Shown: one piece after another, positions 1-51,098 of the stretch
How the letters are laid out: every line of letters starts with the position of its first letter
Numbering within the stretch: position 1 is the first letter of the stretch
Source: Thermodesulfobacterium hveragerdense DSM 12571
Lineage (GTDB): Bacteria > Desulfobacterota > Thermodesulfobacteria > Thermodesulfobacteriales > Thermodesulfobacteriaceae
DNA length: 51,098 nucleotides
Reading direction: 5' to 3'
NCBI RefSeq assembly: GCF_000423845.1
Contig: NZ_AUIT01000012.1
Coordinates: forward strand, 1-51,098
Notes under the pieces: generated by a model
Database searches by the model: none
Told to the model about the DNA's origin: nothing
The model's input: the letters and a program-made list of their open reading frames with translations, nothing else
Made by a program: the position numbers and the translations under genes

Positions 1-182
1 GCAAGTTGTCTTTCATAGTAACCATTAGCTTTATTATCAATACTATCTCTAAGGAATATTTCTCTTTCTTTTTTCATGAGAGCGTTTAAGAGGAGTGCAG
101 CAGCCATTTTGATACCCTCTTTTGATTCAATTTTTGAGATTTCACTTAAAACTTTTTCTAAATCTAAGTCTAAGTTTTCCAT
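1..182 (-). CDS. IS256-family (mutator) transposase, N-terminal part, runs off the window
   Basis: The minus strand encodes about 60 residues from an ATG at 182 down to base 1, where the frame is still open. A strong ribosome binding site (GGAGG, about 10 bases upstream) precedes the ATG. The stretch KMAAALLLNALMKKERE followed by DNKANGYYERQL matches the N-terminal region of IS256/mutator DDE transposases, where a 'R-x-x-x-L... KANGYYER' segment precedes the catalytic core. The catalytic residues lie outside the window. It is transcribed away from the chemotaxis genes. A second piece of the same family, in the same orientation, closes the window on the right (50787-51098). Confidence 0.88.
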   Translation of the reverse strand, partial: MENLDLDLEKVLSEISKIESKEGIKMAAALLLNALMKKEREIFLRDSIDNKANGYYERQL

Positions 183-300
183 TTTACAGACCTCCTGGTT
201 AGTTTAGTCTTTTAGGTTTTATGTTATCATTAATTTAAAAAATATTAAAAATTTTTATTATGCCTCTAAAATATTTTATTAAAAGACACAATTTATATTC
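1..300 (-). mobile_element. IS256-family element, right-hand end (boundary approximate)
   Basis: This is the end of the element on the transposase 5' side. Read inward on the minus strand, the terminal segment contains ATTGTGTCT (near 281-289) followed a few bases later by ATAAAAT. The same two blocks occur at the end of the right-hand copy near 50799-50820. IS256 itself carries AATTGTGT in its inverted repeat. The outer edge cannot be fixed from sequence because the two copies do not agree outside this core, so it lies between about 289 and 305. The cheR reading frame opens right at this edge. Confidence 0.7.
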
Positions 301-360
301 TACTCCCCAGATGAAGATTTTGAAAGATTTAGAGAATATTTTTATAGAAAGACAGGGATA

Positions 361-1137
361 ATGTTTGACGAGAGTAAAAGATACTTTGTTGACAGAAGAC
401 TTGTTGAAAGGATAAAGGCAACAGGACACAGTAATTTTAAGAGTTATTTTATATTCTTAAGGTTGGAAGCAACCGGAAAGGAACTTCAAAACTTGATCAA
501 TGCCCTAACCGTAAATGAGACATATTTTTTTAGAGAGGACTATCAGTTTAGATGTATGGTAAGCAGGATGCTTCCAGAGATATTTTTGAGAAAGAAAAAA
601 GGAGATATAATAAAGATATGGTCAATTCCTTCATCCACAGGAGAAGAGCCTTACTCCATTGCTATATACTTACTTGAATACTGGGATGAAATCGATGAGT
701 GGGATGTAGAAATAGTTGCTTCTGATATCGATACCAATGCCCTTGAAGCCGCCAAAAGGGGTATATATTCTGAGCGTTCGGTAAAGTTTTTACCACCTCA
801 TATATTAAAAAAATATTTTAAACCCCTTGGCAATGGATACTATAGAATTTCAGACGATTTGGTTTCAGCCGTTAATTTTACCAGAGTCAACATCGTTGAT
901 AGACTGGAGACTAAGAAATATCGTGGGTTTGATATTGTTTTTTGTAGAAATTTGCTTATATATTTTGACGATACATCAAGAAAAATCGCTGCTGAAAACA
1001 TTTATGATTCACTAAATCCTGGAGGGTTTGTTTGCCTTGGCCATTCAGAATCCATGAGTAGAATTTCTTCTATTTTTAAGGTTAGAAAATTCCCTGAAGC
1101 TATAGTTTATCAAAAGCCTTTGGAGGAAAATGTATGA
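361..1137 (+). CDS. cheR: Chemotaxis MCP methyltransferase CheR, 5' end removed by the IS element
   Basis: SAM-dependent glutamate methyltransferase acting on chemoreceptors. From Met at 361 it has 258 residues with NETYFFRE (52-59), the SAM loop STGEEPYS (92-99), ASDID (120-124), DIVFCRNLLIYFD (191-203) and LGHSES (226-231), all typical of CheR. Family members usually have about 25 more residues at the N terminus. Those residues can still be read in frame upstream: 301-360 encodes YSPDEDFERFREYFYRKTGI, which is standard CheR helix sequence. The frame is open back to 283, but a TAA lies at 280-282 and no ATG, GTG or TTG occurs between 283 and 361. The native start and promoter were therefore lost to the insertion. 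ATG 361 has no good ribosome binding site. The gene may be silent or make a shortened protein. It overlaps the next gene by ATGA. Confidence 0.88.
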   Translation: MFDESKRYFVDRRLVERIKATGHSNFKSYFIFLRLEATGKELQNLINALTVNETYFFREDYQFRCMVSRMLPEIFLRKKKGDIIKIWSIPSSTGEEPYSIAIYLLEYWDEIDEWDVEIVASDIDTNALEAAKRGIYSERSVKFLPPHILKKYFKPLGNGYYRISDDLVSAVNFTRVNIVDRLETKKYRGFDIVFCRNLLIYFDDTSRKIAAENIYDSLNPGGFVCLGHSESMSRISSIFKVRKFPEAIVYQKPLEENV

Positions 1138-1505
1138 AAAGAGTGCTTGTGGTAGATGATGCACCAACGGTAAGAATGTATCATAAGAAAATATTAAAAG
1201 ATGCAGGTTTTGAGGTAGATGAAGCAGTTAATGGTTTGGAAGCACTGGAAAAAGCCTTAATGAACGAATATAACCTTTATGTGGTTGATATCAATATGCC
1301 AAAGCTTGATGGATACAGTTTTGTAAAGAGATTAAGGGCTTCTGCTGAGGTTAAACAAGCTCCTGTGATTATGGTTTCTACAGAAGCTGAAGAAAAGGAT
1401 AAAGAATTATCTTATGAGGCTGGGGCTAATTTTTACTTAGTAAAGCCTGTAAAACCTGAAGACCTTATAAAATATGCAAAGATTTTTACAGGGGTGGGTT
1501 TATGA
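1134..1505 (+). CDS. cheY: CheY-like single-domain response regulator
   Basis: A 123-residue receiver domain with nothing attached. It has the acidic pair D8-D9, phospho-acceptor D52 (VVDINMP), S82 in VSTE at the Thr/Ser position and K104 in LVKP, so all active-site residues are present. The start overlaps the cheR stop (ATGA) and its own stop overlaps the cheA start (ATGA), which indicates translational coupling. As a stand-alone receiver next to cheA it probably takes phosphate from CheA. The target (flagellar motor, pilus or another output) cannot be told, since no flagellar or pilus gene is in the window. A second receiver gene lies at 4365-4733. Confidence 0.9.
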   Translation: MKRVLVVDDAPTVRMYHKKILKDAGFEVDEAVNGLEALEKALMNEYNLYVVDINMPKLDGYSFVKRLRASAEVKQAPVIMVSTEAEEKDKELSYEAGANFYLVKPVKPEDLIKYAKIFTGVGL

Positions 1506-4117
1506 ATAATTCATTACTTGAGCAATTTATAATTGAAAGTAAAGAATATCTTCAAAAAATAGGTGAAATTTTAATCAAACTTGAAGAAGAGGGAAGCTCA
1601 AAGGAGTTGTTAAACGAGTTATTCAGACTTGTGCATACTCTTAAAGGCAACTCAGGTCTTTTTGATTTTCCGGCTATGACAAAACTTCTTCATGCCAGTG
1701 AAGACCTGATGAACAGATTAAGGGATGGAAGTTTAGAATATACCTCCGAAATCGCAGATATCCTTCTTGAGGCAATGGATACGATTTCTCAAATGATAGA
1801 TGAGATTGAAGCATCTGGGGAGCTCCAACCAAGCACCAATGAGACCGCCTTTGAAAAGGCATCTTTTATAAGAAATTTCTTGTCAGAAGGGAAAGATAGC
1901 CTTAAAAAGGTAAAAAAAAGAGTTGAAAAAATCGAAGACCAACCTACAGAGGTTAAATCTTATGATTATTTAGTTATTCCTGAAGATACAAGAATGCTAA
2001 TGGTTAGGGCTCTTTTTGAAGGAAAACCTGTAAGAATTTTGCAATTTTCTCCTGAAGAAGAATGTTTTTATAAAGGTGATGACCCGTTTTTACTTGTAAG
2101 AAACACCCCAAATATTCTCTGGGGTAGGTATTATCTTAGAGAAAGGATAGAGGATATAGAAACTCTGGACATCTATAAATGCATTACTAATTTTGATGTT
2201 GTTGCTATAGCTGAAGATTCTGTACTTAAGGAGCACTTTCAATATGTTCTTGACCAAATAGAAATTATCATTCCTTCTATCTCTCAGTTAATCATTCCAA
2301 AAGGTGACAGAAACGGTGGCCCGGTTTACGAGGATTTTGTAGAAGAATTTACTGAGATGCTCAAAAAGGGAGACAAGGGTATTCTAAAAAATTCGCTTAG
2401 GGCTTTAAAAGAATTAACTGCTCCTAATCTATATGTTTCTTCTTGTCTTAGATGGATTGAGCTATTAATAGACTATTTGCCAGACTCTATGGTTTATATA
2501 GAGGGTTTATTAAGAAGTATAAAAACCTTTGAACCCCCGCGATTTGGCGAAGTCCAAAAAACCTATGAAATTAAACCCGAGGTAACAGAAAAAAGTATGA
2601 CAATTCCAAAAGAGGTATTAAGAGTATTTGAAGAACAAAAGAAAGTTCTTGAAAAAATAAGTTCTGTATCGCAAGAACTTAAAGAAGGTATTTTAAAATC
2701 TGTTTTCTTATCTCTTGAGAATGCCTTGACAGCTTCAAAAAACTCAGAACTTCTCGAAAGGTTAAAACAAAAAAATACGATAGAGGATATTCGTTCATTT
2801 ATAGAAGAGTGCCTAAGTTTAAAGGTTGAAGAATATAGAAAACCTGAAAAAGTAGAAAAGGTAGAAAAAGCAAAAAAAGTAGAATGTGTTGAAAAAGAGG
2901 AAAAGGTGTCAGAAGTCGCAGAAAAACCATCAACTACTAAGGTTTTAAAGGTTGATGAAACCAAGATTGATCGACTTATGAACCTTATCGGAGAGCTTGT
3001 TGTTACCAAAAACAGTCTTCTTTATCTTTCAAGAAAAGTGGATACTGAATACGAACTTGTTACATTTAGTAAAGAGATGAAACAATACTACAGCGTTATA
3101 AATAAGATTGCTGAAGAAATGCAAGATGCCATCATGCAGGTAAGAATGATCCCTGTTTCAACGGTATTTCAGAGATTTCCCAGACTTGTAAGGTATATTT
3201 CGAAAAAACTTGGTAAAAAGGTAAAGTTAATCATCGAGGGTGAGGAAACTGAGGCTGATAAAAATGTGGTTGAAGCTTTGGCAGACCCATTTATCCATCT
3301 TGTAAGAAATAGCCTTGACCATGGGATTGAACCCCCAGAGGAGAGGATTGCAAAGGGCAAGCCAGAAATAGGGACCATAATCCTTAGGGCAAAACAGGAA
3401 GCAGACAGAGTAGTTATCCAAGTAGAAGACGATGGTAGGGGGATTGACCCACAAAAGGTAAAACAAAAAGCCTATGAAAAAGGGCTGATCTCTGAGGAAG
3501 AGCTTGAAAAATTAAAAGATGAAGAAGCATTAAATCTTATCTTTCTCCCTGGATTTTCAACCAAGGAAGTCTCCTCTGAGCTTTCAGGCAGAGGAGTTGG
3601 GATGGATGTGGTAAGATCGATGGTAGATAGATATAACGGAACGGTAAGTGTTACTTCGGTAAAAGATAAGGGGACTACGATTACTCTTTCCTTACCACTT
3701 TCTATGGCTGTTTCTCATGTAATGCTTGTTGAAGCGGCGAACCAAAAATACGGTATCCCTATGGATACTATCATTGAAACAGTAAGGATCAAAAAAGAAG
3801 AGATTCATGTTTTTAAAGGAGTGCAGACTACCTCCTTAAGAGGAAAGGTGATTCCCATACTTTTCCTTAATGATTTGTTAGAACTTGGTGTTCCACCTGT
3901 TACTACCGAAGATGGCGAATATGCTGTTTTGGTGTTAAACATAAAAAATGAAATGGCAGGTATAGTAGTAGACAAGTTTTTAGGGACAGCAGACATAATA
4001 CTTAAGCCTCTTCCAGGGTTTATGGCAGATATAACTCTATTTTCTGGTACAGCTATTATGGGTGATGGTTCAGTTCTTTTAGTAATAAACCCAAAGGAGT
4101 TGATAGAATGGCGTTAG
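1502..4117 (+). CDS. cheA: Chemotaxis histidine kinase CheA
   Basis: An 871-residue CheA. The order is: an Hpt (P1) domain with phospho-site H45 in LVHTLKGN; a long middle region (about 130-480), including a Lys/Glu/Val-rich linker (about 440-475), in which I recognise no standard P2 domain; the dimerisation helices from about 480 (KIDRLMNLIGELVVTKN, then QVRMIPVSTVF); the HATPase core (HLVRNSLDHG, VEDDGRGID, GRGVGMDVVR); and a C-terminal CheW-like domain from about 735. Kinase motifs look intact. It would autophosphorylate at H45 and pass phosphate to the neighbouring receivers. No separate cheW or cheB lies in the window. The system resembles chemosensory arrays with non-motility outputs, because a STAS-like gene follows directly. 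Confidence 0.93.
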   Translation: MNNSLLEQFIIESKEYLQKIGEILIKLEEEGSSKELLNELFRLVHTLKGNSGLFDFPAMTKLLHASEDLMNRLRDGSLEYTSEIADILLEAMDTISQMIDEIEASGELQPSTNETAFEKASFIRNFLSEGKDSLKKVKKRVEKIEDQPTEVKSYDYLVIPEDTRMLMVRALFEGKPVRILQFSPEEECFYKGDDPFLLVRNTPNILWGRYYLRERIEDIETLDIYKCITNFDVVAIAEDSVLKEHFQYVLDQIEIIIPSISQLIIPKGDRNGGPVYEDFVEEFTEMLKKGDKGILKNSLRALKELTAPNLYVSSCLRWIELLIDYLPDSMVYIEGLLRSIKTFEPPRFGEVQKTYEIKPEVTEKSMTIPKEVLRVFEEQKKVLEKISSVSQELKEGILKSVFLSLENALTASKNSELLERLKQKNTIEDIRSFIEECLSLKVEEYRKPEKVEKVEKAKKVECVEKEEKVSEVAEKPSTTKVLKVDETKIDRLMNLIGELVVTKNSLLYLSRKVDTEYELVTFSKEMKQYYSVINKIAEEMQDAIMQVRMIPVSTVFQRFPRLVRYISKKLGKKVKLIIEGEETEADKNVVEALADPFIHLVRNSLDHGIEPPEERIAKGKPEIGTIILRAKQEADRVVIQVEDDGRGIDPQKVKQKAYEKGLISEEELEKLKDEEALNLIFLPGFSTKEVSSELSGRGVGMDVVRSMVDRYNGTVSVTSVKDKGTTITLSLPLSMAVSHVMLVEAANQKYGIPMDTIIETVRIKKEEIHVFKGVQTTSLRGKVIPILFLNDLLELGVPPVTTEDGEYAVLVLNIKNEMAGIVVDKFLGTADIILKPLPGFMADITLFSGTAIMGDGSVLLVINPKELIEWR

Positions 4118-4332
4118 AGGTTAAAAAAAACAAAGCAATTTTAAAAGAAATCGTAACGGTTGAAGAGGCAGAACCCCTTTTTGAATGGTTTCTTAAGGTA
4201 AAGAAACCAGAAGTGGATATGACGGAGTGTAGTCATATTCATACTGCGGTTTTACAGCTTTTTATGATCTTTAAACCTAAGTTAATCCTTCCTAAAGATG
4301 AAGGGTTAAAACTCTGGCTTATAGGATTTTAA
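4108..4332 (+). CDS. Small STAS-like protein of the chemosensory operon
   Basis: A 74-residue protein starting inside the last codons of cheA (10-base overlap). The segment VDMTECSHIHTAVLQLF resembles the short STAS-like proteins found beside CheA in chemosensory clusters with non-flagellar outputs, where a 'DLS-x-C-x-HLHTAVLQ' core is common. It is shorter than a full STAS domain (about 100 residues) and lacks clear nucleotide or phosphorylation-site evidence. Its role would be a protein partner in signalling. The family assignment is by resemblance only. Confidence 0.6.
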   Translation: MALEVKKNKAILKEIVTVEEAEPLFEWFLKVKKPEVDMTECSHIHTAVLQLFMIFKPKLILPKDEGLKLWLIGF

Positions 4333-4364
4333 AACCTACAAGTTAAAACAGGGAGGGTAAGTGA

Positions 4365-4733
4365 ATGCCAAAAACCGTTCTTATAGTAGATGATTCTGCT
4401 ACCATGTTGTTAAGTCTAAAAACAAACTTAGAAATGCATGGGCTCAAAGTAGAACAGGCATCAAACGGAAAGGAGGCCTTGGATAAAATAAAATCAGGGC
4501 TTAAACCTGACCTTATAATCACAGATTTAAACATGCCTGTAATGGATGGGCTTGAGTTTATAAAAAACGTAAGACCAATCCTTAGGTTTACCCCAATTCT
4601 TATCCTTACCACAGAAAGCGAGCAAACCAAAAGACAGCAGGCAAAAGCACTTGGGGCTACAGGGTGGCTTGTAAAGCCTGTTTCAGGGCAAGACCTGATA
4701 AATGTAATGAAAAAAGTTCTACCAGGAGTATAA
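4365..4733 (+). CDS. cheY: CheY-like response regulator, second copy
   Basis: A 122-residue single receiver domain. D9 and D10 (IVDDSA), phospho-acceptor D53 in ITDLNMP, T83 in LTTES and K104 in LVKPV are all in place. A ribosome binding site GGGAGGG sits about 6 bases before the ATG. It differs clearly in sequence from the first receiver, so this is not a recent duplication. The receptor gene follows after 4 bases. With two receivers and one CheA, one may be the output and the other a phosphate sink; the sequence does not say which. Confidence 0.9.
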   Translation: MPKTVLIVDDSATMLLSLKTNLEMHGLKVEQASNGKEALDKIKSGLKPDLIITDLNMPVMDGLEFIKNVRPILRFTPILILTTESEQTKRQQAKALGATGWLVKPVSGQDLINVMKKVLPGV

Positions 4734-4737
4734 GAAA

Positions 4738-5976
4738 ATGGCCCTAAAAACTGAGTATCTAAAGGTGGTTGTTTTGGTTTTGTTGCCTGTAAGTTTATTT
4801 TTATCAATGGTTGATTATTATTTTCTTTCTTACGTAAGTTTTATCCCTGAAAAACTAAGAGGTTTTATGGTTGTTTTTTCTGCTGTGTTGACAACCTTTT
4901 TTATTAATGTTTATTTAAGTCATAAAGGTAGAATACGTGCTTACAATAGAATTCCAGAGAAAACAGAAAAGGTTTTTAAAAAACTGAAAGAAGCACATAC
5001 CTTTTGTTCAGCTCAAAGAGCGAGTTTTAACGATATATTTGAACTTTTTTCAAGGAATATACAGGAAACGATAAAAATGACAGAAGAGTATATCATAGAG
5101 TTTGTTAAAAAGCTTGAAAGTCTTTACAGTAACTCAAAAGAACAAACAGAACTTATTAAAAGCTCTCTTTCATCAGGAGAAAATCTGATCAAAATAATCG
5201 ATAGACAAATAGACTATAACAGAGAAAATATAAAAAATCTTGATCTTGTTATAGAAATGAGAAACAGAAATTTGCAGGAAAACCTTAATAGGATTTATAA
5301 ACTTAGAGAAAAGATGTATCAAGTAACCCCTGTGATAGATAGCATAAAAAACATCGCCGAGCAAATAAACATTTTAGCCATAAATGCCTCAATCGAGGCA
5401 GCTCGAGCAGGGGTGAGTGGTGCCGGTTTTTCTGTGATAGCAAATGAAATAAGAAAACTCTCTAATAACACCGAAAAGATGGTGCAAGAGATTCAGGATA
5501 AAATCTTATCGATGATAGAAGAGGTGGATGAGAGCTATAGATATTTTAAAGTTAGAATAACAAAAACAGAAGTTTTAGAACTTGTTGAAAAGGTTAGGCA
5601 AAATAATCAAGAAATGGAAAACGATTTATCTAAGATAGGTGGTTTGATGGTAACCATAATCAACGAGATAAACAAACAAAACGAGATTATATATAGTATG
5701 GTTGTTGAACTTCTTGGAGAGGTCCAATTTCAGGATGTAATAAGGCAAAGGTTAGAGAAGGTGTGCGAAGCCTTAGAAGAGCTTTCAAAGTATAACTCAG
5801 AGCTTTTGAGATGGGTAGAAAACTGTGAAGAAAAAAGTAAACCCGTAGAGATAAAGGTTTTACTTGAGAAATTCAAAGAAAGATACATTATGGCAGACCA
5901 GAGAAGGGTTCATGCAGAGGTTTTTGAAGGAGAAACTGTAATTAAAAAAGAAGCTCCTCAGATAGAGTTGTTTTAA
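4738..5976 (+). CDS. Membrane-anchored methyl-accepting chemotaxis-type receptor without a sensor domain
   Basis: 412 residues. Two membrane segments lie at about 9-30 and 41-60 with only about ten residues between them, so there is no periplasmic ligand domain. A long cytoplasmic coiled coil follows. The signalling hairpin is at about 204-241, with [18 protein letters not shown] and [14 protein letters not shown], the core that binds CheA and CheW. A second conserved patch, VQFQDVIRQRLEKV, occurs near 330-345. The protein ends with a charged tail. Sensing must occur in the membrane, in the cytoplasmic helices or through a partner. A broken tandem duplicate follows at 6870-8088. Confidence 0.85.
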   Translation: MALKTEYLKVVVLVLLPVSLFLSMVDYYFLSYVSFIPEKLRGFMVVFSAVLTTFFINVYLSHKGRIRAYNRIPEKTEKVFKKLKEAHTFCSAQRASFNDIFELFSRNIQETIKMTEEYIIEFVKKLESLYSNSKEQTELIKSSLSSGENLIKIIDRQIDYNRENIKNLDLVIEMRNRNLQENLNRIYKLREKMYQVTPVIDSIKNIAEQINILAINASIEAARAGVSGAGFSVIANEIRKLSNNTEKMVQEIQDKILSMIEEVDESYRYFKVRITKTEVLELVEKVRQNNQEMENDLSKIGGLMVTIINEINKQNEIIYSMVVELLGEVQFQDVIRQRLEKVCEALEELSKYNSELLRWVENCEEKSKPVEIKVLLEKFKERYIMADQRRVHAEVFEGETVIKKEAPQIELF

Positions 5977-5978
5977 GC

Positions 5979-6761
5979 ATGGTGACCATAGCCATTACCA
6001 ACAGAAAAGGTGGAACAGGAAAAAGTACGGTAGCGGTAAATTTAGCCGCGGAGCTTTCTGTTAGAGGTAAAAAAGTTCTTCTGGTTGACCTTGATACTCA
6101 GGGACATTCAACGATAGGTGTAGGTTTTGAGTATAAAAAAGGACTTTTAACCATCCATAGTGTCTTTTCTGATCCTGAGATTGAGGTCGATAAAGTAATC
6201 TATCAGACAAGATAGGAAAATCTCTATATCTCCCCTGCAGACCCTATGTTTGACCATAGTCTTTCTGGGAGTAAAAAAGATGTTTTAAGGGATAGGATAG
6301 CCAAGCCCAAATTACTTGATAGTTTTGATTTCGTGATCATAGACACCGCACCTTCCCTTGATAATTTACTTGTCAACGCCCTTGTTGCTTCAGACTATGT
6401 ATTGCTTCCTTTCCAGCCTCATTTTTTGTCCTTAGAGGGGATTAAGTCTTTAACACGGGTTTTTTTTAGGGTAGCCTCATATGATAATCCTTCTTTAAAA
6501 CTTTTGGGCTTAATTCCAGTTATGATAAATGCAAGGATTCAACATCATAATAAAATTAAAAGCACTCTTTCCACAAACTTTGGCTCAAACAGGATGTTCT
6601 CAGGAATAAGGACTGACATAAAGGTTGTAGAGGCCTTTGAAAATAAGATGCCTGTAATTTTTTATGCTCCTAATACAAGAGCTTCTGTAGACATAAAACT
6701 TCTTACCGATGAAATACTTCAAAAATTAGAGTACTTTTCCCTGCAAAACCTCTCTATTTAG
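5979..6761 (+). pseudogene. ParA/Soj-type ATPase interrupted by an in-frame amber codon
   Basis: The first part (78 residues) has the deviant Walker A KGGTGKST (10-17) and VDLDTQGHST (about 37-46). At 6213-6215 a TAG interrupts the frame. The same frame then continues without loss: ENLYISPADPMFD directly after the stop, then FVIIDTAPSLDNLL (Walker B region) and 171 residues to the natural end. Together the two halves give one ParA-length protein of about 260 residues, so the break is a single nonsense change and not a frameshift. The gene starts two bases after the receptor stop. In other bacteria ParA-type ATPases in chemotaxis operons position receptor arrays. A fragment restarting at ATG 6246 would lack the nucleotide-binding loop. 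Confidence 0.88.
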
Positions 6762-6869
6762 ATAAATTCATAGAAAAGTTTTTTAGATTTTCGGTCTTGA
6801 TTTTGAGAAAATTTTTCTTGTATTTAAAAGTTCACGATTGAAGAATAAAAAAATACACAAAAAGTATCC

Positions 6870-8088
6870 ATGAAAGGGATAAAAAAGATAGAAATGGTTA
6901 AAAATAATAAGTTAGTAGCAAGATTTATTATTTTATTATTTATCTGGATAGGGCTTAGTTTAATTAGCTATGTTTTAATGCCTTTCTTAAACTTTATTCC
7001 ATAAAAAATACAGATTTCCTTAATAATCGGGTTTACGGCTTTTACGGTGTTTGGGTTTACGGTTTTTTTATGAATCAGTTTAGAAACACAAAAACTAAAA
7101 GAAGCCCATAAGTTTTGTTCGGATCAAAGAAAGTTTTTTGATAAAATAAGTGAGCTTTTTGTAAAAAACCTAAAAGAAACCATAAAAACAACAGAAGAAA
7201 CCGCGATTGACTTTATAAACTCACTAACTGATTTTTACCATAAATCTAAAATGCAGACTGAATTTATTAAAAGTTTTGTTTTTTTCTGGAGATAACTCAG
7301 TCGAAATGATAGACAGACAAATAGAACATAGCCTCTAAGATGTTGAAAGAGCTTGATCGTATTATAGAAATACGCTTTAAAAACTTACAGGAAATTTATG
7401 ACATAATTTACAGTTTACAGCAAAAGGTAGACTTAATGCTTCCTGTTTTAAACTACATTAAAGACATCTCCGAACAGATAACCATTTTAGCCATAAACTC
7501 AAGCATAGAGGCAGCTCGTGCTGGAAAGGCAGGAGCTGGATTTTCTGTGATTGCTGATGAAATAAGGAAACTTGCGATAAAAACTGAGAGTATAGTAAAG
7601 GATATTCTTTCTAAAATGAAAACACTAAAGGAAGAAATGGATAAAAGCTATGAATTTTTTATGACCAGTTAAAAAGCACAGAGCTTTCTTTGATGCTTGA
7701 GGCTGTGAAACAATCAACACAAAAAATGGAGAGAGATTTGGAACAGGTAGGTAGTTTGATTGCAAAACTTGTCGGTGAGATAGAAAAGAAAAATACCATC
7801 ATTTTAAACACCATCTCTGATTTGCTTGGGAAGGTTCAATTCCAAGATGTGGTAAGACAACGACTTGAAAAGCTTTGTGAGATATGTTCTGAGATTTCTG
7901 AATATAACAGAAGACTTTTACGCTGGGTAGATAACCCTGATGAAGAAGAACAACCTGAGGAGATAAAGGTTTTGATTGAGAAAGTGAAACAAAATTATAT
8001 CATGGCAGACCATAAAAGAGTTCAGGCTGAGGTTTTTAATGAAGAGACCAAAATCAAAGAAGAAGCCCCCAAAATAGAGCTTTTTTAA
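6870..8088 (+). pseudogene. Degraded tandem duplicate of the chemoreceptor gene
   Basis: The translation follows the receptor at 4738-5976 from end to end, but in pieces. From ATG 6870 it reads MKGIKKIEMVKNNK, then a membrane segment, then stops at TAA 7002 where the intact copy has FIPEK. The same frame continues past another stop (TGA 7071) with KLKEAHKFCSDQRK. A frameshift occurs near 7280 in a T run, a second near 7335, and a third near 7665. The signalling hairpin survives as [18 protein letters not shown], and the tail ends IKEEAPKIELF, against IKKEAPQIELF in the intact copy. Two stops and about three frameshifts make it a clear pseudogene. The divergence shows an old duplication. Confidence 0.92.
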
Positions 8089-8171
8089 AAACTGGTAAAG
8101 CTTGTCAAAATGACTAACCTTTCAGTTTTTACCTGCTAAAATTTAAATTTAGTGTTGAATATTCTAAAACA

Positions 8172-8194
8172 AAACCCCACAGAGGTTTCTTTTT
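8172..8194 (+). terminator. Likely Rho-independent terminator of the chemosensory operon
   Basis: An inverted repeat AAACC / GGTTT with a short loop is followed at once by CTTTTT. It lies 80-100 bases after the last receptor pseudogene and before phoH, where an operon end is expected. The stem is short, so efficiency is uncertain. Confidence 0.5.
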
Positions 8195-8266
8195 AAGCAC
8201 TTGAAAATCTCAATTTATTATTTATTATTTAACTAACTAAATTTTAATTCGAGGTGTAAGTTTTTG

Positions 8267-9259
8267 ATGAGTTTACAGGAAGTAAAACCAGAATTAAGTA
8301 CCAAAGAAGTCGTTTTAGAGGAGTATCCTATCGTTAGGACCCTTTATGGCGAAAGGGGGAACAATTTTAAGATTTTAGAAAATTTTTTTAGGGTTCAGAT
8401 TTCCCTTAAGGGTAATCACATCTTTATCAAAGGAGAGCCTATAGACCTTGAGCTTGCGGAAAAAACCATAGCCGAGCTTTATGGATTGGTAAAATCAGGT
8501 TACACCATCTATCCTTCAGACGTAGAATATGCCTCAAGGATTATCCTTGAAAACCCCAAAGCTAACCTTAAGGAGATTTTTTTAGATACCATCTTTGTTA
8601 CCTCAGGACGTAAGGTTATCACCCCTAAGGGGATTACGCAAAAGAAATATATAGAGGCCATCAGAAGGTCTGAAATAGTTTTTGGGATAGGACCTGCTGG
8701 TACAGGAAAAACTTATTTGGCTGTTGCTATGGCGGTTTCTTACCTGATGAAAGGAGAGGTTAACAGGCTTGTTTTAGTCAGACCTGCAGTAGAGGCAGGA
8801 GAAAAATTAGGTTTTCTACCTGGAGACATCGCAGAAAAGGTTAATCCATATCTTAGGCCTTTGTATGATGCTCTTTATGATATGCTTTCTTTTGATAAGG
8901 TTGTAAGACTTTTTCAAAAAGGGGCGATAGAGATAGCCCCTTTAGCTTTTATGAGAGGAAGAACTTTAAATGAGGCCTTTATCATCTTGGATGAGGCTCA
9001 AAACACAACCTCTGAGCAGATGAAAATGTTCTTGACCCGTCTTGGGCAAAACTCTAAAGCAGTTATCACCGGAGACGTTACCCAGATAGATTTACCTGAT
9101 CCTAAAAAATCAGGTCTTCTTGAAGCGATGGAAGTTCTTGAGGGTATTAAAGGTATTTCTTTTATATATTTCACTAAAAGTGATGTGGTAAGACATCCTA
9201 TCGTTCAACAAATTATAGAGGCCTATGAAAAAAAAGAACAAAAAGAAAAGGAAGCCTAA
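8267..9259 (+). CDS. phoH: PhoH-family ATPase
   Basis: About 330 residues. The C-terminal two thirds is the PhoH P-loop domain: Walker A GPAGTGKTYLA, then RPAVEAGEKLGFLPGD, then the Walker B stretch FIILDEAQNTT and ITGDVTQIDLP. The N-terminal third contains a short nucleic-acid-binding-like region, as in PhoH/YbeZ proteins. The family is an RNA-linked NTPase often encoded with YbeY near rRNA maturation genes; ybeY is not here. A GAGGTG site at 8251-8256 serves either TTG 8264 (7-base spacing) or ATG 8267 (10-base spacing). The two starts differ by one residue. It is coupled to yggT with no gap. Confidence 0.92.
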   Translation: MSLQEVKPELSTKEVVLEEYPIVRTLYGERGNNFKILENFFRVQISLKGNHIFIKGEPIDLELAEKTIAELYGLVKSGYTIYPSDVEYASRIILENPKANLKEIFLDTIFVTSGRKVITPKGITQKKYIEAIRRSEIVFGIGPAGTGKTYLAVAMAVSYLMKGEVNRLVLVRPAVEAGEKLGFLPGDIAEKVNPYLRPLYDALYDMLSFDKVVRLFQKGAIEIAPLAFMRGRTLNEAFIILDEAQNTTSEQMKMFLTRLGQNSKAVITGDVTQIDLPDPKKSGLLEAMEVLEGIKGISFIYFTKSDVVRHPIVQQIIEAYEKKEQKEKEA

Positions 9260-9544
9260 ATGTTAAGTATTTTGTTTAAATCTCTTTACCAGGTGGTAGA
9301 CCTTCTCTTAAGTGTTTATGTTTGGATTATCATCGCAAGGTGTATTATCTCTTGGGTAAATCCCTATCCCTATCATCCGGTAGTAAGGTTTTTATACAGG
9401 GTAACCGAACCTGTGCTTGGCCCAGCAAGAAGGATTATTCCACCGATAGCTGGTTTAGACTTAAGCCCTATAGTGGTGATTTTTTTGATTTACTTTGTTC
9501 AAAATCTAATGCAGTACTTAGTAACCAGATATCTATTTTTCTAA
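9260..9544 (+). CDS. yggT: YggT-family membrane protein
   Basis: 94 residues with two strongly hydrophobic helices (about 8-30 and 68-90) separated by a loop containing ISWVNPYPYHPV and a Pro-rich turn (LGPARRIIPPIAGLDLSPIV). This is the standard YggT layout. The start ATG follows the phoH stop directly. The function of YggT is poorly defined; links to osmotic response and cell division have been proposed for relatives. The next gene is also a 'Ygg' family member, as in many genomes. Confidence 0.88.
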   Translation: MLSILFKSLYQVVDLLLSVYVWIIIARCIISWVNPYPYHPVVRFLYRVTEPVLGPARRIIPPIAGLDLSPIVVIFLIYFVQNLMQYLVTRYLFF

Positions 9545-9554
9545 AATCCCTGTT

Positions 9555-9830
9555 ATGGTTTTAGAGATAAAGGTTCATCCAGAAAAGAAGAAAGACCGGA
9601 TTTTGGGTCATAAACTTCCTAATTTTTTAGAGGTAGAGCTTAAAGCTAAACCTCAAAACAACCAAGCTAACGAAGCTTTAATCCGATTTTTGAGCACAGT
9701 TTTTAATATTCCAGAAAAGCAGATAAAAATTCTCAAAGGAAAAACTCAACCTAAAAAACTGATAAACTTGGAAGGACTTGATCCCATTCAATTTGAGGTT
9801 TATGTCGAAAAATCGTTAAATAAGGACTAA
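9555..9830 (+). CDS. DUF167 (YggU-type) small protein
   Basis: 91 residues with the DUF167 pattern: basic N terminus, LEVELKAKPQNNQANEALI, and a C-terminal IKILKGKTQPKKLI. The 'KA-x-P-x-x-x-x-AN-x-A-L' block is diagnostic. Cytoplasmic, function unknown. It lies 10 bases after yggT, a pairing seen widely, which suggests one transcript from phoH onward. Confidence 0.9.
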   Translation: MVLEIKVHPEKKKDRILGHKLPNFLEVELKAKPQNNQANEALIRFLSTVFNIPEKQIKILKGKTQPKKLINLEGLDPIQFEVYVEKSLNKD

Positions 9831-9846
9831 AAAGAGGGCCACACAT

Positions 9847-10506
9847 ATGAAACCTTTTGTTTTTTTTGACCTTGACGGAACTCTGATAGACAGTATGCCT
9901 TATCATGCCAAAGCCTGGATAGAGGCTCTGGCTGAATATGGTATAAAGTTTAAAGAAGAAGAGGTGTATCTATACGAAGGGGCGATAGAGTTTGAGATGG
10001 TCCGAGACATTTTTCTGCAAAAAGGATTTAACATAGACAAAGATTTCTTCGAGGCTCTCTTTAAAAAACAAAAGGCTATTTTTCTTAGTCGTTATGCCTC
10101 AAAGGTCAAACCTTTTCCTGAGGTTCCAGGTATTTTAGAAACCTTAAAAAAAGAAAAGAAAGGTTTAGCCCTGGTTACCAGCTCTCATGTAGAAATTTTA
10201 GAAAAAGTTTTACCAAAGAGTTTTTATGCTTATTTTTCGGTAGTACTTACAGGGGATAAAATAAAGAAAAGAAAGCCTCATCCAGATCCGTATTTAGAGG
10301 CGTTAAAGGCTTTTAATACCTCGATCAATCAAGGTTTGGTGGTAGAAAATTCCTCTGCAGGAGTGATTTCAGCCAAAGGGGCGAACCTTTTTTGTGTAGC
10401 TATTACTACCACCTTATCTGAGGAGCACCTAAGGTTAGCAGACCTGATAGTAAAAGACCATACCGAGCTTAAAGAGGTTTTATTAAATGGGAAAGGAAAG
10501 GGTTAA
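9847..10506 (+). CDS. HAD-superfamily phosphatase / beta-phosphoglucomutase-like
   Basis: 219 residues. Motif I is FDLDGTLIDS at the N terminus with nucleophile and acid/base Asp. A helical cap follows. Motif II is LVTSSH, motif III is around KKRKPHPDPYLEAL, and motif IV is VENSSAGVISAKGA, where VEDS is usual. The cap type and the motif III block resemble beta-phosphoglucomutase-like and sugar-phosphate phosphatases. The substrate cannot be assigned. It overlaps the next gene by 20 bases. Confidence 0.85.
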   Translation: MKPFVFFDLDGTLIDSMPYHAKAWIEALAEYGIKFKEEEVYLYEGAIEFEMVRDIFLQKGFNIDKDFFEALFKKQKAIFLSRYASKVKPFPEVPGILETLKKEKKGLALVTSSHVEILEKVLPKSFYAYFSVVLTGDKIKKRKPHPDPYLEALKAFNTSINQGLVVENSSAGVISAKGANLFCVAITTTLSEEHLRLADLIVKDHTELKEVLLNGKGKG

Positions 10507-11449
10507 AAACCATAGACCTTTGGACTATAAAGAGTATTTTGCACAATATCAGGATTTGATCCCTGATTATTTGGAGTTTTTAGAGTGTTTAAAAAAACAG
10601 CATCGTCAGTATTTTTGCATAAACACCTTAAAGATAAGAACTAACGAGGAGAAGGAACGTCTTTTAGAAATTTTAAGACAAAAAAACATTCAGTTTGAGT
10701 CAGTTCAAGAGGTTCCTTATTTTTATAGGGTGGTTAACAACGAAGAGGTTTCGTTAGGAAATTTAGAGGAGTATAGTTTAGGTTTAATCCATTCGATGAC
10801 CTTAGCGAGTAGTCTTCCTATAATAGCCCTTGACCCTCAACCAGGAGATTTAGTGCTTGATTTATGTGCAGCTCCAGGAGGAAAAACTTGTCTTATAGCC
10901 ATCATAACCCAAGATAGAGCTACTGTAGTAGCTAACGACAAAAGGGTAGACCGTTTAACCGCTTTGGTAGCCAACCTTAAACGTTTAGGGGTTGCCTCTG
11001 CCATAACTACCCGTTATCGAGGGGAGCAGTTTCCCTTTGGGATTCCTTTTAATAAGGTGTTGGTCGATGCCCCTTGTTCTGGAGAAGGAAGATATAGGGT
11101 AGGGCTTGAAGGTGAAATACTTTATCAAAAAGGACATGGTAAAACCAACCTTCAATCTATTCAAAAGGGTTTGTTAGTAAGAGCCTTTGACCTTTTATCT
11201 CCAGGAGGGGTGTTGGTTTATAGCACCTGTACGATAAACCCAAAAGAAAACGAGGAAGTAGTAGATTATCTTCTGCGAAAAAGACAGGCTAAACTGGTAG
11301 ATTGGATTTCTCCTTTGTCATATTATGAAGGGATTACTGAATGGGAAGGCAAACCTTATCATCCAGACCTAAGGCTTACTAAAAGGTATTATACTCATAA
11401 AATAGATGCCGTAGGCTTTTTTGTGGCTAAAATTATCAAGTTAGTCTAA
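10487..11449 (+). CDS. RsmB/NSUN-type RNA (cytosine-5) methyltransferase
   Basis: 320 residues. The SAM-binding loop is LDLCAAPGGKT (about 128-138). Motif IV is VDAPCSGEGRYR and motif VI is YSTCTINPKENEE. The two cysteines (PC and TC) are the enzyme-release and catalytic pair of m5C methyltransferases. The N-terminal PUA-like or NusB-like extension of RsmB is absent; only a short N-terminal domain with FCINTLKIR is present. The target, tRNA or rRNA, cannot be told. The start lies inside the HAD gene. Confidence 0.88.
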   Translation: MGKERVKNHRPLDYKEYFAQYQDLIPDYLEFLECLKKQHRQYFCINTLKIRTNEEKERLLEILRQKNIQFESVQEVPYFYRVVNNEEVSLGNLEEYSLGLIHSMTLASSLPIIALDPQPGDLVLDLCAAPGGKTCLIAIITQDRATVVANDKRVDRLTALVANLKRLGVASAITTRYRGEQFPFGIPFNKVLVDAPCSGEGRYRVGLEGEILYQKGHGKTNLQSIQKGLLVRAFDLLSPGGVLVYSTCTINPKENEEVVDYLLRKRQAKLVDWISPLSYYEGITEWEGKPYHPDLRLTKRYYTHKIDAVGFFVAKIIKLV

Positions 11450-11506
11450 ATTATTTAAAGAGGCGTATAATTTAAAAATTTTCAAAATAAAGTATAATAA
11501 TTCTCT

Positions 11507-11965
11507 ATGAAATGCCCCAGATGTAAGGTCTTAGAAACCAAAGTCATAGACTCAAGGGTTATAGAAGAAGGATATACCATAAGAAGAAGGCGAGAATGCA
11601 GCAACTGTGGATACAGGTTTACCACCTATGAAAAACTTGAGTTAGATATCATGATAGTTAAAAAGGATGGTAGAAGAGAACCTTATAATCGGGAAAAGCT
11701 CATCTCAGGCATAAGAAAGGCTTGCCATAAAAGGTCTATCAGTGAAGAAAATATCTTAAGTTTTGTAAACGAGCTTGAGCTTGACCTTATTCAAAGAGGA
11801 GAAAAAGAAGTGTCTTCTGGATATTTGGGAGAAAGGGTAATGCAGGCCTTAAAGGCCTGGGATAAGGTGGCTTACATACGTTTTGCTTCAGTTTATAAAG
11901 AGTTTAAAGATGTAGGAGAATTCCTAAACCAAATAAAAGAGTTGAACCATGATGAACCCTCGTGA
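11507..11965 (+). CDS. nrdR: Transcriptional repressor NrdR
   Basis: 152 residues. The N-terminal zinc ribbon has MKCPRC (Cys 3, 6) and CSNCGYRFTTYE (Cys 31, 34). An ATP-cone domain (about 49-140) follows, with KKDGRREPYNREKL. This is the full-length family pattern. NrdR senses dATP/ATP and represses ribonucleotide reductase genes through NrdR boxes; no such gene or box is evident here. The C terminus overlaps the pyrF start by 17 bases, so both genes are probably translated from one message. Confidence 0.95.
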   Translation: MKCPRCKVLETKVIDSRVIEEGYTIRRRRECSNCGYRFTTYEKLELDIMIVKKDGRREPYNREKLISGIRKACHKRSISEENILSFVNELELDLIQRGEKEVSSGYLGERVMQALKAWDKVAYIRFASVYKEFKDVGEFLNQIKELNHDEPS

Positions 11966-12689
11966 TAGGATAGTATTTCCTTTAGATGTGCCTACTATAG
12001 ATGAGGCTTTGAGATGGGTAGACAGACTGAAGGACTTGGTAGGGGTCTTTAAAGTCGGTTTTGAGCTTTATACAAGTTGTGGTCCTAAGGTAATAGAAGA
12101 AATAAAAAAGAGAAGCAATAACAAAATTTTTTTGGATTTAAAACTAAACGACATTCCTAACACTGTACTTAGGACGGTAAGGGTAGTTTCTAATCTGGGG
12201 GTTGATTGGATAACAGTTCATGCCCTTTCTGGAGAAGAAAGTTTGAAAAGCGCGGTAAGTGCCGCTTACAACAACCTAAAAATATTAGCTGTTACGGTTT
12301 TAACCTCCCTTGAGAGGGCAGACCTTATGGAATTAGGCTTTAACGCTGAACTGGTAAGAGAGGTTAAAGACCTGGTGCTAAGGTTAACCAAGATTGCTTA
12401 TCAAACAGGTTGTGACGGGATAGTCTGTTCAGCCAGAGAAACTTCTCAGATAAAAGAAGTTTATCCCGAGTTGTTTACCGTGGTCCCGGGTATTAGGTTG
12501 GAAGGGGCAAGAAAGGACGACCAAATAAGGGTAGTTACACCTTATGAAGCCATCCTTTCTGGTGCAGATTATCTTGTTATAGGAAGACCTATCAGAGAAG
12601 CTTTTTCTCCTGAAAAAACCTGTATGGAGATCGCCGAAGAAATAGAAAAAGCCTTAGCCCAAAAGAACCAAAACAAGGATAACGTATAA
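11949..12689 (+). CDS. pyrF: Orotidine 5'-phosphate decarboxylase
   Basis: 246 residues. The catalytic signature FLDLKLNDIPNTV (K-x-x-D arrangement) is present. VFKVGFELY lies upstream, VTVLTSL in the middle, and VVPGIRLEGARKDDQIR plus YLVIGRPI form the C-terminal phosphate-binding parts. It catalyses the last step of UMP synthesis. The two tandem ATGs at 11949 and 11952 are inside nrdR. It faces SapC tail to tail. Confidence 0.95.
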   Translation: MMNPRDRIVFPLDVPTIDEALRWVDRLKDLVGVFKVGFELYTSCGPKVIEEIKKRSNNKIFLDLKLNDIPNTVLRTVRVVSNLGVDWITVHALSGEESLKSAVSAAYNNLKILAVTVLTSLERADLMELGFNAELVREVKDLVLRLTKIAYQTGCDGIVCSARETSQIKEVYPELFTVVPGIRLEGARKDDQIRVVTPYEAILSGADYLVIGRPIREAFSPEKTCMEIAEEIEKALAQKNQNKDNV

Positions 12690-12693
12690 AAGT

Positions 12694-13419
12694 TTAATAA
12701 ATTTCTATGGTTTCACTATACAATAGCTCAAAAATCTTAAAATTTCTAACGCTAAAATAGGCTCCATAAAGCACGGGAAGGTATCCTGAGGTATTTAGAT
12801 AATAAAGTTTTTCAGGCTGAAGGCGTCTTAAAGTTTCGATGTTTGCAAGAAACAGATTTTTAAACTCAACCTTTCCTAAAGGTCCGTTCATCACAAAGGA
12901 CGTTTGGGCGATACAATCCTTTTCCAAAATATCCAGACTAAACTCTAAGGCTTTTTTTAAGTCTAAAGCCAAATCGGTAAGTTCTTTTTTTACCTCAGCA
13001 AAAAAAGTAGTATCTTCTCCTGTTTCGGTGAAAAGGGCCTCTCCTTCTTCGGTTGTGGTAAATTTCCCGTCCACAGCAACCAAAAAGTTTTCTTCCCCCT
13101 CTTCTCTAAGATAAACCAGCCCAAAGGGATAAAGCTTTATCACCTTAGGAATATAGTCTATCTTAAAACTTCCCTCTTTGGTTAAATAAGGATTTTTGCC
13201 TTGGACTCCAAGAACAGCAAAAGGAAAAACCATACCCTCAGACATAGCAAAAAACACTGGATAATACATCGTAGCCGGAAGTATTTCCGAATACCCAAGG
13301 GGTATGATTTCTACCCCTTCCATAAAGGAAAAGTTGTCAGGTTTTATAACCTTTAAATGTTTATGTTCTTCTGGTTCAAGGATAACAGGATTTTTAAAAA
13401 GTTGAGACGGGGTAAACAT
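12694..13419 (-). CDS. SapC-family protein
   Basis: 241 residues resembling the SapC family (S-layer-associated or peptide-related, function poorly known). Features are an N-terminal ILEPEEHKHLKV, a central YYPVFFAMSEG then FAVLGVQGKNPYL, and YIPKVIKLYPFGL. There is no signal peptide or membrane helix. It lies 15 bases downstream of a glycosyltransferase-methyltransferase gene on the same strand and is likely co-transcribed with it, which suggests a role in surface glycan or S-layer work. That role is inference. Confidence 0.72.
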   Translation of the reverse strand: MFTPSQLFKNPVILEPEEHKHLKVIKPDNFSFMEGVEIIPLGYSEILPATMYYPVFFAMSEGMVFPFAVLGVQGKNPYLTKEGSFKIDYIPKVIKLYPFGLVYLREEGEENFLVAVDGKFTTTEEGEALFTETGEDTTFFAEVKKELTDLALDLKKALEFSLDILEKDCIAQTSFVMNGPLGKVEFKNLFLANIETLRRLQPEKLYYLNTSGYLPVLYGAYFSVRNFKIFELLYSETIEIY

Positions 13420-13434
13420 TATTAAACCTCCTTT

Positions 13435-15576
13435 TTAGATTTTATCATCTTTCCACAGTATGTCTACCGCAGAAACATTGATCGCCCTTTGAATAATTTT
13501 TTCCCAGTTAAGTCCAGTTTTTCCTTTTATTCCTATAGCATACTGAAAGTTTCCTAAGTATCGTGCGTTGATGTATAGAGGGTTGAAGTTTGCTAAAACC
13601 AGATTAGCCATAAATATAGAAGGAATGAAAAGCCTTTGTCCTCCATCTAATTCTACCTCGGCGCTTTTAGGAGTTATTCCTTCAAGCACGGTCCCTGGGA
13701 TTAAAGGTTCTGTAAAAATGACTACCTCTTCAAACCCGGCAAGTTTTAAACCGTAATACAAAGTCCAGGGTTTAAAACGGTTTATGTGGTGAGGTGGGTA
13801 GTCATTGCCCCACCATTGGTATTTTAGATAGGATTTGGCTAAATGTTTAAAAGCAAAATAAGGAGGACAACTGATGATGGTAACACCATTTTCTTCTAAA
13901 AGTTCGTAGATTTCCTTAAGAAAATTTAAAGGGTTTTCTACATGTTCGATTACCTCAAAGGCTGTGATTACCTTATAGGGACCTTGAAAGTCTGAAGGGA
14001 GTTCTTTAAAGGTTAAGGCTTTAGCTACCCTAAGGTTGTAGTATTTTTTGGCAAGTTCAACCGCTTTTTCACTCGCATCTATTCCATAAACCTCAAACCC
14101 TTTAGCCTTAGCAATCAACATAAAATTGCCACATGAACACCCTACGTCTAAAAGCTTACCCTTAGGTAAAACCTCTAAAATAGGAAGTAATACGTTAAAC
14201 CTGGGAAGATCTTTCCATTTTTTTAGTTCTTTGACCTCCTCTTTTTCTAATTGTTGATAATTTTCATAAGCTGTATGCCCAAAACTTAAAAGTTCATCAA
14301 TCTTTTGTTCATAGGCTATATCATATTTCATGCTTTTACGAGGATAACCAAATTGAAGTCCACAGCTTGGGCATTCAAAAATGCGGTATTGGTTTATTAC
14401 CTCAAACAGGCTAAAAGGTCCGTTAAAACTACACAAAGGACAACGTTCTGGTTTCTCATGGCTTTCTTGACAGGCTAACAGAGCATCTTTTAAAGCAAAA
14501 TAAATTACCTTAGGAGGGATGCTTTCGATACAGGGGCTGTAAAACTGATGTTTAACCTTAGCCTCTGAACAGGGTTCATTAATAGCATGGACCCCACAGG
14601 GAGCTTTACAGGTTTGTCCTGTGTATTTAGGACGAACTGGAATAACCGTTGGATAAGTGTCGGATCTCAGTCTACCTTCAATGGGACCGGTTATAAAAAC
14701 CGTAGGTTTTTTAAGGCCTCCTGCTATGTGTAAAGTAGAGGTATCTGCGGTGATGACCGCGTCAGATAAATAGATAGCGGCTACTAAATACCTAAGGTCT
14801 TTCATTAACGCAGAAAGGTTTGCTGCTTTTATCCCGTAAACATCAAGGGCTACCTCTACTGTCAAATCTTCGTCAGGTAGACTACAAATAACAGGAACAA
14901 ACTCTGTAGAGATTAAGTCTTCTATTTCTTTTAGGAGTTTAGGAGGAAGGGTTCTGTGGATAGAAGAAGCAAGATAGTGAAAAAGCAGTACCTTGTCTTT
15001 TCCGGAAACCTTTTTGATTTCTTCAAATATTTTTTTCATCTCTTCTACCACATTCAAGTCAACCCAAACATCAGGGGTTTCGTCTTCAGCAAAATAAAGT
15101 TTAAACTTCCATAAAAACCATTCTACCATGTTTAGGTTGTCAAAATGAGGGGAGTTAACCATTTCTACTGCCTTAACCATGTAGTTAGCTTTTACCACCT
15201 CTTTTATAGGAGCAGGATGAGGTAAAAGTTTATCTATGTAAGGCAGGTTTTCTAAGACTATACGAGCCCTTCCAGAAACACTTACCCAGAGTTTACTTTC
15301 TGGATAGCGTCTTTTGATCTCACGTAAAGCCACCGTAGAACAGAGCACATCTCCTATAGCACCTTGCATAAACACAAAAAGGGTTTTTCCGTTTAGGTCT
15401 TCTCCATCATAAAAAGGAGGAAGGGCAGAATGGGTTTTCTCAAACTGACTTTGAAGGTTGGTAGGTAAAAGACCAAACACATCATTAGCAAAAAGCAGCT
15501 TCTCCCCAGGTTTTAGGTTAAATTGATAGCCGTTAAACTCAAAACTTAGTTTGGTTTTGGCTTGAACAGTAAGCAT
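13435..15576 (-). CDS. GT9-type glycosyltransferase fused to a SAM methyltransferase
   Basis: 713 residues from ATG 15576, which has GGAGGA 4-5 bases upstream; a TTG four codons earlier lies too close to that site. Domain order: residues about 65-370 are heptosyltransferase-like (GT9), with QGAIGDVLCSTVALREIKRR at the start and ITADTSTLHIAGGLKKP as the donor-site motif; about 378-412 is a Cys4 zinc knuckle (CPLC and CPSC); about 470-600 is a class I methyltransferase with LLDVGCSCGNF and FEVIEHVENPLNFL. A Cys-rich connector (CKAPCGVH) joins the first two. Such fusions occur in surface glycan pathways. It probably transfers and modifies a sugar on a cell-surface or protein-linked glycan; the acceptor is unknown. 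Confidence 0.82.
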   Translation of the reverse strand: MLTVQAKTKLSFEFNGYQFNLKPGEKLLFANDVFGLLPTNLQSQFEKTHSALPPFYDGEDLNGKTLFVFMQGAIGDVLCSTVALREIKRRYPESKLWVSVSGRARIVLENLPYIDKLLPHPAPIKEVVKANYMVKAVEMVNSPHFDNLNMVEWFLWKFKLYFAEDETPDVWVDLNVVEEMKKIFEEIKKVSGKDKVLLFHYLASSIHRTLPPKLLKEIEDLISTEFVPVICSLPDEDLTVEVALDVYGIKAANLSALMKDLRYLVAAIYLSDAVITADTSTLHIAGGLKKPTVFITGPIEGRLRSDTYPTVIPVRPKYTGQTCKAPCGVHAINEPCSEAKVKHQFYSPCIESIPPKVIYFALKDALLACQESHEKPERCPLCSFNGPFSLFEVINQYRIFECPSCGLQFGYPRKSMKYDIAYEQKIDELLSFGHTAYENYQQLEKEEVKELKKWKDLPRFNVLLPILEVLPKGKLLDVGCSCGNFMLIAKAKGFEVYGIDASEKAVELAKKYYNLRVAKALTFKELPSDFQGPYKVITAFEVIEHVENPLNFLKEIYELLEENGVTIISCPPYFAFKHLAKSYLKYQWWGNDYPPHHINRFKPWTLYYGLKLAGFEEVVIFTEPLIPGTVLEGITPKSAEVELDGGQRLFIPSIFMANLVLANFNPLYINARYLGNFQYAIGIKGKTGLNWEKIIQRAINVSAVDILWKDDKI

Positions 15577-15747
15577 TATTTCCTCCAAAATAAAGGTCTA
15601 ATGTTTTTACTATAGCATTAGTTATCAAAAAGCATACCATTTTTACAGACAAAAAACCTATGTTTTTGGAAAGGTTCTGTATGTAATTTATCGATAGTCT
15701 ATGTGCTAAAAAGTCAAACTTTTGACAATGTATATCTTTACAGAACG

Positions 15748-16242
15748 TTAGAGTTTGATCTTTTGAAAATAGGGAAATAATATATGGTATTGGGTTAAGA
15801 GATGTTGTGAAATCACCCTTATTTCATCAAGGACAGCCAAAAAGTTAACGTCTCCCTCCCATCTGGGGACTATTTGCAGGTGTAGATGGTCAGGATATCC
15901 AGCTCCTGCAACCTTCCCTAAGTTAAACCCAACGTTAAACCCGTGAGGTTTGAAGACTTCTTTTAGAATCTTGATGGCTTCTTGAGCCATTTTCATCAAA
16001 GCGGTGATCTCATCAGGGGTTAGTTGTTCGAGTTCAGCCACATGTTTTTTGGGAGCTACCAAAAGGTGCCCGGCATTATAAGGGAATTTGTTCATGATCA
16101 CCAAAACAAAAGGATCTCTATAAAGTATAAGCCTTTCTTCATCAGGCAGATTTCCTTCAGGAGGACAAAAAATACAGCCAGGGTCTTTTTTACCTGATAC
16201 GTATTCTCCTCTCCAGGGAGCCCACAAAATTTTTCGTTCCAT
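15748..16242 (-). CDS. HIT-family hydrolase / Ap4A phosphorylase-like
   Basis: 164 residues. The N terminus ILWAPWRGEYV and CIFC are typical of the Ap4A phosphorylase/HIT branch found beside translation or repair genes. The core NKFPYNAGHLLVAPKKH and PDHLHLQIVPRW carries the histidine triad. The last motif position is Gln (H-L-H-L-Q), where simple HIT hydrolases have His; Gln here is known from phosphorylase or transferase branches. Likely substrates are dinucleoside polyphosphates. Transcribed divergently from the flippase gene. Confidence 0.87.
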   Translation of the reverse strand: MERKILWAPWRGEYVSGKKDPGCIFCPPEGNLPDEERLILYRDPFVLVIMNKFPYNAGHLLVAPKKHVAELEQLTPDEITALMKMAQEAIKILKEVFKPHGFNVGFNLGKVAGAGYPDHLHLQIVPRWEGDVNFLAVLDEIRVISQHLLTQYHILFPYFQKIKL

Positions 16243-16349
16243 ATTCCCCCCCTTTCTAAAAACAAGTTTAAGGGTAAAATGATAAATACCTAATCATAAC
16301 ACAAAATAAACGTTTGTAAATTGTTAGGTTTTGATATTTATAACTTTAT

Positions 16350-17348
16350 ATGTATAAAAATATTGTTTACGGAATATTTTTAACTGTTTTGGTAGTATGT
16401 CTTTCTTTTTTATACATCTTTATCAGACATATTCCGCCTAATTTAAAAGGGGTTCTTTTTTCCTTAAACAAGAAGCATCTGTTTTTTTCCTTTTTATCTT
16501 TGTTTTCTTTTCATACTTTCGATAACTTGAGGGTGTTTTTTATTTCAAGGGCTCTGGGTTTAAGGTATCCTTTTTGGTATGGATATAAGGTTTCTTTGGT
16601 AAGCACCTTTGGAGCTACCATAACCCCTGCTCATTTAGGTGGTGAGATTTTTCCTTTTTATACGTTAAGAAGGGTAGGAGGCGAGATAGCTCAGATTCTT
16701 AGTGTAATTACCCTCAAAGGTTTTGCCGGTTTAGTTTTTTATCTTTTGTTTTTCCCTTTTATGTTAGAAAATCTCGTAAAGCATCCTGAAAAGGCCTTAG
16801 AGCTTTTACTGATAATAGGAAGTTTGTTGGCTATTTTGGGTTTGGGGTTTATAGTAGGAAAGGTTATCTTTAAAAAAAGACCTCAGATTGTTTCTGGTTC
16901 GTTTTTGTTTAGGTTAAAGTTTAATTTTTTGAAATATTTACTCATTTGTAAAAAATTCTTTAAAATCCATAAAAAAGTATTTTTTTTAGCCATTCTTTTT
17001 AGTCTTTTTATGTACATCTCCTTTCTTATGGTAGGAATTTTTTTGGTTAAGGCTTTTTCTCAACAAGCTCCTTTTTGGGCTTTGTTTTCAAACCAACTCC
17101 CTTTACTCTATGCTATCTTTATAAGCCCTACCCCAGGAGGCAGTGGGGTAGGAGAATTAGGGGCGATAGTAGTTTTTAAGGATTTTTTAACCGTTGAGTC
17201 CATAGGGATCTTTGCCATGCTTTGGAGAATACTTAGCCAATACCTTAGTTCTATGATAGGTGGAGTTATTTTTTTTGTGATGGGAACAAAAGACCTTTTA
17301 AATAAAAAGAACTCTCAAACAAAAAATAGTTTTTTTAAGGAATGCTAA
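16350..17348 (+). CDS. Flippase-like integral membrane protein (lysylphosphatidylglycerol synthetase-like TM family)
   Basis: 332 residues with about eight membrane helices. The block SLVSTFGATITPAHLGGEIFP and the later ISPTPGGSGVGELGAI are the paired signatures of the UPF0104/MprF-like flippase domain. No soluble transferase domain is attached. It overlaps lpxK by 7 bases, and a role in moving a lipid or lipid-linked glycan across the inner membrane fits that neighbourhood. The substrate is unknown. The start has no clear ribosome binding site. Confidence 0.8.
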   Translation: MYKNIVYGIFLTVLVVCLSFLYIFIRHIPPNLKGVLFSLNKKHLFFSFLSLFSFHTFDNLRVFFISRALGLRYPFWYGYKVSLVSTFGATITPAHLGGEIFPFYTLRRVGGEIAQILSVITLKGFAGLVFYLLFFPFMLENLVKHPEKALELLLIIGSLLAILGLGFIVGKVIFKKRPQIVSGSFLFRLKFNFLKYLLICKKFFKIHKKVFFLAILFSLFMYISFLMVGIFLVKAFSQQAPFWALFSNQLPLLYAIFISPTPGGSGVGELGAIVVFKDFLTVESIGIFAMLWRILSQYLSSMIGGVIFFVMGTKDLLNKKNSQTKNSFFKEC

Positions 17349-18292
17349 ACCTTTTGAATCCATACTGTTGTCTAATAATCCTAAGAAATTGTCTTTATGA
17401 CCTTGGAGTTTTAAAAAGTTTTAAGTTAGAGGTCCCGGTTATTTCGGTGGGGAATCTTTCTGTAGGTGGCAGTGGAAAAACCTCTTTGATAAGATATCTT
17501 GCAGAAAAACTTTCTTGTTTAGGTAAGGTAGCCATCGTATCAAGAGGTTATAAAAGAAAGTCTAAAGGATTTCAGTTAGTTTATTTTCAAAAAAAAGTCC
17601 TTCAACCGGTGGAAAAGGCAGGTGATGAGCCTTACCTTTTGGCTAAGGTGTTTGAAAAAAAAGGGTTAGACCTGGTGATTATCGTTGACGAAGATAGGGT
17701 AAGAGGGGCCAGAAGAGCGATCAAAGAGTTTGGTGCAAACCTTATTCTTCTTGATGACGGATTCCAACACAGAAGACTTTTTAGAGACATAGACCTTGTG
17801 CTTTTAAAAAAAGAAGACCTGAACCAAACGTTATTACCTTTTGGAAAACTAAGAGAACCTCTTTCAGGATTAAAAAGAGCTACCGCCCTTATCCTTACCT
17901 ATCAAGAACTTTTTCCTTTTGATTTTGAGTTTAACCAAAAACCAGTGTTTAAGCTTTACCGAGAAAACTGGCAGGTTTTAAATTACAGGTTAGAGCCTGT
18001 GTCTATTCCAGAAAAAGAGTTTATAGCCTTTTGTGGGCTTGGAGATAATACCCAGTTTTTGGATATTGTAAAACGTTTAGGTCTTAGAATCAAACGCTTT
18101 ATTGCTTTCCCAGACCACTACGATTATCGAACCTTTGAAATATCGTCTAAAGAAAACTATCTCACCACCTTAAAAGATGGGGTTAAACTTCCATGGTCTG
18201 AAAACTTCTTTTTTTTAGATTTTTCTGTAAGAGTAGAAGGTCTTCTTGAATTTATACAAAAAACATTAAAAAATAAAACCTCAATGGGGTAG
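17342..18292 (+). CDS. lpxK: Tetraacyldisaccharide 4'-kinase
   Basis: 316 residues. The N-terminal block VISVGNLSVGGSGKTSL holds the Walker A. AIVSRGYKRKSKG, then GDEPYLLAK, and LILLDDGFQHRRLFRD (Walker B-like, DDGFQH) are all standard LpxK motifs. It phosphorylates the 4' position of the lipid A disaccharide at the inner membrane. This shows that the cell makes lipid A and so has an LPS outer membrane. The tupA gene follows after 5 bases. Confidence 0.93.
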   Translation: MLNLLNPYCCLIILRNCLYDLGVLKSFKLEVPVISVGNLSVGGSGKTSLIRYLAEKLSCLGKVAIVSRGYKRKSKGFQLVYFQKKVLQPVEKAGDEPYLLAKVFEKKGLDLVIIVDEDRVRGARRAIKEFGANLILLDDGFQHRRLFRDIDLVLLKKEDLNQTLLPFGKLREPLSGLKRATALILTYQELFPFDFEFNQKPVFKLYRENWQVLNYRLEPVSIPEKEFIAFCGLGDNTQFLDIVKRLGLRIKRFIAFPDHYDYRTFEISSKENYLTTLKDGVKLPWSENFFFLDFSVRVEGLLEFIQKTLKNKTSMG

Positions 18293-18297
18293 ATAAC

Positions 18298-19113
18298 ATG
18301 AAAATAAGAGCTATTTTATTCATTGTTTTTTTGCTTTTATTTTTTACAGGTTCTGTCTTTGCTAAAGGTAAAATGTTAATTCTTGGTACAACCACTTCTG
18401 TAGAAAATTCAGGACTGTTAAGCTATCTTTTACCTCAGTTTGAAAAGAAGACCGGAATAAAAGTAAAGTTGGTTGCCAGAGGTACAGGGGCTGTGCTTGA
18501 AATGGGGAAAAGGGGAGATGTGGATGTAGTGTTTGTCCATGCAAAAGATCTTGAGCTTCAAGCAATAAAAGAAGGGTTTTTTGTTAATAGAAAGGAGGTG
18601 TGCTATAACGATTTTATCATCGTTGGCCCTAAGCATGATCCAGCTAAGATAAAAGGGGCTAAAGACGTGATTTCTACCTTTAAAAAGATCGCCCAAGCCA
18701 GAGGTTTTTTTATTTCACGAGGAGATAGGTCAGGAACCCATTTTAAAGAACTAAAAATATGGGAATTAGCAGGCCTCAATCCTAAAGGAAAACCCTGGTA
18801 TCTGGAGTCTGGTCAGGGGATGGAAAAAACTTTATTTATAGCTAACGAAAAAGATGCTTACACCCTTACTGATAGGGGAACATGGCTTGCTACGAAAGGC
18901 CGTCTAAAATATTTAACCATTCTCTTTGAAGGAGACCCTTTTCTTTATAATATATATAGCGTTATGGCGGTAAATCCTAAAAAGCATCCTTATGTAAACT
19001 ATGAAGGAGCTATGAAATTTATAGACTGGATTACCTCTCCTGAGGGACAAAAACTCATAGGGTCTTTTAAGGATAATTTGGGAAACGTACTTTTTATCCC
19101 TAAGTATAGGTAG
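18298..19113 (+). CDS. tupA: Tungstate ABC transporter, periplasmic binding protein
   Basis: 271 residues with a signal peptide (about 1-22, ending VFAKG). The N-terminal signature GTTTSVENSGLL is close to the TTTS-x-x-x-SGLL oxyanion loop of TupA/WtpA-type proteins. GDVDVVFVHA, DFIIVGPKHDP and RGDRSGTHFKE are the other conserved binding segments. It forms an operon with permease and ATPase genes. Sequence alone does not prove tungstate over molybdate, but the TupA pattern favours tungstate. The metal could serve the Tat-exported molybdopterin enzyme at 30283. Confidence 0.9.
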   Translation: MKIRAILFIVFLLLFFTGSVFAKGKMLILGTTTSVENSGLLSYLLPQFEKKTGIKVKLVARGTGAVLEMGKRGDVDVVFVHAKDLELQAIKEGFFVNRKEVCYNDFIIVGPKHDPAKIKGAKDVISTFKKIAQARGFFISRGDRSGTHFKELKIWELAGLNPKGKPWYLESGQGMEKTLFIANEKDAYTLTDRGTWLATKGRLKYLTILFEGDPFLYNIYSVMAVNPKKHPYVNYEGAMKFIDWITSPEGQKLIGSFKDNLGNVLFIPKYR

Positions 19114-19115
19114 CC

Positions 19116-19820
19116 ATGGATTTTTTGATAGAGGCTTTTAAACAGGCCTTTTTTCTTATCGTTAATTTAGATAGAGAGCTCCTTGAGATCATTCTACTTT
19201 CTTTAAAGGTATCTCTTTCAGCGCTTTTATTAGCTTCTGTTTTGGGAGTCCCGTTTGGGGCGTTCTTAGGGATGAAGGATTTTACAGGTAGGAGTTTGAT
19301 CATAATTTTTTTAAACACCGGGATGGGATTACCCCCTGTGGTGGTTGGTCTTTTTCTTTATATGCTTTTTTCAAGAAGTGGGCCTTTAGGTTTTTTAAAC
19401 CTTCTTTATACCCCTACTGCTATGGTAATCGCACAGTTTATCCTTGCCCTTCCTATAGTAGCTTCTATCTCTCAAGCCTCTGTAAGAAAGGTTAGTCCTA
19501 TAATCAAACTTACGGCCAAAACCCTTGGAGCTACCCCTTTTCAGATTGCCTTGACCTTGATAAAGGAAGCCCGCTATGGGATATTTACAGGGATTTTAGG
19601 AGGATTGGGAAGGGTAATGGCTGAAGTGGGGGCTATTTTGATTGTAGGAGGAAACATCGCTGGTTATACCCGGGTTATGACCACCACCATAGCTTTGGAA
19701 ACCGATAAAGGAAACTTTGAGCTTGCCCTTGCTTTAGGTATAATTCTTCTTTCTATCTCCTTTTTGATTAATCTTTTGTTATACTATATTCAAAAAAAAG
19801 AAATAAGAACCAACCTATGA
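19116..19820 (+). CDS. tupB: Tungstate ABC transporter, permease
   Basis: 234 residues and about five or six membrane helices. The EAA coupling loop region reads TLGATPFQIALTLIKEARYG and is followed by LGRVMAEVGAILIVGGNIAG, which is characteristic of TupB. ATG follows the tupA stop after 2 bases and the end overlaps tupC by 4 bases. Confidence 0.9.
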   Translation: MDFLIEAFKQAFFLIVNLDRELLEIILLSLKVSLSALLLASVLGVPFGAFLGMKDFTGRSLIIIFLNTGMGLPPVVVGLFLYMLFSRSGPLGFLNLLYTPTAMVIAQFILALPIVASISQASVRKVSPIIKLTAKTLGATPFQIALTLIKEARYGIFTGILGGLGRVMAEVGAILIVGGNIAGYTRVMTTTIALETDKGNFELALALGIILLSISFLINLLLYYIQKKEIRTNL

Positions 19821-20470
19821 GTTTAAAACTGGTAATTTCTAACCTTTGGAAGGGATATAGGGATAAAACCGTTTTAAAAGATCTATCCTATGTGTTTGAT
19901 GAGAAAAAAGTCTACGTAGTAATGGGGCCTAATGGAAGTGGAAAAACTACCTTTTTAAAAATCTGTGCTTTACTTGAAACACCTGATAAAGGAGAGGTCC
20001 ATTACTACAATTCAACCAATAAGATTTTACCTAAAGATATTAATCTTCTTAGAAAAATTACTTATGTATTTCCTGAGGTAGGTATTTTCAATACTTCAGT
20101 TTTTGATAACGTAGCCTATGGATTAAAAATAAGGGGTTTTAACAAAAAAGAGATAAACTCTAAAGTAGAAGAAGTGCTTGATTTCGTAGGACTGTCGCAT
20201 AAAAAAAAGCAAAACGCATTAACCCTTTCAAGTGGAGAGGCAAAGAGGATGGGCCTTGCAAGGGCGATGGTGATAAAACCTGAGTTTCTCTTTTTAGACG
20301 AACCTACAGCTTTTGTAGATGCTGAGAACGTAAAGCTTATCGAAAGACTTTTAATTCAGATCAAAGAACAAAAAACCACTACCATAGTCATAGCCACCCA
20401 CGATAGTCCCTTTGCTTTTACGGTTGGAGATGAGATTTTAAAATTAGAAAACGGAAAAATTTTGGGGTAA
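19817..20470 (+). CDS. tupC: Tungstate ABC transporter, ATP-binding protein
   Basis: 217 residues. Walker A is GPNGSGKTTF, the signature is LSSGEAKRMGLARAM (Ser in place of the usual Gly in LSGGE), Walker B is FLFLDEPTAF, and the switch His is in IATHDS. It has no C-terminal regulatory domain. The start overlaps tupB, and an AT-rich space with a promoter-like element for the next gene follows. Confidence 0.9.
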   Translation: MSLKLVISNLWKGYRDKTVLKDLSYVFDEKKVYVVMGPNGSGKTTFLKICALLETPDKGEVHYYNSTNKILPKDINLLRKITYVFPEVGIFNTSVFDNVAYGLKIRGFNKKEINSKVEEVLDFVGLSHKKKQNALTLSSGEAKRMGLARAMVIKPEFLFLDEPTAFVDAENVKLIERLLIQIKEQKTTTIVIATHDSPFAFTVGDEILKLENGKILG

Positions 20471-20545
20471 ACTTAAGTATTAATTCTTTATCTAAAAATA
20501 GTTATAAGTTAAAAATAGTTGTAAATATTTGCAAAATAATTCTCC

Positions 20546-20573
20546 TTGGCTAAAATAGTTAAGATGTTATATT
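20546..20573 (+). promoter_or_regulatory. Candidate sigma70-type promoter for the TlpA-like gene
   Basis: TTGGCT (20546-20551) and TATATT (20568-20573) are spaced by 16 bases, upstream of the AGGAGG of the thioredoxin-like gene. The match to consensus is moderate. Confidence 0.4.
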
Positions 20574-20607
20574 AATAAATATAAAAACTATGGCAGGAGG
20601 GTTAAAA

Positions 20608-21090
20608 ATGTGGTTTAGGAAAGGTTTGATGGTAGTAGTTTTGTATGTGTTTCTTGTCGTTTCTTCTGGTTATGCTTCTTCTATTAATTTTGAATATTAT
20701 ACCTATACAGGTGCAAAAAATAGTCTTACCAACCATAGAGGAAAGTATGTATTACTTAATCTGTTTGCAAGCTACTGTCCTTCTTGTATGATAGAATTAA
20801 ACGCTTTAAACAAGGTATCTAAGGTTTGTCCTGCTTCTAAGGTTCAAGTAGTGTCTCTTATGGTAGACAAAGAATCAGGATATCTTATTCCTAAGTTGGT
20901 GAACTCTAAACAATTAACTTATGAGGTTGGTTTAGCTCCAAACAACCTTAACAAGATTTTTCCAGATTTTTCTAAAGTTCCTACCACCTACCTTTTGAAC
21001 CCAGAGGGTAAGGTGATAGAAAGAATGATAGGTTTTAAATCAGCAGGAGCTTTTTTAAACATTTTAAACAAATATGTAAGCTGTAATTAA
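20608..21090 (+). CDS. Secreted TlpA/ResA-like thioredoxin-fold protein
   Basis: About 160 residues from ATG 20608. AGGAGG lies at 20596-20601, whereas an ATG at 20590 lies before that site. The N-terminal hydrophobic segment (MWFRKGLMVVVLYVFLVVSS) is a signal peptide or anchor. The redox motif CPSC follows LLNLFASY. The cis-Pro region is VPTTYLLNPEGKVIER. It acts in the periplasm as a thiol oxidoreductase, probably in cytochrome c maturation or disulfide handling. That role is relevant here because the window encodes ResB and many secreted Cys-rich proteins. Confidence 0.85.
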   Translation: MWFRKGLMVVVLYVFLVVSSGYASSINFEYYTYTGAKNSLTNHRGKYVLLNLFASYCPSCMIELNALNKVSKVCPASKVQVVSLMVDKESGYLIPKLVNSKQLTYEVGLAPNNLNKIFPDFSKVPTTYLLNPEGKVIERMIGFKSAGAFLNILNKYVSCN

Positions 21091-21116
21091 AAGGTCTGTG
21101 TTTAAGGAGGAAGAAA

Positions 21117-21641
21117 ATGGGATTAAACCCAGTACTTGAGGTAATAAAAAACAGAAGAAGTATAAGGTCGTTTAAAAAAGACCCTATTCCAGAAGAGTAT
21201 TTAAAACTTATTTTAGAAGCCGCTATCTGGGCACCTTCAGCCGGTAATCTCCAGCCCTGGCATTTTGTCGTGGTGCGTAACCCAGAACTCAAAAAACTTT
21301 TATCTATCGCAGCCTTAAACCAAACTTTTATCGCCCAGGCACCTGTAGTTATCGTAGTATGTGCTTTACCCTGGATATCAAGCTCCCGTTATGGTAAACG
21401 AGGAGAGGAACTATACTGCCTTCAAGATACAGCTGCAGCTGTTCAAAACATGCTTTTAGCTGCTGCCTCTTTAGGAATTGGTAGTTGCTGGGTTGGAGCT
21501 TTTGACGAAGAAGCGGTAAAAAAGATAGTCGGTTTAACCAATAAAGTAAGACCTGTAGCTCTTATTCCTATGGGATATCCTGCTAAAATTCCCACACCTC
21601 CTCATAGAAAACCAATCCGTGAAGTAGTCTCTTGGATATAA
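21117..21641 (+). CDS. Nitroreductase-family FMN oxidoreductase
   Basis: 174 residues. RRSIRSFKKDPIPEE and AAIWAPSAGNLQPWHFVVV at the N terminus are FMN-contacting nitroreductase motifs. The centre has DTAAAVQNMLLAAASLGIG with GSCWVGAF. The C terminus is ALIPMGYPAK. It is a compact member without extra domains. The substrate is unknown. AGGAGGAAGAAA precedes the ATG. Confidence 0.9.
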   Translation: MGLNPVLEVIKNRRSIRSFKKDPIPEEYLKLILEAAIWAPSAGNLQPWHFVVVRNPELKKLLSIAALNQTFIAQAPVVIVVCALPWISSSRYGKRGEELYCLQDTAAAVQNMLLAAASLGIGSCWVGAFDEEAVKKIVGLTNKVRPVALIPMGYPAKIPTPPHRKPIREVVSWI

Positions 21642-21721
21642 AACTTTAAATTTTTTCCTTTACTTTGTTTAGATTTTTTTATACAATCTTAAATATATAA
21701 GACCTAAAAAGAGGACTTAGG

Positions 21722-24244
21722 ATGGAGATTTATGAACTACAAACTAAAGAATGTGCTCATTTGAAAGATATCGCCGAGGCTATCTTAGAGGCTCCTTCGG
21801 TAGGAATTCTGATTTATCAGGAAAACATAGTTTATGCTAATAAGTTTTTCTTAGAACTTACCGGATATTCCTTAGAAGAACTAAACAGGATGAGTATTTT
21901 AGATATTTTCACAGCCGAAGAGAAAGAATATCTTAAATCCATAGTAGAAAGAAGGCTTAGAGTGGAAAGGTTTACAAGGGTTTATAACGAATTAAAAATT
22001 TTAAGAAAAACTGGGGAGATAAGGTATACCCTTACTTTTGCCAACACCATCACCTATCAAGGTAAGCCAGCAGGTTTTGTGGTTTTGATAGATATTACCA
22101 GGCAGAAAAGGCTTGAAAACATAGTTTTGATGCTTAGAGAGGTTAACCAGACGATAACCAGTTCCCTAACCGAAGAGGAGGTTTTTGAGAAGATTTGTAA
22201 AAACCTGGTAGAGAAGATAGGGCTTAGGTTTGTTTGGGTAGGGTTTCCTGATTGGGAGACACTACTTATTAAACCTATGTATTACTATGGATATGAGGCA
22301 GGACTTTTTGAAAAAATCAGGGTTTCTGTAAGTGGAGATGTTCCTGAGGGAAGAGGGGCTTTGGGTACAGCATTAAGAGAAAACAGAATTGTCATAATCT
22401 CTGACATAAGAACTGACCCTCGTTTTTATCCTTGGAGAGAAGAGGCTTTGAAGAGGCAGTATCTTTCAGTAGCAGGGATACCTATCTATAAAGATGGTAA
22501 TCCCTATTGTGTGTTAGGGCTTTATGCTAAGGAGCCCAATTTTTTTACCGATGAAACTTTAGGGCTTTTAGAAGAGCTGAGGGGAGACATAGAGTTTGCT
22601 TTAAAGCGGATAGAGGAGATCAAAAATAATGTTATTATCTCTCAGGCTCTTATCAAATCTCCTGCAGCTATAATAGTTTTGGACGAAAAAGGAAGGATAA
22701 CTTTTTGTAATGAAACTGTATCTAAGAGTTGTGGCCTCAGTTTTGAAGAACTTTATGGGAAATCTTTAGAGATATTAGGCTTGCAGGGTCTTGATTATGA
22801 TTTTAATCAAACTTTTTTTCAGGTTATATCACAAGAAGATAAAGAGTTTTCGGATATTTTATTCTGCACCAAGAACAATATTTATTTACAGACTAAGATA
22901 TATCCTTTAAGAATTTCAGAAAAAGAACGCAGGTATCTTTTAATAGGGAGAGATGTTAGTACAGAGAGAGAACTTATCTATAAATTAGAGAAGGTCACCA
23001 CAGAGGATTTACTTACCGGTCTTTTAAACCTTGATGGGCTTGAGAAAAGAGTTAATAAGATTTTGGAAAGAGTGGACGAAGGCTGTTTGATAGTTTTAGA
23101 CATATTCAATTTTGTTTACGTAAACCAAACTTATGGTTTTGAGACAGGAAATAGGATTTTAAAAGAGTTAGGTAATTTTTTTAAAAGTCTTTTTCAAAAA
23201 AGCAATCAATTAACAGCCAGGATCGGATCTGATGAGTTTGCTTGTTTTTTGGAAAAGAAGGAATATCATAATATTCAAGGATTGATAGAGAAGCTTTCTT
23301 TGATAAAAGAAATGGTCTTTAATATAGACGGGCAAGAAATAGCCCTTTCTACAAACATCGGTATTAGTTTTTATCCTCAAGATGGAGGTAATTTTAGGGA
23401 TTTACTCGAAAAGGCATCTCTTGCCTTAAGTGAGGCTAAAAAAGTTGGAGCAGGAGAATTTAGATTTTTTGCTCAATTTATGGAGTTAAAAGCACAGGAG
23501 ATCATTTCTTTAGATTATCTCTTAGAAAAGGCTTTAAAAGAGAATCTTTTTGTTTTTTACTACCAACCTTATTTTAAGGTGGAAGACCTTTCTTTAGCAG
23601 GGTTAGAGGCTTTGGTTAGGATAAAGGTAGATGGTGCGGTTTACACCCCATCACAGTTTATAGATTATCTGGAGAGAAGCAGGTTTTTACCTAAATTTGA
23701 GGAGTGGATGTTTGAGGAGATAAGTAAAAAGATTGAGAGGTTTAGGGTACCTATTTCGGTGAACATTTCTGCCCGTTCTTTTAATAGAGAGGACTTTATC
23801 GAGAGGTTTTTATCGTTTTTTCAACATAAGGAGGTCAGATTAGAGATTACGGAAAGGGTTTTTATAGAAAATATATTATATGCGAAAGAGATCCTAAAAA
23901 GGGTTAAAGAGAAAAATATAAAGGTGATGATAGATGATTTCGGGACCGGGTATTGTGCGTTAAGTTATTTAAGGTTTTTACCGATCGATGTGATAAAAAT
24001 AGATATGAGTTTTATTAAAGATATAATAAAAAATAAGAAAGATAAGGACTTGGTTGAAGTGATAGTACTCTTAGCCCAAAAATTAGGTATAGAGACTTTG
24101 GCTGAGGGGGTTGAAACCCAGGAACAGCTTGATATAATAAAACAGATTGGTTGTACTTACGTACAGGGTTTCTTGTTTGATAAACCCATGCCAGAAGATG
24201 AACTTCTTGTTAGATATCCTTTCATAGCCGGGGTGGCGGAATAG
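21722..24244 (+). CDS. PAS-GAF-PAS-GGDEF-EAL protein, probable c-di-GMP phosphodiesterase
   Basis: 840 residues, no membrane segments. Order: PAS (about 15-128, with ITRQKRLE after it), GAF (about 145-300), second PAS (about 305-420), GGDEF (about 425-590) and EAL (about 600-835). The GGDEF signature is degenerate (RIGSDEF) and probably not a cyclase. The EAL domain keeps EALVR, the NISARSF region, MIDDFGTGY and LAEGVET, and so should hydrolyse c-di-GMP. Redox, light or ligand sensing by PAS and GAF is likely, but no cofactor residues are evident. The last 18 bases lie within tRNA-Leu, so the final residues (AGVAE) are encoded by tRNA sequence. Confidence 0.9.
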   Translation: MEIYELQTKECAHLKDIAEAILEAPSVGILIYQENIVYANKFFLELTGYSLEELNRMSILDIFTAEEKEYLKSIVERRLRVERFTRVYNELKILRKTGEIRYTLTFANTITYQGKPAGFVVLIDITRQKRLENIVLMLREVNQTITSSLTEEEVFEKICKNLVEKIGLRFVWVGFPDWETLLIKPMYYYGYEAGLFEKIRVSVSGDVPEGRGALGTALRENRIVIISDIRTDPRFYPWREEALKRQYLSVAGIPIYKDGNPYCVLGLYAKEPNFFTDETLGLLEELRGDIEFALKRIEEIKNNVIISQALIKSPAAIIVLDEKGRITFCNETVSKSCGLSFEELYGKSLEILGLQGLDYDFNQTFFQVISQEDKEFSDILFCTKNNIYLQTKIYPLRISEKERRYLLIGRDVSTERELIYKLEKVTTEDLLTGLLNLDGLEKRVNKILERVDEGCLIVLDIFNFVYVNQTYGFETGNRILKELGNFFKSLFQKSNQLTARIGSDEFACFLEKKEYHNIQGLIEKLSLIKEMVFNIDGQEIALSTNIGISFYPQDGGNFRDLLEKASLALSEAKKVGAGEFRFFAQFMELKAQEIISLDYLLEKALKENLFVFYYQPYFKVEDLSLAGLEALVRIKVDGAVYTPSQFIDYLERSRFLPKFEEWMFEEISKKIERFRVPISVNISARSFNREDFIERFLSFFQHKEVRLEITERVFIENILYAKEILKRVKEKNIKVMIDDFGTGYCALSYLRFLPIDVIKIDMSFIKDIIKNKKDKDLVEVIVLLAQKLGIETLAEGVETQEQLDIIKQIGCTYVQGFLFDKPMPEDELLVRYPFIAGVAE

Positions 24245-24313
24245 GTAGACGCGCTGGATTCAGGATCCAGTGGAGATACCTCCGTGCGGGTTCAAGTCCC
24301 GCCCCCGGCACCA
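24227..24313 (+). tRNA. tRNA-Leu (CAG)
   Basis: The 7-base acceptor stem GCCGGGG pairs with CCCCGGC. The anticodon arm is CTGGA-TTCAGGA-TCCAG with anticodon CAG. A variable arm (TGGAGATACCTCC) follows, as in class II tRNAs, then a T arm with GGTTCAAGTCC. The discriminator is A and CCA is encoded. It reads CUG codons. Its 5' end overlaps the upstream EAL gene. Confidence 0.97.
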
Positions 24314-24728
24314 TTCCTAAGGTGTAAGACATACTCTCAGGAATCTATTCTTTACCACACTCACCACACGTAACCCCTTCAATAAACCTATCAATCACCA
24401 ATCCCTTTTTAAGTAGAGCAGGTTACTACTGGTAGGGCATACCATCCTCCTACAAACTAACCTCTCAAAACATTCCCTGCCCTGTAGCCTATTCTATTCA
24501 AGATATATTTTAACAAGGCAACTTGTTTTAAGAGATAATTTTTGAAAAATAAGGGGTAAGTTGTTTTTTCTATGTCCAAAAAGTCTTAATTCCTTTTTTT
24601 ACTGTTATCGTTTTGACTGTTTGAATGATTTTGGAGTAAAAGAACGAGTAGAATAATATTTTGAATTTTCCTAAGGATTTATGATTGCATAGTGCTTAAA
24701 TACAAGGTATTATTAACTTAAAAAAAAG
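24314..24728 (+). other. 415-base region without an intact gene; possible transposase remnant
   Basis: No complete gene is visible. Just after the tRNA, ATTCCT and AGGAAT can pair over a short distance, a possible tRNA trailer hairpin. On the minus strand (about 24390-24540) one frame stays open apart from one stop and contains NRLQGRECFERLVCRRMVCP, with a second Cys pair (TCGECGKE) in another frame further down. This looks like a broken zinc-ribbon protein, perhaps an insertion-sequence transposase, but the resemblance is weak. The rest (24540-24728) is AT-rich. Confidence 0.35.
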
Positions 24729-24794
24729 TTGTTTAAAAAGATGAAGAAAAATTCTTTTTATGTTAGTTATTTGTCGATAAAAGGAATTTCCTCT

Positions 24795-25628
24795 ATGATT
24801 AAGGTTGAAGGGCTTGTTAAATACTATGGGAAGGTCAAGGCAGTTGATGGGGTAAGTTTTGAGATAAAATCAGGAGAGATATTTGGACTTCTTGGTCCAA
24901 ACGGTGCAGGAAAAACTACGATAGTAAAAATTTTAACTACCTTAACCAAGCCTGATGCTGGGAGATGTTTTATAAACGGTTTTAACGTGATAGAAAAGGC
25001 CTATGAAATAAAAAAGCTTATAGGGGTGGTTCCTCAGGAAAATAACTTAGACAGAGATCTAACAGTATACGAAAATTTGTTTGTCTACGGAAAGCTTCAT
25101 AAAACAAGTCAGTTAAAAGAAAAGATTAAAAATTTATTAGAAACAGTAGGTCTCTGGGAGAGAAAGGATGCTTTAGTTTCTAAACTTTCAGGCGGGATGC
25201 AAAGGAGGCTTCTTCTTGCAAGGGCATTGCTTTCAGACCCAAAGGTTTTGTTTTTAGACGAACCATCTATCGGACTTGACCCTCAGATAAGAAGACATCT
25301 CTGGGAGATAATAAAAAGAATTAAAAACCAAGGCAAAACAGTATTTCTCACTACCCATTACATAGAAGAGGCAGAGGCCCTTTGTGATAAGGTAGGTATC
25401 TTATCCAAAGGAAGGCTAATAGCCCTTGGTACTCCTTCAGAGCTTAAGCAATCAGCAGGGCTTTTTACCGTAGAATATATAGACAAAGAAGGAAGGCTAA
25501 AACTGTGGACTTTCAAAACTAAGGACGAAGCCTATGAGTTTGCTAAGAAAAACGAATTGCCTTTGATTATCAGAGAGACTAATTTGGAAGACATTTTTAT
25601 CAAACTTACAGGAGAAAGGATAGAATGA
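24795..25628 (+). CDS. ABC-2 exporter, ATP-binding protein
   Basis: About 277 residues from ATG 24795. The frame extends upstream to 24729, but MIKVEGLVKYYGKVKAVDGV is the usual beginning of this family. Walker A is GPNGAGKTT, signature LSGGMQRRLLLARA, Walker B LFLDEPSIGLDP and the switch His is in TTHYIEEAE. It belongs to the DrrA/CcmA-like group with a C-terminal 40-50 residue extension (EDIFIKLTGERIE). It forms a pair with the permease, overlapping by ATGA. The cargo is unknown; relatives move drugs, lipids or polysaccharides. Confidence 0.9.
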   Translation: MIKVEGLVKYYGKVKAVDGVSFEIKSGEIFGLLGPNGAGKTTIVKILTTLTKPDAGRCFINGFNVIEKAYEIKKLIGVVPQENNLDRDLTVYENLFVYGKLHKTSQLKEKIKNLLETVGLWERKDALVSKLSGGMQRRLLLARALLSDPKVLFLDEPSIGLDPQIRRHLWEIIKRIKNQGKTVFLTTHYIEEAEALCDKVGILSKGRLIALGTPSELKQSAGLFTVEYIDKEGRLKLWTFKTKDEAYEFAKKNELPLIIRETNLEDIFIKLTGERIE

Positions 25629-26365
25629 TGGATTGGTATCCTGTATTTTTGCGAGAACTTTTGATTTTTAGAAGAAGGCTTTTAAAGTTTGGATATCTCC
25701 TTTCTGCCATGATGCTCCCTATTATCTACTTTATCGTTTTTGGCCTTGGGCTTGGAAGGATGGTTCAGATGGAAGGTAAAAGTTATCTAAGTTTTCTTAT
25801 CCCAGGATTGGTAGCCATGACTTCTATGACCAACTCTTATACCTGGATTGCCAACTCTATAAACCTTAATCGACTTTATTTTAAAACCTTTCAAGTGTTG
25901 TACCTTGCTCCTATTTCTTACAGTGCCATAATCATTGGAGAGGTGCTTGCTGGCATGTTAAAAGGACTTCTTGCCGCAAGCTTGATCATCGTTGTGGGAT
26001 TTTTGAGTTATCCTAACTTTGGGTTATCCTTACCCTTTTTGTTGGCTCTTTTTCTGAACTGTTTTTTGTTTGCAAGTCTTGGTTTCTGTGTAGGGATGTC
26101 TGCTAAAGGCCATGAAGAAACAGCTACCTATTTTAATTTTTTCATCCTTCCGATGGGATTTTTCTGTGGAACCTTTTTTCCGATAGAACGTATCCCTGAC
26201 TTTTTAAAACCTGTAGTTTTTGTGTTACCTCTTACCTATACAAACATCCTTATAAGAAAAGAAACCTTCGATACTTTGGCCTTAGGGTGTGTTTTAGTCC
26301 TTGTTTTTTATAGTGTTATTTTGTTTGGGTTGGGATTTAGAGTGATTAAGAATTATAGTGAATAG
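25625..26365 (+). CDS. ABC-2 type permease
   Basis: 246 residues, six membrane helices. FLIPGLVAMTSMTNSY and FILPMGFFCGTFFPIERIPD (ABC-2 signature region, Phe/Pro-rich) place it in the ABC-2 membrane family that pairs with DrrA-like ATPases. The start is inside the ATPase stop (ATGA). The end faces the EamA gene tail to tail. Confidence 0.88.
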   Translation: MMDWYPVFLRELLIFRRRLLKFGYLLSAMMLPIIYFIVFGLGLGRMVQMEGKSYLSFLIPGLVAMTSMTNSYTWIANSINLNRLYFKTFQVLYLAPISYSAIIIGEVLAGMLKGLLAASLIIVVGFLSYPNFGLSLPFLLALFLNCFLFASLGFCVGMSAKGHEETATYFNFFILPMGFFCGTFFPIERIPDFLKPVVFVLPLTYTNILIRKETFDTLALGCVLVLVFYSVILFGLGFRVIKNYSE

Positions 26366-26379
26366 CCGAGATTTAAGTA

Positions 26380-26808
26380 TTAAGGATTTTTAAACAAAAG
26401 AAAAATCCCAGATACAATGAGAAAAATAGCTAAGATTTTTATAAGATGCAACTCTTCTTTTAAAAACAGGATAGCAAACAGAGTAGAAACCAAAGGATAT
26501 ACCGAGGTTAGCGGAACTATTTGAGAGGCATTTTGAGATTTAAGCAGGGTAAAATAGGTTAACATCCCCAAAAAACCTCCCAAGATCCCGCTTAAGGATA
26601 ATACGGCTATATTTTTAAGATTTAGTACTTCTGGTTTAAACGCCCCTGTGAGAAAAACAGCTAAGCTTAATCCCATAAGAGCGGCAGAGGTCCTGATAAA
26701 AAGCGCTAAAAGAGGGTCTACGTTTTTAAGACCTATTTTTTCTATGATCGGACATATTCCCCAAAGGGTTATAGTAAGAAGCCAAAGTATTAGCGTTGAT
26801 TTTTCCAT
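26380..26808 (-). CDS. Half-size EamA-family transporter
   Basis: 142 residues with four or five membrane helices and the EamA single-repeat pattern (LWGICPIIEKIGLK near the start; FAILFLKEELHLIKILA near the end). Normal EamA transporters have two repeats and ten helices, so this form would act as a dimer. Substrate unknown. It is the last gene of a minus-strand operon after ctpA and the M50 protease, with 6 bases between. Confidence 0.85.
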   Translation of the reverse strand: MEKSTLILWLLTITLWGICPIIEKIGLKNVDPLLALFIRTSAALMGLSLAVFLTGAFKPEVLNLKNIAVLSLSGILGGFLGMLTYFTLLKSQNASQIVPLTSVYPLVSTLFAILFLKEELHLIKILAIFLIVSGIFLLFKNP

Positions 26809-26814
26809 GATTTT

Positions 26815-27456
26815 TTAAATACTACCTATACTGGTAATCCCTAAAATCAGATTGGTCAACCAGTTTAATATAGGGTAGATAAACTTGCTAAGCACACCGG
26901 TTATGGCTAAAATTAAAATAAAGATAAACCCAAACATTTCAAGTCTTAGGTAGTTAAATCTCCAGGTTTTTGGTAAAAATTTAACAATAACCTTACTCCC
27001 GTCTAAAGGGGGAATAGGCAAAAGGTTAAAGATAGCCAGACCAAGATTTATTTTTATACCTAAAAAGCACATTAGGGCAAGAGGTTGGGAAATCACAAAA
27101 GAGGAGTAGTTTAAATTTAAGCCATAAAATAAATGAAAAAGGAACCCAAAGATAAAGGCAAGCAAGATGTTGGATAAAGGTCCAGCTATAGAAACAAGAG
27201 CCATGTCCCTCCAGGGGTTTTTAAAATAGTTGGGGTTGATAGGTACTGGTTTGGCCCAGCCTATGGCTTGGGTAATAAACAGAGTTAACGTTCCAAAAAA
27301 ATCAAGATGTTTAATAGGGTTTAAGCTAAGCCTTTTTGCGAGTTTAGGGGTAGGATCCCCTAAAAGATAAGCTACAAGGCCATGAGAAAATTCATGGACC
27401 GTTAAGGCAAGTAACAAAACAGGCGTTAAAAGTATAAAAACCTTAGGGTCAAACAT
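26815..27456 (-). CDS. M50-family membrane zinc metalloprotease (site-2 protease type)
   Basis: 213 residues, several membrane helices. The zinc motif HEFSH lies in the first helix after VHEFSHGLVAYLLGD. The third zinc ligand is in NLLPIPPLDGSKV near the C terminus. There is no PDZ or CBS domain. It is the compact, rhomboid-neighbour type of M50 protein common in thermophiles. Its ATG shares one base with the ctpA stop (TAATG), so the two proteases are coupled. The target is unknown; cutting of membrane proteins or anti-sigma factors is typical. Confidence 0.9.
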   Translation of the reverse strand: MFDPKVFILLTPVLLLALTVHEFSHGLVAYLLGDPTPKLAKRLSLNPIKHLDFFGTLTLFITQAIGWAKPVPINPNYFKNPWRDMALVSIAGPLSNILLAFIFGFLFHLFYGLNLNYSSFVISQPLALMCFLGIKINLGLAIFNLLPIPPLDGSKVIVKFLPKTWRFNYLRLEMFGFIFILILAITGVLSKFIYPILNWLTNLILGITSIGSI

Positions 27457-28694
27457 TAAAAATTCAACTTAGAAATTTCTTTTAGGTTTTTCAAGATAGA
27501 GACCGCCATCTTTACCTGAAAATCTTCTTCAGGAGAGGTCCAAGGTTTTAGTAAATCCTCTTCGTCTTTGTCCTTAGGTTTTTCTTTAGTAGTAGCTTCA
27601 ACCATCGCAGGTATTTCTATGTCAGGAGAGATACCGATTTTATCGATGCAAACTCCACTTGGGGTGTAATAAAAAGCAGTAGTTAGTTTTACAGCGTATC
27701 CGTCATCAAGAGGGATAACAGTTTGGACCCTTCCTTTACCAAAACTTTTCTGACCAAGGACAAGGGCTCTTTTATGGTCCTTTAACGCACCGGTGACTAT
27801 TTCAGAGGCTGAGGCTGTGCCGTGGTTTATAAGGATTACGATAGGATAATGGTGTTTTCTGTTAGAGGGGTTAGGTTTGGCTTCAAACACCATTCCTGAA
27901 TCTTTAGCCTTGCCTCTTACCGACACAATTACCCCTTTTTCTAAAAACTCGTCTGCAATATCTATTGCTGAGGATAAAAGTCCTCCTGGATTATATCTAA
28001 GGTCTAATACTATACCTTTTAGTTCCTTTTTCTCAAGCTCTTCCAAAGCATCTATCAACTCTTGATGGGTTTTTTCTTGAAAGTTGGTAATTCTCACGTA
28101 GACGTAGCCAGGCTCAAGAACCTTAACCTTAACACTTTTTATAGGAATCACATCCCTAACCAGGGTGAGTTCTTTTATGTCTTTATCGTTCCTGAGAATG
28201 GTTATTTTTACCTTTGTTCCTTTAGGACCTCTTAAGAGTTTAACCGCCTCTGTAAGACTCATCCCTTTGGTAGGTTTATCTTCTATCTTTAAAATTTTAT
28301 CTCCTGGCTTGATACCTGCTTTCCAAGCAGGAGTATCTTCTATCGGGGCAACGACAGTGATTACGTCGTCTTTTATGGTAATCTCGATCCCAATACCGGT
28401 AAAGGTTCCCTTGGTTTCTATCTCAAGCTCCTTGAACTCCTCAGGCTTCATCAAAGAAGAATAAGGGTCTAAAGAATTTAGCATTCCGTTTATGGCTCCA
28501 TAGATAAGGTCCCTAGGTGAAACCTCTGTTACATAGTTGTCTTCTATGAGTTTTAATACCTGAGAAAAGAGTTTTAAATATTTATAGATTTCATCGTTTT
28601 TTTCTTTAGTAAACCCGTTTGAAAAGGCTATGATTACTAAAAGAATTACCCCAACCAAGGGATAAAATAATTTTTTATTTTTTGAAAATCTCAT
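27456..28694 (-). CDS. ctpA: C-terminal processing peptidase (S41) with PDZ domain
   Basis: 412 residues. An N-terminal membrane anchor or signal (about 9-27) is followed by a helical region. The PDZ domain is at about 96-180 (GIGIEITIKDD, AGIKPGDKILKI). In the protease domain catalytic Ser295 lies in HGTASASE and Lys320 in KSFGKGRVQ, 25 residues apart as in E. coli Prc. It is a periplasmic tail-specific protease. Transcribed divergently from resB, with 142 AT-rich bases between. Confidence 0.93.
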   Translation of the reverse strand: MRFSKNKKLFYPLVGVILLVIIAFSNGFTKEKNDEIYKYLKLFSQVLKLIEDNYVTEVSPRDLIYGAINGMLNSLDPYSSLMKPEEFKELEIETKGTFTGIGIEITIKDDVITVVAPIEDTPAWKAGIKPGDKILKIEDKPTKGMSLTEAVKLLRGPKGTKVKITILRNDKDIKELTLVRDVIPIKSVKVKVLEPGYVYVRITNFQEKTHQELIDALEELEKKELKGIVLDLRYNPGGLLSSAIDIADEFLEKGVIVSVRGKAKDSGMVFEAKPNPSNRKHHYPIVILINHGTASASEIVTGALKDHKRALVLGQKSFGKGRVQTVIPLDDGYAVKLTTAFYYTPSGVCIDKIGISPDIEIPAMVEATTKEKPKDKDEEDLLKPWTSPEEDFQVKMAVSILKNLKEISKLNF

Positions 28695-28836
28695 AAAAAC
28701 TCCTTTTTTGATAATTTTATTTTCAAATTAAAACCTAAATTACAGGTTTTTCAAGGTGAGGTTATGGGGTTGATTTAAAAATTTTTATATGTTATTTTTA
28801 AAAAAGTTTTTTAAACTAACCTAAAGGAGTTGAAGA

Positions 28837-30117
28837 ATGAGGTCAATCTGGGATTTTATTTCTTCGATTAAGGTTGCCATAGTTTTGTTTTTCCTTATAG
28901 CTTTTTTTTCCATTTTAGGAACTATTATTCCTCAGGCTCACCCCTCAGATTTTTACTTGATGAAATACGGACCATCCTTAGGCCGGTTGATCCTTGCTTT
29001 TCAGCTTGATGATTTTTATCATTCTGTATTGTATATTTTTTTACTATTATTTTTCATGGTAAACCTTGTTAGCTGTTCGATAAAAAGGATTAAGTTTAGC
29101 TGGAAGCTTTTTAAAAAAAATCCTGCAGAAGTTGACCCGCATAAATTACCTAATGCTCAAGAGACTAGATTAAAAAAAGATGTTTCTCAACTGATAAATC
29201 TATTACAAACCTTAGGGTTTAAACAAAAGGAAACTCCAGAAGGAATTTTGTTCTATCAGGATAAAAATCGGATAGGTTATTTAGCGGTATATTTAGTTCA
29301 TTTTTCTTTGGTTCTGATAATAGTAGGAGCTATCGTAGGTGCTATTTGGGGTTTTAGAGGTAACATGTATTTGTTAGAAGGGGAAACCTCTAATCAGATA
29401 AACCTTTTTAGGAAGGACCATCCTGTTATAGTTGATTTTTCTGTGAAACTGAATAAGTTTACGATGGAAGTTTATCCAGACGGAACTCCTAAAGAGTATG
29501 TTTCAAATGTGACTTTTATAGAAAAAAACAATAAAACAGTAGATGCTTTGATCAAGGTTAACCAGCCGGCTAAATATAAAGGAATTACCTTTTATCAAGC
29601 AAGCTATGAAGAATTGCCTAAATTTACTATAAGAGTAAGTATAGACGGGAAAACCTTAGAAAAACAAGTTGATCCTACGGTACCTGCAGAAATAGGTGAT
29701 AGATACGTGCTTATGCTTGATGCCTATATGGCTCATCAAGGTTTTGTGGTAGCTAAGTTTAATCTATTAGATCAAGAAACAGGGGAGGGGGACGAGATTT
29801 TCGCTATCGAGGGTAAACCTTCAGAGTTTAAGATAGGTAAAAATGTAGGGAAACTTGAACTTAAAGGCCTGGTTGATAAGTTTTACATGAGTGTGCTTCA
29901 AGTTAAAAAGGACCCAGGAGTTTGGTTGGTTTACATGGGTTTTCTGTTGATGATCTTTGGGTTGATAGGGGTATATTTTCTTGATCCTCAAACCCTTTGG
30001 GTTTTTCTGAAAAGAGAAGAAAAAGAAACTTTTATAAAGATCGGTGGGATGATAAAAAGAGATAAAAGCGGTCTTAACTTAAGTTTAAACGAGCTTTTAA
30101 AGAAATTAGAGGCTTAA
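28837..30117 (+). CDS. resB: Cytochrome c biogenesis protein ResB
   Basis: 426 residues, with membrane helices near the N terminus (about 10-35, 60-90), one near 155-180 and one near 375-395. The sequence IKVAIVLFFLIAFFSILGTIIPQ is the ResB/Ccs1 N-terminal pattern. A large periplasmic domain (about 185-370) includes NQPAKYKGITFYQASYE. In System II, ResB works with CcsA/ResC to attach heme to apocytochromes; ccsA is not in the window. AAAGGAG precedes the ATG. A TlpA-like thioredoxin lies at 20608. Confidence 0.92.
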   Translation: MRSIWDFISSIKVAIVLFFLIAFFSILGTIIPQAHPSDFYLMKYGPSLGRLILAFQLDDFYHSVLYIFLLLFFMVNLVSCSIKRIKFSWKLFKKNPAEVDPHKLPNAQETRLKKDVSQLINLLQTLGFKQKETPEGILFYQDKNRIGYLAVYLVHFSLVLIIVGAIVGAIWGFRGNMYLLEGETSNQINLFRKDHPVIVDFSVKLNKFTMEVYPDGTPKEYVSNVTFIEKNNKTVDALIKVNQPAKYKGITFYQASYEELPKFTIRVSIDGKTLEKQVDPTVPAEIGDRYVLMLDAYMAHQGFVVAKFNLLDQETGEGDEIFAIEGKPSEFKIGKNVGKLELKGLVDKFYMSVLQVKKDPGVWLVYMGFLLMIFGLIGVYFLDPQTLWVFLKREEKETFIKIGGMIKRDKSGLNLSLNELLKKLEA

Positions 30118-30212
30118 TTATTAAGTTTTTCTCTTAGATTTTAGTTTTTTTCTTTTTTAGTTCTTCTTAAGCTCGTCCTGTTTAAATTTTCAATAAATGA
30201 TTGCGTTAAATC

Positions 30213-30240
30213 TTGACTTTTTATATCTCTTTTTTAAACT
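30213..30240 (+). promoter_or_regulatory. Candidate promoter for the psr operon
   Basis: TTGACT (30213-30218) and TAAACT (30235-30240), with a 16-base spacer, lie 43 bases before the ATG of the molybdopterin subunit. The -35 matches well; the -10 is weak. Confidence 0.35.
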
Positions 30241-30282
30241 AATTTCTTAAAGGGCTTAGAAAAGACCAAGGAGGTTTAAGGA

Positions 30283-32481
30283 ATGAAATGGTCAAGAAGA
30301 GATTTTTTAAAGGTAGTTGCTGCTTCTGGAGGAATTGGAGTTATAGGGGCTACACAGGTAGATAGATTATTAGGTTTAGGGCGTAAACCCGAAGGTAAAC
30401 CGGTATATATTCCTACGGTTTGTGAGATGTGTTTTTGGAGATGTGGGGTTATGGCAAAGGTAGTAGACGGAAAGGTGGTTAAGCTTGACGGACATCCTGC
30501 ACATCCTCAATCAAGAGGTAAGCTCTGTGCCAGAGGTCATGGAGGAATAGGTCTTCTTTATGACCCAGACAGGCTAAAACATCCTTTAATAAGGGTTGGA
30601 CAAAGAGGAGAGGGTAAGTTTAAAAAGGCTTCCTGGGATGAAGCTTTAAATTATGTAGCAGAAAAGATGCTCAAGATTAAAGAAACCTATGGTCCGGAGT
30701 CTGTAGCCCTCTTTACCCATGGAACTATATCTACTTATTTTGTTCATCTTTTATGGGCCTATGGTTCTCCTAATTTGGGTATGCCTTCTTATGCCCTTTG
30801 TAGAGGGGCAAGAGACATAGCCTTTAAACTTACCTTTGGTGCACCTGTGGGTAATCCAGAAAGGGTGGATTTAAAGAATAGTAAAGTTATCGTATTGATG
30901 GGGTTTCATATAGGAGAAAATGCACATAACTCCATGTGTCAGGAGTTTGCAGAGGCAGTCGGAAAGGGAGCTACAGTTATCGTAGTAGACCCGAGGTTTT
31001 CTACCGCAGCAAGCAAAGCTAAATACTGGCTTCCTATCAAGCCAGCTACCGACCTTGCTTTGCTTTTGGCCTGGATAAATGTAATCATAACAGAGGGGCT
31101 CTATGATAAAGAGTATGTAGCTAAATATACCGAAGGTTTTGATAAACTGGCTGAAGCAGTGAAAGAATATACTCCTCAATGGGCTGAAAAAGAAACAGAC
31201 ATCCCTGTTTCTTTGATCATAGAGACTGCAAGAATTATGGGAAAAAACAAACCTTCTGTCTTAATTCATCCTGGAAGACATACTGCCTGGTATGGAGATA
31301 ATACTCAAAGAGTAAGAGCGATAGCGATCCTTACTGCCCTTTTAGGAGCTTATGGAAGGCCAGGGGGTATATATCTTCCACCAAAGAATCCTTTGTCTGA
31401 GTATGGTTTTGGAGACTTTTGTGGAGTACCTTATCCAGAACATCAAAAACCTGAGATAAATAAAGGGCCTTACCCTTTTACCGAAGAAGAAGGGGTTATC
31501 CCTGAGATTATAAAGGCAACCCTTACGGAGAAACCCTATCCTATAAAGGGATGGTTGATTACAGGGACTAATCTTATTAAATCTACTCCTAATCAGAGGG
31601 ATACCATCGAGGCTATTAAAAAGTTGGACCTTGTAGTAGCGGTTGATATGATGCCCTTTGATCATGTGCTTTATGCAGATGTGGTTCTCCCAGAGTGTAC
31701 CTACCTAGAAAGATATGATGATATTTTTGTGGTAAAGGAAAGAAGCATAGGGTTAGCCTTGAGACAACCGGTTGTTAACCCGATGTATGATACCAAGCCT
31801 GGTTGGTGGATAGCAAAAGAGTTAGGAGTAAGGCTTGGTTTAAAGGAATATTTTCCTTATAATGATTTTGAGGATTTTCTTAAGGCTAAATGTGAGGCTC
31901 TTGGATTAAATTTTGAAGAGCTTAAACAGAAAGGTTATATAGAGATACCAGACACAGCCAGTCCTTACATCGATGAGGCTTTTGAGTTTAAATTTAAAAC
32001 TCCTTCTGGTAAGATAGAACTCTATAGCAAGCAATTAGAGGAAGCAGGTTTTCCTTCTATTCCTACCTATACCAAGCATGAACAACCGCCTCAAGGTTAT
32101 TTCAGACTTATTTATGGTAGGGTACCTGTGCATACCTTTTCACGGACTACTAACAATCCTTCTTTATGGGAGCTGATGAAAGAAAATGCTGCTTGGGTTA
32201 ACGCTAAGGTAGCTAAGAAGTTAGGACTTAAAAACGGGGATTATGTGGTCCTTGTTAACCAGGATGGAGTTAAAAGCAATAAAGTTAAGCTAAAGGTTAC
32301 CGAAAGGATTAGGCCAGATTGTGTTTATGTCCCTCATGGATTTGGAAGTTTTTCTCCTATGCTAAAAAGAGCTTATTTAAACGGTGCAGACGACCAACAG
32401 CTGATAACCAGATATGCTGTAGACCCGATTTCTGGAAGTGTGGGAATGAGGGTTAATTTTGTTAAGATAGAGAAGGCTTAA
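30283..32481 (+). CDS. psrA: Tat-exported molybdopterin oxidoreductase catalytic subunit (polysulfide/thiosulfate reductase type)
   Basis: 732 residues. A twin-arginine signal is present (SRRDFLK, residues 4-10). A [4Fe-4S] site follows with Cys 47, 50, 54 and 82. Cys173 (in YALCRGARD) is the likely metal ligand, as in the PsrA/PhsA branch of the DMSO reductase family. The C terminus has the dinucleotide-binding domain (PVHTFSRTTNNPSLWE; GDYVVLVNQDG). It is periplasmic. With the next gene it forms a membrane-bound quinone-linked complex. Polysulfide, thiosulfate or another oxoanion could be the substrate, and Mo or W could be the metal. A strong AAGGAGG precedes the ATG. Confidence 0.85.
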   Translation: MKWSRRDFLKVVAASGGIGVIGATQVDRLLGLGRKPEGKPVYIPTVCEMCFWRCGVMAKVVDGKVVKLDGHPAHPQSRGKLCARGHGGIGLLYDPDRLKHPLIRVGQRGEGKFKKASWDEALNYVAEKMLKIKETYGPESVALFTHGTISTYFVHLLWAYGSPNLGMPSYALCRGARDIAFKLTFGAPVGNPERVDLKNSKVIVLMGFHIGENAHNSMCQEFAEAVGKGATVIVVDPRFSTAASKAKYWLPIKPATDLALLLAWINVIITEGLYDKEYVAKYTEGFDKLAEAVKEYTPQWAEKETDIPVSLIIETARIMGKNKPSVLIHPGRHTAWYGDNTQRVRAIAILTALLGAYGRPGGIYLPPKNPLSEYGFGDFCGVPYPEHQKPEINKGPYPFTEEEGVIPEIIKATLTEKPYPIKGWLITGTNLIKSTPNQRDTIEAIKKLDLVVAVDMMPFDHVLYADVVLPECTYLERYDDIFVVKERSIGLALRQPVVNPMYDTKPGWWIAKELGVRLGLKEYFPYNDFEDFLKAKCEALGLNFEELKQKGYIEIPDTASPYIDEAFEFKFKTPSGKIELYSKQLEEAGFPSIPTYTKHEQPPQGYFRLIYGRVPVHTFSRTTNNPSLWELMKENAAWVNAKVAKKLGLKNGDYVVLVNQDGVKSNKVKLKVTERIRPDCVYVPHGFGSFSPMLKRAYLNGADDQQLITRYAVDPISGSVGMRVNFVKIEKA

Positions 32482-32497
32482 AGGGAGGTGACATAAA

Positions 32498-34045
32498 ATG
32501 CCAAGATATGCCATGGTTATAGATGTAGAAAAATGTGTAGGGTGTATGGCTTGTGTTATAGCGTGTAAAAAGGAGAATAAGGTAGCAGATGGTTATTTTA
32601 GGACAAGGGTGGTAGAAGAGGTTAGAGGAGAGTTCCCCAACCTCAGGATGGAGCTTAGGTCAGAGCTTTGTAATCATTGTGAGATTGCTCCTTGTATAGA
32701 TGCCTGTCCTACCAGAGCTTCTCACAGGGCAAAAGATGGAACCGTTCAAATAGACCATAAAAAGTGTATTGGATGTAAGGCCTGTATTTTAGCTTGCCCT
32801 TATGACGCAAGATACATTCGTCCTGATGGAACAGCTGATAAGTGTACCTTTTGTCAGCACAGATTAAAAGAAGGGAAAACACCTGCTTGTGTAGAAACTT
32901 GTTTAGGAAAATCGAGGATTTTTGGAGATTTAGATGACCCTGAAAGTGAGGTGTCTAAACTTTTAAGGACCTACGATGCTGCTGTAAGGCTCGAATGGGC
33001 AGGTACTAAACCTCGTGTTTTTTACGTTAACAAAAGATTTCCAGGGGGGGTTTTAACCATGGTAGAAATAACCATTACCGGGACCAACTCTATCACCTTT
33101 CCTCATTTTGAGGTATGGGACTGGAGGATAGTGTTATATCTATTTTTAGGAGGATTGGCTGCAGGAACTTTGGTTATGTGTTCTATCGCCAACCTTAGGC
33201 CTACCAAAACAGTAGAAGAGTTAGCCAAATGTGTAAGAGCTCCATTGATTGCTTTTGTCATGCTTGCTGTAGGTGCTCTTTTTATCATCCTTGAAATTAA
33301 AGCCCCATGGCATCTTTACTGGGGATATTTGACCTTTCAGCCTCTTTCTCTTATGTCCTGGGGTACTTGGGGTGTTCCTTTAGTTTTGTTTTTTAATGCC
33401 CTTTATATTCTTGCTGTGTTGCCTGAAGAACAAAAACATTATCTAAAGTTTGAATTTTTAAAAAGATTTTCAGATAGGTTAAAACCAAGAATGAGACTGA
33501 TTGCCAAAATAAACTTTGTGGCAGGTATCTTTTTGGCTATTTATACTGGTATTCTTTTAGCCTCTTTTTTGGCTGTTCCGTTATGGAATAACGCGACCCT
33601 CCCTATTTTGTTTTTGGTTTCTGCTCTTTCAGCAGGAGCAGCTTTGATAGTTATCATAGCCAAGGATGTAGAAATCAAGTATCTTTTTACAAAAATAGAC
33701 GTATGGCTTATCGTCATAGAACTTTTGCTTATACCTCTTTACTTTTATGGGTTATATGTTTCTTCTGCCCCTTACAAAAGGGCGTTAGAACCTTTCTTTT
33801 CGTTTAAAGGAGAGTATTTTATTTATACCCTTGCTTTAATATTGATCTTTTTATTTTTACCTCTTGCCTTACGTATGAAAATCGGAGAAATTACCGAGTT
33901 TGAAGAGCACGGACTTCCTTATCAGTTTACCAGAGCTCAGATTTTGAGGATGAACATAGCCGCTATACTGGTAATCACAGGAACTCTAATCTTGAGAGGG
34001 GCTATAGTTTATGCTGGACAACTTATTAAGCTGAGTATATATTAA
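32498..34045 (+). CDS. Four-cluster ferredoxin subunit and NrfD/PsrC-type membrane subunit, read here as one fused frame
   Basis: 515 residues as one frame. Residues 1-185 are the electron-transfer subunit (PsrB type) with four Cys4 groups: CVGCMACVIACK, CNHCEIAPCIDACP, CIGCKACILACP and a fourth with CTFC and CVETC, giving four [4Fe-4S] clusters. Residues 188-515 are an NrfD/PsrC-like quinone-reacting membrane subunit with about eight helices (VWDWRIVLYLFLGGLAAGT). The junction is a seven-G run at 33044-33050. With six Gs the first part would end FPGGF and stop (TAA), and the second would start at ATG 33059 with the G run as its ribosome binding site. So these are probably two genes, psrB and psrC, or a genuine recent fusion. 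Confidence 0.85.
   Translation: MPRYAMVIDVEKCVGCMACVIACKKENKVADGYFRTRVVEEVRGEFPNLRMELRSELCNHCEIAPCIDACPTRASHRAKDGTVQIDHKKCIGCKACILACPYDARYIRPDGTADKCTFCQHRLKEGKTPACVETCLGKSRIFGDLDDPESEVSKLLRTYDAAVRLEWAGTKPRVFYVNKRFPGGVLTMVEITITGTNSITFPHFEVWDWRIVLYLFLGGLAAGTLVMCSIANLRPTKTVEELAKCVRAPLIAFVMLAVGALFIILEIKAPWHLYWGYLTFQPLSLMSWGTWGVPLVLFFNALYILAVLPEEQKHYLKFEFLKRFSDRLKPRMRLIAKINFVAGIFLAIYTGILLASFLAVPLWNNATLPILFLVSALSAGAALIVIIAKDVEIKYLFTKIDVWLIVIELLLIPLYFYGLYVSSAPYKRALEPFFSFKGEYFIYTLALILIFLFLPLALRMKIGEITEFEEHGLPYQFTRAQILRMNIAAILVITGTLILRGAIVYAGQLIKLSIY
33044..33061 (+). promoter_or_regulatory. Seven-G tract with downstream ATG at the psrB/psrC junction
   Basis: GGGGGGG (33044-33050) is followed after 8 bases by ATG 33059, an ideal Shine-Dalgarno distance. 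Losing one G would place a TAA (33055-33057 in this numbering) just before that ATG, restoring separate genes. The tract can therefore act as a ribosome binding site and as a slip site. Confidence 0.6.
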
Positions 34046-34148
34046 TTAAATTAATATATAATAACCTTTTAGAACTAAACTCAAAAGTTCTTGCATTTTT
34101 AATTTTATACTCTAAACTTATCTAAGCAAAAAATTAAGGGAGTAATAT

Positions 34149-36212
34149 ATGAAAAGATTGTCGGTAGACCTGGGATGGGGCGATCCGATTATTATTGAAA
34201 CCGGAGAATATGCTAAGTTTGCTGATGGATCAGTTGTAATAAGACAGGGAGATACAGCTGTTTTGGTAACAGCAGTGATAGGGCAGTCTTTGGTAGAAGG
34301 GGTAGATTTCACCCCCCTTTCGGTAGACTATAGAGAGCAGTCTTCAGCATGGGGAAAGATACCTGGAGGCTTTATAAAAAGAGAAGGGAAACCTACGGAT
34401 AGAGAAATTCTGGTATCTCGAGTTATAGACAGGTCTGTTAGGCCTCTTTTTTCTGAAGGTTTTTTTTACGATGTGGTGGTGACAGCCTTAACCCTTTCGG
34501 CTGATGAAAAATATGACCCAGATGTATTAGCTATTACTGGGGCTTCTACTGCTTTGATGCTTTCTCAAGCACCTTTTGAAGGTCCAATCGCAGGTTTTAG
34601 GGTTGGGAGAGTGAACGGAGAGTTTATCCTAAACCCTACCTATGAGCAAAGACAACAGGCAGACTTAGAGCTGATTGTGTCTTGTTCTGAAGATGCTATC
34701 GTGATGGTAGAAGGAGGAGGAAAAGAGGTAGAAGAAGAGGTTGTTCTTGAGGCGCTTTATTTGGTTTTAGATAGAGCTAAACCTTTGATAGAGGCTCAAA
34801 AGAAACTTATAGAAGACTTAGGAAAACCTAAGGTGAATGTAGAGTTGCCTTCTGATTGGTTAAATATTATAGAAACCTTAAACAGTTTTGTTAAATCAAG
34901 AATTGAAGAGGCTTTAAGCATACAAGATAAACTTCAAAGAAAGGCAGCTTTGGCACAAATTTTTGAAGAATTTGTCAATCAGCATGAAAAAATAGCCTCG
35001 CAGAAAGTTTTACTGGGGTATCAATATAAAAAACTGATAAGCAAGGTAATGAGAGAGAAACTTTTTAAAGAGGGTAAGAGGATTGATGGAAGAACTCCCG
35101 ATGAGATAAGGCCTATAGATATTAAGATTCATCCCTTTGAAAGACCTCATGGAAGTGCGGTTTTTACCAGAGGACAAACTCAGGTTTTTGCAAGCGTTAC
35201 TTTAGGTTCAAGAGAAGAGGCTCAGTTGGTAGAAAGTATTTATGAGGGAGAGGTTTTTAAGAGGTTTATGCTTCATTATAACTTTCCTCCTTTTTGCACC
35301 GGAGAAGCCAGACCTTGGGGCCCCCCGAGAAGAAGGGAAATAGGTCATGGGGCTTTAGCTGAAAGAGCTTTAGAACCTTTAATTCCAGAGGAAGAAGTTT
35401 TCCCTTATATAATCAGGGTGGTAGCTAATGTTTTTGAATCAAACGGTTCTTCCTCCATGGCAACGGTTTGTGCTGGTTCTTTAGCATTGTTTGATGCAGG
35501 AGTTCCTATTCGTAAGCATGTAGCAGGGATTGCGATGGGTCTTATTTTAGAAGAAGGGAGGTCTTTAATAATAACAGATATTTTAGGAGAAGAAGACCAG
35601 CTTGGAGATATGGATTTTAAGGTTGCTGGTACCAGGGATGGGATTACTAGTATTCAGATGGATATTAAAATTAAAGGACTTTCTAAAGAGGTTTTAGCTG
35701 AGGCTCTTTCAAAGGCTAAAAAGGCAAGAGAGTTTATCTTGGATAAGATGTATGAGGCTATATCTGAACCAAGAAAAACCCTTTCTCCATATGCTCCGAA
35801 GATCGAAATCATAACCGTTCCTGAAGATAAAACCCATCTTATAATAGGTCCAGGGGGAAAGACAGTTAAGGAGATCAAAGAAAAAACAAATACCAGCATC
35901 TGGGTGTTAGAGGGAGGTAAGGTCAGTATTACTGGACAAACTCAAGAAGAGGTAGATTTAGCAAAAAAACTGATAGAAGCTCTTGTATCTGAGGTAGAAA
36001 TAGGTAAGATTTATGAGGGAAAGATAACCAGGGTAGAGCCCTATGGACTTTTTATTGAGGTGTTACCAGGGAAGATAGGTCTTTTACATGTTTCAAAAAT
36101 GGCGAACCCTCCAAAGGATTTGAAAAGTGCTTATAACATAGGTGAAGTAATCCGGGTTAAAGTAATAGAAATAGATGACCTTGGGAGACCTAAGTTTACC
36201 GATCAGTTTTAA
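34149..36212 (+). CDS. pnp: Polyribonucleotide nucleotidyltransferase (PNPase)
   Basis: 687 residues. Two RNase PH domains: the first from about 10 (DLGWGDPIIIETG, SSAWGKIPGGF), the second from about 310 (RIDGRTPDEIRPI, GSAVFTRGQTQVF, and the catalytic-side DILGEEDQLGDMDFKVAG). A KH domain follows (IIGPGGKTVKEI), then an S1 domain (GKIYEGKITRVEPYGLFIE). This is full length. It degrades RNA 3' to 5' with phosphate. In many bacteria rpsO lies directly upstream; here the psr operon does. ATTAAGGGAG precedes the ATG. Confidence 0.96.
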   Translation: MKRLSVDLGWGDPIIIETGEYAKFADGSVVIRQGDTAVLVTAVIGQSLVEGVDFTPLSVDYREQSSAWGKIPGGFIKREGKPTDREILVSRVIDRSVRPLFSEGFFYDVVVTALTLSADEKYDPDVLAITGASTALMLSQAPFEGPIAGFRVGRVNGEFILNPTYEQRQQADLELIVSCSEDAIVMVEGGGKEVEEEVVLEALYLVLDRAKPLIEAQKKLIEDLGKPKVNVELPSDWLNIIETLNSFVKSRIEEALSIQDKLQRKAALAQIFEEFVNQHEKIASQKVLLGYQYKKLISKVMREKLFKEGKRIDGRTPDEIRPIDIKIHPFERPHGSAVFTRGQTQVFASVTLGSREEAQLVESIYEGEVFKRFMLHYNFPPFCTGEARPWGPPRRREIGHGALAERALEPLIPEEEVFPYIIRVVANVFESNGSSSMATVCAGSLALFDAGVPIRKHVAGIAMGLILEEGRSLIITDILGEEDQLGDMDFKVAGTRDGITSIQMDIKIKGLSKEVLAEALSKAKKAREFILDKMYEAISEPRKTLSPYAPKIEIITVPEDKTHLIIGPGGKTVKEIKEKTNTSIWVLEGGKVSITGQTQEEVDLAKKLIEALVSEVEIGKIYEGKITRVEPYGLFIEVLPGKIGLLHVSKMANPPKDLKSAYNIGEVIRVKVIEIDDLGRPKFTDQF

Positions 36213-36229
36213 GATTGGCTAAAAACAAA

Positions 36230-37069
36230 ATGGAAAAAAAAGACAGAGAATACTTTGAAAAAGTAAAAGAAACTTTTGATTATTTAAAAAAAATCGCTCC
36301 TTTTCGACCAGATATCATCATAACTTTAGGTACAGGTCTATCTTCTTTGGGGGATAGGGTCAACAAGCTGGCTGTCTTTCCTTATCGTGAACTGCCTAAC
36401 TTTCCTCGGTCTACAGTAGAAACTCATAAAGGAGAGCTTTGTTTTGGGATTTTAGAAAATAAAAGGGTAGCTGTTTTACAGGGAAGGTTTCATTTTTATG
36501 AAGGCTACTCAGCTAAAGAGATAACCTTTCCTTTAAGGGTTTTAAGTCTTTTTAGACCTAAACTATACTTAGTGTCTAACGCCGCAGGGGGACTAAACCT
36601 AAACTTTAAACCTGGTGACTTGATGGTTATAAGAGATCATATAAATCTTATTCCAGATAATCCTCTTAGAGGAATAAACAACGAAGAATGGGGACCAAGG
36701 TTCCCTGATATGTCATGTGCTTATGATAAAGAGATGAGAGAACTTTTTAAAAAAGTTGCGTTAAGGCTCGGAGAAGAGGTAAGGGAAGGGGTATATGTAG
36801 CGGTTCCAGGTCCAAGTCTTGAAACCCCTGCTGAAACAAGGTTTTTACGGATGATAGGAGCAGATGCCGTGGGTATGTCTACTGTGCCAGAGGTGATAGT
36901 TGCAGTTCATGCAGGATTAAAGGTTTTAGGAATTTCTGTTATTTCAAACGTAAACGATCCAGACAACTTTATTCCTATCCTTTTTTCTGAGGTGGTTGAA
37001 CAGTCTAAAAGAGCAGAAAAACGGTTAGAAAAACTTATAAGAGAATTTTTGAAGGAGCTTCGTTTATAA
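36230..37069 (+). CDS. Purine nucleoside phosphorylase
   Basis: About 279 residues from ATG 36230; a TTG at 36215, 3 bases after the pnp stop, is an alternative start, and neither has a clear ribosome binding site. The family signatures are ITLGTGLSSLG, FPRSTVETHKGEL, GRFHFYEGY, SNAAGGLN and VPGPSLETPAETRFLR with ADAVGMSTVPE. This is the trimeric PNP type for inosine/guanosine. It splits purine nucleosides with phosphate. It is placed between PNPase and RNase G, so RNA decay and nucleoside salvage are next to each other. Confidence 0.93.
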   Translation: MEKKDREYFEKVKETFDYLKKIAPFRPDIIITLGTGLSSLGDRVNKLAVFPYRELPNFPRSTVETHKGELCFGILENKRVAVLQGRFHFYEGYSAKEITFPLRVLSLFRPKLYLVSNAAGGLNLNFKPGDLMVIRDHINLIPDNPLRGINNEEWGPRFPDMSCAYDKEMRELFKKVALRLGEEVREGVYVAVPGPSLETPAETRFLRMIGADAVGMSTVPEVIVAVHAGLKVLGISVISNVNDPDNFIPILFSEVVEQSKRAEKRLEKLIREFLKELRL

Positions 37070-37074
37070 CGACC

Positions 37075-38535
37075 ATGGCTAAGTTGCTCATTAATTATGC
37101 TCCTTTTGAGATAAGAGTAGGTTTGGTAGAAAACGGACAGTTGGTTGAATTTTATGTAGAAAGGCCTTCAGAAAAAAGTTTAGTAGGTAATATTTATAAA
37201 GGAAAAGTAGTTAGGGTGGTTCCTGGTATTAACTCTGCTTTTCTTGACCTTGGTCTTTCCCGTACAGCATTTTTGTTTGGTGATGATATCATGCCTTCTT
37301 CAGAAATAGAATGGGAAAAGGATACGGTTTTTATGGCAAATCTATATGAAATATTGAAAGAAGGGCAAGAAATCCTTGTGCAGGTGATCAAAGAACCTTT
37401 AGGAAATAAGGGAGCAAGGGTCTCTACCAACTTAACCCTCCCTGGACACTATTTGGTTTATCTTCCTTACATGAACAGAATAGGTATTTCAAGAAAAATA
37501 AGGGATGAAAAGGAAAGAATAAGGCTGAGAGAAATTTTAGAGAGGATAAAACCACCAAACACAGGTTGGATTATAAGGACAGCTTCAGTCGGAGCTACGG
37601 AAGAAGAGCTTAAGGCAGAGATGGATTTTTTGTTGTGTCTTTGGGGGGAAATCAAAGAAAAAGCTGAAAAAATGAAGGCTCCGGCTCTGGTGTATGAAGA
37701 GCTAAACATTGCCCTTCGTGCTATAAGAGACCTCTTTACCAAAGACATCTCTGAGATAGTAGTAGACGATAAAGACTTTTTTAAAGAGATTAAAATTTTT
37801 TTAGAACGTTATTTTCCTAACTTAGCATCCTATGTAGAACTTTATCAAGGAAAAGAAGATATTTTCTTAGCCCATGGAATCCAGATCGATATAAAGAAAA
37901 TTCTTTCCCGTAAGGTTTGGCTTAAGTCAGGTGGTTTTATAGTGATCGAACCTTGTGAGGCTTTTACTGCTATAGATGTTAACACAGGGAGGTATACCGG
38001 TACCAAAGAATTAGAAGAAACTGTGTATAAAATCAACTTAGAGGCTGCCGAAGAAATTGCCTATCAACTAAGACTTAGAAATATAGGTGGATTAATTATC
38101 ATAGACTTTATCGATATGGAAAATCCGGAACACCAAGAGTTAGTGGTGCAAACATTAAAAGAAGCTTTGAAAAAGGATAAAGCTAAAAATAGTTTTCTAC
38201 CTATTTCTGCGTTTGGTATTTTACAAATGACCCGCGAAAGGAAAAGAGACTCTCTTTATAAAGTCTTTTTAGAAAGCTGTCCTTATTGTCATGGAGAAGG
38301 TAGTATCAAAAGTAAAAAGACGATCTTCTATGAAATTTTAAGAAGGCTTATCAAAATGGCACCTCATATCAAAAACAAAAAAATAGAGATCGAAATCCAT
38401 CCTGACCTTTCAGAAATCATAGGTGAGGAAATTCATTACCTTGAAGACTTAGAGAAAAAATATGGATTTAGTACCACTTTAAAGTCAAATAAAGAATTTT
38501 TAGTCTATGAATATAAATTTCACATTCTAAATTAA
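37075..38535 (+). CDS. rng: Ribonuclease G / E-type endoribonuclease
   Basis: 486 residues, RNase G length without the long C-terminal scaffold of RNase E. An S1 domain lies at the start (GNIYKGKVVRVVPGINSAFLD is the S1 strand region). In the DNase I-like domain are the metal-binding Asp residues of AFTAIDVNTGRYTG and GGLIIIDFIDM. The Zn-link that holds the dimer is CPYCHGEG. It processes rRNA ends and mRNA. The start ATG lies 5 bases after the phosphorylase stop. Confidence 0.94.
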   Translation: MAKLLINYAPFEIRVGLVENGQLVEFYVERPSEKSLVGNIYKGKVVRVVPGINSAFLDLGLSRTAFLFGDDIMPSSEIEWEKDTVFMANLYEILKEGQEILVQVIKEPLGNKGARVSTNLTLPGHYLVYLPYMNRIGISRKIRDEKERIRLREILERIKPPNTGWIIRTASVGATEEELKAEMDFLLCLWGEIKEKAEKMKAPALVYEELNIALRAIRDLFTKDISEIVVDDKDFFKEIKIFLERYFPNLASYVELYQGKEDIFLAHGIQIDIKKILSRKVWLKSGGFIVIEPCEAFTAIDVNTGRYTGTKELEETVYKINLEAAEEIAYQLRLRNIGGLIIIDFIDMENPEHQELVVQTLKEALKKDKAKNSFLPISAFGILQMTRERKRDSLYKVFLESCPYCHGEGSIKSKKTIFYEILRRLIKMAPHIKNKKIEIEIHPDLSEIIGEEIHYLEDLEKKYGFSTTLKSNKEFLVYEYKFHILN

Positions 38536-38542
38536 TCTGAGT

Positions 38543-39097
38543 ATGGATAAAAAGCCAGCTGTTTTCCTTGACAGAGACGGTACCATCAACGAAGAAATGG
38601 GGTATATAAACGACCCTTCCAGGGTTCGTCTTTTACCTGGGGTATCTGAAGGTTTAAAACTTCTACAAGACAAAGGGTTTAAGCTTATCGTTGTCACCAA
38701 CCAAAGCGGACCAGCGAGAGGATATTTTCCAGAAGATTTGGTTTTTGAGGTGAACCAGCTTATCGCAAGAAGACTTGCTAAAAAAGGTGTTAAACTGGAT
38801 GATTTTTTTGTTTGTTTGCATGGTCCAAATGAAGGGTGTATTTGTCGAAAACCAAACCCTGGTTTGGTTTTACAGGCTTTAGAAAAATATCCGATAGAAC
38901 TTGAGAAGTCTTACTTTATTGGAGATAAGATTGTAGATGTTGAGACTGGAAAAAGGTTAGGGATAAAGACCATTCTTGTTTTAACCGGATATGGTAAAGG
39001 AGAGTTAAAGTATGTAGCTCCTAAAAAAGGGATTTATCCTGACTGGGTTGCTAAAAACCTGAAAGAAGCTGCTGAAATCATCATAAGGAACTTTTAA
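38543..39097 (+). CDS. gmhB: D-glycero-D-manno-heptose 1,7-bisphosphate 7-phosphatase
   Basis: 184 residues, HAD superfamily. Nucleophile motif FLDRDGTINEEMGY, then motif II VVTNQSGPARGYF. A Cys/His zinc-loop region follows (CLHGPNEGCICRKPNPG), then motif IV FIGDKIVDVETG. All fit GmhB of ADP-heptose synthesis. The next gene is a heptosyltransferase, which agrees with a role in LPS inner core. It starts 7 bases after rng. Confidence 0.93.
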   Translation: MDKKPAVFLDRDGTINEEMGYINDPSRVRLLPGVSEGLKLLQDKGFKLIVVTNQSGPARGYFPEDLVFEVNQLIARRLAKKGVKLDDFFVCLHGPNEGCICRKPNPGLVLQALEKYPIELEKSYFIGDKIVDVETGKRLGIKTILVLTGYGKGELKYVAPKKGIYPDWVAKNLKEAAEIIIRNF

Positions 39098-39106
39098 TAA
39101 AGTTTG

Positions 39107-40126
39107 ATGAAGATTCTTTTGGTAAAACTTTCAGCGTTGGGAGATGTAGTACAAACCCTTCCTTGTTTAACCCTAATAAAACAACAATATCCTCTAAGCA
39201 TCATCGACTGGGTGGTAGACGAAAGGAATGCAGAGGTCTTAAGAGGACATCCTTATTTAAGGAAGACAATAGTTTTTTCAAAAAAAGACCTTAAAAATCC
39301 TAGTAAACTGAAAGCCTTTATCAGGAATTTGAGAGAGGAAACTTACGATTTAGCCATAGATTATCAAGGGCTTTTTAAAAGCGGGGTAGTAATAGGTTTA
39401 GCTAAGGCTAAGTTTAAAGTGGGATTTGAAAATCACCGTGAGTTAAGCCCTATTTTTTACAACGTAAAACTTCCTGGCTATGACCCTGAGGTCCATGCAG
39501 TGAAACGTTATTTACACTTGACTGAACAGGCAATACATCTTATAGATCCAGAGTTTAAAAAAGAAGTAGACACCATTCCTAAAGCGGTTTTACCAGGTTT
39601 ACCTCCTCCGTTAGATCTGGTAGGAAAACCTTATATAGTTTTTATTCCCTCTGCCAGATGGGAAACTAAGTGGTGGATCTTTTCTTATTGGGAAACACTT
39701 ATAGATTTGACCTTAAAAGCCTATCCTGGACTTAAGATTTATCTTACAGGGGGACCCAAGGAAGAGGAATTAAAAAATTGGTCAAGGTTGATGGAAGAAA
39801 AACACCCAGAGGTAAAATCTTTAGTAGGAAAGTTAGGATTAAAAGAGTTGATAGGACTTATTCAAAAAAGTAAACTTGTAGTAACCGTTGATACAGGTCC
39901 TATGCATATTGCCTCATCTTTAAAAGTTCCTACCATCGCTTTATTTGGTCCTACTTCTCCCTCAAGAACAGGCCCCTGGGGAGGTGATTTTAAGATTTTA
40001 CAAAGTAGGTTAAAATGCAGCCCATGTTTTAAAAAGAAATGCTCTCAGTGGGATTGTATGAATTCTATTTTACCTGAAGAAGTTTTTCAGGCAATTAAAG
40101 AAAAATTAGGTCAACTACATTTTTGA
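39107..40126 (+). CDS. waaC: Heptosyltransferase (GT9, WaaC-like)
   Basis: 339 residues from ATG 39107 (a TTG one codon earlier is possible). N terminus ILLVKLSALGDVVQTLPCL, then acceptor-side VDERNAEVLRGHP. The donor motif is VTVDTGPMHIASSLKVPTIA with FGPTSPSRTGPWG. The pattern favours heptosyltransferase I, but II cannot be excluded. It adds heptose to the LPS core in the cytoplasm. The last 16 bases overlap the 3' end of msbA on the other strand. Confidence 0.88.
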   Translation: MKILLVKLSALGDVVQTLPCLTLIKQQYPLSIIDWVVDERNAEVLRGHPYLRKTIVFSKKDLKNPSKLKAFIRNLREETYDLAIDYQGLFKSGVVIGLAKAKFKVGFENHRELSPIFYNVKLPGYDPEVHAVKRYLHLTEQAIHLIDPEFKKEVDTIPKAVLPGLPPPLDLVGKPYIVFIPSARWETKWWIFSYWETLIDLTLKAYPGLKIYLTGGPKEEELKNWSRLMEEKHPEVKSLVGKLGLKELIGLIQKSKLVVTVDTGPMHIASSLKVPTIALFGPTSPSRTGPWGGDFKILQSRLKCSPCFKKKCSQWDCMNSILPEEVFQAIKEKLGQLHF

Positions 40127-41844
40127 AAGGTTTGATAGAGGTTTCTGTAAAGAGTAGAGGTTTCAAGTAATTGTTGATGGGTGCCTTGAGAAACGATTTC
40201 GCCTTTTTCAAACACAAAAATGAGGTCAGCCTTAGTGACGGTTGAAAGCCTGTGGGCTATGATGATGATGGTGTGTCTTCCTTTTAAATGGTCTAAAGCC
40301 TCTTGAATAGCTTCCTCGGTAATGGCATCAAGCTGACTTGTGGCTTCGTCTAAAATGATGATAGGTGGTTTTTTGAGAAAAACCCTGGCAAGGGCTATTC
40401 TTTGCTTTTGACCGCCTGAAAGGTTAAACCCTTCTTCTCCTAATACAGTATCATATCCTTTAGGAAGGGTTAAGATAAAATCGTGGGCTTTGGCTAACTT
40501 GCAGGCTTCTATGATTTCTTCTTCTGAAGCCTCAGGTTTTGCGATAAGAAGGTTTTCTTTTATGCTAAGGTTAAACAAAAAAGGTTCCTGAAGGACCATT
40601 CCGAAAAGATTCCTCAAACTTCCGATTTCAAATTCTTTGAGATTGGTGTGATCTAAAAGTATTTCTCCCTTTTGAGGTTCTAAAAATCTCGGAAGAAGAG
40701 AAGCTAAAGTGGTTTTACCAGAACCACTTGGGCCAACAAAGGCAATAATCTTATTAGCAGGTAAGAAAAGATTGATGTTTTTTAGCGTCCAGTCTGGGGT
40801 TGAGACATAACGAAAATATACTTCGTTAAAGGTAAAGCCTTGTTTAGGGGGAAGAGCCTTTAGGTTTCCTCCTGTTTCAACCGGAAGGTTAAGGACCTCT
40901 TCTATCCTTACCCAGGCACCTTGAGCCTCTTTTAGGTAAGTATAGGCTCTCGAAAGCTTCCTTATAGGATTAAAAATAAGTAGGATGGCTGTTAATACAG
41001 ATAGAAAACTTCCCGGGCTCATAGCACCATTGATGGTAAGAAACCCTCCATATCCTATAACCAGAGCACCGCCTATTCCTGTAACTACATCTACTAAGCT
41101 TTTAGAACCTTCTCTGTATTTGGTAATTTTAAGGCTCCATCTGTAAAAACGCTCAAGCTCTTTAGAAAAAAGCTCTATTACCTTTTCTGGAGAAGGACTA
41201 AGTTTTATTTCTTTTATTCCCTGCAAAAGTTCTTGCATCTTGTGGGTCAATTCTCCGGTAGAAGCCTGGGCAAGCCTTCTTGCTTTTCGGGTTTTAGCCC
41301 CTAAGGCTTTACTACCAAAGATAATTACCGGGAAGGTAATAAAGGCTAACAATGTGAGGTCCCAGCGTTGATACAGCGCAACCCCTATCAATACTAACAC
41401 TGAAAAGGAGCTTTGAAAAATAGTAGTTAACGCTTCACCTAAGATGGGCTCTATCTGGGCGGTGTCATTTATCACCTTTGATACAGCCTGTCCATGGGTT
41501 TGGACTGCTATTTTCTCTACAGGAAGATAAAGAAATTTTTGGAACAACTTTAACCTAAGGTTATTTATAACTCCTGCAGAGACGGCTTTCATAAAATACG
41601 CTTGAAGCAAAGAAGTAATCCCCATCAAGCTAAAGACTAATACCATCAAAAGAGGAACAAGAAAAAAATACTCGTGATGTTTTTCAACAAAAACAAAATT
41701 AAAGATAGGTTTTATAGCCCAGGTGCTTGCCCCTGTGATTAAAGAACTAACCACCGCAAAAAAGAGTCCTAACAGAAAAGTTTTCCAAAAGGGTTTAAGA
41801 AAAGATAAAATTTTTTTTAAGAAAGAAAAAAGTTCGGAAGACAA
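40111..41844 (-). CDS. msbA: Lipid A export ABC transporter MsbA
   Basis: 577 residues: an N-terminal six-helix membrane domain (about 1-310) and an ATPase domain (about 330-577) with Walker A GPSGSGKTTL, signature LSGGQKQRIALARV, Walker B IIILDEATSQLD and IIAHRLSTV. One polypeptide carries both parts, as in MsbA. It flips lipid A core across the inner membrane. It sits tail to tail with the heptosyltransferase and 27 bases after the stop of htpX's neighbour region, likely in one minus-strand operon with htpX. Confidence 0.9.
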   Translation of the reverse strand: MSSELFSFLKKILSFLKPFWKTFLLGLFFAVVSSLITGASTWAIKPIFNFVFVEKHHEYFFLVPLLMVLVFSLMGITSLLQAYFMKAVSAGVINNLRLKLFQKFLYLPVEKIAVQTHGQAVSKVINDTAQIEPILGEALTTIFQSSFSVLVLIGVALYQRWDLTLLAFITFPVIIFGSKALGAKTRKARRLAQASTGELTHKMQELLQGIKEIKLSPSPEKVIELFSKELERFYRWSLKITKYREGSKSLVDVVTGIGGALVIGYGGFLTINGAMSPGSFLSVLTAILLIFNPIRKLSRAYTYLKEAQGAWVRIEEVLNLPVETGGNLKALPPKQGFTFNEVYFRYVSTPDWTLKNINLFLPANKIIAFVGPSGSGKTTLASLLPRFLEPQKGEILLDHTNLKEFEIGSLRNLFGMVLQEPFLFNLSIKENLLIAKPEASEEEIIEACKLAKAHDFILTLPKGYDTVLGEEGFNLSGGQKQRIALARVFLKKPPIIILDEATSQLDAITEEAIQEALDHLKGRHTIIIIAHRLSTVTKADLIFVFEKGEIVSQGTHQQLLETSTLYRNLYQTFQKCS

Positions 41845-41871
41845 AGAAACTCCTATGTTTACAGGATATTC

Positions 41872-42735
41872 TTATCTTATTTCTTTGGCAAGTTGAATAA
41901 GCCTTGCTACCCTTTCTTCTATAGGTGGGTGGGTAGAAAGAAGCTTAAAAAGGGTTTTTCCTGAAAGAGGGTTTACTATAAACATTTGAGCCTTGGCAGG
42001 ATTTATGTCCATAGGATAGGCTCTGTTCCAATTTTCAAGCTTTTCTAAAGCACGAGCTAAGGCTAAAGGATTTTTGATGATTTTAGCACCTGTTTCGTCT
42101 GCTAAAAATTCTCTACTTCTACTTATGGCTAATTGAATAAGAGTAGCGGCTATAGGAATAACGATAATAGCTACTAAAGTAGCTACTATGGCAAGAGGAT
42201 TATTGTTTTCTTCTTCATCTCTGCTAAAACCACCAAACATCATCCCCCACTGGGCTATGTTAGCTAAATAGGTGATAGCACCAACCAACACAGCTGCAAT
42301 CGTTGAAATCAAAATGTCTCGGTTTTTGATATGAGCTATTTCATGAGCTATCACACCTTTAAGTTCTTCAGGAGTAAGAAGTTTTCTAATTCCTGCAGTT
42401 ACCGCAACTACTCCATTTTCTGGATTTCTCCCAGTAGCAAACGCATTAGGAGTTTCTACAGGAATAACATAAACCTTAGGTTTAGGAATCCCAGCTCTTC
42501 TTGCTACCTCCTCTACCATAGCATGAAGCTCAGGATCTTCGTGTTTTTCTACAGGAATAGCACCACTTGTAGCCAAAACAATTTTATCAGAAAAAAAGTA
42601 GGCAATAAAGTTCATCAAACCAGCCATGATAAGGGCTATGGTCATCCCTGTTTTTCCACCTATCAGTTTACCTACAAAGATAAAAAGAACAGTAAGAATA
42701 GCTAAGAACAAAAAAGTCCTAAAAACATTTGACAT
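41872..42735 (-). CDS. htpX: Membrane zinc metalloprotease HtpX
   Basis: 287 residues, M48 family. Two N-terminal membrane helices, then VIPVETPNAFATGRNPENG, the zinc motif HEIAHIKNRDIL and the third ligand region SRSREFLADETGA. This matches HtpX, an inner membrane quality-control protease. It lies upstream of msbA on the same strand (27 bases). Its own upstream region, 42736-42887, is AT-rich and shared with a divergent gene. Confidence 0.93.
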   Translation of the reverse strand: MSNVFRTFLFLAILTVLFIFVGKLIGGKTGMTIALIMAGLMNFIAYFFSDKIVLATSGAIPVEKHEDPELHAMVEEVARRAGIPKPKVYVIPVETPNAFATGRNPENGVVAVTAGIRKLLTPEELKGVIAHEIAHIKNRDILISTIAAVLVGAITYLANIAQWGMMFGGFSRDEEENNNPLAIVATLVAIIVIPIAATLIQLAISRSREFLADETGAKIIKNPLALARALEKLENWNRAYPMDINPAKAQMFIVNPLSGKTLFKLLSTHPPIEERVARLIQLAKEIR

Positions 42736-42887
42736 AAATCTTCCCCTCCTAAAACTTGCAAATTTTATTTAGAAAAATAAATTAAATAAAAATTTACAAA
42801 TGTCAAGGGATAGAGAGGGTTAAGGGGATAGAGGTAGGTTTTAAGGTTAAAGAGAGTTTTAATTAGAACCATAAAGGATATCCAGAA

Positions 42888-43496
42888 ATGCTTAACGAAA
42901 TAAAGTTACCAAAGATAGAGTTAGAAGATTTTTTAGGAATAGACCTTGCAGGTTCTCCTAAAAAGCCTACAGGGTTAGCCTACATTAAGGATAAGGTTTT
43001 GCTCACCCAATTGGTTTATGAAGATGAGCTACTTCTTGAAAAAGCGGTAAAGTTTAAATATGTTTATATAGATGCCCCTTTAAGTTTGCCTTATGGTAGG
43101 TGTGATATAGAACAACGAAATGAGTATCATTTTAGAGAATGCGATCTGAAACTTCGAGAGTTGAAGATTAAATTTTTTCCCATTACCCTTGGAGGTATGA
43201 GAAAACTTACTGAACGAGGTATGAAACTAAGAGATTTCTTAATAGCTAAGGATATCGAGGTTTACGAGGTCTTTCCCGGAGCGTTTTATGATGTTTATCA
43301 TATAAAAAGAAAAGATAAAAAGGCTATTTTAGACTTTTTTAAAAAGTTTTTGTCTCACTTAGAGGTTTTTATAGAAAATAGGCCCTATACGCAAGACGAA
43401 CTTGATAGCATAGCTTGTTTATTAACAGGAATTTTGCAAAAAACGGGGCTGGCTTTAGAATTAAAAGGTATAGACGGATGTATCCATAATCCCTAA
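42888..43496 (+). CDS. DUF429-family protein (RNase H-like fold predicted)
   Basis: 202 residues. FLGIDLAGSPKKPTG at the N terminus, YIDAPLSLPYGR, and ELDSIACLLTGILQ near the end fit the DUF429 pattern, in which conserved Asp/Glu residues (GIDLA, DAPLS, DELDS) suggest a nuclease-like fold. No activity is proven for the family. The usual Cys/Arg block appears as FRECDLKLR. The following gene is a sirtuin, 35 bases later. Confidence 0.78.
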   Translation: MLNEIKLPKIELEDFLGIDLAGSPKKPTGLAYIKDKVLLTQLVYEDELLLEKAVKFKYVYIDAPLSLPYGRCDIEQRNEYHFRECDLKLRELKIKFFPITLGGMRKLTERGMKLRDFLIAKDIEVYEVFPGAFYDVYHIKRKDKKAILDFFKKFLSHLEVFIENRPYTQDELDSIACLLTGILQKTGLALELKGIDGCIHNP

Positions 43497-43531
43497 TCCT
43501 TTAGCTAATAAACCTTAAAGGGGTAAAAGTT

Positions 43532-44281
43532 ATGAATAGAAAAGAAGAACTTGTAAAAGAAGTTGTAGAGCTGATAAAACAAGGTGGGATAGTAGCTTTT
43601 ACCGGAGCTGGGATCTCGGTAGAAAGTGGGATACCCCCTTTTAGAGGAGCCAAAGGTCTCTGGACTAAGTATAATCCTGAAGAATATGCTTATATAGAGA
43701 CTTTTATAAAGAATCCTGAAAAAGTATGGATGATGCTAAGAGAGATGTATCAGTGTTTTAAAGAGGCGAAACCTAATCCTGCCCATTTAGTCCTGGCAGA
43801 GCTTGAAAATAGAGGCTATCTTGAAGGAGTAATAACTCAAAACATAGACAACCTTCACCAAAAAGCTGGAAGTAAAAAAGTAATAGAGCTTCATGGAAGT
43901 GGAGAAAGTTTAGTATGCCTTAATTGTGGGAAAAAATATCGTTTTACCGAGGAGTTTCTAAAGATGTTTCCCTGTCCTAAATGTGAAAAATGTGGTAAAG
44001 CCTTAAAACCTGAAATCGTATTTTTTGGGGAACCACTTCCGGAAGAGGCTTTAAACCAAGCTTTTGAGTTAATAAAAAGGTGTAAAGCTCTTATTATTAT
44101 AGGAACTTCAGGAGTAGTTTATCCTGCCGCTTATTTACCTTACGAAGCTAAGAGATCAGGTGCTAAAATAATAGAGGTCAATCCTGAAGAAAGTGCTTAT
44201 ACTGAAAGTATTACCGATTACTTTTTTAAGGAAAGGGCAGGAGAGTTTTTCGAGGAGTTTAAAAGGTTTTTAGAAGGATAA
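43532..44281 (+). CDS. NAD-dependent protein deacylase (Sir2 family)
   Basis: 249 residues. NAD site AFTGAGISVESGIPPFRG, then TQNIDNLHQKAGS and ELHGSG (catalytic His). Zinc ligands are CLNCGKKY and CPKCEKCG. GTSGVVYPAAYLP and VNPEES follow. The family includes lysine deacetylases and desuccinylases. In class III sirtuins the Tyr/Arg of the acyl pocket define desuccinylase activity; here I cannot confirm them. The tRNA-Arg lies 57 bases downstream. Confidence 0.93.
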   Translation: MNRKEELVKEVVELIKQGGIVAFTGAGISVESGIPPFRGAKGLWTKYNPEEYAYIETFIKNPEKVWMMLREMYQCFKEAKPNPAHLVLAELENRGYLEGVITQNIDNLHQKAGSKKVIELHGSGESLVCLNCGKKYRFTEEFLKMFPCPKCEKCGKALKPEIVFFGEPLPEEALNQAFELIKRCKALIIIGTSGVVYPAAYLPYEAKRSGAKIIEVNPEESAYTESITDYFFKERAGEFFEEFKRFLEG

Positions 44282-44299
44282 AATACACACTAAATTAGG

Positions 44300-44327
44300 T
44301 TGCATTAACCTAAAAAACTGTTATATT
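44300..44327 (+). promoter_or_regulatory. Promoter for tRNA-Arg
   Basis: TTGCAT (44300-44305) and TATATT (44322-44327) are separated by 16 bases. The tRNA begins 12 bases after the -10. A perfect 7-base inverted repeat TTAGGTT / AACCTAA (44295-44313) overlaps the -35 side and could be an operator. Confidence 0.55.
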
Positions 44328-44338
44328 TTAAAGTGTAT

Positions 44339-44412
44339 GCGCCCGTAGCTCAATCGGATAGAGCATTGGACTACGAATCCAAAGGCTGCAGGTTCGAGTC
44401 CTGCCGGGCGCG
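44339..44412 (+). tRNA. tRNA-Arg (ACG)
   Basis: Acceptor GCGCCCG pairs with CGGGCGC. D arm AGCTCAATCGGATAGAGC. Anticodon arm TTGGA-CTACGAA-TCCAA gives ACG (inosine reads CGU, CGC, CGA). T arm GGTTCGAGTCC. Discriminator G. CCA is not encoded (the next bases are CTT), unlike tRNA-Leu above. It is the left border of the secreted-protein block. Confidence 0.97.
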
Positions 44413-44485
44413 CTTGCTTTTCAAGCAATTTTCAAAGGTTTCAAGAAATCCCTCCCATGGATTTTGGCGGAAATTCGTGTCCTTT

Positions 44486-44506
44486 TTGCCTGCATTTTGC
44501 AGGCAA
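44486..44506 (+). repeat. Perfect short hairpin
   Basis: TTGCCTGCA and TGCAGGCAA with a 3-base loop, a 9-base perfect stem, in the intergenic region after tRNA-Arg. No T run follows on the plus strand, so it is not a typical terminator. It may be a mobile-element end or RNA structure. Confidence 0.6.
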
Positions 44507-44536
44507 TCTTCAAACAATCAAAATTCCCTGCCATTT

Positions 44537-44721
44537 TTACCTGTAAGCCTCATTAAATTTACTCTTAAGCTAATTAGCCTTTGCCTGCTGTTCTTTTTGA
44601 CGAGAATAAAGATCTAAAAGGTAGTACTCTATAATGTCTTTCAAAATATGTTCAACACTGTCGTTTTCTGTTTGTCGAATTTATAGTGGCAAAGGTTTTT
44701 CAGTCGTGTAATCTTAAGCAT
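44537..44721 (-). pseudogene. Remnant of a small unidentified gene
   Basis: The minus strand reads MLKITRLKNLCHYKFDKQK from an ATG at 44721, then needs one frame change near 44680 to continue as NDSVEHILKDIIEYYLLDL, then YSRQKEQQAKAN, a TAG, then LKSKFNEAYR to a TAA near 44537. The amphipathic, coding-like composition suggests a decayed gene of about 60 residues. I do not recognise the family. Confidence 0.4.
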
Positions 44722-45018
44722 TTTGTCTCTCTAAAAGATTTTATTAAGAGCTTGTTTGGCTTTCGAAGAAGGTTAATTTTCTTATGGATTTTTTGTGAAT
44801 ACTGGTAGTTGATTCTAAAGATGAAGCTATATTGATTGCAACTGCTGTTCTTATTCCGTCAGACAATAAAAATCATTTTATATAGGTTAAAAATCTATTA
44901 GTGTATCCAAAAAGGTCAAAAACAAAACAAAGTCTTTGCGGTTAAAAATTTTCTTCTATATTGAAAACAAAGTGGGGATGCTCGACAGTAAATATAAATT
45001 AAAAAAAATTTTTATCTA
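44722..45018. other. AT-rich gap between tRNA-Arg remnants and the secreted block
   Basis: I see no intact gene. A plus-strand stretch near 44800-44890 encodes ILVVDSKDEAILIATAVLIP between stops, which has coding-like composition and could be another broken gene. Nothing else is recognisable. Confidence 0.4.
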
Positions 45019-45044
45019 TTGACAAGAAAAAAGGATTATATAAT
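45019..45044 (+). promoter_or_regulatory. Candidate strong promoter for the secreted block
   Basis: TTGACA (45019-45024) and TATAAT (45039-45044) both match consensus perfectly, but the spacer is only 14 bases, shorter than the usual 16-18. It lies 60 bases before the first gene of the block. Confidence 0.5.
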
Positions 45045-45104
45045 TTTATTTTTATAGGAATTTAACTAATAAATTAAAAATTTTTCCAAATAGGGGGTAA
45101 GACT

Positions 45105-45389
45105 ATGAATAAGGTGTTTTTTAAAATTCTATTTTGTTTTGTTGCTTTTATGTTAGTGTTTCTTAGTGGAAGTGTTAGCATGGCTGAAGAAAGACCGATG
45201 CCTGACATGGATAAGTCTGATAATCATAAAGAGCATCACAAAAAAATGCATTGTAAAAAGGTATGTGTAGTATGGGGGACAGAGGAGGAATGTAAAATAG
45301 TTGGACCTGATAGTGAAGCTAAAACCTGCGTTCTACGTCCTGTATGTAAAAAATATGACACAATATGTCAGGAGGGACCTATACTATAG
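45105..45389 (+). CDS. Secreted six-cysteine protein, copy 1
   Basis: 94 residues. Signal peptide about 1-27 (ends SVSMA, cut before EERP). A His/Asp-rich spacer (DNHKEHHKKMH) follows, then the family core: C-x3-C, VW, EEC, CKIVGPDSEAKTC (10-11 residues between Cys), PVCKKYDTIC. Six cysteines suggest three disulfides. The His/Met-rich spacer could bind metal. Paralogous to 49391-49639 (CKIVGPDSE shared word for word) and, more distantly, to 49677-49931. No known family recognised. Ribosome binding site GGGGG about 6 bases before the ATG. Confidence 0.8.
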   Translation: MNKVFFKILFCFVAFMLVFLSGSVSMAEERPMPDMDKSDNHKEHHKKMHCKKVCVVWGTEEECKIVGPDSEAKTCVLRPVCKKYDTICQEGPIL

Positions 45390-45409
45390 AAATTTGCAGG
45401 AGGTTAACG

Positions 45410-45676
45410 ATGAAAAAAAAGAGTTTTATTCTAAGTTTTTGTTTGTTAATATGTATATTTTTAATAAAAGACCTTAAAGCTACCAACGATACAAATCAAT
45501 CGATTAGTAGTTCAACAAGTACGGTATCTTCGAATAATTATGAAATCAATAGTTCAACGAGTTCCTCAAAAAACACAGACAACCAAAACAAAGATTTCAA
45601 GGAAAGACTTAGAGGTTCGCCAAAATATAGTGTTCCTAATATTAACCGTAAAGGCCAGTATGGTCACGGTAAATAA
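45410..45676 (+). CDS. Small secreted Ser/Thr/Asn-rich protein
   Basis: 88 residues from ATG 45410, chosen because AGGAGG lies at 45398-45403; the longer frame upstream overlaps the previous gene. Signal peptide about 1-24 (FILSFCLLICIFL). The mature part has runs of Ser, Thr and Asn (SISSSTSTVSS, NSSTSSS), then a basic tail with RLRGSPKYSVPNINRKGQYG. Low complexity, no cysteine in the mature part. No function is visible. Confidence 0.72.
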   Translation: MKKKSFILSFCLLICIFLIKDLKATNDTNQSISSSTSTVSSNNYEINSSTSSSKNTDNQNKDFKERLRGSPKYSVPNINRKGQYGHGK

Positions 45677-45699
45677 CATTAATTTTTAGGAGGTGGATT

Positions 45700-45996
45700 A
45701 TGAAAAACTTAAAACTTTTGGTTGGTTTAGCAGGATTAGTAGTATTTTTATCATCCGGGTTTTGTATAGCTAAAGATTCTGCTTATGATCAGGCTTCAGG
45801 AACTTCCGGTAGTTCTTGGCAAGCAGAAAAAGATTCAGCGCATCCTGGAAATTATAAAGACCTAAATAGCTCTTGGGAAAGAGCAAGACACGAGGCAGGT
45901 CAAGGTTTTGACACCTCAAGGCCTTCAAACTTAAGTGGAGGAGGCATGCAATACATTCCAACACCTACTCCTCAAATTGATAAAGAGTTGAAATGA
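45700..45996 (+). CDS. Small secreted hydrophilic protein
   Basis: 98 residues. Signal peptide about 1-25 (GLAGLVVFLSSGFCIA, cut before KDSA). The mature part is Ser/Gly-rich and without cysteine, with the repeated words KDSAYDQASG and KDSAHPGNYKDL and a Pro-rich end YIPTPTPQ. GGAGGTGG lies before the ATG. No known family recognised. It is followed by the relic of a six-cysteine gene. Confidence 0.72.
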   Translation: MKNLKLLVGLAGLVVFLSSGFCIAKDSAYDQASGTSGSSWQAEKDSAHPGNYKDLNSSWERARHEAGQGFDTSRPSNLSGGGMQYIPTPTPQIDKELK

Positions 45997-46030
45997 TAAA
46001 AATTTAACAAAAGAAGAAGGTAAAAAACGT

Positions 46031-46230
46031 GAGGAATTTTATTTTCTTTAGAAACCGATAATAAAACTTTTCAACCTAAAAAGAAAAGGGAAAAAGTGTG
46101 TACTCGATGGAAAAACTAAAAAGAGTTTAAACAAAATGAAGTTCATCCTGGAGAACAAATTTTTACTTCTTACTATATACAAAGTCTGTAGTACAAAGTC
46201 TGTAGTGAATATAAAGAAAAATGTAATTGA
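46031..46230 (+). pseudogene. Decayed copy of the six-cysteine secreted family
   Basis: One frame reads GILFSLETDNKT, KKKREKVCTRWKN, stop, KEFKQNEVHPGEQIFTSYY, a stop at the tandem repeat, then YKVCSEYKEKCN and TGA 46228-46230. It aligns end to end with the mature part of the protein at 49677 (ILFASESDNKT, KVCAEW, FRPGEQICTIY, YVEMC). The signal peptide is gone, two stops interrupt it, and at least three Cys positions are changed (C to R or F). Confidence 0.8.
46179..46206 (+). repeat. 14-base perfect tandem duplication
   Basis: ACAAAGTCTGTAGT occurs twice in a row inside the relic gene. The first copy creates the in-frame TAG, so this duplication probably contributed to its loss. Confidence 0.85.
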
Positions 46231-46261
46231 TAACATTTTAAAATTTTGAAGGGGAAAATCT

Positions 46262-47302
46262 ATTAATACCAAAGTTTGGATCTATCAAGTTTTGTTGCTA
46301 ACTTTTTTTCTTCTCCTTTTACATAATTTACGATCATTCTCTGCTCCAGCCGAACTTTACGAAAAATTATTAAATTCAATAACTGCTGAATTAGAAGAAA
46401 TTTCTGAAAATCCTGATAGAATGAAAGAATATATACTGAAGCAACAAGATTTAACTATCCGAGATAAATACGGAGATACTTTACTTCACTATGCGGTCAG
46501 GAAAAATTATAAAGAAATCATTAAACTTTTATTAGAAAAAGGGATGGATATTAATATACCCAACAATAGAGGAGAAACTCCTTTACATAATGCGATACTT
46601 TATGCACGAGACATAACTACCATTTCTTTTCTTATTCAAAACAAGGCTGATTGTGTTTACAGAGATGGTTATGGGAAAATACCTTTATACAATTTTGTTT
46701 TTTATCCAGAAACTGTAGATCTAAAGATTATAGAAATTTTCAATCTTTGTGTACAAAAAGGTTTTAAGGTTAAAGAAAATATCGATGTAAAAACCTTAAA
46801 TGAATTTTTAAGTAGAAGGCACAAAAAAGTGGGTTTGATGTTAATCGATTGGGGTGTGCCAGTTGATGAAAAAACACTGGAAGAAGCTTTAATAAATGGA
46901 TATGAAGATGTAGTAGACGTTTTAGTGCAAAGAGGTATTAGCCCAGTAAAGAAGAACTTCATTCGTTACGTTTGTACTAATAGCGATTCGGTAAAGCTTG
47001 TTAAATTACTTGTTGAAAAAGGTAATGTGCCCACAGAAGAGGATTTAGACTTCTGTGTTTTTAAGGGAAGAAAAAATATAGCTTTGTTTTTAAAGGAAAC
47101 TCTGGAAAAAACTCAAGGGAAAAAGATAGATATTAAAAAGAGATGTTATTTAATACCTCAAGTGGGACCCTGTAAAGGACTATTTTGGGGGGCATATTTT
47201 ATACCCGGTTTAAATAAGTGTGAAAAATTTTTTTACGGTGGATGTGATGATGTGGTACCTTTTAATTCGGTTGAAGCTTGTAAAAACATTTGCATAGATT
47301 AA
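46262..47302 (+). CDS. Secreted ankyrin-repeat protein with a C-terminal Kunitz/BPTI-type domain
   Basis: 346 residues if it starts at ATT 46262, which lies 7 bases after AAGGGG and gives a normal signal peptide (NTKVWIYQVLLLTFFLLLL, cut near SFSAPA). No ATG is available in the right place; TTG 46292 is the alternative and lacks the basic N terminus. About two to three ankyrin repeats cover residues 65-150 (YGDTLLHYAVRKNYKEIIKL; NRGETPLHNAI), with weaker ones to about 280. The last 52 residues are a Kunitz domain with Cys 295, 304, 320, 328, 340 and 344. The spacings 9-16-8-12-4 compare with 9-16-8-13-4 in BPTI. GPCKG puts Lys at P1 and YGGC is conserved. It is likely exported and able to inhibit a trypsin-like protease. 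Kunitz domains are rare in bacteria. Confidence 0.82.
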   Translation: MNTKVWIYQVLLLTFFLLLLHNLRSFSAPAELYEKLLNSITAELEEISENPDRMKEYILKQQDLTIRDKYGDTLLHYAVRKNYKEIIKLLLEKGMDINIPNNRGETPLHNAILYARDITTISFLIQNKADCVYRDGYGKIPLYNFVFYPETVDLKIIEIFNLCVQKGFKVKENIDVKTLNEFLSRRHKKVGLMLIDWGVPVDEKTLEEALINGYEDVVDVLVQRGISPVKKNFIRYVCTNSDSVKLVKLLVEKGNVPTEEDLDFCVFKGRKNIALFLKETLEKTQGKKIDIKKRCYLIPQVGPCKGLFWGAYFIPGLNKCEKFFYGGCDDVVPFNSVEACKNICID

Positions 47303-47323
47303 AAATTTGAGAGGTCTATAAAT

Positions 47324-49315
47324 ATGAGATCGAGTTCTTTAATCATATCTATAATCCTTTTGTGTCTCACTTTTTTTAACATTAACCCTTCTATTGCAAG
47401 TCATAAGAAAATTGATAGTGATTTAGTTAACAACTTTACTTATCGTTTAACCTTTGGAAACCGTACTGTTACCTTAAAAGATGGCAAATACGAACGACCC
47501 TTTCCTGATTACCTGAAAGTTTGGGTCGAAAGATTTCTGATTAAAGATCTGAACGGAGACGGCATGCCTGATGCAGTGGTTGTTCTTGGTCAGTCTGGTG
47601 GTGGAAGTGGAATTTTCTATGAGTTAACAGCCTTGATTTCTAAAACTGATGACACTTTTTTGCAAACCAATTCTATCGTTTTAGGTGATAGAGTAAAAAT
47701 AGAAAACCTCAAAGTGGTAAATAGACCAATTTTTCCAACAGAGAGATTAGAAATCCTTCTTGATATATTGACCCACAAAGAAAGTGATCCGTCTTGCTGT
47801 CCATCTAACAAAGAACTTCTTTGTTTTGCTTTTCTTGGTATTAAGCTTATACAATGTGAAGAAGCACCGGTAGTTAAAAAACCTGCCATCTATCTTTACC
47901 ATGAAAAACCAACCGGAGTAAAAGTTAACCTTAACATTAAAGGGACTATTACAGATAGTATTCCAGAATATAAAACTGGCTGGGAGGTTAGGGTTACGCC
48001 TGATGGTAAAATCGATGGAAAATATGACTATCTTTTTTATGAAGCCCAGCTTGAAGAGACAGTTAAACTTCTTGATGAAGGATGGATCGTTCCTTATTGT
48101 AACCTTGAAAACTGGTTTGATGAATATCTTCCACAGATGGGACTGAACAAAAAAGAAATTAAAGATTTTAAGGATTACTGGCTAAAAGCTTTATCACCTG
48201 CAAGGTACTATATAATCAAAATGGTTGATAGAGAATTTTTGGATAAACACCTGAAACTCAGTATCACACCAGAGCCTCAAACACTCATCAGGGTTATTCT
48301 TTGTTTTGAAGCGGTGGATGAATACAGGGATATCAAACCACCAAAATTACAACCGATCGAAAGAAAGGGTTTTACCGCAGTTGAATGGGGAGGAATTTCC
48401 AAAGATCCCGCAATTTCTGACACTAAAACGAAGTTTGAGTATTCTTTTCTGGCTATGGATACAGGAATACTGGTATTAAGAGCAGTTGAGGTTAAAGAAC
48501 ACAGGATATCCATAAAAGTGAACACCAATGGTTGCACAGATAAAAAAACTGTCAAAGCTGAAGTAAATAAAACTTACAAAATAGACAATCAAGTTCCAAC
48601 CTACGAAGTAGTGTTTAAAAGGACAGTATCTGATAACTGTAAAGCTTTCTTGCCTGAGGGAACAGTTTTGGTTTATGACCTTCAGGAAGAATTTGGTTTG
48701 AAGATGCCGTATACAATGGAAATAAAAAATCCTGTGATTCCGATGGTTAGAGATGAACCATTCTTTATATTTTCTAACCTCTATCAACAGACAGGACCGA
48801 TAAACATTAGCATTAAGGTTGATCTCGGTACAGAACTTTTGAAAAAAAGACTTATTGATGCAACCATAAAAGCTATAAAGATGGAGATAGAAAGATATAA
48901 AGCATCGCAGCATCCTGATAAACAACAAAAAATTGCCTATTTAGAGAATGAGTTAAAGAGATTTGAAAGTATGGGAACAATGGATTACAAGCTAACCAAA
49001 CCTGAACAAACTTCAAAAGATGTTCTTGAGGTATCTAACTTTGGTCCACTAATGCCACCTGTTGAAAGAGAGGTTGAAGTGATAGTAACTAAGCCTTGTG
49101 ATTACGGTTCGATACTTGAAGTAGTTGGGATGACCAGGTCTGGACCATTTTATCATATCGCAGGAATACAGGGAGATGATTTAAGTATATTACAACCAGG
49201 AAAATACAAACTAAAGCTTTATCTTGTCTATAAAAGAGAATATTTTGGACCAATAGGAAATTATTATGTTTTTATTGATTCGGTTGAAAGGGTAGATGAA
49301 GAAAACATACGATAA
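47324..49315 (+). CDS. Large secreted multi-domain protein of unknown function
   Basis: 663 residues. Signal peptide about 1-26 (IISIILLCLTFFNINPSIAS). An N-terminal beta region contains LIKDLNGDGMPDAVVVLGQS, similar to Ca-binding Asp-rich repeats. From about 185, KKPAIYLYHEKPTGVKVNLN then EYKTGWEVRVTPDGKI and YDYLFYEAQL belong to a domain seen in secreted bacterial proteins ('KPVIYLYP' type) of unknown role. A third region (about 400-470) has NGCTDKKTVKAEV and DNCKAFLPEG, also seen in such proteins. A helical part (about 500-560) and a C-terminal beta part follow. It starts 21 bases after the Kunitz gene. Confidence 0.75.
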   Translation: MRSSSLIISIILLCLTFFNINPSIASHKKIDSDLVNNFTYRLTFGNRTVTLKDGKYERPFPDYLKVWVERFLIKDLNGDGMPDAVVVLGQSGGGSGIFYELTALISKTDDTFLQTNSIVLGDRVKIENLKVVNRPIFPTERLEILLDILTHKESDPSCCPSNKELLCFAFLGIKLIQCEEAPVVKKPAIYLYHEKPTGVKVNLNIKGTITDSIPEYKTGWEVRVTPDGKIDGKYDYLFYEAQLEETVKLLDEGWIVPYCNLENWFDEYLPQMGLNKKEIKDFKDYWLKALSPARYYIIKMVDREFLDKHLKLSITPEPQTLIRVILCFEAVDEYRDIKPPKLQPIERKGFTAVEWGGISKDPAISDTKTKFEYSFLAMDTGILVLRAVEVKEHRISIKVNTNGCTDKKTVKAEVNKTYKIDNQVPTYEVVFKRTVSDNCKAFLPEGTVLVYDLQEEFGLKMPYTMEIKNPVIPMVRDEPFFIFSNLYQQTGPINISIKVDLGTELLKKRLIDATIKAIKMEIERYKASQHPDKQQKIAYLENELKRFESMGTMDYKLTKPEQTSKDVLEVSNFGPLMPPVEREVEVIVTKPCDYGSILEVVGMTRSGPFYHIAGIQGDDLSILQPGKYKLKLYLVYKREYFGPIGNYYVFIDSVERVDEENIR

Positions 49316-49390
49316 AGTAATTTTATTTGGAAAGAAAAACAGGTTGACTAAGAAAAATAAAAGGGGGACAAAAAGCAGGAGGTGATGAAA

Positions 49391-49639
49391 ATGATGCTTT
49401 TTAAAGTTTTATTTTTCTGTATAACATTAACACTATTTAGTAGTAGTATTGTTGTTGCAGAAGTAGACTGTAAAACAGAATGTGTAGAATGGGAAACAAA
49501 GGAAGAGTGTAAAATAGTTGGTCCTGATAGTGAGTCTAAGATTTGTGAGCTTCACACTGTATGTAAAAGATATGAAAAAAGATGTAAGGAACCGAGGCTT
49601 AAGTTCGATAAAAATAGATCAGACAAAAAGTCAGAATAA
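49391..49639 (+). CDS. Secreted six-cysteine protein, copy 2
   Basis: 82 residues from ATG 49391, at the right distance from AGGAGG (49377-49382); earlier GTG and ATG codons overlap or sit too close to that site. Signal peptide about 1-22 (ends SSIVVA). Core C-x3-C, EW, EEC, CKIVGPDSESKIC, TVCKRYEKRC, six cysteines. A Lys/Asp-rich tail follows. Closest relative is the protein at 45105. It lacks the His-rich spacer of that copy. Confidence 0.8.
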   Translation: MMLFKVLFFCITLTLFSSSIVVAEVDCKTECVEWETKEECKIVGPDSESKICELHTVCKRYEKRCKEPRLKFDKNRSDKKSE

Positions 49640-49676
49640 AAATTGGAATGAAATCTGATACTTTAGGGGGAAGGTT

Positions 49677-49931
49677 ATGAAAAAATTTCTGTTTTTACTT
49701 TTTCTTTTAGTAAATTCATTTGTTTTAGTTGTTAATAACAGAATTTTATTTGCCTCGGAATCTGATAACAAGACTTCTGAGTCTAAGAAGGAATGTGAAG
49801 AGATAGTAAAGGTTTGTGCTGAATGGGGACCTCCAAAGAAAGAGTGTGCACCTAATCCATTTCGTCCTGGAGAACAAATTTGTACCATATATAGAGAATG
49901 TATTAAGTACGTAGAAATGTGTAGATTTTAA
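49677..49931 (+). CDS. Secreted six-cysteine protein, copy 3
   Basis: 84 residues with signal peptide about 1-27 (FLFLLFLLVNSFVLVV; cut near FASES). Core: KECEEIVKVC, AEW, KKEC, a longer Pro-rich loop (APNPFRPGEQ), ICTIYREC, IKYVEMC. It keeps all six cysteines, the Trp and the Tyr of the other two copies, but differs in loop length. The relic at 46031 derives from this subtype. GGGGGAAGG precedes the ATG. Confidence 0.8.
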   Translation: MKKFLFLLFLLVNSFVLVVNNRILFASESDNKTSESKKECEEIVKVCAEWGPPKKECAPNPFRPGEQICTIYRECIKYVEMCRF

Positions 49932-49984
49932 ACAAGATTAGTTAGTAAAGTGTTATTATAATTGAAAAACCTGGGAGGTGTGTT

Positions 49985-50284
49985 ATGAAACATCCAATAG
50001 TTTGTGTTTTTATTATTGCTGGGTTGTTTTTTGCATGTCAGGCACAGGCTACTTTCAGTCAAGTGCAAGATCCTACAACCAATAGTCAAATTTTTATAAG
50101 TTCTACTCTGCCTTGGAATCCTGAAAGAGCTCAATACTATGACGACAAACATGACAAAAAAGATCGTGAACGTCTTAGACCTAAGCAAGATAAGCAAGAA
50201 GATAGAGATAGACAGAGACTTCCTAATCCTCCAGAGCGACCTTTTGATAACGTGAATCCTCATCACGAAGAGTATAGAGATTAA
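49985..50284 (+). CDS. Small secreted highly charged protein
   Basis: 99 residues. Signal peptide about 1-22 (VCVFIIAGLFFACQAQA); a Cys near the end of this segment (FACQ) could also make it a lipoprotein. The mature part is dominated by Asp, Lys, Arg and Pro (DDKHDKKDRERLRPKQDKQ, DRDRQRLPNPPERP) and likely disordered. GGGAGGTG precedes the ATG. No known family. Confidence 0.7.
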   Translation: MKHPIVCVFIIAGLFFACQAQATFSQVQDPTTNSQIFISSTLPWNPERAQYYDDKHDKKDRERLRPKQDKQEDRDRQRLPNPPERPFDNVNPHHEEYRD

Positions 50285-50287
50285 TTA

Positions 50288-50857
50288 ATGAAAAGTTTCT
50301 ACAGAATAATTCCAATAGAAAGAAGTTCTTTTTCTCGTATTTATGAAGTTTTTTCTCCGGATGGTTTAAAATTAGCCAAAATAACTCAGAGTGCTTCAGA
50401 ATACGATACCATAGTAACTTCTGAAGGAAAAAGATATCTTGCAGGAGGAGATGTTGACATAAATTTATGGATGGAATGCCCCGATGGTACAGTTTATGAG
50501 GTAAAAAGACCAGACGGGATTCAAATAGGGTACACTTATTTTATTGAGTTTAACGGTAGAGAAATCATTTTAAAAGGTAGCTTAATATATGAAAATAATG
50601 AGTTTATTGGAGAGATTAAAAAAGAACCACGAAAATGGCCTGAAGGATTGATAAACAAGCTAAAAGCATTTTTCAGATTAAGAGAATGGACTTTGAAAGT
50701 AAAAACTGATATTCCAGAACACATTTTGCTTTTTATAATCTGGATAACACTGACTATTGATTTGCAAACTCAATCCGGGACACTTGTCAAGAGAATTGTG
50801 TCTCCTTATAAAATCTCTTTACAAACATTTGCCTCAATTCGTATAAAGCAGACTTAA
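50288..50857 (+). CDS. LURP-one/Tubby-like protein, 3' end running into the IS element
   Basis: 189 residues as read. Residues 1-115 show repeated beta hairpins (IYEVFSPDGLKLAKI, ECPDGTVYEVKRPDG, FNGREIILKGSL, NNEFIGEIKKE), like LURP-one/Tub_2 proteins related to phospholipid scramblases; the resemblance is modest. Residues near 138-155 (EHILLFIIWITLTID) form a membrane helix. After about residue 160 the frame enters the IS256 terminus (from about 50780) and ends at 50857 within it, so the true C terminus may have been lost. It starts 3 bases after the previous gene. It has no signal peptide. Confidence 0.6.
   Translation: MKSFYRIIPIERSSFSRIYEVFSPDGLKLAKITQSASEYDTIVTSEGKRYLAGGDVDINLWMECPDGTVYEVKRPDGIQIGYTYFIEFNGREIILKGSLIYENNEFIGEIKKEPRKWPEGLINKLKAFFRLREWTLKVKTDIPEHILLFIIWITLTIDLQTQSGTLVKRIVSPYKISLQTFASIRIKQT

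Positions 50858-51098: not shown

Follow-up and report, generated by a model that had tools for sequence, protein, structure and literature searches.

Does Thermodesulfobacterium hveragerdense DSM 12571 encode a fused PsrB-PsrC protein, or has a single base joined two ordinary genes? The stretch of DNA analysed here (the window; 51,098 nucleotides) is the whole of contig 11 in a 42-contig draft of a 1.73-Mb genome, and as assembled it places two subunits of one operon in a single open reading frame (ORF) (table 1). A first-pass annotation described this 515-residue frame as joining a ferredoxin part and an NrfD-type part at GGGGGGG, an arrangement confirmed by the ORF and its Pfam matches, and explained it by a one-base indel that might reflect a sequencing error, a slip-prone phase-variable site, programmed slippage or a true new fusion. 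We conclude that the locus is very probably a standard psrABC-type operon in which one assembly carries a one-base insertion without a role, the product of error or of chance mutation.

Table 1. Features of the psrABC-type operon in the window.
Feature	Coordinates	Strand	Description
psrA/phsA-type molybdopterin subunit	30283..32481	+	732 aa; N-terminal twin-arginine motif SRRDFLKV
Fused ORF as assembled	32498..34045	+	515 aa: PsrB residues 1-184, PsrC 188-515
PsrB part (ferredoxin)	32498..33049	+	Fold match; congener PsrB ends FPGGF-TAA
Run of seven Gs	33044-33050	+	Covers the final Gly-Gly codons of psrB; probable Shine-Dalgarno site for psrC
PsrC/NrfD-type membrane subunit	33059..34045	+	328 aa from its own ATG; predicted N-out/C-out

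The components of a Psr/Phs-type complex (CISM) are all encoded here. The catalytic subunit was recognized by Pfam matches to Molybdopterin, Molydop_binding and Molybdop_Fe4S4 and by a Tat signal, the twin-arginine motif being read directly in the sequence. A tetracubane ferredoxin subunit is indicated by Fer4_11 (residues 51-144 of the 515-aa ORF) and by a full-length match to Thermus thermophilus PsrB (2vpw_B; 53% identity in the fold match, phmmer E 2.4e-64); no signal peptide of its own is evident in the PsrB part. The membrane subunit matches NrfD (residues 206-509; E 2e-32) and has eight long helices in the predicted structure; PMC2500031 gives the helix count of NrfD-type subunits as eight in Psr and five in Salmonella Phs. 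Judged from sequence, the substrate could be either polysulfide or thiosulfate, PhsA being the top NCBIfam match of the catalytic subunit at 583.8 bits, under the curated cut-off of 694. Structure prediction for the fused chain reached moderate confidence only (pLDDT 71, with the PsrB part poor), and confidence was lowest at residues 180-205, the PsrB/PsrC joint, as for a flexible link.

The reading frame depends entirely on the length of the G run. Translation of lengths 4 to 9 yielded a fusion with four or seven Gs (514/515 aa), a PsrB ending in PGGF or PGGGF with six or nine (185/186 aa) and an out-of-frame product with five or eight (203/204 aa). With six Gs PsrB terminates in FPGGF-TAA and psrC has its own start at ATG 33059, as the first-pass annotation had worked out; that start falls 2 nt past the stop, as three congeners bear out. 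The ATG at 33059 shares the fusion frame and lies 8 nt downstream of the run. It is the position of the run that is notable; a seven-G run itself is unremarkable. The window has two, where dinucleotide shuffles predict 5.3; the genome has 21, and three relatives have between 18 and 28 apiece. The other such run in the window (16246-16252, minus strand) lies immediately before the start codon (ATG) of gene 15748-16242 and is interrupted in the relative G013 by substitutions, with no indel.

To place the junction among relatives, we surveyed 59 related genomes, 13 of them from Thermodesulfobacterium. Three of these 13 (G001, G010 and G013) possess an orthologous operon, 92-99% identical in amino acid sequence per subunit, and all three have exactly six Gs, a PsrB ending FPGGF-TAA and a psrC ATG two bases further on; in G010 the surrounding blocks are only about 80-85% identical in DNA. 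In the next nearest orthologues (L043-L047, from contigs of Thermodesulfovibrio type; 67-85% per subunit) the two genes are separate, overlap at TGATG and encode the same Gly-Gly as GGAGGT. Outside the genus, split orthologues either have GGAGGT or lack the Gly-Gly altogether. Across 39 loci, 32 are split (one, L070, with a different gene order, and two, L040 and L012, lying on one contig), six have no PsrC match and only the window is fused, so that its fusion recurs in none of the three congeners and none of the 32 callable other loci. The first-pass explanation by a one-base indel is thereby borne out, and these loci include no relative fused without a G run, which would have spoken against it: every callable locus other than the window is split. 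Open frames of 656-689 aa in some family members looked like candidate natural fusions, and the six regions examined resolved into separate genes. Since the congeners are split with six Gs and distant orthologues are split too, it is the seven-G form that is derived.

The final Gly-Gly codons of psrB pair with the 16S tail in both their GGGGGG and their GGAGGT forms, so the conserved function of the tract is most likely to bind ribosomes for psrC from within psrB. That tail, GGATCACCTCCTTT, occurs once in the genome and has the usual form. Its predicted duplex is about -11 kcal/mol whether the run has six Gs or seven, and -11.5 with GGAGGT; random 22-mers from the window have a median of -3.7. 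This fits the earlier suggestion of a ribosome site for the ATG at 33059. The seventh G spares both this site and the ATG; PsrC alone could therefore still be made. What is lost, through removal of the psrB stop, is free PsrB.

The account we favour starts from a psrABC-type operon of the ordinary kind: psrB and psrC are normally separate genes with two bases between them, the psrC ribosome site being embedded in the end of psrB as GGGGGG in Thermodesulfobacterium and as GGAGGT in Thermodesulfovibrio. One extra G in a single assembly removes the psrB stop and joins the frames; it is probably either a mistake of base calling or assembly or an insertion that arose recently by chance in the strain sequenced, with no role in either case.

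Comparison with the closest relative, G013, shows how isolated the break is. Of 36 window genes, psrBC alone has its match spread over two frames, and one other differs at its start only. Along the 140 kb aligned to G013, few uncompensated frameshifts fall in the middle of an ORF, so the break in psrBC is a local event. Within the window, the frameshifts confined to this genome (140 kb against G013 and G001) are the G at 33050 and, at 43484, one surplus C; on contig C4 the same alignment contains one gene with two shifts, shifted in G001 too, a deletion of 46 bases close to where a gene starts, and minor differences towards the ends of genes. The extra C, in gene 42888-43496 and 10.4 kb from the G run, has no counterpart in any of the three congeners and turns the shared tail GCIIIP... 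into GCIHNP-stop, shortening a 209-aa protein at its C-terminus. Other features of the window were noted as well. The region 44421-50778 is missing from the G013 collinear block, and outside that block a bacterial gene (46292-47302) combines ankyrin repeats with a Kunitz/BPTI domain. In G013 the matches to the two contig ends (1-321 and 50778-51098) are separated by only about 1 kb. A PAS-GAF-GGDEF-EAL gene (21722-24244) is intact in the window and in G013 and shifted in G001.

Homopolymer lengths bear on whether the extra G is real. For runs picked by their length in this assembly (G000), with substituted runs and changed flanks excluded, G/C runs of five or more were equal in length in 31 of 32 comparisons with G013 and 40 of 42 with G001, and A/T runs in 1365 of 1378 and 1261 of 1267, respectively. 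A generally homopolymer-inflated assembly is ruled out by these near-uniform lengths, and the consistency, in arguing against an assembly that is error-prone throughout, slightly favours a real mutation. That the strain itself recently gained one base (+1), by an insertion that is neutral or harmful and was perhaps acquired in culture, has not quite an even chance of being correct: genes do break in these genomes, as the GGDEF-EAL gene shifted only in G001 illustrates, and homopolymers mutate faster than other sequence (PMC2831843), although such an insertion would alter a respiratory subunit. An error in sequencing or assembly, with the strain itself carrying six Gs, falls a little further below an even chance. 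The seven-G state is unique to this draft while all three congeners have six, and a second singleton one-base insertion lies nearby; against this, nearly all other homopolymers over 140 kb match the relatives' lengths. The facts fit either single local event, and we give the two nearly equal weight. Error or chance mutation is what remains of the causes first proposed; phase variation and programmed slippage find no support, and a true fusion is very unlikely.

Phase variation would have cells with six and seven Gs toggle between free and tethered PsrB. The frame arithmetic would allow it, and the psrC start is kept in both states, but the run is fixed at six in three congeners and is not a run in distant orthologues, seven-G runs are enriched in neither window nor genome, and the product is presumably not a surface-exposed antigen; we consider such a switch very unlikely. 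Slimmer still is the chance that the seventh G is both real and reversible and that the tract tunes assembly of the respiratory complex, six-G cells supplying free PsrB and seven-G cells tethered PsrB plus free PsrC from the intact ribosome site.

A working fusion has to be judged against the topology of the complex. In the window PsrC, loops 1, 3, 5 and 7 hold 20 K+R against four in loops 2, 4 and 6, which predicts N-out, and charge counts predict the same for 33 of 33 split homologues, a set that includes near-identical relatives and seven more distant NrfD systems (L127, L128, L135-L137, L139 and L140). This count omits six loci in which PsrC found no match at 1e-5 (L059, L061, L062, L065, L132 and L133), and L040 (same contig as L012), L068-L074, L134 and L138 also fall outside it. 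An N-out PsrC agrees with the topology of DmsC. Near 23 of the 33 split pairs there is an ORF of 550 aa or more with a twin-arginine motif; the ORF is not in view in L011-L013, L041 and L064, and none of that length was seen near the pair in L127, L128 and L135-L137. Tat-less ferredoxin subunits are exported together with a Tat-bearing partner. As PsrA has the twin-arginine motif and PsrB no signal, PsrB presumably exits the cytoplasm with PsrA. The quinone site of the PsrC/NrfD family is placed on the periplasmic side by PMC5928083 and PMC6303296. Tied to an N-out PsrC, a PsrB without an export signal would have to cross with PsrC; if the seventh G is real, the tie would for this reason be likelier to hinder than to help the complex in its export and assembly.

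Other members of the phylum do have genuine PsrB-PsrC fusions, which makes a fusion possible in principle. A search of 395 genomes recovered seven Fer4_11-NrfD fusions (L142-L148), each a single ORF of 509-533 aa; L126 and L129-L131 are the same genes as in four of these. All seven are predicted N-in, with the charge pattern reversed relative to the window, and the downstream gene lacks a twin-arginine motif in all six cases in view; in two loci Pfam identifies that gene as a molybdopterin oxidoreductase. Their ferredoxin part ends near residue 178 (about 198 in L148) and their NrfD part starts at residue 229-253, compared with 206 in the window, leaving a linker of about 50-70 residues against 28. 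L142-L148 are thus probably cytoplasm-facing Psr-like complexes, and in the sample searched natural fusions turned up only with complexes whose predicted orientation is towards the cytoplasm, as far as charge counts in one phylum can indicate. No title or opening of an abstract that we found concerned NrfD or PsrB-PsrC fusions.

The window departs from this feature set, with its 20 : 4 N-out charge ratio and Tat-type PsrA. Because natural fusions accompany predicted cytoplasmic complexes, the opposite of the operon in the window, a useful fusion is unlikely here, and on sequence grounds a working PsrBC protein seems unlikely too. The seven fusions in the same phylum lend an adaptive PsrB-PsrC fusion in this lineage some precedent, but with the orthologues split and the natural examples differing in predicted orientation, partner and linker, the true new fusion once suggested has only a slender chance. 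The same features, N-out PsrC, Tat-type PsrA and natural fusions of the opposite kind, leave the proposed switch of the complex between periplasm and cytoplasm unsupported. Least probable of all is programmed slippage of polymerase or ribosome giving both products: a run of identical bases does adjoin the psrB stop, but split orthologues outside the genus (e.g. L043-L047) have no conserved slippery run, and the Shine-Dalgarno role already explains the one seen here. With six Gs in the congeners and no run in distant split orthologues, the idea of a slip-prone site, phase-variable or programmed, has no support.

We therefore return to a standard operon with an insertion that probably has no role. 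Where the end of one gene contains the Shine-Dalgarno site of the next, that site can turn into a homopolymer, in which a one-base change merges two annotated proteins, and annotators should not count the psrBC of the window as a gene fusion. The control set of natural fusions is more useful than the window finding; its complexes, predicted to face the cytoplasm, match the export logic. Homopolymer frameshift alleles and phase-variable tracts resemble the window in that a one-base change in a run shifts the frame; unlike phase-variable tracts, the run here shows no sign of changing its length repeatedly or reversibly. The natural fusions likewise have Fer4_11 followed by NrfD in one frame, and differ from the window in their longer linker, predicted N-in orientation and Tat-less downstream gene. 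The PsrABC polysulfide/thiosulfate reductase operons of Thermus thermophilus (2vpw) and Wolinella share with the window the order A-B-C, a Tat-type PsrA, a ferredoxin PsrB and an eight-helix NrfD-type PsrC, whereas B and C form one ORF in the window assembly only. Closest of all are the operons of the Thermodesulfobacterium congeners G001, G010 and G013, in which the junction is the same and six Gs, in place of the seven of the window, separate two genes.

What the first reader, a model, noticed from the sequence alone, without database searches (positions are those of the whole stretch)
45105..49931. New six-cysteine secreted family with three intact copies and one relic
Proteins at 45105, 49391 and 49677 share C-x(3-6)-C-x2-W-x(4-5)-C-x(10-12)-C-x5-C-x2-Y-x3-C after a signal peptide. 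CKIVGPDSE is identical in two of them. A fourth copy at 46031-46230 has lost its signal peptide and several cysteines. The spread of copies around the two large genes suggests duplication with functional divergence. The fold could be a disulfide-rich inhibitor or toxin.
Basis: seen in the sequence. Interest (0 to 1): 0.75.

Follow-up and report, generated by a model that had tools for sequence, protein, structure and literature searches.

The report
Secreted six-cysteine hairpins beside protease inhibitors
A heat-loving sulfate-reducing bacterium carries several copies of a small exported protein, absent from the family libraries searched, that is predicted to fold as a disulfide-stapled hairpin; its genes lie beside genes for known protease inhibitors, so it is probably a small protease inhibitor or a partner of one, though no activity has been shown.

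Summary
Three intact secreted six-cysteine ORFs (45105, 49391, 49677) and one relic (about 46033-46227, two in-frame stops) are related, and a fifth, intact copy lies on another contig of the same genome. Pfam, NCBIfam, PHROGs and PDB sequences hold no relative. I found the family in 4 of 14 Thermodesulfobacterium genomes and, clearly, in one genome of a sister genus. Cysteine spacing is strict (C-x3-C-x8-C-x11-C-x5-C-x6-C; the P0003 type is longer in its first half). AlphaFold2 gives a long beta-hairpin from two different members; the register puts C1 opposite C6 and C3 opposite C4.

Context is the strongest functional clue. The 'large gene' at 46262-47302 is an ankyrin protein ending in a Kunitz/BPTI domain with Lys at P1. 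In another species the six-cysteine gene directly follows a secreted serpin with an inhibitory hinge. In a distant genome an ankyrin-Kunitz protein is fused to part of the other large protein (47324-49315). I read the family as probable small secreted protease inhibitors, or accessories of inhibitors, in a genomic island next to tRNA-Arg. This function is inferred, not shown. Nothing supports a toxin.

The parts
45105..45389 (+). six-cysteine protein P0001 (94 aa, signal peptide)
   Evidence: orthologue in T. thermophilum, dN/dS about 0.40
49391..49639 (+). six-cysteine protein P0002 (82 aa, signal peptide)
   Evidence: AlphaFold2 hairpin
49677..49931 (+). six-cysteine protein P0003 (84 aa, signal peptide, longer first half)
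46033..46227 (+). relic of a six-cysteine gene, closest to P0003, one TAG and one TAA in frame; missing at this place in T. thermophilum, where 35 bp separate the two flanking genes
46262..47302 (+). secreted ankyrin protein with C-terminal Kunitz/BPTI domain (47141-47293), P1 Lys; start codon uncertain
   Evidence: Pfam Ank_2 72 bits, PF00014 31 bits over a 21-bit cut-off
47324..49315 (+). P0006, 663-aa secreted protein, conserved partner of the ankyrin-Kunitz protein
   Evidence: homologues in all four Thermodesulfobacterium genomes with six-Cys genes; parts fused to or next to ankyrin-Kunitz in G261
45410..45676 (+). small secreted protein P0004, similar by eye to a protein of the G010 locus
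45700..45996 (+). small secreted protein P0005, 70% identical homologues in the G005 and G010 loci
49985..50284 (+). small secreted protein P0007, homologue in T. thermophilum
50288..50857 (+). P0008, interrupted by the insertion sequence that ends the contig
44339..44413 (+). tRNA-Arg (ACG) at the left edge of the island

Best explanation
The three ORFs, the relic and the fifth copy on contig C6 form one orphan family of small proteins (mature size about 50-67 aa). Each has a signal peptide and is predicted to fold as one long beta-hairpin, probably stapled by two cross-strand disulfides (C1-C6 near the termini, C3-C4 below the turn), with C2 and C5 forming a third bond that is diagonal or between chains, and an 11-residue loop displayed at the tip. 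They are encoded in a secretome island with an ankyrin-Kunitz inhibitor or, in another species, next to a serpin. Most likely they act outside the cytoplasm as small heat-stable protease inhibitors, or as accessory parts of such inhibitors, the tip loop or hairpin edge blocking a protease, with paralogues diverged in target. Shown by computation: homology, constraint, export signal, predicted hairpin, gene context. Inferred: disulfide pairing, inhibitor function, target.
For: Family and constraint. Hairpin predicted from two different leading sequences in the same register. Window neighbour is ankyrin-Kunitz with P1 Lys, as in seven of eight Kunitz sequences aligned from the phylum. In G005 the six-Cys gene lies 37 bp after a secreted serpin (429.7 bits) whose hinge EEGTEAAAAT fits the inhibitory motif in PMC8233489. 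Ankyrin-Kunitz or serpin was found in the same four genus genomes as the family. On contig C6 the broken gene upstream of the fifth copy is homologous to a DUF2330-like protein that in G392 and G167 ends in a Kunitz domain.
Against: No activity data. No conserved P1-like residue in the tip loop. No sequence or fold relative among known inhibitors. Gene neighbourhood is indirect, and the island also holds many non-inhibitor secreted proteins. In the sister genus G020 the gene has neither a Kunitz nor a serpin gene in the 14 kb read, and PF00014 has no match in that genome. pTM is only 0.45 on a shallow alignment.
Confidence: 0.42

Rival explanations
1. Structural or accessory envelope proteins: stapled hairpins that pack on, or cross-link through C2/C5 with, the large secreted partner P0006 or with each other at the cell surface, with no protease target of their own.
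For: P0006 homologues occur in all four genus genomes with the family; C2 and C5 do not face each other in the predicted register, which would suit an inter-chain bond; the locus holds many secreted proteins of unknown function.
Against: G020 has a six-Cys gene but no P0006 match in the search, although P0006 was searched only at E 0.001. Inhibitor genes recur next to the family.
Confidence: 0.3
2. Antimicrobial or inter-bacterial toxin peptides of the beta-hairpin kind.
For: Small, secreted, cysteine-rich, multicopy with a decayed copy; beta-hairpin prediction.
Against: Net charge of the mature proteins is -1 to +2, not strongly cationic; no immunity, export or maturation gene was recognised in the loci.
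Confidence: 0.1
3. Periplasmic thiol-redox or metal-binding proteins whose cysteines are used chemically and not as staples.
For: Six invariant cysteines in a sulfate reducer.
Against: No CxxC motif or other known metal or redox site; spacing fits a stapled hairpin.
Confidence: 0.07
4. Chance similarity of unrelated cysteine-rich ORFs.
For: P0001 against P0003 alone is weak (z 2.5).
Against: Linked through the C6 copy at E 1.1e-12 and 3.8e-6; kept under constraint in several species.
Confidence: 0.01

Closest known systems
Kunitz/BPTI inhibitors (PF00014)
   Same: Small, secreted, three expected disulfides; encoded in the same island (window 47141-47293)
   Different: The six-cysteine proteins lack the Kunitz cysteine spacing and the GPC and YGGC motifs, have no Pfam match, and are predicted as a lone hairpin
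Bowman-Birk and other hairpin-loop canonical inhibitors
   Same: Would work alike: a disulfide-braced hairpin presenting a loop (comparison from general knowledge)
   Different: No C-T-[KR]-S-x-P-P loop; the loop is 11 residues and has no conserved P1-like residue
Beta-hairpin antimicrobial peptides (protegrin, tachyplesin type)
   Same: Cross-strand disulfide hairpin (comparison from general knowledge)
   Different: Longer, near-neutral charge, conserved as chromosomal paralogues with inhibitor neighbours
Serpins (PF00079)
   Same: The gene next to the G005 copy is a serpin with the inhibitory hinge, so the context is shared
   Different: The six-cysteine proteins are far smaller and unrelated in sequence

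Membership tests
Kunitz/BPTI (the six-cysteine proteins) | PF00014 match with GPC and YGGC motifs | tested here: not met
   No PF00014 match for any of ten members; motifs absent
Kunitz/BPTI (C-terminus of 46262-47302) | PF00014 above cut-off with six Kunitz cysteines and a P1 residue after C14 | tested here: met
   31.1 bits against a cut-off of 21; P1 Lys
Kunitz/BPTI (C-terminus of 46262-47302) | inhibits a serine protease | not testable with these tools
   needs an enzyme assay
Bowman-Birk inhibitor (six-cysteine proteins) | nine-residue loop C-T-[KR]-S-x-P-P-x-C | tested here: not met
   all loops are C-x11-C without this sequence; no Pfam match
Beta-hairpin antimicrobial peptides (six-cysteine proteins) | strongly cationic mature peptide | tested here: not met
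   net charge -1 to +2
Cystine-knot growth-factor-like folds (six-cysteine proteins) | matching fold | tested here: inconclusive
   Z 2.0-2.3 only, long-hairpin resemblance
Serpin (gene next to the six-Cys gene in G005) | PF00079 match and inhibitory hinge ExGTEAAAA | tested here: met
   429.7 bits; hinge EEGTEAAAAT read, motif from PMC8233489
Protease inhibitors in general (six-cysteine proteins) | inhibits a protease | not testable with these tools
   only gene context supports it

The most novel reading that the evidence does not exclude
A previously undescribed scaffold of bacterial protease inhibitor: a lone long beta-hairpin held by three disulfides, diversified by duplication inside a thermophile's secretome island alongside ankyrin-Kunitz and serpin genes.
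Probability: 0.3. Interest if true: 0.7.

Novelty: new variant of a known kind. Interest (0 to 1): 0.45.

Why it matters
If right, it adds a very small, heat-stable hairpin scaffold to the protease-inhibitor repertoire and shows that some sulfate-reducing thermophiles carry an island with several unrelated exported inhibitors. Even if the small proteins are not inhibitors, the ankyrin-Kunitz protein with its P1 Lys and partner protein is a testable bacterial inhibitor module in a phylum where Kunitz domains are rare (9 of 395 genomes sampled).

Tried and rejected
Chance similarity: rejected. Known family: no match in Pfam or NCBIfam, PHROGs or PDB sequences (best E 0.15, to a PH-domain protein). 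NCBIfam matches of P0002 to Shiga toxin B (12.5-13.1 bits against cut-offs of 175-203) cover mainly the signal peptide and are noise. Viral contigs: two scans found nothing; plasmids nothing. Genome contigs with four close members found only the T. thermophilum DSM 1276 record; the first try with the full alignment had no stretch conserved enough. Weak profile hits in G342, G360 and G407 (E 0.005-0.008) are not members by inspection. Promoter and terminator scans gave no more sites than shuffles. Literature searches found no description of this family or of Kunitz domains in Thermodesulfobacterium, but the library is open-access only. A toxin reading was considered and set aside because no partner genes were recognised.

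Full report
Observation. The window lies in a 1.73-Mb genome of 42 contigs. The three ORFs are as described. The spacing is C-x3-C-x8-C-x11-C-x5-C-x6-C in P0001, P0002 and all other copies except the P0003 type, which has C-x6-C-x9 in its first half. A fourth, decayed copy (46033-46227) carries a TAG and a TAA in frame; it scores 35 bits against the profile of intact copies, shuffles of it at most 12.9. A fifth, intact copy is on contig C6 (89168-89389, minus strand; L013:7166-7390) and links P0003 to P0001 and P0002. P0001 and P0003 alone would not be convincing (z 2.5 with cysteines fixed).

Distribution and constraint. A profile finds clear members in 4 of 14 genomes of the genus and in one genome of a sister genus, G020, which keeps the same cysteine spacing and a signal peptide. 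Elsewhere in 395 genomes of the phylum there were only weak hits that are not members. Orthologues in the window genome and T. thermophilum have dN/dS of about 0.40 (P0001), 0.34 (P0002), 0.28 (P0003) and 0.26 (C6 copy), computed, so the genes look constrained. The three window genes have good ribosome-binding sites. No library names the family.

Fold. AlphaFold2 on seven sequences (window plus T. thermophilum) gives a single long hairpin, strands 16-31 and 39-54, with block pLDDT 93-96 over residues 21-50. A run on the same seven sequences led by P0002 gives strands 3-19 and 27-43, the same register; the two runs are therefore not fully independent. If the strands pair symmetrically, C1 is opposite C6 and C3 opposite C4; the equal C1-C3 and C4-C6 distances of 13 agree with this in all but P0003. 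C2 then falls opposite the conserved Tyr and C5 opposite the conserved Trp, three residues apart, so a C2-C5 bond needs a bulge or lies between chains. I had no coordinates to check this. pTM is only 0.45 and the alignment is shallow. A fold search found no relative.

Context in the window. The gene at 46262-47302 is a secreted ankyrin protein with a C-terminal Kunitz domain. Kunitz domains are rare in the phylum, 9 of 395 sampled genomes. P1 is Lys in seven of the eight sequences aligned; G315 has lost the cysteine before it. The 663-aa protein P0006 has no library match, but homologues occur in all four genus genomes with six-Cys genes. In the distant genome G261 one protein joins an ankyrin-Kunitz part (37-38% identical to the window's) to a C-terminal part like P0006 (29-31%), and the neighbouring gene resembles the P0006 N-terminal part (40%). 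Ankyrin-Kunitz and P0006 thus appear functionally linked beyond this genus.

Context elsewhere. In G005 (1,634,377 bp; its size fits T. geofontis, PMC3624685, but I did not identify it otherwise) the single six-Cys gene lies 37 bp after a secreted serpin gene (PF00079 429.7 bits). Its hinge EEGTEAAAAT fits the inhibitory motif ExGTEAAAA given in PMC8233489; counting from the hinge gives P1-P1' Lys-Ser, which is my reading. Within the genus only G005 has a serpin, and only G000, G001 and G010 have the ankyrin-Kunitz protein: the same four genomes as have six-Cys genes. A Fisher test gives p = 0.001, but the genomes are related, and absence of Kunitz from the remaining genus members rests partly on the Pfam search and otherwise on the full-protein search.

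A positional parallel. On contig C6 the broken gene just upstream of the fifth six-Cys copy is 43-44% identical over 179 residues to a DUF2330-like protein of G392 and G167. In those genomes that protein ends in a Kunitz domain and lies beside a secreted ankyrin protein. In the window genome a six-Cys gene thus stands where those genomes have a Kunitz domain. This is suggestive only; T. thermophilum has a DUF4139 protein at that place.

Island. In G010 the Sir2-like gene and tRNA-Arg are followed within about 100 bp by the dtd-like gene, an empty site. In the window genome the cluster, about 6.7 kb on C11 and about 2.8 kb on C6, appears to fill this gap. The window's last 321 bases are identical to part of an insertion sequence in G013 and interrupt P0008; a further piece of P0008 is at the end of C6. 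That C11 and C6 join here is inferred from the gene order in T. thermophilum. In T. thermophilum the 20-bp end of the tRNA gene is repeated about 0.7 kb upstream of the first six-Cys gene, with other genes between that repeat and the tRNA. The site looks like an integration hotspot.

Mechanism. Shown by computation: one family, a signal peptide in each, constraint, a predicted hairpin, recurrent inhibitor neighbours. Inferred: disulfides, protease target, paralogue specialisation. The tip loop has no conserved P1-like residue, so if these proteins inhibit, either each loop has its own target or the hairpin acts as an accessory part. I put inhibitor or inhibitor accessory at 0.42, and a structural role or partner of P0006 at 0.3.

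Verdict. A real, new, narrowly distributed secreted family, best read through its neighbours as part of a protease-inhibitor island. Interest is moderate: the scaffold would be new if activity is shown; at present the function rests on context.

Noticed in passing
window 46262-47302; L016:9996-11075; L079:9301-10803; L077:8564-9808; L078:8142-9599: Bacterial Kunitz domains fused to secreted ankyrin or DUF2330-like proteins, with P1 Lys kept; in G261 the ankyrin-Kunitz protein is fused to part of the P0006 family.
   Followed up: partly
window 44339-44413; L064:1195; L067:3170-3360: The tRNA-Arg site is empty in G010, holds this island in the window genome, and in T. thermophilum has a 20-bp repeat of the tRNA end with further genes inserted, including a TraD-like or coupling-protein-like one by eye (L065:5957-7255).
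   Followed up: partly
window 50778-51098 and L013 end: An insertion sequence identical over 321 bases to one in G013 ends contig C11 and interrupts P0008; more of P0008 lies at the end of contig C6.
   Followed up: yes
window 46250-46295: The ankyrin-Kunitz gene has no ATG, GTG or TTG at the expected place; an ATT at 46262 lies about 8 bases after an AGGGG motif, a possible rare start codon.
   Followed up: no
L013:7415-8496: A DUF2330-like gene broken into pieces upstream of the fifth six-Cys copy; homologues in G392 and G167 end in a Kunitz domain.
   Followed up: partly
L014:11876-12130: The T. thermophilum orthologue of P0003 has two extra adjacent cysteines in the tip loop (SNPCCPGEQ) and Tyr in place of the conserved Trp.
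   Followed up: no
L014:12532-14436: T. thermophilum has an extra secreted TPR-PDZ protein between the P0006 and P0002 orthologues that the window lacks.
   Followed up: no
L015:9453-10175, L016:4679-5401, L050:6177-6944: Similar secreted proteins (SIMPL, DUF541, in L015 by Pfam; the other two by eye) recur near the six-Cys genes in three loci, including the sister genus.
   Followed up: no
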